From contig JABGZB010000033.1 of NCBI GenBank assembly GCA_018674955.1, positions 1-35,059 of the forward strand: a DNA stretch of 35,059 bases, in the 5' to 3' direction. Positions 1-35,059 of this stretch are shown here, piece by piece. The position numbers and the translations under genes were made by a program. The notes under the pieces were generated by a model. It saw only the letters and a list, made by a program, of their open reading frames with translations. It was not told the DNA's origin and searched no databases. The first letter of the stretch is position 1, and every line of letters begins with the position of its first letter. Source of the DNA: Verrucomicrobiota bacterium. GTDB lineage: Bacteria; Verrucomicrobiota; Verrucomicrobiia; Limisphaerales; UBA1096.

Positions 1-210
1 GTTGAATCATTTCAAGTCCGCCAATTTTTAATTGCACAAAATACATTAGCTTCATTAGAAGAGGCACTATGTATTTATCCTATGGATAAGGCAATTTTAA
101 GGCTATATTCAAATAAGTTGGGTGAATTTTCGAATGATGCAGAAATACAAGATTATAGAAGTCGACGTTACAGAGTTTCTGCTGATTGGTATAAATCGAT
201 ATCTAGATAA
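1..210 (+). CDS. C-terminal fragment of an unrecognised AT-rich gene
   Basis: Frame 1 is open from the first base to a TAA at 208-210, giving 69 residues ending in RYRVSADWYKSISR. The start lies outside the window. The middle part (ASLEEALCIYPMDKAILRLYSNKL) has the look of a TPR-type helix pair, but that is only an impression. Codons are strongly A/T-ending (tta, aat, gaa, ata), unlike the genes after position 592, and the stretch has no copy of the TTGGCCAA palindrome. The next gene begins 2 nt after its stop, so the two are probably co-transcribed. I do not recognise the family. Confidence 0.5.
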   Translation, partial: VESFQVRQFLIAQNTLASLEEALCIYPMDKAILRLYSNKLGEFSNDAEIQDYRSRRYRVSADWYKSISR

Positions 211-212
211 AA

Positions 213-572
213 TTGATTGAGGTTTCAAAAAATTCTATTTCGAGGGTGCTTGCAAGATTGGTCGACAGCGTATGGGTGTTTGATGATTCGAAATTTGGGA
301 TTTGGGAACAGCCGTTTGTGTTTGGTTCGGATTTGATTCTGGAGAAAATGGTTGCCGGGGTGGATGAAGAACTAGATTGTGTGAATATTTTGTTTTCCTC
401 TATACCGTTTCCTGGCTCTGAGCATTGGCTGAAATTTGTCCGGGAGGAAACAGAAGGGTTTGTCTATCGGTGGGAGGATGAAAAGCTACAGGGATGGCTG
501 AGTCCAGCACTGCGGAATTATTACCCTCAACCACCGCCAAAGATTTACCTGCAGCTTTTGCCGATTGGGTAG
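213..572 (+). CDS. DUF6717-like small protein
   Basis: A 119-residue soluble protein of unknown function. The pattern NSISRV..VWVFDDSKFGIWEQPFVFGSD near the N-terminus and GWLSPALRNYY..PPKIYLQLLP at the C-terminus match what I remember of the DUF6717 family found in Planctomycetes and Verrucomicrobia; this is from memory and not a search. The start must be the TTG at 213 because an in-frame TAG lies at 204-206. It follows the preceding ORF by 2 nt, suggesting translational coupling. Base composition is more AT-rich than the rest of the window, though less so than bases 1-210. It converges on kdsD with a 19-bp gap that holds a TTGGCCAA site. Confidence 0.65.
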   Translation: MIEVSKNSISRVLARLVDSVWVFDDSKFGIWEQPFVFGSDLILEKMVAGVDEELDCVNILFSSIPFPGSEHWLKFVREETEGFVYRWEDEKLQGWLSPALRNYYPQPPPKIYLQLLPIG

Positions 573-591
573 GATTCGTTGGCCAAACGGC

Positions 592-1563
592 TTAGACAGC
601 TTTGAGTTTGGGGAGATCTTGAGAATCGACTAGGCCGACTGGTTCGCACTTAGAGTTCACGATAATCAAATCGTCGATGTTTTGCTCGTTGAAGATGTGG
701 ATGGCATCGGCGGCGAGGGCATCTTCACGCAGCGACACTGGTTTGCGTGTCATGACCTTGGCCAACGGCTGATCGAGTACAGCATCGCCTTTCGCCAAAT
801 GGCGGCGCAGGTCACCATCGGTAAAGACTCCTACCAATTTTCCTGAGTTGTTCACTGAGCTGATACTGCCGGACTTGGCTTTACCCATGACGAGCAGTGC
901 ATCGCGGACAGTCGCAGCCTGAGGGGCGACTGGGCTGCGTGAGCCGGTCCGCATGATGTCAGACACTTTAAGCAATAACGCACGGCCTATAGCACCGCTC
1001 GGGTGACGCTTGGCAAATTCCGATTTCTTGAAGCCGCGCGCATCGAGCACGGCCATGGCGAGCGCGTCGCCCATGACGAGCGAGGCGGTGGTGCTGGCGG
1101 TGGGCGCCATGTTGAACGGGCAGGCTTCCTTGGGCACCTTGACGTTGAGCACGACTTCCGCGTGTTGGCCAAGTGTGGAACGCGGCGCGCTGGTCACGGC
1201 AACGATCTGTACGGCGAATCGCCGGATGGCCGGTAGAAGGTTGATCAGTTCGTCGGTCTCGCCGGAGTAGCTCAGGGCAAGCAGGATGTCGCCGTCGTTG
1301 AGGATGCCGAGGTCGCCGTGCATGGCGTCGACGGTATCAAGCAGCACGGCAGGCGAGCCGGTGCTGGTGAAGGTCGCGGCGATCTTGCGGCCAATATTGC
1401 CGGATTTGCCGACGCCGAGGACGACGATCTTTCGTCGCTTGGCCAAGGCGGAGACGATCAGTTCCACAGCATGGTCGAATGACTTGGTCAGGTGCGAGCG
1501 CACTGCCTTCACGGCCGCCAGCTCGATGTCGAACACTTCGCGGGCTCGCTTGAGGTGGGACAT
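592..1563 (-). CDS. kdsD: Arabinose-5-phosphate isomerase, KpsF/GutQ family
   Basis: Predicted to interconvert D-ribulose 5-phosphate and D-arabinose 5-phosphate, the first step toward KDO for lipopolysaccharide, in the cytoplasm. The N-terminal SIS domain (about residues 30-180) has the sugar-phosphate loop VVLGVGKSGNIGRKIAATFTSTG and HGDLGIL; the C-terminal half (about 205-320) is a pair of CBS domains (VRDALLVMGKAKSGSISSV, FTDGDLRRHL, INVNS-type segment IDDLIIVNSKCEPVGLVD). Length 323 is close to E. coli KdsD (328). It is the last gene of the scpA-scpB-pheA-kdsD operon, 6 nt behind pheA. It carries three TTGGCCAA sites. GutQ-type paralogues have the same architecture, so the pathway assignment is by family and context. 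Confidence 0.93.
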   Translation of the reverse strand: MSHLKRAREVFDIELAAVKAVRSHLTKSFDHAVELIVSALAKRRKIVVLGVGKSGNIGRKIAATFTSTGSPAVLLDTVDAMHGDLGILNDGDILLALSYSGETDELINLLPAIRRFAVQIVAVTSAPRSTLGQHAEVVLNVKVPKEACPFNMAPTASTTASLVMGDALAMAVLDARGFKKSEFAKRHPSGAIGRALLLKVSDIMRTGSRSPVAPQAATVRDALLVMGKAKSGSISSVNNSGKLVGVFTDGDLRRHLAKGDAVLDQPLAKVMTRKPVSLREDALAADAIHIFNEQNIDDLIIVNSKCEPVGLVDSQDLPKLKAV

Positions 1564-1569
1564 GCCGAG

Positions 1570-2631
<1,062 letters not shown>

Positions 2632-2637
2632 AACCGG

Positions 2638-3348
2638 TTATTTTTCGTCCCCGTTCTCGTCGGCTTCATCGTCCGGGTCATCGTCCGGGTCATCGTCCGG
2701 GTCATCGTCGGCCTCATTGGCCTCGTTGTCGAGGGGGAGTTCTTCCTGTGAATCGGCGGCGGGCGTGGTGGCGAGCTCGACGTGAATGCGCCGCAACTCG
2801 TCGGCGGCGGGGAGTTCGTCCAGCCCCTTCAGCCCGAAGTGCTCGAGGAAAAACTGCGTGGTGCCGTAGAGCCGTGGCCGGCCGGGGGCCTCGGCCTCGC
2901 CGCAAACTTCGATGAGTTCGCGCTCGACGAGCGTCTGCACGACGCCATCGACGGCGACGCCACGAATCTGCTCGATTTCCGCGCGGGTAATCGGCTGGCG
3001 GTAGGCGATGATGGCGAGAGTCTCCAGCGCGGGATGTGAGAGCTTGGGCGGACGCGGCTTGGCCCCGACGAGCACCTGCAGCCAAGGGGCGAAGTCCGGC
3101 TTGGTGACGAACTGCCAGTTGCCGCCGACGCAGGCCAAGCGGTAGCTGCGGTCGGCTATGTCGTGCTCGACGGCGAGCTCCTCGAGCGCCTTCTCGACAG
3201 CGCGCGCGGTGGCCTTGGCGAACTCCCCGGTTTGTGGCTCGTCGGGGAGTTTATCCGGCGTCTCGCGGAGCAGTGTACGCAGTTCACCGATGCTCATCGG
3301 CTTTTGGGCCGAGAAGACGATCGCCTCCAGTATTTGTTTCAGTTCCAC
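2638..3348 (-). CDS. scpB: Segregation and condensation protein B
   Basis: ScpB is the winged-helix subunit of the SMC-ScpAB condensin that compacts and segregates chromosomes. The N-terminus MELKQILEAIVFSAQKPMSIGELRTLL and the central KLSHPALETLAIIAYRQPITRAEIEQIRGVAVDGVVQTLVERELIEVCG, followed by GRPRLYGTTQFFLEHFGLKGLDELP, are classic. The start is GTG (3346-3348), 5 nt after the scpA stop. About 45 C-terminal residues form an acidic tail with DDDP repeats, encoded by a 12-bp tandem repeat; this tail is not part of the usual core and probably varies in length. Smc itself is not in the window. Confidence 0.95.
   Translation of the reverse strand: MELKQILEAIVFSAQKPMSIGELRTLLRETPDKLPDEPQTGEFAKATARAVEKALEELAVEHDIADRSYRLACVGGNWQFVTKPDFAPWLQVLVGAKPRPPKLSHPALETLAIIAYRQPITRAEIEQIRGVAVDGVVQTLVERELIEVCGEAEAPGRPRLYGTTQFFLEHFGLKGLDELPAADELRRIHVELATTPAADSQEELPLDNEANEADDDPDDDPDDDPDDEADENGDEK
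2666..2709. repeat. 12-bp tandem repeat in scpB
   Basis: The unit TCATCGTCCGGG occurs three times in a row plus a partial fourth copy (TCATCGTC). On the minus strand it encodes DDDP repeats in the acidic tail of ScpB. Because the unit is 12 bp, copy-number change keeps the reading frame. Confidence 0.9.
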
Positions 3349-3353
3349 TGTGG

Positions 3354-4130
3354 TCAGGTTGTCACTGTTTCCGGATGTTCCGGCTTGATCTGCTGCATCT
3401 CCACCGGGGCGACAACAATTTCTATCTCACCGAACGAGTCGTCTTGCGTGGCCATCAACTGCCTGAGCCGAACCAGCTCGAGCAGCGCGAGGAACGTAGC
3501 CACCACCTCGCCCCGGGTGCGCACCCCGTCGAACAACCCGCTGAACTTCAGCCGGCCCTCTTGGCCAAGCCGCTCGCGGATGGTCACGATTTTCTCGCTG
3601 ACACTCCAGGGATCCTCGACGATTTCGCCCTTGGCGCCCTCGCGCTCGGCGACCCGCCGGAGCAGCTCGTTCACTGCGCCGACGAGATCGAAAATACTGG
3701 CCTCGAGCCGGTTGCCCATCGGCAGCGGGTCGATCGGGATGCTCCCGGGCCGCCGTGTGTAAACCTTCTCCCGCTCGATTTCCAGCCTTTGCAGGTCGTC
3801 TGAGGCGTCCTTGAACCGCTTGAACTCCACCAGCCTGCGGATCAGGTCCCAGCGCGGATCTTCTGCGTCGTCGTCCTCGTCGTCCTCCACCTGCTCGTCT
3901 ACTGGCAACAGTTCGCGGCTCTTGATGTACATGAGCGTCGAGGCCATGACGATGAACTCGCCGGCCTGCTCAAGGTCGAGCCGCTTCATCATCTCCACGT
4001 ACTCGATGAACTGCGCGGCCAACCGGGCCATGTTCACCTCGTAAATATCTACCTCCTGTTTTTTCACGAGAAAAAGCAGTAAATCCATGGGGCCTTCGAA
4101 GACCTTGAACTGAATCTTGAAATCGGACAT
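3354..4130 (-). CDS. scpA: Segregation and condensation protein A
   Basis: Kleisin subunit linking the SMC heads. The N-terminus MSDFKIQFKVFEGPMDLLLFLVKKQEVDIYEVNMARLAAQFIEYV is the characteristic ScpA motif, followed by ASTLMYIKSRELLP, an acidic linker (VEDDEDDDAED) and a C-terminal winged helix with VVATFLALLELVRLRQL. I chose the ATG at 4128-4130; the ORF track starts five codons upstream at a TTG (4145), which adds MPPVR and is less convincing. The stop is 5 nt from scpB. This is the first gene of the scpA-scpB-pheA-kdsD operon. One TTGGCCAA site at 3561 is read as LGQE. Confidence 0.95.
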   Translation of the reverse strand: MSDFKIQFKVFEGPMDLLLFLVKKQEVDIYEVNMARLAAQFIEYVEMMKRLDLEQAGEFIVMASTLMYIKSRELLPVDEQVEDDEDDDAEDPRWDLIRRLVEFKRFKDASDDLQRLEIEREKVYTRRPGSIPIDPLPMGNRLEASIFDLVGAVNELLRRVAEREGAKGEIVEDPWSVSEKIVTIRERLGQEGRLKFSGLFDGVRTRGEVVATFLALLELVRLRQLMATQDDSFGEIEIVVAPVEMQQIKPEHPETVTT

Positions 4131-4216
4131 TCGCACCGGGGGCAACTGGCCTGCGCCGTCGGCAGACCTTAATTGAGGAACGAGTCCCTTGGCAATGACC
4201 GACTCGCTTGGCGGGC

Positions 4217-4245
4217 TTGCCCCAGCCGATTGGGGCGGCTAATTT
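4217..4245 (+). promoter_or_regulatory. Promoter for the NfeD gene, leaderless geometry
   Basis: TTGCCC (4217-4222), a 17-bp spacer, and TAATTT (4240-4245), followed by only 6 nt before the ATG at 4252. Transcription would start at or next to the A of the start codon. No Shine-Dalgarno is present. The spacer contains a 6-bp inverted repeat GCCCCA/TGGGGC that could be an operator. Confidence 0.55.
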
Positions 4246-4251
4246 GCGCGC

Positions 4252-5742
4252 ATGAGAACTTGGCTGATCCCGATCGCCGCCTTAGCCCTCGCCGCCGCCC
4301 CGGCCCCGCTTGGCCAAGCGCAGGAGCTGGAGGCGCCGGACGACGCGCCGCTTGGCCAGGCGGCCGCGGAAAAGAAAGTGTACGTCGTGCCGGTGCGCGA
4401 AGACATCATGCCACCGATCCTCTACGTCATCCGCCGAGGCGTGAAAGAGGCAATGGCCGCCGAGGCCGACTGCCTCATCCTCGACATGGAGACCAACGGC
4501 GGCCGGGTGGACATCACCGAAGAAATTTTTGACATCGTCGCCAAGTTTTCAGGGTTGACTGTCACTTACGTCAACAAGGACGCCTACTCCGCCGGGGCAT
4601 TCATCGCCGTGGCCACGCAGAAAATCTACATGGCGCCGCAGAGTGTCATCGGGGCCGCCGCGCCGATCATGATGAGTCCCACCGGCGGCGTGTCCGAAAT
4701 GCCCTCGACGATGGAGGTGAAAATGAACTCGGCCATCCGCGCCAAGATCCGCACTCAAGCTGAGAAAAACGGCTACGCCATCGATGTGGTTGAGGCGATG
4801 GTGGATAAGACCAAAAAACTCGAGCGCGATGGCAAAATTATCTGCGAAGAGGGCGACATTCTCACGCTGACCAACCTTGAGGCCGAGGCGAAGTACGGCG
4901 AGGCCAAGACGCAACTGCTCTCCTCCGGCACGGTCGAGAGCATCGACGCGCTCATCATCGAGCTGGGTTACGCCGGGGCGCAGCGGGTCGATGTTGCGCC
5001 GCTCGGCGTGGAGGAACTGGGCACATGGATCAACGCCATCAGCCCGATCCTGCTGCTCATCGGCATCATCGGCCTATACATCGAGTTCAAGACCGCCGGC
5101 TTCGGCGTGTTTGGCGCTGTCGGCATCGCGGCGCTGGTGCTGTACTTCTTCGGCGGCTACGTCTCCGGGATGGCCGGCATCGAGTGGGTCGGTATCTTCG
5201 TGGTGGGGGTGGCGCTGGTTGCTGTGGAGCTGTTTCTCCTGCCGGGCACAATTTTTATCGGCCTAATCGGCGTGGTTTGCATGTTCCTTGCGCTGGTGAT
5301 GGGCATGACCGATCTGTACCCCAACATGCCGTGGTTCCCGGCTGGCGAGGGCGAGGGCGGCGGTGGCGTTGTGCCGCAAGTCGAGGGCGTCGACTTCGTG
5401 ATGCCGGACTTTTCGCGGCCGATCAACGACCTGTTGATTGCCTTCGGCCTCTCGGTGCCTATCATCTGGGCGCTGTCCAAGTATCTTCCGCACACAGCCC
5501 TTTTCGCCGTGTTTACCTCCAACGCCGCCAGCGGGGTCGAGTCGGTCGCCGCCGTCGCCGCCGAGATCGAGTCGCGCCTTGGTCAAGCCGGCACAAGCAC
5601 CATGCCGCTGAACCCCGGCGGCAAGGCGATGTTCGGCGACGCCCTGTGTAACGTCGTCACCCAGGGCGAAATGATCGCCGCCGACACGCCGGTAAAAGTC
5701 ATAGGCCACCGAGGAAGCGATCTCCTCGTCATCGAGGCCTGA
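4252..5742 (+). CDS. NfeD-family membrane-bound serine protease (ClpP class)
   Basis: A 496-residue exported membrane protein of the long NfeD type. A signal peptide runs to about residue 23 (LAAAPAPLGQA|QE). Residues 40-230 are a ClpP/SppA-like protease domain with NGGRVDITEEI and the likely nucleophile S113 in AYSAGAF. Several hydrophobic segments follow (ISPILLLIGIIGLYIEF, ALVLYFFGGYV, GIFVVGVALVAVELFLLPGTIFIGLIGVVCMFLALVMG). The C-terminus (LNPGGKAMFGDALCNVVTQGEMIAADTPVKVIGHRGSDLLVIEA) is the OB-fold NfeD soluble domain. In characterised relatives the protease cleaves stomatin-type partners, but no stomatin gene is visible here. LGQA occurs at the signal cleavage site (exact palindrome, 4310) and again 14 residues later (variant). 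Confidence 0.88.
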   Translation: MRTWLIPIAALALAAAPAPLGQAQELEAPDDAPLGQAAAEKKVYVVPVREDIMPPILYVIRRGVKEAMAAEADCLILDMETNGGRVDITEEIFDIVAKFSGLTVTYVNKDAYSAGAFIAVATQKIYMAPQSVIGAAAPIMMSPTGGVSEMPSTMEVKMNSAIRAKIRTQAEKNGYAIDVVEAMVDKTKKLERDGKIICEEGDILTLTNLEAEAKYGEAKTQLLSSGTVESIDALIIELGYAGAQRVDVAPLGVEELGTWINAISPILLLIGIIGLYIEFKTAGFGVFGAVGIAALVLYFFGGYVSGMAGIEWVGIFVVGVALVAVELFLLPGTIFIGLIGVVCMFLALVMGMTDLYPNMPWFPAGEGEGGGGVVPQVEGVDFVMPDFSRPINDLLIAFGLSVPIIWALSKYLPHTALFAVFTSNAASGVESVAAVAAEIESRLGQAGTSTMPLNPGGKAMFGDALCNVVTQGEMIAADTPVKVIGHRGSDLLVIEA

Positions 5743-5749
5743 GCGCCGG

Positions 5750-6211
5750 ATGGGCGGGGCCAACACCATCTACTTCGCCTACGGGTCGAACATGTGCCCG
5801 GAGCAAATGGCCAGGCGCTGTCCCGGCGGCCAAGCCCTTGGCCAAGCGGAACTGCGCGACTGGCGTTTCCTCATCAACACCCGCACGTACGCCACGATCG
5901 AGGCCCGGCCCGGCGCTGCCACTCACGGCGTGCTCTGGTCGCTGACGCCGGAGCACATCACCGAGCTCGACCACTACGAGGCTGTCGCTGAGGGCATGTA
6001 CTTCAAAAAAAATATCATCGTCCAGCGGGCTGACAGGCCGGTGGAGGCGCTGGTGTACATCGACCCCGTTTGCGAGCTTGGCCAACCGAAGCCGGACTAC
6101 ATCCGGACGATCCTCGACGGCGCGGCCCACTTCGCCCTGCCACCGGAGTACATCGCCGGTTTGGCCCGGGACTGGGATGTGACGAACGCTACTTCCGGGC
6201 AGCAGGAGTGA
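5750..6211 (+). CDS. Gamma-glutamylcyclotransferase-fold protein
   Basis: A 153-residue cytoplasmic protein with the family hallmark YFAYGSNMCPEQMARRCPG at the N-terminus, the substrate-loop YGSN, and a likely catalytic glutamate in ELDHYEAVAEGMYFKK. Members release 5-oxoproline from gamma-glutamyl peptides or amines; the actual substrate here cannot be read from sequence. It starts 7 nt after the NfeD gene without a clear Shine-Dalgarno, so it is probably translated from the same mRNA. Its last 23 bp overlap the end of the convergent M28 peptidase gene. Two palindrome sites are read as LGQA and LGQP. Confidence 0.83.
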   Translation: MGGANTIYFAYGSNMCPEQMARRCPGGQALGQAELRDWRFLINTRTYATIEARPGAATHGVLWSLTPEHITELDHYEAVAEGMYFKKNIIVQRADRPVEALVYIDPVCELGQPKPDYIRTILDGAAHFALPPEYIAGLARDWDVTNATSGQQE

Positions 6212-9104
6212 TGGAGAGTTTCACACGTTTGCCCTTGCGCAACACTTCGATGCCCACGGGCTTTCCAATTTTCACTGCGTCTAGCGCGTAGGTGTAATCG
6301 TAAATGTTGGTGATATCCTTGCCGGCGAAATGGACAATGACGTCGCCCCCCTTTAGCCCTGCCTTATCGGCCGGGCCGCCGCCGCGCACGCCGGTGAGCA
6401 AAACCCCTTTCACGTCCTCCGAGGCGTAGTCGGGGATGGTCCCGAGGTACACGCGGATAGCATCGCGACTGCCGCCCTGGTCGGATTTCTCGACTTTCAA
6501 ATAGTCCGGACGGTCACCGGCCTCGGCGAGATCGCGCACTATGTTCGCGGCGAACTTTGTGATGCGCTCGAGCCCTTCAAAATTCAGCGTGTCGGTGTCG
6601 TCGCCTGGCCGATGGTACTCCTTGTGGCTGCCGGTGAACCAGGCGAGCACTGGGATGCCTTTCGGATAAAACGAGGTTGTGTCAGTTGGTAGATAGGGAT
6701 CCTGTTGCAGCGAGAGATCAAACCCGGCAAGGACATTCCGGCGCTCGATCAGTTTCTTCCAGGAACTCGACGAGCCGACGCCTTGCAGCGTGAGCTTGTT
6801 GTCTCGGAGCCGGCCGACCATGTCGAAGTTCAGGTAGGCAACGACGTTGCTGAGATTCACCGTCGGTTTGGCGGCGTAACGTGCCGAGCCAATCAGACCA
6901 AGCTCTTCGCCGGACCAAAAGCTGAAGATCACGCCGCGCTGAAACTCCTTCGGCCTGTCCTCCCTTCGCTTGGCTAGGCTAGACGCCATCTCGAGCAAAG
7001 TCGCTACGCCGGAAGCGTTATCGTCCGCGCCGTTGTGAACCATGCCTTCTTCGGCCTTGACGCCGAAGCCGCCGGTTTCTCCGCGACCAAGGTGATCGTA
7101 GTGCGCGCCGAGCATCACGTACTCGGTTGGCTTATTCGCCGTCGCTGGGCCAACCGGAGGCAACACCGCGACGAGGTTGCTGTCCTTTTGCCGGATACGC
7201 TTAAGCGAGGTTTTGATGCTCAGCACGATGCCTGGCAGCGACAGCTTATGCACCGCGTGCGGGTTTTCCTTGTCGAGCGACGATTGCAGTTGTTTAAGTG
7301 ACTTGCCGTAAAACTGTACGAGCGAGTTGCCAACTTCGCCGCTGATGGAGATAACCGGAATGCCCGCACCGGCCATGCTGCTGTCGAAACTCAGCTTGGC
7401 CAGCGCGCCGGGGTTTGGGGAGTTCGGGCCGGTGACTACAAGCAGTGCTTTGGCGCCATTGTTGCGGGCAATGAGTGCCTTGTAGCGAAGGCCGGCGTAG
7501 CGGTTGAGTTTCTGCCGCCGATCGACCGAAATGTCCTCCGGCACGTAGCGAAGAACCATTACGATTTTGTCTTTCACATCGAGGTCACCGTATGAGTTGT
7601 AGCCGACACCGAGTTCGCCCGGCTTGGTCAGCCCGTAGCCGGCAAAGACCACTTCGCCCTCGACCACGCCATTGGCCGAAAATGCAAGCGGCCGGAAATC
7701 CTTACCTAACTCGAAGGCTTGATCTTCGCCGATGTGGCCTCGGAGGATCATGCGGTTTTCCTGTTTCACCAGCTCGACACCGCCGGTGAACTCAAACGTG
7801 TGATCGAAGCTATCCTTACCAGAGCCAATTGGTTGCAGTCCGGATTTGGCCAAATGCTGCCGAATGTAGTCGGCTGCCTTGCGGATTCCTTCGCTGCCGG
7901 TACGGCGGCCCTCCAGATCGTCTGATGCGAGAAAGGTGACATGTTCTTTCAGGTCATCGATCGAGACGTCGGAGGACAGGGTGGCTTGGGCGGATTCGCG
8001 TTCCGGTGCTTGGCCAAGCGCGGCCAGTGAGCCCTGATGATTCCACTTGGCGAGAAAAAGTTGCGACTGCTTCTCCGGCGTGGCGTTTGACGTCCAGCAA
8101 AGTTGTGTACCGTCCGGCGAGAAAACCGGTAGGCCATCGAAGCCGGCGCGCTCGGTGATACGGATCGGTTTGTGTTGGCCAAGCGCATCGACGAGGTACA
8201 GTTCGAAGTTGGTAAAACCAAGCTTGTTGCTGGCGAAAATAATGTAGTCACCGGACGGATGAAAATATGGTGCCCACGACATTGAATCGAAGCTGGTTAT
8301 TTTGCGGATGTCTGAACCGTCGAGTTTCATCGTGTGGATTTCCGCCACCGTACCGGACTTGTTGAAGCGTCGCCAAACAATCCTCGAGCCGTCTGGCGAG
8401 AAAAACGGGCCTCCGTCGTAACCGGGTGTGCGGGTCAGTCGTGTCTGTCCTGAGCCGTCGGCGTTCATGATGTAAATTTCGCCAAAGTAAGAGAGGTCGA
8501 TCTCACGGAGTTTTTTCTCCTCGTCGGAGAGTTTGCCGGCATAGGCGCTGCGAGTGGAACTGAAAATAATCCTCGAGCCGTCCGGCGAGAAGCCGGCCTC
8601 GGCGTCGTAGCCCAGCGCGGTGGTGAGTTGGCGCAGGTCGGTGCCGTTCGGGTTGGCGGTGAAGATGTCCATCGTCTTGTCGTAGTCCCACGAGTAACGG
8701 CGCTGTTTGCCGGAGGCGCGAAAATCGAGTTCGGCCTTCTGCTTGGCCTTGGCTTGTGGGTCGTGATGCGTCGAGCCGAAGAGTACCCGCCCGCCGCTGG
8801 GGTGGAAAAATGCGCAGGTGGTCTTGCCGTGTCCAGGCGAGACACGCGCAGAGTCGCCGGTTTCGAAATCGAGCGTGTAAATCTGGTAGAATGGATTGCC
8901 AGCCTCCCGTTCGCTTTGAAAGATCAGCTTGGAGCCGTCGGTGCTAAAGTAGCCTTCGCCGCTGCGCCGACCCTCGAATGTGAGCTGCCGGACGCGGGAG
9001 AGAAACGCACCTTGACCTTCGGCTGCATGCGCGCCTGGCCAGGCGGCGGCGAACAGTGTGGCGATAAGCAGCGCACTTGGCTTGTTGAAAGAATGGCCTT
9101 TCAT
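6189..9104 (-). CDS. Secreted WD40-like/M28 metallopeptidase/PDZ protein
   Basis: A large exported zinc peptidase. In ORF-track numbering: signal peptide about 14-40 (SALLIATLFAAAWPGAHA), a TolB-type PD40 beta-propeller about 50-370 with repeated FSPDGSRIxF blades, a PA-like insert about 480-620, an M28 peptidase domain about 655-870, and a C-terminal PDZ domain about 890-980 (GGPADKAGLKGGDVIVHFAGKDI). All M28 ligands are visible: H681 (GAHYDH), D707 (GADDNASG), E746/E747 (SGEELG), D774 (NFDMVG) and H844 (EYHRPGD). I prefer the ATG at 9104 because it begins the signal peptide; the track start is a TTG 39 nt upstream inside the promoter. It likely trims peptides in the periplasm or outside the cell. 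Confidence 0.9.
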   Translation of the reverse strand: MKGHSFNKPSALLIATLFAAAWPGAHAAEGQGAFLSRVRQLTFEGRRSGEGYFSTDGSKLIFQSEREAGNPFYQIYTLDFETGDSARVSPGHGKTTCAFFHPSGGRVLFGSTHHDPQAKAKQKAELDFRASGKQRRYSWDYDKTMDIFTANPNGTDLRQLTTALGYDAEAGFSPDGSRIIFSSTRSAYAGKLSDEEKKLREIDLSYFGEIYIMNADGSGQTRLTRTPGYDGGPFFSPDGSRIVWRRFNKSGTVAEIHTMKLDGSDIRKITSFDSMSWAPYFHPSGDYIIFASNKLGFTNFELYLVDALGQHKPIRITERAGFDGLPVFSPDGTQLCWTSNATPEKQSQLFLAKWNHQGSLAALGQAPERESAQATLSSDVSIDDLKEHVTFLASDDLEGRRTGSEGIRKAADYIRQHLAKSGLQPIGSGKDSFDHTFEFTGGVELVKQENRMILRGHIGEDQAFELGKDFRPLAFSANGVVEGEVVFAGYGLTKPGELGVGYNSYGDLDVKDKIVMVLRYVPEDISVDRRQKLNRYAGLRYKALIARNNGAKALLVVTGPNSPNPGALAKLSFDSSMAGAGIPVISISGEVGNSLVQFYGKSLKQLQSSLDKENPHAVHKLSLPGIVLSIKTSLKRIRQKDSNLVAVLPPVGPATANKPTEYVMLGAHYDHLGRGETGGFGVKAEEGMVHNGADDNASGVATLLEMASSLAKRREDRPKEFQRGVIFSFWSGEELGLIGSARYAAKPTVNLSNVVAYLNFDMVGRLRDNKLTLQGVGSSSSWKKLIERRNVLAGFDLSLQQDPYLPTDTTSFYPKGIPVLAWFTGSHKEYHRPGDDTDTLNFEGLERITKFAANIVRDLAEAGDRPDYLKVEKSDQGGSRDAIRVYLGTIPDYASEDVKGVLLTGVRGGGPADKAGLKGGDVIVHFAGKDITNIYDYTYALDAVKIGKPVGIEVLRKGKRVKLSITPAARK

Positions 9105-9114
9105 TTCGCCGCCG

Positions 9115-9150
9115 GTTTTAGTTTCAACTGACTCAATTTTCAACTAAGAG
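9115..9150. promoter_or_regulatory. Overlapping divergent promoters
   Basis: Minus strand: TTGAAA (9138-9143), 17-bp spacer, TAAAAC (9115-9120), then 10 nt to the peptidase ATG at 9104. Plus strand: TAAGAG (9145-9150), then 7 nt to the GTG at 9158, with only a weak -35 (TTTCAA, 9122-9127). The two promoters interlock, so the two genes may compete for polymerase. The AAGAG could alternatively act as a Shine-Dalgarno for the GTG. Confidence 0.4.
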
Positions 9151-9157
9151 ATTGGCC

Positions 9158-10273
9158 GTGATCCGCATCGAGACTGTTGAAAACCGAACAGAGCTCCGCG
9201 AGTTTGTCCGGTTTCCGCTAAGTATTTATAGTGACGGATCGCCTTGGGTGCCTCCGGTTTGGCGCGATGAAATGATGCGACTCGATAGGGCGCACAGCCC
9301 TTTTTTTCAGCAATCGGACGCGGCGTTGTTCCTCGCACGGGACGATGCTGGCGAGCCGGTCGGGCGCATCGCGGCGATACGGTTCAACCGCCACCTCGAG
9401 ATGTACGGCGACGGCGTCGGCTTCTTCGGCTTCTTCGAGTGTGTTGATGACGAGTCGGTGGCCGGACGCCTGTTCGCGGTGGCGGCGGAGTGGCTGCGCG
9501 GACAGGGGCTCCAGCGCATGCGCGGCCCGGCGAGCTTTACCATCAACGAGGAAATCGGGTTGCTGATCGAGAATTTCGACGAGCCTCCGACGCTGCTCAC
9601 GACGTGGAACCCGCCGTACTATCGGCGGCTGGTTGAGTCGGCCGGCTTGGCCAAGGCGGAGGATCTGTTGGCGCGCGAGGTGGCGTTTGCCGACTTGGAC
9701 GTGCGCTACCTCGAGCGCCTGGCCAAGGCCGGCGCGCGGAACGGCCAAGTGACCATTCGCCCGGCGAACCTGGCGAAGCTCGAGGCGGAGGTGGAAATCC
9801 TCATGAAGATTTACGCGGAGGCGTGGAGCGAGAACTGGGGCGCGGTGCCGATCAGCCATGACGAGTTCCAGAAACTAGCCGGGGATCTCAAGCCGTTCCT
9901 GCTGCCGGAGTGCACGCTGATCGCCGAGTACGACGGTGAGCCGGTGGGCATTTGTGTGGCGGTGCCGGACATCAATGTGGCTGTCAAGGCGTGCGGCGGC
10001 CGGTTCGGGCCGCTTGGTCTGTTGCGTTTTATGCTGGCGCGCCGCCGCATCGACACCGTGCGCGGATTGGTGGCGGGAGTGCTGAAGGCGCACCGGAACA
10101 AAGGCATCGAGTCGGCATTTGGCTCGCAAATTGCCAAATCGCTGATGGGAAGTCGGTACAAGCGGATGGAGTTCTCGTGGATGCTGGAGTCGAACTTTCG
10201 AGTGCATCGCGTGCTGGAAAACTCCGGCGCGAAAGTGACCAAGCGCTGGCGTGTTTACGAGCGCGAGCTTTAG
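9158..10273 (+). CDS. YghO-like GNAT-fold protein
   Basis: About 371 residues, cytoplasmic. The N-terminus (FVRFPLSIYSDGSPWVPPVWRDE), the block GRIAAIRFNRHLEMYGDGVGFFGFFEC and the C-terminal RGLVAGVLKAHRNKGIESAFGSQIAKS...MEFSWMLESNFRVHRVLENSGAKVTKRWRVYERE match proteins annotated as YghO or N-acetyltransferase-like. The tandem GNAT-like arrangement suggests acyl transfer, but no substrate is known to me. The track start is TTG 9152; the GTG at 9158 sits 7 nt behind AAGAG and is the better start. It diverges from the M28 peptidase and its TAG stop shares the bases TTAG with the pyrF stop. Confidence 0.75.
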   Translation: MIRIETVENRTELREFVRFPLSIYSDGSPWVPPVWRDEMMRLDRAHSPFFQQSDAALFLARDDAGEPVGRIAAIRFNRHLEMYGDGVGFFGFFECVDDESVAGRLFAVAAEWLRGQGLQRMRGPASFTINEEIGLLIENFDEPPTLLTTWNPPYYRRLVESAGLAKAEDLLAREVAFADLDVRYLERLAKAGARNGQVTIRPANLAKLEAEVEILMKIYAEAWSENWGAVPISHDEFQKLAGDLKPFLLPECTLIAEYDGEPVGICVAVPDINVAVKACGGRFGPLGLLRFMLARRRIDTVRGLVAGVLKAHRNKGIESAFGSQIAKSLMGSRYKRMEFSWMLESNFRVHRVLENSGAKVTKRWRVYEREL

Positions 10274-11130
10274 CTTGCCTTGTGCTCGACGTCTTTGTCG
10301 CAGTGGGGGCAGTGGTACCGGCCGGCGGCCTGCTCGGCGGCATCCAGCTTTAGGCTTTGGCCGCACTCGGCGCAGTCGACGATTTCCGGGATCGGCTCGC
10401 GGCGTTCGCCCTCGGGAACCAACTCGGGGTTGATTGAGTGAAGAATACCGATGGCGGCAGCCTTAGGATCGGCGGAACCAGTGATGGGACGGCCGATCAC
10501 CAGCCAGTTCGCTCCGGCTTGGATGGCATCGGCCGGTGTCATGGTGCGTTTCTGGTCGTCGGCCTTGCTCGACTCGGGGCGGATGCCGGGCGTGACCAAC
10601 TGGATGTCGTTGCCCAGCTCGGCGCGGAGCATCTCGATTTCCTGCGGCGAACAAACCAGCCCGCGCAGTCCGGCGCCGGTGGCGAGCTTGGCCAACCGCA
10701 ACACTTGTTCCTGCACGCTGCCCGTGATGCCCAGTTCGGCGAGGTTGTTGTCGTCCATGCTGGTGAGCACAGTGACGCCGAGCACGAGCGGTGCCTCGGC
10801 GCGGAGCATGGCGGCCTGTTCGTGGGCAGCGTTCTCGGCGGCGGTAAGCATCGCAGTGCCACCCGAAGCGTGGACGGTGGTCATCTTCACGCCGAGGTCG
10901 GTGGCCGCGATGACGGCCTTGGCCACGGTGTTGGGGATGTCGTGCAGTTTGAGGTCAAGAAACACCTTCGCGCCGGTCGCGCGGAGTTTGCGGACGATGT
11001 CCGGCCCGCCGCTAATGAAGAGCTGCTTGCCCACCTTGAACGCGCCGACGAGAGGGGCGAGTTCTTCGGCGAGTTTCAGGGCCTTGTGCGGGCTGGGAAG
11101 GTCGAGCGCGACAATAATAGGATTGTTCAC
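10270..11130 (-). CDS. pyrF: Orotidine 5'-phosphate decarboxylase with zinc-ribbon tail
   Basis: Decarboxylates OMP to UMP, the last step of de novo pyrimidine synthesis. The barrel shows NPIIVALDLPSPHKALKLAEEL, the catalytic KVFLDLKLHDIPNTVAKA (D-x-K-x-x-D), MTTVHASGG, and VTPGIRPESSKADDQKRTMTPADAIQAGANWLVIGRPITGS for phosphate binding. After about residue 245 there is an extra segment, CAECGQSLKLDAAEQAAGRYHCPHCDKDVEHKAS, with two CxxC pairs typical of a zinc ribbon; ordinary PyrF (about 235-245 residues) lacks this. The start is GTG (11128-11130). It lies 31 nt downstream of the LysR gene on the same strand and may share its transcript. Confidence 0.93.
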   Translation of the reverse strand: MNNPIIVALDLPSPHKALKLAEELAPLVGAFKVGKQLFISGGPDIVRKLRATGAKVFLDLKLHDIPNTVAKAVIAATDLGVKMTTVHASGGTAMLTAAENAAHEQAAMLRAEAPLVLGVTVLTSMDDNNLAELGITGSVQEQVLRLAKLATGAGLRGLVCSPQEIEMLRAELGNDIQLVTPGIRPESSKADDQKRTMTPADAIQAGANWLVIGRPITGSADPKAAAIGILHSINPELVPEGERREPIPEIVDCAECGQSLKLDAAEQAAGRYHCPHCDKDVEHKAS

Positions 11131-11161
11131 GGCGGCAGTCTAGTGGGGTGCGGTTTGATTG

Positions 11162-12076
11162 TCAGGTGGTTTTGCCGCTCGACTGTGCCTCGTCGGCGAG
11201 CATTTGATTGAGATTCCCGACGTGCCATTCGATGCCCGCTATGAACGACTGGAGCAGTCCCTCTAGTTTGCCTTGCCACAAGACACCAAGCTTGAGTGTC
11301 GGAAAGCCGGGCAGCGGAATGGCGCGTACGCCCGGCACGCGCCTGGAGGAGGGCGACACTACACCGATGCCGATGCCGAAGCCTTTGGTCGCGAGTTTCT
11401 CCACCAGGTCGAACGAGTTGACCTCGAGCGTCGTGTGCCAGTCCACGCCCGCATCGGTCAGGCCGGTGCGGAAGATTTTTGTCACCGGCTCATCCGCCGG
11501 CATGCAGATGAGTGGCTCGGTGATTTTTCTCCGCTCTATCAACTCCTCGACCGACTTGATCTTGGACGACCGCCGGGCCACCAGCACCAGCGGAATCTCG
11601 AGCAGTGAGCGCGCCTCGATGCCGGGCGGGGGTTCCTTCTCAAGCACCGTCACGGCGACGTCGATCTCGCGGGCGAGCAGGGCTGTCTCCAGCGCTGGCT
11701 GATGTCCGGGCCGAAGCGACACTCGCAGGTCAGGTCGGTCCTCACGAACCTTTTCCATGATCGTTGGCATGTGGTCGCTCAGGATAATGTGCGATGCGCC
11801 AACGCGGATCCGCTGCGATTCCCCGCCGCGCAGGTCGTCGGACATCTTGTTGAGGTTGCTGAAAAACGGCTCGACGAACTCGTAGAGTTTCCGCCCCGTT
11901 TCCGTCAACTCGAACGGCCGGCGGTGGAACAGCGTCGCGTCGATGTGCTCCTCGAGGAGTGTGATCTGCGAGCTGACCGCCGGTTGCTGGATGCCGTAGG
12001 GGATCTTGCGCACGGCGTTGCTGATGCCCTCGTGCTTGGCCACGTAGTAAAACAGTTCGAGATGATGAATGTTCAT
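11162..12076 (-). CDS. LysR-family transcriptional regulator
   Basis: A 304-residue LTTR starting at the ATG 12074-12076 (MNIHHLELFYYVAKHEGISNAVRKIPYGIQQPAVSSQITLLEEHIDATLFHRRPFELTETG), which is the winged helix-turn-helix. The rest is the periplasmic-binding-protein-like effector domain (RIRVGASHIILSDHMPTIMEKVREDRPDLRVSLRPG...). The ORF track starts 59 codons too early. The HTH has an insertion (IPYGIQQPAVSSQ) compared with the usual SQPAVSRQ spacing. It is divergent from the PSD1 gene, 119 bp away, and LTTRs often control the divergent neighbour, so it may regulate 12196-16811; the effector is unknown. Confidence 0.9.
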   Translation of the reverse strand: MNIHHLELFYYVAKHEGISNAVRKIPYGIQQPAVSSQITLLEEHIDATLFHRRPFELTETGRKLYEFVEPFFSNLNKMSDDLRGGESQRIRVGASHIILSDHMPTIMEKVREDRPDLRVSLRPGHQPALETALLAREIDVAVTVLEKEPPPGIEARSLLEIPLVLVARRSSKIKSVEELIERRKITEPLICMPADEPVTKIFRTGLTDAGVDWHTTLEVNSFDLVEKLATKGFGIGIGVVSPSSRRVPGVRAIPLPGFPTLKLGVLWQGKLEGLLQSFIAGIEWHVGNLNQMLADEAQSSGKTT

Positions 12077-12158
12077 CGGGAGAAGCGTTCGGCTGCGACG
12101 TAGCATGCCACCCGGCCGGGCGCGGAGCAACTCCGGCGGCGCCACTGCAGATTCGCAT

Positions 12159-12186
12159 TTGCAACCGGCCAATGGCGGGGTAACTT
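12159..12186 (+). promoter_or_regulatory. Promoter for the PSD1 gene
   Basis: TTGCAA (12159-12164), a 16-bp spacer and TAACTT (12181-12186), with 9 nt to the GTG at 12196. The predicted 5' leader is 0-3 nt. It lies in the LysR-PSD1 divergent region, a natural place for an LTTR operator, but I do not see a clear T-N11-A box that I would defend. Confidence 0.45.
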
Positions 12187-12195
12187 TCCGCCGTA

Positions 12196-15100
12196 GTGAA
12201 TCCGATTTTTTACAGGCGACTTGGCTTCGTGTTGAGCTTGGTTTCGGGCGCAACTTCCGCGCTTGGCCAGGCGGTCGACTTCGAGAGCCAAATCAAGCCG
12301 CTGCTCTCCGACCGCTGTTTCGCCTGCCACGGCCCGGACGAAAACGCTCGCAAGGCCGATCTGCAACTTCACACCCGCGAGGGGGCGTTCGCCAAGTTGG
12401 ACGATGATCTCGTGGCCATCACCCCGGGCAAGCCGCAGGCCAGCGAGTTGTACCGGCGCATCACCGCGACAGATTCCGACGACCTGATGCCGCCGCCGGA
12501 GTCGAAGCGGAAGCTGTCAGGCGGGGAGAAGGAGTTAATCCGCCGCTGGATCGAGCAGGGCGCCGAGTGGCGGGAGCATTGGTCGTTCGTGCCGGTCGCC
12601 GCTGTCGAAGTGCCGCCGCTTGGTCAAGTGGCTTGGCCTAAGAACGAGATCGACCACTTCACCCTGGCCAAGCTGCGCGAGGCCAACATCGAGCCGTCGC
12701 CCTTGGCCAGGCGCGAACAACGGCTCCGCCGACTGTCGTTCGATCTCACCGGCCTGCCGCCGACCCTGGCTGAGCTTGACGATTTTTTGAGCGACGACTC
12801 GCCGAGCGCCTACGAGAAAGCCGTCGACCGGTTGCTCGGCAATCCGCGCCTTGGCGAGCGCTTGGCCGTGCATTGGCTCGACCTCGCGCGTTACTCCGAC
12901 ACTTACGGTTATCAAGTCGATCGCAACCGGTTCGTTTGGCCGTGGCGCGACTGGGTGATCCGCGCCTTCAATGACAACCTGCCGTACGATGATTTTTTGA
13001 CATGGCAACTCGCCGGCGACCTGTTGCCCGGCGCCACCGACGACCAGCGACTAGCCACGACGTTTAACCGGCTGCATCCGCAGAAAGTCGAGGGCGGCAG
13101 CGTGCCGGAGGAGTTTCGCGTCGAGTACGTTGCCGACCGCAACCACACATTCGGCACGGCGATGCTCGGGCTGACGCTAGAGTGCGCCCGCTGCCACGAC
13201 CACAAGTACGACCCGATTTCGCAGAAGGAGTACTACCAGTTTTTCGCCTTCTTCAACACCATCGACGAGGCCGGGTTGTACTCCTACTTCACGCCGTCGA
13301 TCCCCACGCCGACGTTGCTGATGACCGACGCGGCAGTGAAACAAAAAATCGCCGGCGAGGAAAAGCAGGCCGCTGCCGAGGCGGCGGAGTTGGCGAAGGT
13401 GAGCGCCGATGCCGGGGAGGCGTTTGAGAAATGGCTCGCCGAGCGGCCAGCGAAGGCCACATTGCCCGGGCAGATCGGCCACTTTCCGTTTGAGGAATAC
13501 AAGGACGGCAAACTGCCGAATCTTGCGAACGAATCGAAGCAGGCATCGAGCAGCCAAAAGAATAAAATCGTTCCCGGCAAAAACGGCAATGGTCTGCGGT
13601 TGACCGGCGACGACGGCGTGAACCTTGGCATCGGCAACTTCAAGCGCACGGCGCCGTTCTCGATTGCACTGTGGATAAACACGCCGCATCACAAGGAGCG
13701 CACTGTCGTTTTTTCCCGCTCGCGCGCATGGACCGATGCCGGCAGCCGAGGCTACCAAATGCTCCTGCGCGACGGCCATTTGAGCGCGTCGCTGATTCAC
13801 TTTTGGCCCGGCAACGCCATCAGCGTCCGCACCAAGGCCAAGCTCCCGAAAAATGAGTGGCACCACGTCGCTATCACTTACGACGGCTCGATGAAAGCGG
13901 GCGGCTTGGAGATTTACGTCGATGGCAAACTGGTTGAAACCGAAATTCACAAGGACAACCTGTACAAAAACATCACCGGCGGTGGCGGCGATACGATCGT
14001 CATCGGGCAGCGGTTCCGCGACGTCGGTTTCGCCGAGGGGCTTGTCGATGACTTCCGCGTTTTTGACCGCGAGTTGACCGGCGGCGAGGTGGCGCAGATT
14101 CACGATGGCGGGTCACTGACCGCGATGTTGGCCAAGCCGGCCGATGCGATTGGCCAAGAGGAGCGGGCCACACTGCGCGACTATTTTTTGGCCACCGCGA
14201 ACGAGCCTCATGCCGCCCAGTTGGCCAAGCTGCGGGCCGCTCGCGAGCGCGTTACAAAGCTGCTCGACGGCCGAGGCGAAATCATGGTGATGGAGGAAAT
14301 GAGGCTGAAGGCTCGCTCGACGTTCGTGCTGAAACGCGGCGTGTACAGCGCGCCGGGCGAGCGTGTCGGGGCGGCCACGCCGGGGTCGCTGTCGCCGTTC
14401 CCTAAGGACGCTCCGCGCAATCGACTTGGCCTCGCGCAGTGGCTGGTCGATTCTAAAAATCCGCTCACAGCCCGCGTGGCGGTGAACCATTTTTGGCAGC
14501 TTTGTTTTGGGCAGGGCTTGGTGCGCACGCCGGAGGATTTCGGCACGCAGGGCAAACGGCCGACTCACCCCGGGTTGCTCGACTGGCTGGCCAAGGATTT
14601 CACCGGCCACGGCTGGAACGTGAAGCGGCTGCTCAAGCAGATTGTGATGTCCGCCACGTATCAGCAGGCGAGCGAGACGCGCCGGGCGCTCGAGGTGAGT
14701 GACCCGGAAAATTTGCTGTTGGCGCGCGCGCCGCGCTACCGTCTTTCCGCCGAGATGATCCGCGACAACGCTCTCGCGGCGAGCGGGCTGCTGAGCCGGC
14801 GCATGGGCGGCGCGGGCGCCAAGCCGTACGACTTAACCGAGTCGTTCAAGCCGATGGGCCACGACAAGGGCGAGGGGCTGTATCGCCGTAGCGTTTACAC
14901 GTTCTGGAAACGCACCGGCCCGGCGCCGGTGATGATGGCGCTCGACGCGGCCAAGCGCGACGTCTGCCGGGCCAAGCGCGAAAACACCGCCACGCCGCTG
15001 CAGGCGCTGGTGCTGCTCAACGGCCCGCAGTTCGTCGAGGCGGCGCGGACGCTCGGCGAGCGGATGGTGAGCGAGCACGGCGACAACATTGGCGCCATGG

Positions 15101-15339
15101 TACGCGACACGTTTCGCACTCTGACCAGCCGTGAGCCGTCCGACCGCGAGACGGCTCTGTTGCGTCGGCTGCACGACGAGCAGTTGGCGGTCTTTGAAAA
15201 GGACACCAAGGCCGCGGCCGCGTTTTTGAGCGTGGGCGAAAGCCGCCCGGCCAAAGGCTTGGCCAAGCCGCGGGTCGCCGCCGCGGGCGTCCTGGCCAAG
15301 GCATTGATGAACTTTGACGAGTCGATCGTGAAGCGTTAA
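12196..15339 (+). CDS. PSD1 (DUF1549/DUF1553) protein with cytochrome c and LamG domains
   Basis: A 1047-residue exported protein of the type abundant in Planctomycetes and Verrucomicrobia. Signal peptide to about residue 26 (SGATSALGQA|VDF). Residues 30-105 are the planctomycete cytochrome c domain with C41-FA-C44-H45. DUF1549 follows (EIDHFTLAKLREANIEPSPLA..LRRLSFDLTGLPPT, HWLDLARYSDTYGYQ) and contains a second CxxCH at C330-C333-H334 (CARCHDHKYDPIS). Residues about 430-650 are a LamG/concanavalin-like domain (FSIALWINTPHHKERTVVFSR, NEWHHVAITYDG). DUF1553 occupies about 740-1030. Start is GTG. The family is usually paired with DUF1501, as here, 14 nt downstream; its substrate, often guessed to be complex polysaccharide, is not established. 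It has four exact TTGGCCAA sites plus several one-base variants, three of the exact ones within 100 bp. Confidence 0.93.
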   Translation: MNPIFYRRLGFVLSLVSGATSALGQAVDFESQIKPLLSDRCFACHGPDENARKADLQLHTREGAFAKLDDDLVAITPGKPQASELYRRITATDSDDLMPPPESKRKLSGGEKELIRRWIEQGAEWREHWSFVPVAAVEVPPLGQVAWPKNEIDHFTLAKLREANIEPSPLARREQRLRRLSFDLTGLPPTLAELDDFLSDDSPSAYEKAVDRLLGNPRLGERLAVHWLDLARYSDTYGYQVDRNRFVWPWRDWVIRAFNDNLPYDDFLTWQLAGDLLPGATDDQRLATTFNRLHPQKVEGGSVPEEFRVEYVADRNHTFGTAMLGLTLECARCHDHKYDPISQKEYYQFFAFFNTIDEAGLYSYFTPSIPTPTLLMTDAAVKQKIAGEEKQAAAEAAELAKVSADAGEAFEKWLAERPAKATLPGQIGHFPFEEYKDGKLPNLANESKQASSSQKNKIVPGKNGNGLRLTGDDGVNLGIGNFKRTAPFSIALWINTPHHKERTVVFSRSRAWTDAGSRGYQMLLRDGHLSASLIHFWPGNAISVRTKAKLPKNEWHHVAITYDGSMKAGGLEIYVDGKLVETEIHKDNLYKNITGGGGDTIVIGQRFRDVGFAEGLVDDFRVFDRELTGGEVAQIHDGGSLTAMLAKPADAIGQEERATLRDYFLATANEPHAAQLAKLRAARERVTKLLDGRGEIMVMEEMRLKARSTFVLKRGVYSAPGERVGAATPGSLSPFPKDAPRNRLGLAQWLVDSKNPLTARVAVNHFWQLCFGQGLVRTPEDFGTQGKRPTHPGLLDWLAKDFTGHGWNVKRLLKQIVMSATYQQASETRRALEVSDPENLLLARAPRYRLSAEMIRDNALAASGLLSRRMGGAGAKPYDLTESFKPMGHDKGEGLYRRSVYTFWKRTGPAPVMMALDAAKRDVCRAKRENTATPLQALVLLNGPQFVEAARTLGERMVSEHGDNIGAMVRDTFRTLTSREPSDRETALLRRLHDEQLAVFEKDTKAAAAFLSVGESRPAKGLAKPRVAAAGVLAKALMNFDESIVKR

Positions 15340-15353
15340 CTTGTTTTTTTACT

Positions 15354-16811
15354 ATGATGAAATCACCGCTTTGCACAGGGTTTGAATCGACCGTAGGGAT
15401 GAGTCGGCGCGGTTTCCTTAATTCGTTCGGCATGGGGCTGGGCGGCATTGCGCTGGGCAGCCTGCTCCAGCCGGGCGCGCTGCTCGGTGCGCCGACCGGC
15501 CGCGGTGTGATGGGCGGACCGCACTTCGCGCCCAAGGCCAAGCGCATCATTTATTTGTTCCAAAGCGGTGGTCCGTCTCAGCTCGACTTGTTCGATCCCA
15601 AGCCGACGCTGGTCGAAAAGCATGGCACCGAGTTGCCGGAGGCGATCCGGCGGGGCCAACGGCTCACCGCGATGTCCGGCAACCAGGCGTCGCTGCCGCT
15701 GGTTGGGTCGCCGTTCAAGTTTGCGCCGCGCGGCCAGAGCGGCGTCGAGATCAGCGACATGCTGCCGCACATTTCCGGTATCGCCGATGACTTGTGCCTT
15801 ATCCGCTCGATGCACACCGAGGCGATTAACCACGGCCCGGGCGTGACGCACATGCAAACCGGCTCTCAATTCCCTGGCCGACCCAGCATCGGCGCCTGGC
15901 TCAACTATGGGCTCGGCCGTGAAAACGATAACCTACCATCTTTCGTGGTGATGGTCACCAAGGGCAAGGGCGGCCAGCCACTCGTGTCGCGACTTTGGGG
16001 CAGCGGTTTTTTGCCATCTGAAAACCAGGGGTTGCGTTTCCGCTCCGGCGCAAACCCGGTGCTGCATCTGCAAAATCCGGACGGCATCGGGCGCGACAGC
16101 CGCCGTTTGATGCTCGACCGCCTAGGCGAACTGCACGAGCTGCAGCTCGAGAGTAACCCCGACGCCGAGATCGAGTCGCGCATCGCCCAGTACGAGATGG
16201 CATTTCGCATGCAGACGTCGATCCCGGAGGTGACCGACCTCTCCGGCGAGCCGGAGCACGTGCTGCGCGAGTACGGCGACGACGTGAAAAAGCCGGGCAC
16301 CTTCGCCGCGAACTGCCTGCAGGCGCGGCGCTTGGCCGAGCGGGGCGTGCGGTTCATCCAGCTTTACCATCCCGGCTGGGATCAGCATGGCGGCCTGCCA
16401 GGCGGCCTGCGGACGCAGGCCCGCGAGACCGACCAGCCGTCTGCCGCGCTCGTGCGTGACCTCAAGCAGCGCGGTATGCTCGACGACACGCTTGTGATTT
16501 GGGGGGGCGAGTTTGGCCGCACCAACTACTGCCAAGGCACGCTGGGTAAGGATAACTTTGGGCGCGACCACCACGGCCGTTGCTACTCGCTGTGGATGGC
16601 TGGCGGCGGCACAAAGGGCGGCACCGTCGTCGGCCAGACCGACGACTATGGCTACAATGTTGTCGAGGATGGGGTCCACGTGCACGACTTTCACGCGACG
16701 CTGCTACATTTGCTCGGCATCGATCACGAACGGCTGACGTTCAAGTATCAGGGCCGCTACTTCCGCCTCACCGACGTGCACGGTCATGTCGTCAAAGGCG
16801 CGTTGGCTTAA
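15354..16811 (+). CDS. Tat-exported DUF1501 protein
   Basis: A 485-residue protein of the alkaline-phosphatase/sulfatase-like DUF1501 family. The N-terminus has a twin-arginine signal (MSRRGFLNSFGMGLGGIALGSLL), followed by KRIIYLFQSGGPSQLDLFDPKP, TEAINHGPGVTHMQTGSQFPGRPSIGAWLNYGLG, and the C-terminal VIWGGEFGRTNYC...GRDHHGRCYSLWMAGGG and DFHATLLHLLGIDHERLTFKYQGR. These conserved Asp/His clusters suggest a metal site. It lies 14 nt behind the PSD1 gene and is surely in its operon. In contrast to its paralogue at 29839 it has no exact palindrome site; compare LGAPTGRG here with LGQAAGRG there. Confidence 0.93.
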   Translation: MMKSPLCTGFESTVGMSRRGFLNSFGMGLGGIALGSLLQPGALLGAPTGRGVMGGPHFAPKAKRIIYLFQSGGPSQLDLFDPKPTLVEKHGTELPEAIRRGQRLTAMSGNQASLPLVGSPFKFAPRGQSGVEISDMLPHISGIADDLCLIRSMHTEAINHGPGVTHMQTGSQFPGRPSIGAWLNYGLGRENDNLPSFVVMVTKGKGGQPLVSRLWGSGFLPSENQGLRFRSGANPVLHLQNPDGIGRDSRRLMLDRLGELHELQLESNPDAEIESRIAQYEMAFRMQTSIPEVTDLSGEPEHVLREYGDDVKKPGTFAANCLQARRLAERGVRFIQLYHPGWDQHGGLPGGLRTQARETDQPSAALVRDLKQRGMLDDTLVIWGGEFGRTNYCQGTLGKDNFGRDHHGRCYSLWMAGGGTKGGTVVGQTDDYGYNVVEDGVHVHDFHATLLHLLGIDHERLTFKYQGRYFRLTDVHGHVVKGALA

Positions 16812-16844
16812 AGCCTAAGCGTCGTTTGGCTAGGCGCGAAACTG

Positions 16845-17531
16845 ATGACGATCCCGAATTACATCTCGATTTTCAGGCTGATGCTGGTGCCGGTGTTTGT
16901 GATCTCGCTGCTTGATTTCGCCGACACGGGGGCGGTGCTGAGTTGGTGGATGGCGGTAGGGGCGTTTCTCGTGGCGGCGGTCAGCGACGGGGTGGACGGC
17001 TACATCGCGCGGCGTTTCAAGCAGCGCAGCGAACTGGGAGCCTTCCTCGACCCGATGGCGGATAAATTGCTGCTGGTGTCCGGTCTGGTGGTGCTGAGTT
17101 TTTCCAGCGACCACCTCCCTCAATTGCCTGTCTGGATGATCGGGGTGGTGTTTGGGCGGGACCTGTTTTTGTTGCTGGGGTTTTTCGTGATCACGCATTG
17201 GTGCGGCAAGATGAAGATTCAGCCGCATTTCATCAGCAAGTGCGCAACTGTGCTGCAGATGTTCGTGGTGGCGTGGGGGGTGCTAGGCGGGAGGGATCAG
17301 TTTGGCCTCGAGTTCGACTGGCTGTTTTGGTGGTGCCTTGCGACGACGGTGTGCACCGGCTCGACATTCCTTATCTATTTCCCGGCTGGGATAAAGCAGT
17401 TACGAGCGGTGCCGGCCAGTTCTCCGAGCAAGGACCAGTCGCGGCGGCTGGTGAGGCTGGATTTCGAGGTTGACCCGTCCACCCGCGCCGGGGAGAGGGC
17501 AAAATCCCGCGGCGATGGAGAAGGCGTGTAA
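16845..17531 (+). CDS. CDP-alcohol phosphatidyltransferase
   Basis: A 228-residue membrane enzyme that transfers a phosphatidyl group from CDP-diacylglycerol to an alcohol. The full catalytic motif is seen in SDGVDGYIARRFKQRSELGAFLDPMADK (DGxDGxxAR-x8-G-x3-D-x3-D), preceded by TIPNYISIFRLMLVPVFV. Four or more hydrophobic segments are evident, and a 40-residue hydrophilic tail follows the last. It resembles PgsA (glycerol-3-phosphate acceptor) most, but cardiolipin or inositol acceptors cannot be excluded. It sits 33 nt after DUF1501 and could be read from the same transcript. No Shine-Dalgarno is obvious. Confidence 0.86.
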   Translation: MTIPNYISIFRLMLVPVFVISLLDFADTGAVLSWWMAVGAFLVAAVSDGVDGYIARRFKQRSELGAFLDPMADKLLLVSGLVVLSFSSDHLPQLPVWMIGVVFGRDLFLLLGFFVITHWCGKMKIQPHFISKCATVLQMFVVAWGVLGGRDQFGLEFDWLFWWCLATTVCTGSTFLIYFPAGIKQLRAVPASSPSKDQSRRLVRLDFEVDPSTRAGERAKSRGDGEGV

Positions 17532-17551
17532 CCTTCGCCCAGCTTTGGGTG

Positions 17552-17557
17552 TAGATT
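17552..17557 (+). promoter_or_regulatory. -10-like element for the copper monooxygenase gene
   Basis: TAGATT lies 7 nt before the ATG at 17565. The expected -35 position (17529-17534, TAACCT) is a poor match, so this is supported mainly by the recurrence of the same spacing before other genes of the window. Confidence 0.3.
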
Positions 17558-17564
17558 TCCCAGT

Positions 17565-19199
17565 ATGATCATGAGGAGAACAGCTTGGTTATTGGGATTG
17601 GTTGGCAGCATGAGTTTGGCCGTGGCTGGGCCGGGTCATGGCGGGGCCGACGAGCACTCGGATGGGCACGACACCGGCGGGCTTGAGTTTACGCTGAAGC
17701 CGAAGGGGCTTGGCCAAGAGGGGCAGTTCCAGTTCCGCGTCGACGGCCCGGCGGTAAATTATTTCGCCCAATTTCTCGGCGACGGCTTTCACGTGGAAAG
17801 TTCCACCGACCTTAGACGGTGGCGCAACGTCGACCTGCTGAAGGCAACCAGCGAGGAGACGGTTTTCGAGGATGGGGGCGACGCCACACGGAGCCGATTT
17901 TACCGCGTGCGCTACGAGGGAGGCACGTCCACTTGGGGCATTATTCGTGATCGCATCCTTGGCCCGAGCTGTGCCGGTTGCCACAGCAAGGGCACGACGT
18001 TTGCGAAGCAGTCGAAGCTGCTTCTCACGCCGGATGTCGCCTATGGACAGCTCGTCAATCGCAAGCCGGCCAACACTTACGCGCTTGAGGACGGGCTGGA
18101 ACTTGTCGGCACCGAGGGGTTGGCAAGCCTCGGCAAAAGTTTTCTGTGGGAGAAAATCAACACCGCCGAGGGGCAACATTTTTACGACGACCACCCTGGC
18201 TACGGCTCCCTGATGCCGTTGGGCGCTGACCCGCTGACCGACGGCGAGCTCAAGTTCATCCTGCAATGGATTCTCGAGGGCGCGCCGGAGCACGGCGTCG
18301 TGGCCAAGGTCGCCGACTTAGACAACCTCGAGCGCTATGCGCCTCCTCCGTTCACGCCCTTAGACAAACCGGAAAGTGGCATCCAACTGCACGTCGAGCC
18401 ATTCGAAGTGCCGGCAAATTTCGAACGCGAGTTCTTTATGTACAAGGAGTTGAACAATAACAAACCGGTGTATGTGAATCGTGTCCAGATTGAGATGAGA
18501 TCGGGCAGCCACCATTTCCTCGCCTACCTGCTGGATTCATCGAGCCCGTTTTTCTCGTTTGCCAAGCAGTTGTTCGTGCCGAACAAACTCCGCGACCTGC
18601 ACCTGTCCAATGGCGAGGACGATCCGCTGGTGTTGGCGACGATGGCGTTCCACGATTTTTTTGCTGGGACACAGACACCGCGCTTCGACTACGAATTTCC
18701 CGATGGCGTGGCGCTCAAGCTTCCGGCCCAGACCGGCCTCGATCTGAACACGCATTATGTCAACCGCACCGGCGATCCGTCCACCGGCGAGGTGTACATG
18801 AACCTGCACACTATCGATAAGGCGGCCGTCAAACACGAGGCCAAGATCATCAACATGAACAACACCGATATCGAGCTACCGCCCAACCGGGAAACCACGG
18901 TAACCGCCGACTTTCGCGCGCCTGAGACGATGAATATTTTCCAGCTCTTTTCGCATTCGCATGAGAAGACCATCGAGTTTCGCGTCGAGATCGCTGGCGG
19001 CAAGCGGGACGGGGAGTTGCTCTACATTTCCTATGACTGGGAGCATCCGCCAGTGATGAAGTTCGACCCGCCGCTCGTGGTGAAGCGAGGCGAGAAAATC
19101 CGCCTGAAAACCACATACAATAACTGGACAGACGAGACTATCAACTTCGGCCTGCGCAGCACTGACGAGATGATGATCCTCTTTGGCGCGTATTATTAA
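17565..19199 (+). CDS. Cytochrome c / PHM-type copper monooxygenase-like fusion
   Basis: A 544-residue exported protein. Signal peptide about 1-22. Residues about 55-116 (VESSTDLRRWRNV...RFYRV) form a verrucomicrobial beta-sandwich module. A cytochrome c domain follows: heme motif C136-AG-C139-H140 and a probable axial Met in YGSLMPLGADPLTDGELKFILQWILEGAP. Residues 270-544 resemble the type II copper, ascorbate-dependent monooxygenases (PHM/DBM). All six PHM copper ligands appear to be matched: H316/H317 (GSHHFLAY) and H397 (NTHYVN) for one site, and H464/H466 (FSHSHEK) with M536 (TDEMMILFGAYY) for the other. It may hydroxylate a substrate with electrons from the fused heme. An alternative ATG two codons in (17571) would give MRRTAWLL. 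Substrate unknown. Confidence 0.8.
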   Translation: MIMRRTAWLLGLVGSMSLAVAGPGHGGADEHSDGHDTGGLEFTLKPKGLGQEGQFQFRVDGPAVNYFAQFLGDGFHVESSTDLRRWRNVDLLKATSEETVFEDGGDATRSRFYRVRYEGGTSTWGIIRDRILGPSCAGCHSKGTTFAKQSKLLLTPDVAYGQLVNRKPANTYALEDGLELVGTEGLASLGKSFLWEKINTAEGQHFYDDHPGYGSLMPLGADPLTDGELKFILQWILEGAPEHGVVAKVADLDNLERYAPPPFTPLDKPESGIQLHVEPFEVPANFEREFFMYKELNNNKPVYVNRVQIEMRSGSHHFLAYLLDSSSPFFSFAKQLFVPNKLRDLHLSNGEDDPLVLATMAFHDFFAGTQTPRFDYEFPDGVALKLPAQTGLDLNTHYVNRTGDPSTGEVYMNLHTIDKAAVKHEAKIINMNNTDIELPPNRETTVTADFRAPETMNIFQLFSHSHEKTIEFRVEIAGGKRDGELLYISYDWEHPPVMKFDPPLVVKRGEKIRLKTTYNNWTDETINFGLRSTDEMMILFGAYY

Positions 19200-19270
19200 T
19201 GGAGTAGCCGAAGTCACCGATCATAGCCCTTTGAGGTTTCAAAAGTTGCCCTTTTCTTTTCTCAAAAAGC

Positions 19271-19299
19271 TTTTGTTCGCCTGGAGCTGTCGGTAACTT
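19271..19299 (+). promoter_or_regulatory. Promoter-like element before the HEAT-like gene
   Basis: TAACTT (19294-19299) stands 7 nt before the GTG at 19307, in the context GGTAACTTTTCGC, almost identical to GGTAACTTTCCGC before the PSD1 gene. The -35 is weak (TTTTGT at 19271-19276 with a 17-bp spacer). Confidence 0.4.
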
Positions 19300-19306
19300 T
19301 TCGCGC

Positions 19307-20458
19307 GTGAAGCTTCCTTGTTTGTATGCGGCGTTGGCGATGCTTGGCTTGGCCCCGCTTGGCCAGGCGGCGGCGGATGAATTTGACAAGTCGGTGGCGG
19401 CGTTGCGCGCCGTCGGTGGCGAGGGGCAGGGCAACACTGCCGCCGGCCAGGCGTTGCAGCGCCTGGCCAAGGGGGGTGCGGACACCCTGCCGGCGTTGCT
19501 CGCCGGGATGGACGGGGCGAACCTGTTCGCGGCGAACTATCTTCGCGGTGCCGTTGAGGTGATTGCCGGCAACACGTTGGCCAAGGGCGGGGAACTGCCG
19601 CTGGTCGAGCTGGGCGAATTCCTGCTGAATAGGAGTCATGACGCTAAGTCGCGCGCGCTAGCTTTCGAGCTGATCGCGCGCGTTGACGCCGAGGCCGCGG
19701 AGCAACTCATCCCCGGTTTCCTGGGCGACCCCAGCGTGGATCTCCGCCGCGAGGCCGTCGCCCGGCTGCTTGGCCAGGCGGACGGCTTGGCCAAGGTCGG
19801 CAACAAGCCGGCGGCCGTGTTGCTGTACCGGCAGGCGCTCGATGCCGCCCGCGACCTCGACCAAATCAAGTCCATCTCCGGTGCGTTGCGGGAGCTTGGC
19901 CGCAAGGTCAACTTGACGCTGCACTTCGGTTTTCTCGTGGATTGGCAAATGGCCGGCCCTTTTCACAACAAGGATCGCGCCGGGTTTGAGTCGGTGTTCG
20001 GGCCGGAAAAAAACGCGGAATTGTCGGCGTCGTACGACGGCATGGACGGCAAGGTGAAGTGGCAGGGTTACTCGACCGATGACGAATACGGGATGGTGGA
20101 TTTCAACAAGCCTTACGGCGATCTCAAGGAAGTCACTGGCTATGCGCAGACGGAGTTCGTCTCCGGCATTAACCGGCCGGCCGAGTTGCGGCTTGGTTGC
20201 AAAAACGCGTGGAAGATTTGGCTCAACGGCGAGTTGGTCTTTGGGCGCGACGAGTACCACAGGGGCATGCGGATCGATCAGTACAAGCTGCCGGTGCAGT
20301 TGAAGAAGGGCGGAAACGCGATTCTCATCAAGGCCTGCCAGAATGAGCAAGTGGAGGATTGGACAGTGCAATGGCAGTTCCAGTTGCGGGTGTGCGACGC
20401 GACCGGCACGGCGATTCATTCCGCCACGAAGAAGAACCGCGAAGTCGCAGCTCAGTAA
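19307..20458 (+). CDS. Exported HEAT-like protein with C-terminal jelly-roll region
   Basis: A 383-residue protein of unknown function. Signal peptide to about residue 22 (LYAALAMLGLAPLGQA|AAD). Residues 25-190 are alpha-helical with HEAT-like repetition (ALQRLAKGGADTLPALLAGM, LGDPSVDLRREAVARLLGQADGLAKVG). From about 205 (LVDWQMAGPFHNKDRAGFESVFGPE) to the end it looks like a galactose-binding-like sandwich (AELRLGCKNAWKIWLNGELVFGRDEYHRGMRIDQYKLPVQLKKGGNAILIKAC), a module known from planctomycete/verrucomicrobial secreted proteins. GTG start. It is followed after 10 nt by the PQQ-propeller gene, so both are probably exported together and act on the same process. It is rich in palindrome copies (two exact, several variants). 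Confidence 0.75.
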   Translation: MKLPCLYAALAMLGLAPLGQAAADEFDKSVAALRAVGGEGQGNTAAGQALQRLAKGGADTLPALLAGMDGANLFAANYLRGAVEVIAGNTLAKGGELPLVELGEFLLNRSHDAKSRALAFELIARVDAEAAEQLIPGFLGDPSVDLRREAVARLLGQADGLAKVGNKPAAVLLYRQALDAARDLDQIKSISGALRELGRKVNLTLHFGFLVDWQMAGPFHNKDRAGFESVFGPEKNAELSASYDGMDGKVKWQGYSTDDEYGMVDFNKPYGDLKEVTGYAQTEFVSGINRPAELRLGCKNAWKIWLNGELVFGRDEYHRGMRIDQYKLPVQLKKGGNAILIKACQNEQVEDWTVQWQFQLRVCDATGTAIHSATKKNREVAAQ

Positions 20459-20468
20459 CCAGATAGTC

Positions 20469-21683
20469 ATGAAAAAAATTCTACTTACTTTCACTTTTGC
20501 TGCCTTGGCCAACGGCGCGGCGGCGGGCGACTGGACCGGTTTTCGCGGGCCACTTGGCAACGGCGTCTCGGACGAAGTCGGGCTGCCGGTCGCGCTCAAC
20601 GCGAAGAAGCACATCTCGTGGCGGATCGACCTGCCGGGCCGGGGGCTCTCGAGTCCGCTCGTCGTGGGCAATCGCGTTTTTGTCACTGCCAGCGCCGGCA
20701 CGCGGCAGGATCAGTTGCAGATAATTTGCATCAACGCTGCCGATGGCTCGGTGATTTGGCAGCGCCAGTTTTGGGCTATGGGCAGTACGATGTGCCATAA
20801 TAAAACCAGCATCGCCGCCCCCACGCCGGTGACGGATGGCCGACTGCTGTTCGCGATCTTTTCATCGAATGACCTGTTCTGCCTCGACCTCGACGGGAAC
20901 CTCCAGTGGCTGCGCGGCATGACGCTGGATTACCCGAATGCCCGCAACAGCCTCGGCATGGCGTCGTCGCTCGTGCTCGCCGGCGGTGTGCTGGTCGCGC
21001 AGGTGGAGAACGACAGTGAGTCGTTCACGGCCGGACTCGACAAACAAACCGGGGTGAACCTTTGGAGGGCGGATCGTCCGAAGTCAGCCAACTGGACCAC
21101 GGCCACAGTGCAAAAAATCGGGTCGGGGGCGGAGATGCTGCTGCTGCAATCAGGCGATGGTATCCACGCCGTGAACCCGAAAAATGGCGAGGTCGTCTGG
21201 CACTACGCCGACGGCGCATCGACGATCCCGTCGAGCGCGCTGGCCGGTGGAGTACTCTACGTGCCGTCGCACGGTTTGACGGCGCTCGAGTTGGCGGATG
21301 ATGGCAGATCGTTCAAGCAGAAATGGCGCTCGTCGCGACTGCGCCCGGGCACGGCCAGCCCGCTCGTGCACCGCGACCGGGTTTACAGCCTGAACAACGC
21401 CGGCGTGCTGACGTGTGGTGACACCGATAGCGGCAAGCGGCTTTGGCAACTGCGCCTCGACGGGCCGTTCGGCGGCTCGCCCGTGGTGGCTGACAATCAT
21501 CTGTACGCCTTCAACGAGGAGGGCAAGGCGCAGGTGGTGGATTTGTCCGCGCCGGAGGGGCGCATCGCCGGCGAAATGGATTTGGGTGAGATGATCCAGT
21601 GTTCGCCGGCTGTCTCGAATGGCGCGCTTTATGTTCGGAGCAACGGGCGCATCTGGAAGATTGCCCGAAAAACTCAGCTTTGA
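20469..21683 (+). CDS. Exported PQQ-type beta-propeller protein
   Basis: About 404 residues. Start is the ATG at 20469 (MKKILLTFTFAALANGAAAGDWTGFRGP), which gives a normal signal peptide; the track start at 20343 lies inside the previous gene. Repeated blades are visible: PLVVGNRVFVTASAG..QLQIICINAADGSVIWQRQF, DLFCLDLDGNLQWL, GDGIHAVNPKNGEVVWHYADGAS, DRVYSLNNAGVLTCGDTDSGKRLWQLRLDGPFGGSPVVADNHLYAFNEEGKAQVVD. The opening WTGFRGPLGNGVSDE is typical of PQQ-like domain proteins in Planctomycetes/Verrucomicrobia, which mostly lack PQQ-binding residues, so a scaffold or sensor role is as likely as a dehydrogenase. Operon partner of the HEAT-like gene. Confidence 0.87.
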   Translation: MKKILLTFTFAALANGAAAGDWTGFRGPLGNGVSDEVGLPVALNAKKHISWRIDLPGRGLSSPLVVGNRVFVTASAGTRQDQLQIICINAADGSVIWQRQFWAMGSTMCHNKTSIAAPTPVTDGRLLFAIFSSNDLFCLDLDGNLQWLRGMTLDYPNARNSLGMASSLVLAGGVLVAQVENDSESFTAGLDKQTGVNLWRADRPKSANWTTATVQKIGSGAEMLLLQSGDGIHAVNPKNGEVVWHYADGASTIPSSALAGGVLYVPSHGLTALELADDGRSFKQKWRSSRLRPGTASPLVHRDRVYSLNNAGVLTCGDTDSGKRLWQLRLDGPFGGSPVVADNHLYAFNEEGKAQVVDLSAPEGRIAGEMDLGEMIQCSPAVSNGALYVRSNGRIWKIARKTQL

Positions 21684-23278
21684 CAGTGAGCGGTGGGGGT
21701 GAAACTTTCGAGTCGTTGTCGAGTCTCCGACGCGGTCCCGAACTGGCGCCCAATGACGCTAACGGCCATATGCTGTTTGGCACCGCCCTGGCGGAGGCCG
21801 GGCAACCCGGAGAGGCGCTTGGCTATTTGCAGCGTTCGGTGGAACTCGCCCCGTCGTTGGTTCGTGGCCACATCCGGCTGGGCAATCTCCTGCGCGAACT
21901 CAGCCGGACCGGCGAGGCGGTCGAGGCTTACGGGCGGGCGCTCGAGTTGCGGCCCGCCGATCCGTTCATCCTCTCTAACCTTGGCAACGCATGGCTGGAC
22001 TTGAGCGAGGCGGGGCGGGCCATCGAATGCTACCGGCAGTCGCTTGAGATACATCCCGACGCGCCGACCACTTTCAGCAATCTCGTCTTTGCGATGCAGT
22101 ACGACTCGGGGATCAGCCGCGAAGAGATCGCTGCCGCGCACCGGGAATGGGGTGGGCGTTTTGGCCAAGCGCTTGGTCAAGTGGACGCGCTGCCATGCGA
22201 TGGGCGGCGGTCGTTGCGCGTTGGTTTTTTATCGGCCGATTTCCGGTATCACCCGGTCGGCCGCATGGCCTCGGCGCTGTGGCAAAACCTGGATCGGGCC
22301 AGCGTGACGCCGATCGTTTACGACAACTCCGCCAGCGACTCGTCGGCCAAGTGCCAGTACCACGAGTTGGTTGCGGAATGGCATGACATCGCCGCGTTGC
22401 CGGATGACGCCGTGGCGGAACGGATTCGCGTCGACCAACTCGATGTCCTCATCGATTTGTCCGGGCACACTTCCGGGAACCGGCTTGCGGTGCTGGCCCA
22501 AAAGCCGGCGCCGGTTCAGGTCACCCTGTTCGCGTACCCGAACACAACAGGACTGTCGTCGGTGGATTGGCGGATCACCGACTCGCTGGCCGATCCCCCC
22601 GGTGCCGAGTCGCTTTATGTCGAGCAACTGTTGCGGCTGCCGTCGGTGGCGTGGGTGTACGGCGCGCCGAAGAACAGCCCCGAGCCGGGCGCCATGCCGT
22701 GCCTCGCCGGAGAGCCGTTCACGTTTGGCTGTCTGAACAACCCGGCCAAGATCAGCGCGTCGGCGGTGGAAACTTGGAGCGAAATCCTGCGGGTTTGTCC
22801 CGGGTCGAGGCTGTTGTTGCAGACGCGCGACGACCCGGCGCACGAGGGGTTGCTGTTAGTCAAGTTCGAGCGGCACGGCATCGGCGCCGGGCAGCTTGTG
22901 TTTGCCGTGAAAGGGCCGGAGCGCGGTTACCTCGAACTGCACAATCGCATCGACTTGATGCTGGATCCGTTCCCGTACAACGGCGGCGTGTCGACGGGGG
23001 ATTGTCTTTGGATGGGCACGCCGATTTTGGCGCTGGAGGGCGACAGCTACGTGTCGCGGCAGGGGGTGAGCCTGCTGACGAGTGTGGGGTTGCCGGAGTT
23101 GATCGCTGCCGATCGCGAGGCATTAGTGGCCAAGGCGGCGGACTGGTTTGAGTCGCCGGCCCGCTTGGCCAAGCTGGCTGATGGCTTGCGGGGGAGGCTG
23201 CAGCGATCGCCGCTGATGGATCACGCCGCGTACGCCCGGGAATTTACGGAGGCGCTCGAGGGGCTTATTACGGCTTGA
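21680..23278 (+). CDS. TPR / OGT-family (GT41) glycosyltransferase
   Basis: About 532 residues. Three or four TPRs (ANGHMLFGTALAEAGQPGEALGYLQRSVELAPSLVRGHIRLGNLLRELSRTGEAVEAYGRALELRPADP, LGNAWLDLSEAGRAIECYRQSLEIHP) precede a GT41 catalytic region: LRVGFLSADFRYHPVGRM, VDQLDVLIDLSGHTSGNRLAVLAQKPAPVQVTLFAYPNTTGLSSVDWRITD, FGCLNNPAKIS, HNRIDLMLDPFPYNGGVSTGDCLWMGTPILALEG. Relatives add GlcNAc to proteins. The reading frame is open upstream into the PQQ gene; the best starts are TTG 21680, overlapping the PQQ stop as TTGA, or GTG 21686. The first TPR helix seems incomplete, so the N-terminus may be eroded. Its last 11 bp overlap the convergent DUF1232-like gene. Confidence 0.85.
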   Translation: MTVSGGGETFESLSSLRRGPELAPNDANGHMLFGTALAEAGQPGEALGYLQRSVELAPSLVRGHIRLGNLLRELSRTGEAVEAYGRALELRPADPFILSNLGNAWLDLSEAGRAIECYRQSLEIHPDAPTTFSNLVFAMQYDSGISREEIAAAHREWGGRFGQALGQVDALPCDGRRSLRVGFLSADFRYHPVGRMASALWQNLDRASVTPIVYDNSASDSSAKCQYHELVAEWHDIAALPDDAVAERIRVDQLDVLIDLSGHTSGNRLAVLAQKPAPVQVTLFAYPNTTGLSSVDWRITDSLADPPGAESLYVEQLLRLPSVAWVYGAPKNSPEPGAMPCLAGEPFTFGCLNNPAKISASAVETWSEILRVCPGSRLLLQTRDDPAHEGLLLVKFERHGIGAGQLVFAVKGPERGYLELHNRIDLMLDPFPYNGGVSTGDCLWMGTPILALEGDSYVSRQGVSLLTSVGLPELIAADREALVAKAADWFESPARLAKLADGLRGRLQRSPLMDHAAYAREFTEALEGLITA

Positions 23279-23666
23279 CGGTGACCCAGTCGATGTCATT
23301 CCGCTCCGCGTATTCGGAGAGTACGCGCTCGTTCTCAATTAGGATGGCCCGGACGATTGACGATTCGTCGGCGTGGCCAATGTGCGGCAAATGATTCGGG
23401 ATAAGGCCAAGCTGCCTGTGGGCATAAACGAGCGCGTAGGCTGCCTCGGCCACGGCCACCAGCGGCAGGGCGTCGTCGGCTTCCTCGACATAATCCTCGA
23501 CCACGTCCGCCAAAAACTCGAGTTGCTCGGCGAGATGTGGGAACTTGGGCGCATCGATCTCGGCAAACTCCAGCTTGAGGGCGGGAAGTTTTTTGTGGAT
23601 TCCCTCGAGAATTTTCGGTGTGATCTGCTCCGCGCCGTGATGGAGGAATTCCGCTATCTCTGACAT
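23268..23666 (-). CDS. DUF1232-like small protein
   Basis: A 132-residue protein beginning at the ATG 23664-23666 (MSEIAEFLHHGAEQITPKILEGIHKKLPALKLEFAEI). The track start, 95 codons upstream, runs through the promoter of the neighbouring gene. The segment ALPLVAVAEAAYALVYAHRQLGLIPNHLPHIGHADESSIVRAILIENERVLSEYA resembles the DUF1232/YkvA core (a hydrophobic helix, then LIPxxxPxxGxxDD), with the usual DD replaced by DE. Function unknown. It is divergent from the amidohydrolase gene, 49 bp apart, and its 3' end overlaps the glycosyltransferase gene by 11 bp. Confidence 0.7.
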   Translation of the reverse strand: MSEIAEFLHHGAEQITPKILEGIHKKLPALKLEFAEIDAPKFPHLAEQLEFLADVVEDYVEEADDALPLVAVAEAAYALVYAHRQLGLIPNHLPHIGHADESSIVRAILIENERVLSEYAERNDIDWVTVKP

Positions 23667-23681
23667 GCCCCGAGGGTGCGT

Positions 23682-23710
23682 TTGACCTGGGCAAAACTCA
23701 AGTTTGGATT
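23682..23710 (+). promoter_or_regulatory. Promoter for the amidohydrolase, leaderless geometry
   Basis: TTGACC (23682-23687), 17-bp spacer, TGGATT (23705-23710), then 5 nt to the ATG at 23716. The -35 is near consensus. No Shine-Dalgarno precedes the ATG. Confidence 0.5.
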
Positions 23711-23715
23711 GACGA

Positions 23716-24879
23716 ATGGACACGAAAACAAAACTGGATGAACCGCGCCCGACTCGCGGGCGATGGTGTTGCCGCTGCGTGCGCTTGGCCAAGTGGCTGG
23801 GCGTTGGCGTGCTGTTGTTGTTGGCGCTGCGGGAGGTTTTTTTCTCCGGGCCGTACCTGCCGCTGGCCAAGCCGCATGACAGGCTGATACTCGACATGCA
23901 CTGCCATGTGGCCGGCATCGGCGCGGGCGGCAGCGGCTGCTTTGTTTCCAAGGAACTGCGGAATAATTTCCGGTTTAAAATCTACCTTAAAGCGTTCGGG
24001 GTGACCGTGGCCGAGGCGGAGGAGCAGGGGGATCAGTTGCTGATGGAGCGCTTGGCCAAGGGGATCGGGGAGAGCCAGCGGGTGGGCGCGGCGATCGTCC
24101 TCGCGATGGACGGCGCGGTGGATGCCAACGGGCAACTCGACCGCTCGCGGACGGAGTTTTACATCCCGAACGAGTTTGTCGCCACCGAGACAGCCAAGCA
24201 CTCGAACCTGTATTTTGGGGCGAGCGTCAATCCCCACCGGCCCGACGCGATCGAGCGATTGCAGTGGGCGAAGGACAACGGGGCGCTGCTGGTCAAGTGG
24301 CTGCCGTCGATCCAGTTCATCAATCCTGCTGACCCGGCACACGAGCCGTTTTACAAAAAAATGGTGGTGCTGGATTTGCCGCTGCTGACGCACGCGGGGC
24401 AGGAGCGCTCGTTCACCCACGCGCGGGATGACCTGGCCGACCCGGTGCGGCTGAAGCTGCCGCTGTCGCTCGGGGTGAAGGTGATCGTCGCTCACGCGGC
24501 GTCCACTGGCGAAAACGAGGGGGAGGAAGACATCGACCGGCTCATCGGGATGCTCGGTGATTATCCGAATCTTTACACGGACATCTCAAGCATGACGCAG
24601 GTCAATAAATTGGGATACTTACGGCAGATCATCACCGAGAAACGGATCGAGGGACGGCTGCTTTACGGTTCGGATTTCCCGCTCATCAATACCGCAGTGG
24701 TGACGCCGTGGGCGTTCTCGTTGAACCTGACGCTCAAGCAGATGCAATCGATCGGCGCGATCGAGAACCCGTGGGATCGTGATGTGGCGCTGAAAGAGGT
24801 GCTGGGCGTGCCGGCGGATGTCATGGCCCGCTCGGCGAATTTTTTCGGGGTGCCGCTTGGCCAAGCGGCGGCGGATTAG
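23716..24879 (+). CDS. Membrane-anchored amidohydrolase (amidohydrolase_2 family)
   Basis: A 387-residue protein with one N-terminal transmembrane anchor (LAKWLGVGVLLLLALREVFF, about 24-44) and a TIM-barrel hydrolase domain. Metal-binding signatures are LDMHCHVAG (HxH), KWLPSIQFIN (lysine region), LLTHAGQE, KVIVAHAAS and LLYGSDFPLIN (terminal Asp), consistent with a divalent-metal-dependent hydrolase or decarboxylase of the ACMSD/amidohydrolase_2 type. Substrate unknown. The extreme C-terminus reads GVPLGQAAAD, contributed by an exact palindrome copy at 24857. The TAG stop shares TTAG with the dnaA TAA stop on the other strand. Confidence 0.83.
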   Translation: MDTKTKLDEPRPTRGRWCCRCVRLAKWLGVGVLLLLALREVFFSGPYLPLAKPHDRLILDMHCHVAGIGAGGSGCFVSKELRNNFRFKIYLKAFGVTVAEAEEQGDQLLMERLAKGIGESQRVGAAIVLAMDGAVDANGQLDRSRTEFYIPNEFVATETAKHSNLYFGASVNPHRPDAIERLQWAKDNGALLVKWLPSIQFINPADPAHEPFYKKMVVLDLPLLTHAGQERSFTHARDDLADPVRLKLPLSLGVKVIVAHAASTGENEGEEDIDRLIGMLGDYPNLYTDISSMTQVNKLGYLRQIITEKRIEGRLLYGSDFPLINTAVVTPWAFSLNLTLKQMQSIGAIENPWDRDVALKEVLGVPADVMARSANFFGVPLGQAAAD

Positions 24880-26240
24880 CGGCCAAGCTGGCCCTCGAGG
24901 TACCGGACGGCCTGACGCACGTCGGTTTGCTGTTCCATTCGGTCGCGCACAAGGCGGCAGGCGTGCAGCACGGTGCCGTGGTCGCGTCCTCCGAAGGCCT
25001 CGCCGATGGAGTTGAGGGATTTGCGGGTCATCTCGCGGGCCAGATACATGGCGATTTGGCGCGGGAAGGCGATGTTCTCCGGCCGGCGCCGGCTGGTCAT
25101 GTCGGCAAAGCGGATGTCGTAATGCTCGGCAACACGTTTCTGGATGTTCTCGATGGAAATGACCGTGCGCCCCTCCTCGTGCAACACGTCCTTGAGCAGA
25201 CTCTCGACGGCGTTGGGAGTCACCGGCTTGCCGGTGAGGGATTGGTAGGAGGACACGCGAACCAGCGCGCCCTCAAGGCGGCGGATGTTGGTGCGGATGC
25301 GCTTGGCCAGGAAACTCACCACTTCATCGGGCAAATCAACACCGAGAGTGACAGCCTTGTTTCGCAGGATGGCAAGGCGCGTCTCAAAATCGGGCGGCTG
25401 CATGTCGGTGACCAAGCCCCACTCGAACCGGGAAACCAGACGTTGCTCGAGATTCTTGATTTCGTTGGCCGGCCGGTCGCAGGTCATCACGATCTGCTTG
25501 TGAGCCTCGTGCAGGGCGTTAAACGTGTGGAAGAATTCCTCCTGAATGCGTTCCTTGCCGGAGAGAAACTGGATGTCATCAATCAGGAGGACATCGGTGT
25601 TGCGGTAGGTGCGTCGGAACTTGGCCAGGTCGTTGTTCTGAATCGCCTCGATGTACTTGTTGGTAAATTTCTCCGACGAAAGGTAGGAGACGTTCAACTT
25701 CGGGTTTTCCGTCAGGACATTGTGGCCGATGGCGTGCAGCAAATGTGTTTTACCCAGCCCCACTCCGCCATAAAGAAACAGGGGATTGTACGAGCGCCCC
25801 GGCGCTTGGGCCACGGCCAGGGATGCGGCGTGCGCAAAGTTGTTGTTGTCGCCGACGACGAAGGAGGAAAAAGTGTTTTTCGGATTGAACAGCTTTGCCG
25901 AAGACGGGCGAGATTGGGCAGATGCCGCCGGCTTGGCTTTGGTGGCTGCGGGGGAGTCCTGAGTTTGGGTTGTAGCACCTTTCTTGGCGCTCTCGTTCAC
26001 CTCAAACTGAACGTTCAGTTTCTTTCCAGTGATGTGGGCCAACACGTCCTGAAGCAGATCCAGATAATTGTCCTTGAGCCATACGGCGCAAAACTCGTTG
26101 GGAACAATCAAGAGGGCTGTTTCCTCATCAATGGAGCCGGGTTGGATTGGGTCAAACCAAAGATTGAAGAGATCCGGGTTGACCATGGTGCGCAAGGTTT
26201 CACTCGCTTGCGTCCATGTTTTTTCAAAAGTGTTCGTCAT
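24876..26240 (-). CDS. dnaA: Chromosomal replication initiator DnaA
   Basis: A 454-residue AAA+ initiator. Domain I at 1-80 (TWTQASETLRTMVNPDLFNLWFDPIQP..), a low-complexity linker rich in A/T/K/S (about 85-125), AAA+ domain with NTFSSFVVGDNNNFAHAA, Walker A YGGVGLGKTHLLHAIG and Walker B DVLLIDDIQFLSGKE, and domain IV with the DnaA signature GEAFGGRDHGTVLHACRLV that reads DnaA boxes. ATG start at 26238-26240. A TATCAC hexamer with upstream TG lies 7 nt before it (26248-26253), suggesting a leaderless transcript. Upstream is a 461-bp gap with DnaA boxes. dnaN is not adjacent, which departs from the common dnaA-dnaN order. No exact TTGGCCAA lies in the gene, only one-base variants. Confidence 0.97.
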   Translation of the reverse strand: MTNTFEKTWTQASETLRTMVNPDLFNLWFDPIQPGSIDEETALLIVPNEFCAVWLKDNYLDLLQDVLAHITGKKLNVQFEVNESAKKGATTQTQDSPAATKAKPAASAQSRPSSAKLFNPKNTFSSFVVGDNNNFAHAASLAVAQAPGRSYNPLFLYGGVGLGKTHLLHAIGHNVLTENPKLNVSYLSSEKFTNKYIEAIQNNDLAKFRRTYRNTDVLLIDDIQFLSGKERIQEEFFHTFNALHEAHKQIVMTCDRPANEIKNLEQRLVSRFEWGLVTDMQPPDFETRLAILRNKAVTLGVDLPDEVVSFLAKRIRTNIRRLEGALVRVSSYQSLTGKPVTPNAVESLLKDVLHEEGRTVISIENIQKRVAEHYDIRFADMTSRRRPENIAFPRQIAMYLAREMTRKSLNSIGEAFGGRDHGTVLHACRLVRDRMEQQTDVRQAVRYLEGQLGR

Positions 26241-26701
26241 CGGGGGGGTGATAGCAGGGTTATTCAGTTTTTATTCACTCTCTACCATCGTGCCCTCGGA
26301 ACAAAGCCAACCCGGTTGGCATTGATTGCTGAACGCGGGTTGAAAATCGTCTCGGAGAACGCTCCAGATTGACTTCGAAAAACACTATATTATAAATCAT
26401 AAACTTATGGTTTCCAGTTGGTTGGGTTACACCAACTGGTGGGTTGCTTTTTTCGGTTGGGTTGCATTTTGTGGGGCGGTTGAACCACTCAATGCGCGGG
26501 GCAAAGTATTACCAATGCTGTATTTTATCCAGCGTAAGCTATTAACTTTTATCCACACTTTATTCACAGTTTTCTTCCCGCTTGTACCACTAACAGCTAC
26601 TGCTTGCGATTTATTGGGTCATCGCGCTCAATCCTCGCTCTCAGTTGGTCACCTTGACCGGTAAAAAACAAAAACGGAGGCGAGTTGGCGCGGGAGCACC
26701 C
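26241..26701. other. Probable oriC / dnaA upstream region
   Basis: A 461-bp non-coding gap between dnaA and glnB. It contains a perfect DnaA box TTATCCACA (26549-26557) and, 2 bp on, TTATTCACA (26560-26568), both in the same direction. Weaker relatives are TTATCCAGC (26525-26533), TTATTCAGT (26260-26268) and TTATTCACT (26271-26279). A long AT-rich run around 26378-26413 (ACACTATATTATAAATCATAAA) could be the unwinding element. The ORF 26407-26664 in this gap is very likely spurious. The assignment rests on boxes plus dnaA adjacency; the pair near dnaA may instead serve autoregulation. Confidence 0.6.
26414..26439. repeat. Inverted repeat in the putative oriC
   Basis: CCAGTTGGT (26414-26422), 8-bp loop, ACCAACTGG (26431-26439): a perfect 9-bp inverted repeat directly next to the AT-rich run. 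It could be a protein-binding site or a hairpin; no T-run follows, so it is not an obvious terminator. Confidence 0.7.
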
Positions 26702-27121
<420 letters not shown>

Positions 27122-27124
27122 TTA

Positions 27125-27154
27125 TTAATAAAAGTTTTCCCTGTTCCTGTCGAA
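27125..27154 (-). promoter_or_regulatory. Candidate glnB promoter
   Basis: On the minus strand TTCGAC (27149-27154), 18-bp spacer, TATTAA (27125-27130) in a strongly AT-rich stretch. The start would be about 75-80 nt upstream of the glnB ATG. I looked for a sigma-54 GG-N10-GC element and found only a poor candidate. Confidence 0.35.
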
Positions 27155-27210
27155 ACAGACTTGACACGGAAACAAAATCGGCCTCCTAAGGCATCATCAG
27201 CATCGCATGT

Positions 27211-27507
27211 TCAGTCGCCAAACAGCTTGTTAAATGTGCCCTTGGCTTCCTCCATCCGCTTGTTCGCGCCGATGCTTCCTGACCAGTCGCGTTGCGCGAA
27301 GTCGAAGTACTCACAGAAGTTCGACCGGTTTTTTTCCGTCACCGGCTCGGCGCGCCGCTCGCGGCATTGGTACGCCACACCGCGGTCGTGGAAAACGCAA
27401 TTGAGGCAGGCGCGCAAATCCTCGTTGCAGCCGGGGCAGACATCACTTCGGCCGGGCTGGCCGTCGATTGTCCATTCCGTACCGCAGCTGTGGCAATGCC
27501 GGTTCAT
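27211..27507 (-). CDS. Small zinc-ribbon protein
   Basis: A 98-residue protein with eight cysteines: C5/C8 and C24/C27 form a treble-clef or zinc-ribbon pair (HCHSCG...DVCPGCN), followed by C34/C37 (ACLNCVFHD), C48 and C65. The C-terminal half reads EPVTEKNRSNFCEYFDFAQRDW, a pattern I have seen in uncharacterised bacterial proteins but cannot name. It begins 5 nt after the dxs stop, so it is the third gene of xseB-dxs-zinc ribbon. A link to Dxs function is only suggested by the linkage. Confidence 0.75.
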   Translation of the reverse strand: MNRHCHSCGTEWTIDGQPGRSDVCPGCNEDLRACLNCVFHDRGVAYQCRERRAEPVTEKNRSNFCEYFDFAQRDWSGSIGANKRMEEAKGTFNKLFGD

Positions 27508-27512
27508 CGTCG

Positions 27513-29537
27513 TTACCCGCCGATCGCCTGGCCAAGCGCCGGGTTCGGCCTCGCGCTGGCTTCGCTCGCTTGGCCAAGTGCTTTGCGGATTTGTTCAGCC
27601 GTGTTGGCACCGGTGAGGCCGTGCTTTTGACGGAGGTAACCCACCGACGAGGCGTGCTCGATGAACTGGTCTGGCCAGCCGATGCGCACCACCGGCGTGG
27701 TTATGCCGCAGTCGCCCAAATGATCGCGCACGATGCTGCCGTAGCCGCCCTTGATCACGTGATCCTCGATGGTGACGATCACGTCCGCCGCCTGTGCGAA
27801 AAACTCGGTGGTGCCGCCGTCGATCGGCTTTGTAAAACGCGGATTGATGATCGCGGCGTCGATGTTTTCCGCGCCGAGTTCCTCGATGGCCTTGTCGGCG
27901 ATGCCACGCATCGGGCCAAGCGGGAAGAACGCCACTTTCGGTTTGCCGCTGTTGGCGAAATTTTGCCGCACCTCGGCCTTGCCGATCTCGATCAGCGCCG
28001 GTTGTTCCTTCACCGCGACGCCCTCGCCGCTGCCACGCGGGTAGCGGATGAAGGCCGGTTGGTTTTGATGCGTGGCGGTGAACATCATGTCCGCCAACTC
28101 GTCCTCGTCGCCGGGCGCCATCGCGATGATGCCGGGTACGCAGCTCAGGTACGCGATGTCGAACAACCCGTGATGCGTCGGCCCGTCGTTGGCTGAGAGT
28201 CCGGCGCGGTCCATGCAGAACGTCACCGGCAGGTTTTGCAGCGCGACGTCGTGGATGATCATGTCGTAAGCGCGCTGCAGGAAGGTCGAGTAAATGGCGC
28301 ACACCGGTCGGTATCCCATCGTGGCCATGCCGGCGGCAAACAGCACGGCATGCTCCTCGGCGATGCCGACGTCGAAGTAGCGATCCGGCATGGCTTTCTC
28401 CAGCGCCGAGAGGCCGGTGCCGCTGGGCATCGCGGCGGTGATGCCGACGACCGAGGTGTCTTTTTGGCAAAGTTTTACCATGGTCTGCCCAAACACATCC
28501 TGATATTTTGGCGGTGTGTCGGGCTTGGAGGGGAGGCTTTCACCGGTGGCCGGATTGTATCCACCGGTGCCGTGAAATTTCTCCGGATGATCGAGGGCAG
28601 CGTTGAAGCCCTTGCCTTTCTTGGTGATCACGTGGATGACGATCGGCTGGTCGCACGTCTTGGCGAACTCGAGCGTTTCAATCAGCAGTGGCAGGTCGTG
28701 CCCGTCGATCGGGCCAAGGTAGCGCATACCAAATTCCTCGAACACAAGGCTGCTGCCGAAGCCGCCGCGGCCATCGCTGTCCAGCGTCTCCTCATTGTGC
28801 TGCAGCGCCGCCTGCGTGACGGTGCCTTTAAGCGCTTCCTGTCCCTTGAGGCCCAGACGCAGCGCCAGTTTTCCCGAGGGCACCTTGGCGATGAACTTTT
28901 GCAGGTCGCGGGTGATCTTGTTGTAGCCCGGATTGGTGATCAGCTTGTTGAGATAGGTCGAGATGGCGCCGACGTTTTTGGCGATCGACCACTCGTTATC
29001 GTTGAGGATGCCGATGAATTTTTTTGTCGTGTGCGCGATGTTGTTCAGTGCCTCGAACGAGATGCCGTTGGTCAGTGCCGCGTCGCCAAAGACGCAGACG
29101 ATATTCTCGCCGCTGCCGCGCTGGTCGCGTGCTGCGGCCATGCCGAGTGCGGCTGACAAAGCCGTGCCGGCGTGGCCGGCGCCGTAGCTGTCGTGCTCGC
29201 TCTCGGTGCGCAGCGCGAAGCCGTTTAGCCCGTCGGTGGTGCGGATGGTGCGGAAGCGCTCCTTCCGGCCGGTGAGCAGCTTGTGCACGTACGACTGGTG
29301 GCTGACGTCCCAGACGAACTTGTCCTTCGGCGTCTCGAACACGCGATGCATTGCCAGCGTCAGTTCCACCACGCCGAGGTTCGGGCCGAGGTGGCCGCCG
29401 TTCTTCGACAGACCGTTGATTAACTCCTCGCGCAATTCCTTCGCAAGTTTTTCCAGTTGCTTCACCGTCAACTTTTTGACGTGGGCCGGGTGGTCCACCA
29501 TGTCGAGGTAGCGGTTGGGGGTATCGATTTTTGCCAT
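27513..29537 (-). CDS. dxs: 1-deoxy-D-xylulose-5-phosphate synthase
   Basis: Thiamine-diphosphate enzyme joining pyruvate and glyceraldehyde 3-phosphate, first step of the MEP isoprenoid pathway. About 674 residues from the ATG at 29537 (MAKIDTPNRYLDMVDHPAHVKKL); the track start eight codons earlier lies inside xseB. Motifs: GGHLGPNLGVVELTLAMH, DVSHQSYVHKLLTGR, GAGHAGTALSAALGMA, the ThDP motif VFGDAALTNGISFEALNNI, PIDGHDLPLLIETLE, and the transketolase-type DVGIAEEHAVLFAAGMA. The C-terminus has an extra tail, KALGQASEASARPNPALGQAIGG, built around two palindrome copies. The dxs ATG begins 1 nt after the xseB stop. Confidence 0.97.
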   Translation of the reverse strand: MAKIDTPNRYLDMVDHPAHVKKLTVKQLEKLAKELREELINGLSKNGGHLGPNLGVVELTLAMHRVFETPKDKFVWDVSHQSYVHKLLTGRKERFRTIRTTDGLNGFALRTESEHDSYGAGHAGTALSAALGMAAARDQRGSGENIVCVFGDAALTNGISFEALNNIAHTTKKFIGILNDNEWSIAKNVGAISTYLNKLITNPGYNKITRDLQKFIAKVPSGKLALRLGLKGQEALKGTVTQAALQHNEETLDSDGRGGFGSSLVFEEFGMRYLGPIDGHDLPLLIETLEFAKTCDQPIVIHVITKKGKGFNAALDHPEKFHGTGGYNPATGESLPSKPDTPPKYQDVFGQTMVKLCQKDTSVVGITAAMPSGTGLSALEKAMPDRYFDVGIAEEHAVLFAAGMATMGYRPVCAIYSTFLQRAYDMIIHDVALQNLPVTFCMDRAGLSANDGPTHHGLFDIAYLSCVPGIIAMAPGDEDELADMMFTATHQNQPAFIRYPRGSGEGVAVKEQPALIEIGKAEVRQNFANSGKPKVAFFPLGPMRGIADKAIEELGAENIDAAIINPRFTKPIDGGTTEFFAQAADVIVTIEDHVIKGGYGSIVRDHLGDCGITTPVVRIGWPDQFIEHASSVGYLRQKHGLTGANTAEQIRKALGQASEASARPNPALGQAIGG

Positions 29538-29538
29538 G

Positions 29539-29796
29539 TTAAAATTCGACTGAATCATCATCGACGAGTTCGTCCTCGCCGTCGGCGTTGGGTTGCAGTT
29601 TCTGTATTTTCAGCTCGGCTGCCTCGAGCTTGGCTTGGCAGCCTTTGGCCAGGCGCGTGCCTTCCTCGTAGCGCTCGAGCAGTTTCTCGAGCGGTAGATC
29701 GTCGCCCTCCATCTCCTCGACGATGCCTTCGAGCTTTTTCAGCCCCTCCTCAAAGGGCACTTCATCCGTTGGGTTGTCTTTTTTTTTCGCAGCCAC
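29539..29796 (-). CDS. xseB: Exonuclease VII small subunit
   Basis: An 85-residue protein with the XseB core VPFEEGLKKLEGIVEEMEGDDLPLEKLLERYEEGTRLAKGCQAKLEAAELKIQKL, a helical hairpin that binds the XseA large subunit in single-strand DNA degradation. The start is GTG (29794-29796) and the tail is acidic (DGEDELVDDDSVEF). xseB next to dxs (and often ispA) is a widespread arrangement. xseA is not in the window. Confidence 0.93.
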   Translation of the reverse strand: MAAKKKDNPTDEVPFEEGLKKLEGIVEEMEGDDLPLEKLLERYEEGTRLAKGCQAKLEAAELKIQKLQPNADGEDELVDDDSVEF

Positions 29797-29805
29797 GCGA
29801 CCAGC

Positions 29806-29834
29806 AAGCTAAAGCAGCTTGGCCAACCGGACAA
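29806..29834 (-). promoter_or_regulatory. Promoter of the xseB-dxs operon with palindrome in its spacer
   Basis: Minus strand TTGTCC (29829-29834), 17-bp spacer, TAGCTT (29806-29811), 9 nt to the GTG at 29796. The spacer contains an exact TTGGCCAA (29819-29826), so a protein bound to the palindrome would block or reshape this promoter. Confidence 0.45.
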
Positions 29835-29838
29835 GCGG

Positions 29839-31281
29839 TTAGGAGAGGACGGGGCGGACTACTTGGCCGTGCACGTCGGTCAGGCGGTGGTGGCGGCCCT
29901 GGAATTTGAAGGTCAACTGCTCGTGGTCGATGCCAAGCAGATGCAGGATCGTGGCCTGAAAATCGTGCACATGCACCGGGTCGCGGGCGACATTGTAAGC
30001 GAAGTCGTCCGTCTCGCCGTGGATGAAGCCCGGCTTCACCCCAGCCCCGGCCATCCAGACCGTGAAGGCCCGTCCGTGATGGTCGCGACCATACTTGGGA
30101 GAGTCTACCTTGCCCTGGACATACGGCGTACGGCCGAATTCCCCGGCCCAAATCACCAGCGTGTCCTCCAGCAAACCGCGCATCCGCAAATCCTGGATCA
30201 GCGCCCCGGAGGCCATGTCGGTGTCGTCGCACTGCATCCGCAGTTGCTGCGATAAACTCCCGTGCGTGTCCCAGCCGACGTGGAACAACTGGATGAAGCG
30301 CACGCCGCGCTCGGCCAGCCGCCGCGCAAGGATGCAGTTCGCCGCGTACGTGCCGGGCGTGCGCGAGTGTTTGCCGTACAGGTCAAAAACGTGATCCGGC
30401 TCGTCACTGAGATCTGTCAGCTCCGGCACGCTCATCTGCATGCGGTACGCCATCTCGTACTGGGAAATGCGCGTGGTGATCTCCGGGTCGCCGACTTCGC
30501 GGAACTTCATTTCGTTGAGCTTGGCCAGGTCGTCAAGCAGGCCGCGCCGCACCTCGCGACTGACGCCCTTCGGGTTGGACAGGTACAGCACCGGCTCGCC
30601 GGTTGTTCGAAACTTGACCCCCTGCAACCGTGACGGCAAAAAACCGGAACCGTAGTAGTAGTCGAACAACAACTGCCCGCAGGTGCCGTGCTGGTCGCGC
30701 GACATCATCACCACGTAGCCGGGTAACTCCTGCGACACGCTGCCGAGGCCGTAGTTGAGCCACGCGCCCATGCTCGGCCGGCCGGGAATCTGGCTACCGG
30801 TCATGAACAGCGTCATGCCGGGCGAGTGGTTGATCGCCTCGGTGTGCATCGACTTGATGAAACAAATCTCGTCGGCGGCCGCGCCAATGCCGGGCAGCAG
30901 TTCGCTGAGCCAGGCGCCGCTCTGCCCGTGCCGGCTGAATTTGAACTCCGTCGGCTGGATCGCCAGCTTTTGCTTGGCGGTCATCGTCGTCAGCCGTTGG
31001 CCCATCCGCACGGACGGCGGCAGCTCCTTGCCGCGCCACGCCTGCAGGCCCGGCTTGTAGTCGAACAGATCGGTGTGCGAGGGCGCGCCGGATTGGGTCA
31101 GATAAATCACCCGCTTGGCCTTGGCCACAATCTGGGGGAACCCCGCCAGCCCGCGGCCCGCCGCTTGGCCAAGCCCGGGCCCAAGCAGCGAAGCCAAAGC
31201 CGCCGCGCCGATGCCGGTGCCCCCGCGCCCCAAAAACTCGCGCCGCGTTAAAGCCAACTGGTTGTCCGCCAACAAATCCAT
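29839..31281 (-). CDS. Tat-exported DUF1501 protein, without adjacent PSD1 partner
   Basis: A 480-residue paralogue of the protein at 15354. Twin-arginine signal LTRREFLGRGGTGIGAAALASLLGPGLGQA|AGRG, then KRVIYLTQSGAPSHTDLFDYKP, TEAINHSPGMTLFMTGSQIPGRPSMGAWLNYGLG, LVIWAGEFGRTPYVQ..GRDHHGRAFTVWMAGAG and DFQATILHLLGIDHEQLTFKFQGRHHRLTD. It ends 42 bp before the xseB start. Nothing upstream or downstream in the window encodes a DUF1549/DUF1553 protein on the same strand, so this copy is either an orphan or separated from its partner by the divergent transporter gene. Confidence 0.93.
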   Translation of the reverse strand: MDLLADNQLALTRREFLGRGGTGIGAAALASLLGPGLGQAAGRGLAGFPQIVAKAKRVIYLTQSGAPSHTDLFDYKPGLQAWRGKELPPSVRMGQRLTTMTAKQKLAIQPTEFKFSRHGQSGAWLSELLPGIGAAADEICFIKSMHTEAINHSPGMTLFMTGSQIPGRPSMGAWLNYGLGSVSQELPGYVVMMSRDQHGTCGQLLFDYYYGSGFLPSRLQGVKFRTTGEPVLYLSNPKGVSREVRRGLLDDLAKLNEMKFREVGDPEITTRISQYEMAYRMQMSVPELTDLSDEPDHVFDLYGKHSRTPGTYAANCILARRLAERGVRFIQLFHVGWDTHGSLSQQLRMQCDDTDMASGALIQDLRMRGLLEDTLVIWAGEFGRTPYVQGKVDSPKYGRDHHGRAFTVWMAGAGVKPGFIHGETDDFAYNVARDPVHVHDFQATILHLLGIDHEQLTFKFQGRHHRLTDVHGQVVRPVLS

Positions 31282-31422
31282 CCGTTAACGAGCCCGAAAC
31301 TACACCGAGTGCTTGGCCAAGGGCAAGCGGCGGGACTATCGACTGAGTCGATGGGGCCATTGATTTTATCAATTGGCGGAAATTGGCGGCGGCGGGTAGG
31401 CTTTGGCCCGGCAACCGATAAA
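31282..31422. promoter_or_regulatory. Divergent regulatory region with dyad and tandem repeats
   Basis: The gap between the DUF1501 gene and the MFS/acyltransferase gene holds an exact palindrome copy (31313-31320), a perfect 7-1-7 dyad ATCGACTGAGTCGAT (31338-31352), a second dyad ATTGAT-TTT-ATCAAT (31359-31373), and two tandem copies of AATTGGCGG at 10-bp spacing (31371-31379 and 31381-31389). This density of operator-like elements suggests regulated transcription. A possible plus-strand promoter is TTGGCG, 18 bp, TAGGCT just before the gene. Confidence 0.45.
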
Positions 31423-34400
31423 ATGGACAACACAAACCCTACCAACAGCCGGCCAGAGGGATTTCTCCGAGGATTCTGGAGCCTCTTCATTACCCAGTTT
31501 CAGGGTGCCTTCAGCGACAACCTGTACAAGTTTCTCGCGATTTTTTTCGTGATGAGATCGTTCGAGGAGAACACGGAAAAAATCGATTCGCTGATTCCGG
31601 TTATCGGCGCGATGTTCTCGGTGCCGTTCATTATTTTTTCGCTGGCAGGCGGTTATTTGTCGGATCGTTACTCAAAAAAAATGGTGGCTGTCGGTACGAA
31701 GGTGGCGGAGGTGCTGATCATGATTTTGGCCACGTTCGCGCTGATGGAGGGCAACGTGGTCTTCATCGTCGGGGTGATTTTTTTGATGAGCACGCAGAGC
31801 GCCTTTTTCGGTCCAGCCAAGTACGGGAGTCTGCCGGAGCTGCTGCCAGCGGAGAAGCTGGCCTGGGGCAACGGGATGATTGGGATGGGAACCAACATGG
31901 CGATCATCCTCGGCATGGTCGCTGCGGGGTTTATCTCGAGCCGGTTCAACGCCACCCCGGCGGCGGCCGGGTTGGTGCTGGTGGGGTTGGCGGTTGCCGG
32001 CCTGTTGTGCAGCCTGTTCATCCCGCGGATTCCCAGTTCAAATGTCACGAAGCGTTTTCGCATCAATTTCGCCGGCGAGTTGTTCCGGCAGGTAAAACGC
32101 ATTTATCCGGATCGGCCGTTGTTTTTTGCCGTTATGGGGGAAATGTTTTTTTTCTTCATCGCAGCGATGATCCAGCTGCATCTCGTGATCTACGGGAAGG
32201 AAGTGCTGGCATTGGACGACTTTTGGAGCAGTTGTCTGCAGGCGACGATCGCGGTGGGGATTGGCACGGGTTGCCTGGTCGCCGGGTTCGTGTCTGGCAA
32301 TAAAACCGAGTACGGGCTGATCCCGCTTGGGGCACTAGGGATGGTGGTTTTCAGTTGTCTCATGTCAGTGGAAAACCCCGGCATTGCCTGGGCTTTTTTC
32401 AACATTGGTGCGCTTGGGTTTGCCGGCGGTTTTTTCCTGGTGCCGATCTACGCGCTGATCCAGCAGCGCCCGGACAAAAAGGACAAGGGCACGGTGGTGG
32501 GGGCTTCCGCCACGCTGACTTTCGTGGGCGTCCTCTTATCTGCCGGTGCCTATTATCTGCTGACTTCGGACAACGTCCTGGGATTGTCCGCGCAGCAGAC
32601 TTTTCTTGCGATCGGGGTGCTGATGTTACTTGGGACGTCTTACATCGTTTATTTGCTGCCGGACTCGCTTGTTCGCTTGGTTGGTTTTTTTGTCACTCGG
32701 ACAATTTACAGGCTGAACATTGTCGGGCGGGATAACATCCCGGAGCGGGGCGGGGCGTTGTTTGTCTGCAATCATTTGTCCTTTATTGATGTGTTGTTGC
32801 TGCAGGCGTCGACGGATCGGCCGATTCGGTTCATTATGTATGCGGGGTATATGAAACAGAAAGTGATGGGAACCTTTGCCCGGATCATGAAGTGCATCCC
32901 TATCTCCTCCGAGGCGCGGCCGCGTGACTTGATCAAGTCGCTCAAGGTCGCCAGCCAGGCAATCCGCGACGGAGAGGTCGTCTGCATTTTTGCCGAGGGG
33001 CAGATCACGCGCACGGGGCAGATGCTGCCGTTCCGGCGCGGCTACGAAAAAATCATGAAGGACGTCGATGCGCCGATCATTCCGATCCATCTCGACGGCG
33101 TGTGGGGCAGTATTTTCAGTTACTCGCGCAGCCGGTTTTTCTTCAAGCTACCTCGGCGCATCCCGTACCGCGTGACGGTGAGCTACGGCGCGGCACTGCC
33201 GCACGACGCCCCGCCGGTGAAGGTGCGCGAGGCGGTGCAGGAATTGGGCGCGGATGCCTGGGCGCATCGCAAGCGCACCATGAAGCCGCTGCACCGGAGC
33301 CTAGTGCGGGCGTTCCGGAAACATCCGTTCCGCTTTTTCGCGGCGGACGCCAAGCGCGGCAAGGTGAGTTGCGGCGGCGCGCTGGTCGGCACGGTTGCGC
33401 TTGGCCAAGCGCTGCGCCGGCGGTGGGCGGGGCAGGAGATGGTGGGCATCCTCATGCCGCCGACGGTGGCCGGTGCGCTGGCCAACTACGCCGCGTCGCT
33501 GATGGGCAAAGTGCCGGTGAACCTCAATTACACATTGTCGTCGGAGGCGCTGGGTTCGTGCGTCGAGCAGTGCAATATCCGCACGGTGGTCACGTCGAAA
33601 GCGTTCCTCGAGCAGATCAAGCTCGACGTGCCGGTGGAGACGATTTTGCTGGAGGACGTCGCCAAATCGATCGGCGTCGGCAGCAAACTCGCCGCCGTCC
33701 TGGCCTCAGCGCTGTTGCCGGTTGGCCTGTTGGAGAAGTTTCTCGGCAGCAAACGCAGGGCGTCGATGGACGACTTGGCCACGGTCATTTTCTCGAGCGG
33801 CAGCACCGGCGCGCCCAAGGGCGTGATGCTCTCGCACTACAACGTCGTCTCGAATATCCAGCAGATTGGCCAAGCGTTTGCACTGGATCGACACGACCGC
33901 ATCCTCGGCATCCTGCCGTTTTTCCACTCGTTCGGCTTCACCGGTACGCTGTGGCTCCCGCCGCTGCTCGGCTTGGGCGCGGTGTATCACCCGAACCCGG
34001 TCGATGGCCGGGGCATCGGCGAGTTGGTGTGCGAGCATCGGGCGACGTTCCTGCTGGCCACGCCGACGTTCCTGCAGATTTACATCCGCGCCTGCACGCC
34101 GGAACAGTTCGGCAGCGTGCAGTTTGTATTGGCCGGCGCGGAGAAGTTGCCGGAGCGCTTGGCCGTGGCGTTCGAGGATCGCTTCGGGCTGCGGCCGATG
34201 GAGGGTTACGGCACGACCGAGACCTCGCCGGTGGTGACGATCAACACGCGGGACTTCCGCTCGGCCGGCTTCCGGCAGGTCGGCGCCAAACGCGGCAGCA
34301 TCGGGCATCCGCTGCCGGGCATGGTGGCGCGCATCGTCGATCCCGACACCGGGGTGCCGGTCGCGCTTGGCCAAGCGGGACTGCTGCTCGTCAAGGGGCC

Positions 34401-34854
34401 GAACGTGATGCAGGGCTACCTTGGCCAAGCGGAGAAAACCGCCGAGGTGCTGCGCGACGGCTGGTACACGACCGGCGACATCGCGGCAATGGACCAGGAC
34501 GGCTTCCTCGCCATCACGGATCGACTGAGCCGCTTCAGCAAGATCGGCGGCGAGATGGTGCCGCATATCAAGGTGGAGGAGCAACTGCACGAGCTCGGCT
34601 CGTTGACCGACCAGACGTTTGCTTTGACCGGCGTGCCGGACGAGCGGAAAGGCGAGCGCTTGGTCGTGTTGTATCAGAATCTCGACGAGTCGGCGGTGCA
34701 GTCAATTGTCGAGAAACTGAACGGCTGCGATTTGCCAAATATTTGGAAACCGCGCGGCGATCAGTTTTTCAAAGTCGAGGCGCTGCCGTACCTTGGCACC
34801 GGCAAGCTGGACTTGAAGCACGTTAAAACTCTGGCCACCGAATTGTCGCCGTGA
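31423..34854 (+). CDS. Trifunctional LplT/PlsC/acyl-ACP synthetase (Aas-like) protein
   Basis: About 1143 residues from ATG 31423 (MDNTNPTNSRPEGFLRGFWSLFITQFQGAFSDNLYKFL); the track start 38 codons upstream falls in the regulatory region. Residues about 1-420 are an MFS transporter like LplT (lysophospholipid flippase). About 430-650 is a PlsC acyltransferase with NHLSFID (HX4D) and AEGQITRTGQMLPFRRG. About 670-1143 is an AMP-forming acyl-ACP synthetase: IFSSGSTGAPKGVMLSHYN, EGYGTTETSP, DGWYTTGDIA and the C-terminal GTGKLDLKHVK. Such fusions import, re-acylate and so repair lysophospholipids in the inner membrane. Four exact palindrome copies lie in it, two replacing residues in conserved stretches (for example GYLGQAEKT). 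Confidence 0.92.
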   Translation: MDNTNPTNSRPEGFLRGFWSLFITQFQGAFSDNLYKFLAIFFVMRSFEENTEKIDSLIPVIGAMFSVPFIIFSLAGGYLSDRYSKKMVAVGTKVAEVLIMILATFALMEGNVVFIVGVIFLMSTQSAFFGPAKYGSLPELLPAEKLAWGNGMIGMGTNMAIILGMVAAGFISSRFNATPAAAGLVLVGLAVAGLLCSLFIPRIPSSNVTKRFRINFAGELFRQVKRIYPDRPLFFAVMGEMFFFFIAAMIQLHLVIYGKEVLALDDFWSSCLQATIAVGIGTGCLVAGFVSGNKTEYGLIPLGALGMVVFSCLMSVENPGIAWAFFNIGALGFAGGFFLVPIYALIQQRPDKKDKGTVVGASATLTFVGVLLSAGAYYLLTSDNVLGLSAQQTFLAIGVLMLLGTSYIVYLLPDSLVRLVGFFVTRTIYRLNIVGRDNIPERGGALFVCNHLSFIDVLLLQASTDRPIRFIMYAGYMKQKVMGTFARIMKCIPISSEARPRDLIKSLKVASQAIRDGEVVCIFAEGQITRTGQMLPFRRGYEKIMKDVDAPIIPIHLDGVWGSIFSYSRSRFFFKLPRRIPYRVTVSYGAALPHDAPPVKVREAVQELGADAWAHRKRTMKPLHRSLVRAFRKHPFRFFAADAKRGKVSCGGALVGTVALGQALRRRWAGQEMVGILMPPTVAGALANYAASLMGKVPVNLNYTLSSEALGSCVEQCNIRTVVTSKAFLEQIKLDVPVETILLEDVAKSIGVGSKLAAVLASALLPVGLLEKFLGSKRRASMDDLATVIFSSGSTGAPKGVMLSHYNVVSNIQQIGQAFALDRHDRILGILPFFHSFGFTGTLWLPPLLGLGAVYHPNPVDGRGIGELVCEHRATFLLATPTFLQIYIRACTPEQFGSVQFVLAGAEKLPERLAVAFEDRFGLRPMEGYGTTETSPVVTINTRDFRSAGFRQVGAKRGSIGHPLPGMVARIVDPDTGVPVALGQAGLLLVKGPNVMQGYLGQAEKTAEVLRDGWYTTGDIAAMDQDGFLAITDRLSRFSKIGGEMVPHIKVEEQLHELGSLTDQTFALTGVPDERKGERLVVLYQNLDESAVQSIVEKLNGCDLPNIWKPRGDQFFKVEALPYLGTGKLDLKHVKTLATELSP

Positions 34855-35059
34855 TGCCGCCGCGCTTGGCCAAGCGGAAAAAAAGGTGAGAAATAGGGCT
34901 TGCCCCCTGTCGCCGTTCGGCGTATGGACAGTCCCGGCGGGCTTCTTCCGCCGGAACCAATCAATAAATCGCCGCTTTAGGCAGTTGGTTTAGTTCTCAA
35001 TTCTGAACAGTTCAATTCACGATTTTCCGTGATTTTCAAGGTGTGAGTAGTTTCAAAGA
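34855..35059. other. Non-coding right end with a possible terminator hairpin
   Basis: No convincing gene. Immediately after the stop is an exact palindrome copy (34866-34873) followed by a short A-run. CCGGCGG (34934-34940), a 7-nt loop, and CCGCCGG (34948-34954) form a hairpin without a T-run, so it is at best a weak terminator. The remaining AT-rich bases to the end may be the promoter of the next gene. The minus-strand ORF 34761-34964 is a shadow. Confidence 0.35.

Follow-up and report, generated by a model that had tools for sequence, protein, structure and literature searches.

In animals, monooxygenases of the PHM/DBH type make amidated hormones and noradrenaline. How electrons are supplied to their two distant copper sites is a long-standing question, which has been studied mainly with ascorbate. 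Both enzymes take one electron per copper from ascorbate, and the two coppers, more than 11 Å apart, differ in their roles, CuH being the electron-transfer site and CuM the site of hydroxylation (PMC6123673, PMC4846438). In DBH (4ZEL), the PHM-type core is accompanied by an extra N-terminal domain, DOMON, whose fold is that of the cytochrome domain of cellobiose dehydrogenase (PMC4846438). There is also a precedent for a c-type cytochrome replacing ascorbate as the reductant of a bacterial copper monooxygenase: the X183 cytochrome of Cellvibrio japonicus (Cbp2D) reduces and activates bacterial LPMOs of family AA10, with less H2O2 than ascorbate (PMC8981238). In contrast to the protein described here, cytochrome and oxygenase are separate proteins in that system, and the copper enzyme is mononuclear and unrelated (PMC8981238).

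The gene that we describe lies in a stretch of 35,059 nucleotides from a Verrucomicrobiota bacterium (contig JABGZB010000033.1 of assembly GCA_018674955.1), the whole of which we call the window. Its predicted product joins a c-type cytochrome-like domain to a PHM-like core, and the reading that on balance seems probable to us is that of an exported monooxygenase whose PHM/DBH-type dicopper core is served by a built-in heme electron inlet that would replace ascorbate.

Gene and domain organization

The frame is open from ATG through stop and encodes 544 aa (table 1). Its translation bore out the CAGCH motif and all of the residue numbers given in the initial annotation for the six copper ligands. 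The signal peptide is the region of lowest conservation across the genus, and in orthologues from Cytophagales a lipobox Cys is found at its position. The linker that follows is rich in His in several members of the genus and less so in others; that it binds copper would be a guess. The small beta domain is missing from the aligned Cytophagales orthologues.

Table 1. Predicted features of the cytochrome c/PHM-like gene, in window coordinates
Feature	Position	Strand	Basis
Whole gene, predicted secreted cytochrome c/PHM-like dicopper monooxygenase fusion, 544 aa	17565..19199	+	ORF, translation, genus orthologues
Predicted signal peptide, residues 1-22 (MIMRRTAWLLGLVGSMSLAVAG)	17565..17630	+	Sequence judged by eye
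His/Asp-rich linker, residues 23-42 (GHGGADEHSDGHDTGG)	17631..17690	+	Sequence
Small beta domain, residues 43-118 (FHVESSTDLRRW; ESSTDLRRW)	17691..17918	+	AF2 strands, low confidence; alignments
c-type cytochrome-like domain, residues 119-245	17919..18299	+	Genus conservation; profile relations
Heme c attachment motif CAGCH, residues 136-140	17970..17984	+	Sequence, alignment
Candidate axial heme ligand M217 (LMPLG)	18213..18215	+	Alignment
PHM-like N-terminal (CuH) jelly-roll half, residues 269-430	18369..18854	+	Profile, AF2, Foldseek
CuH ligands H316, H317 (rat PHM H107, H108)	18510..18515	+	Alignment, profile
CuH ligand H397 (rat PHM H172)	18753..18755	+	Alignment, profile
PHM-like C-terminal (CuM) jelly-roll half, residues 431-544	18855..19196	+	Profile, AF2, Foldseek; subthreshold Pfam
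CuM ligands H464, H466 (rat PHM H242, H244)	18954..18962	+	Alignment, profile
CuM ligand M536 (rat PHM M314), in STDEMMILF	19170..19172	+	Alignment, profile

The copper core

The relation to PHM was nearly missed by single-sequence tools. The window protein did not reach the curated Pfam cut-offs of PF03712 and PF01082 (residues 454-544 matched Cu2_monoox_C at 15.3 bits, under the cut-off of 23), an NCBIfam search with it gave no match, and neither did phmmer against the PDB with the single sequence. The alignment of its relatives changes this picture. A profile from 18 aligned proteins matched rat PHM (E=2.4e-8), with the copper ligands in register, and human DBH (4.8e-6), and PF03712 matched 53 of 73 family members at E<=0.01, a threshold different from the curated cut-off. 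When aligned explicitly with rat PHM, the window protein was identical in the six ligand columns, H316, H317, H397, H464, H466 and M536 corresponding one-to-one to H107, H108, H172, H242, H244 and M314. Both the three-His CuH site and the two-His plus Met CuM site of the PHM/DBH dicopper monooxygenases are therefore represented. Only 19 columns are invariant among the 18 proteins, whose identity goes down to 20%, and these take in C136, C139 and H140 as well as the six copper ligands.

An AlphaFold2 (AF2) model of the window protein, built from 73 alignment rows, had a mean pLDDT of 76, with most of the PHM core at roughly 90 or higher and poor values in the first 120 residues. In a Foldseek comparison of this model with the PDB, the top 31 ranks were all DBH/PHM chains, with E between 3.7e-14 and 9e-9, a probability of 1.00 and TM values over the target reaching 0.65. 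The rmsd values of 5-8 Å mean that the two jelly rolls are placed not exactly as in the PHM/DBH crystals. As modelled, the core takes the two-jelly-roll fold of DBH and of PHM (PF01082/PF03712; rat 1PHM, 1OPM, 1SDW). The family-wide invariance of the ligands and this fold rule out that the ligand matches arose by chance. The initial annotation had ascribed counterparts of all six PHM ligands to the C-terminal half, which profile, rat PHM alignment and family conservation confirm; it had also named two findings that would speak against it, a fold with dispersed histidines and relatives without the ligands, and we saw neither, the relatives keeping the ligands.

The pocket differs from that of PHM, in whose structures R240, N316, Y318 and M320 have roles in peptide binding and Q170 and Q272 in the second shell. 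In the alignment, the first four are replaced in the window protein by F, I, F and A, respectively, and in the window branch Q170 is replaced by N and Q272 by P. With the peptide-binding residues of peptidylglycine hydroxylase (R240, N316 and Y318) not found in the window protein, that activity is unlikely and the substrate is probably other than peptidyl-glycine; their loss argues against peptide amidation. The changes at R240, N316, Y318, Q170 and Q272 might also suit a dicopper site with other chemistry, such as an H2O2 peroxygenase, a copper dehydrogenase or oxidase passing electrons to the heme, or a reductase, and fused c-heme domains act as electron acceptors in periplasmic dehydrogenases. 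We hold such chemistry to be unlikely, however, as the first-shell ligands are unchanged at both copper sites and the top fold matches are hydroxylases that use O2.

The heme domain

The fused c-heme motif, together with the bacterial origin and predicted export, sets the window protein apart from PHM. Its heme segment contains C136-A-G-C139-H140, the CxxCH signature of class I-type cytochromes c. The DOMON domain of DBH has no described heme, whereas the c-type motif of the N-terminal domain of the window protein predicts covalent heme attachment. M217, which judging by sequence would lie before the C-terminal helix as expected of an axial Met, is conserved and present in every heme-bearing orthologue aligned. 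In one frame of 565 aa (L201), the heme Cys/His and this Met are jointly lost with the six copper ligands intact, and in Cytophagales the spacing of the motif alternates between CX2CH and CX4CH while the MPL..L..G block is constant. Joint loss and block constancy support M217 as the candidate axial heme ligand, and the c-type motif with a plausible axial Met proposed in the initial annotation stands.

Within the genus, identity is 83-98% in the heme domain and 78-91% in the first (N-terminal) half of the PHM core; for most genus pairs the heme domain has the higher value of the two, and its conservation is similar to that of the copper domain. Modelled alone by AF2 without heme, the segment formed a helical domain (pLDDT 81), for which Foldseek returned no match under E 0.001. 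Structure prediction, the first check that had been proposed for this protein, thus recovered the expected fold for the copper core and gave no such match for the heme segment. By HHalign, the heme-domain profile is related to PSCyt1 (97%) and also to the heme domains of clade III (see below), and among PDB entries the family profile reached c-type cytochromes as well as hydrazine synthase alpha. The putative cytochrome fold is supported by motif, conservation and profiles, not by fold search.

This relation to PSCyt1, and the fact that a neighbouring PSD1 protein in the window has its own PSCyt1 domain, may indicate that a true PHM-type core carries a generic PSCyt1-like module for electron relay or docking at the surface, which would not feed the core in cis, with copper reduced by another reductant. 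Heme-free homologues that retain the copper ligands, and stand-alone heme-domain lipoproteins of similar type in Cytophagales, would agree with such a module. On the other hand, the domain is paired nearly universally with the same PHM core across phyla and is strongly conserved, from which functional coupling can be argued, and we give the relay explanation a low probability, if a somewhat higher one than the alternative chemistries above.

Distribution of the fusion

Across Planctomycetota, Acidobacteriota, Verrucomicrobiota, Armatimonadota, Bacteroidota and other groups, nearly every relative combines the copper ligands with a c-heme motif upstream. The predicted fusion is the usual domain arrangement in a large, widespread bacterial family and not the single curiosity suggested at first, and a one-off fusion can be ruled out; the survey of domain co-occurrence that had been called for found it near-universal in the family. 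In the first survey, loci were picked by a DNA pattern around DEM, by which M536 was partly forced; of the 88 core matches, 86 contained the six ligands and 83 an upstream CxxCH, with three of the five exceptions to the latter truncated by contig ends and two having CX3CH/CX4CH. Later surveys, independent of that pattern, used Pfam PF03712 or, for Cytophagales, the window protein itself. They recovered the six ligands in every match from Planctomycetota (29/29), Cytophagales (27/27) and Verrucomicrobiota (15/15), and CxxCH in 29/29 and 14/15 of the Planctomycetota and Verrucomicrobiota matches (the remaining one was cut). The 27 Cytophagales homologues comprise 8 with CX2CH, 18 with CX4CH and 1 without motif. 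For Acidobacteriota, where many rows are fragments, the counts were 24/34 for the six ligands and 30/34 for the heme motif. PF03712 was found in only 13 of 289 Verrucomicrobiota genomes. A literature search for cytochrome c/PHM fusions, limited to open-licence full texts, found no paper; the family is apparently unstudied, and the fusion is unusual in the literature, not in genomes.

Heme-free stand-alone homologues were found in myxobacteria, and one Polyangiaceae genome (G354) had eight PF03712 matches and four such proteins of ~320-365 aa (L127, L143, L146 and L149). The reverse situation is seen in Cytophagales, where stand-alone lipoproteins (L203, L204 and L205) have the window-type CX4CH heme domain as their sole domain and their host genomes also encode the fusion. 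The genome of the window has a second PHM-like gene (L121/L126; G000 contig C366, near 10731-11490), which belongs to the clade III type, carries a TPR-like tail, is cut off at the contig edge and adjoins an FG-GAP-like repeat protein. Four cytochrome c-PHM paralogues are arranged in tandem in an Acidobacteriota MAG (L109, frames 5339, 7169, 8852 and 10175), and in the one at 10175 the copper ligands have decayed (HSHTY-) with the heme motif intact.

A paralogue that keeps the heme motif without copper ligands could be expected if these were non-catalytic proteins binding copper and heme, for instance in copper storage or sensing, and the same might be said of the His-rich N-terminal linker and of the lack of a known substrate and of conserved pathway neighbours. 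Nevertheless, both copper sites have kept their ligands together from myxobacteria to Bacteroidota, and we regard a non-catalytic role as very improbable.

Phylogeny and horizontal transfer

Orthologues are present in 16 of the 20 remaining genomes of the genus; several are fragments, and those near full length have 77-90% identity. Other families of the order gave distant matches only. The closest relatives that bear a name are Verrucomicrobia MAGs, including one from Limisphaerales labelled as Pedosphaeraceae. Next come Bacteroidota, with full-length orthologues (38-53% identity) in 22 of 195 genomes of the Imperialibacter order. The Cytophagales lipoproteins among these relatives (e.g., Imperialibacter L036) show that identity over residues 120-544 and share the heme and copper anatomy of the window protein, but have a lipobox in place of the beta domain and, in most cases, CX4CH.

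In the tree, the genus was nested inside the Bacteroidota branch (starred 98, seven-row set), and the two together were separate from the branch of Planctomycetota and Acidobacteriota (clade III); the stand-alone heme-free myxobacterial forms were placed below the Bacteroidota group. HHalign likewise matched the core of the window branch better to the stand-alone forms (7e-47) than to clade III (3e-37). Tree and HHalign both put the core nearer to the Bacteroidota/myxobacterial branch, and membership of the window protein in clade III is ruled out. The simplest reading is that this branch probably reached the Pedosphaeraceae-like genus from Bacteroidota by horizontal transfer.

The clade III cytochrome c/Cu2_monoox_C fusions of Planctomycetota, Acidobacteriota, Verrucomicrobiota and Armatimonadota resemble the window protein in domain order, CxxCH plus Met and six ligands, but they form a separate deep branch and their heme domain has RMPPW and lacks the long insert. 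Unlike the window branch, they retain Q272 (47/47 rows) and mostly Q170 and Y79, and redoxin or TPR additions are frequent. The two fused branches are set apart in the tree by heme-free homologues, and a single origin of the fusion was not rejected (p-AU 0.164). It is possible, though we consider it doubtful, that these proteins are widespread bacterial PHM-type dicopper monooxygenases, wired to the respiratory chain by their fused cytochrome c and free of ascorbate, in which the wiring has more than one origin, the Bacteroidota branch, with its later move to marine Verrucomicrobiota, being separate from that of Planctomycetota and Acidobacteriota.

Electron supply

Comparison of sequences and structures provides the export signal, the c-heme motif with its Met, the PHM-fold core and the lost peptide-binding residues on which the heme-inlet reading is built. 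We infer that the c-type heme (His140/Met217) would take single electrons from c-type carriers of the respiratory chain, periplasmic or membrane-bound, and hand them one at a time to CuH (H316/H317/H397). CuM (H464/H466/M536) would bind O2 and hydroxylate a C-H bond of the substrate, with the second electron crossing the gap between CuH and CuM as in PHM, and the fused heme would thus stand in for ascorbate.

Electron delivery from heme to copper appears to be the best explanation of the fusion. Genes for cytochrome c assembly (PF01578) and SCO1-type copper delivery (PF02630) are present in the genome, and no ALO-type lactone oxidase (PF04030) was found in it at 88% completeness. An ascorbate-independent entry fits the absence of an ALO-type gene, the retention of the heme site and the published c-type cytochrome precedent. 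Counting against the heme-inlet reading are the heme-free homologues, L201, the lack of a cytochrome fold match, the changes at Q170 and Q272 and the lack of an operon partner; the myxobacterial homologues and L201, which has six copper ligands, show that the core can do without the heme. What the initial annotation observed in the sequence is confirmed, and its interpretation, a built-in heme giving electrons an entry independent of ascorbate, is partly supported.

A built-in, spectroscopically visible heme would allow direct tracking of transfer from heme to CuH and on to CuM. The PHM-type core is a broad bacterial trait, and the family, represented in the window by a gene from a marine bacterium, may run PHM/DBH-type chemistry without vitamin C.

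Genomic neighborhood

No conserved operon pointing to a donor or substrate was found at the genus or clade III loci, and no neighbour was dominant at the latter. Sharing of gene neighbours stops at the genus, with the CDP-alcohol phosphatidyltransferase gene reaching farthest. A search for a plasmid copy gave no match. Elsewhere in the window (21599-23278), TPR repeats are fused to an O-GlcNAc-transferase-like glycosyltransferase 41 domain.

The palindrome CTTGGCCAAG occurs at 21 sites of the 35-kb window, from 1438 to 34874, against 0.05 expected, one copy lying within the fusion gene (17709-17718). There are 1911 copies in the 4.04 Mb genome, compared with 10 of the reversed control, an abundance that recalls the cyanobacterial HIP1. 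Many relatives in the genus are also rich in the palindrome and some have none in the loci examined. Inside genes, it often codes for LGQA-like stretches.
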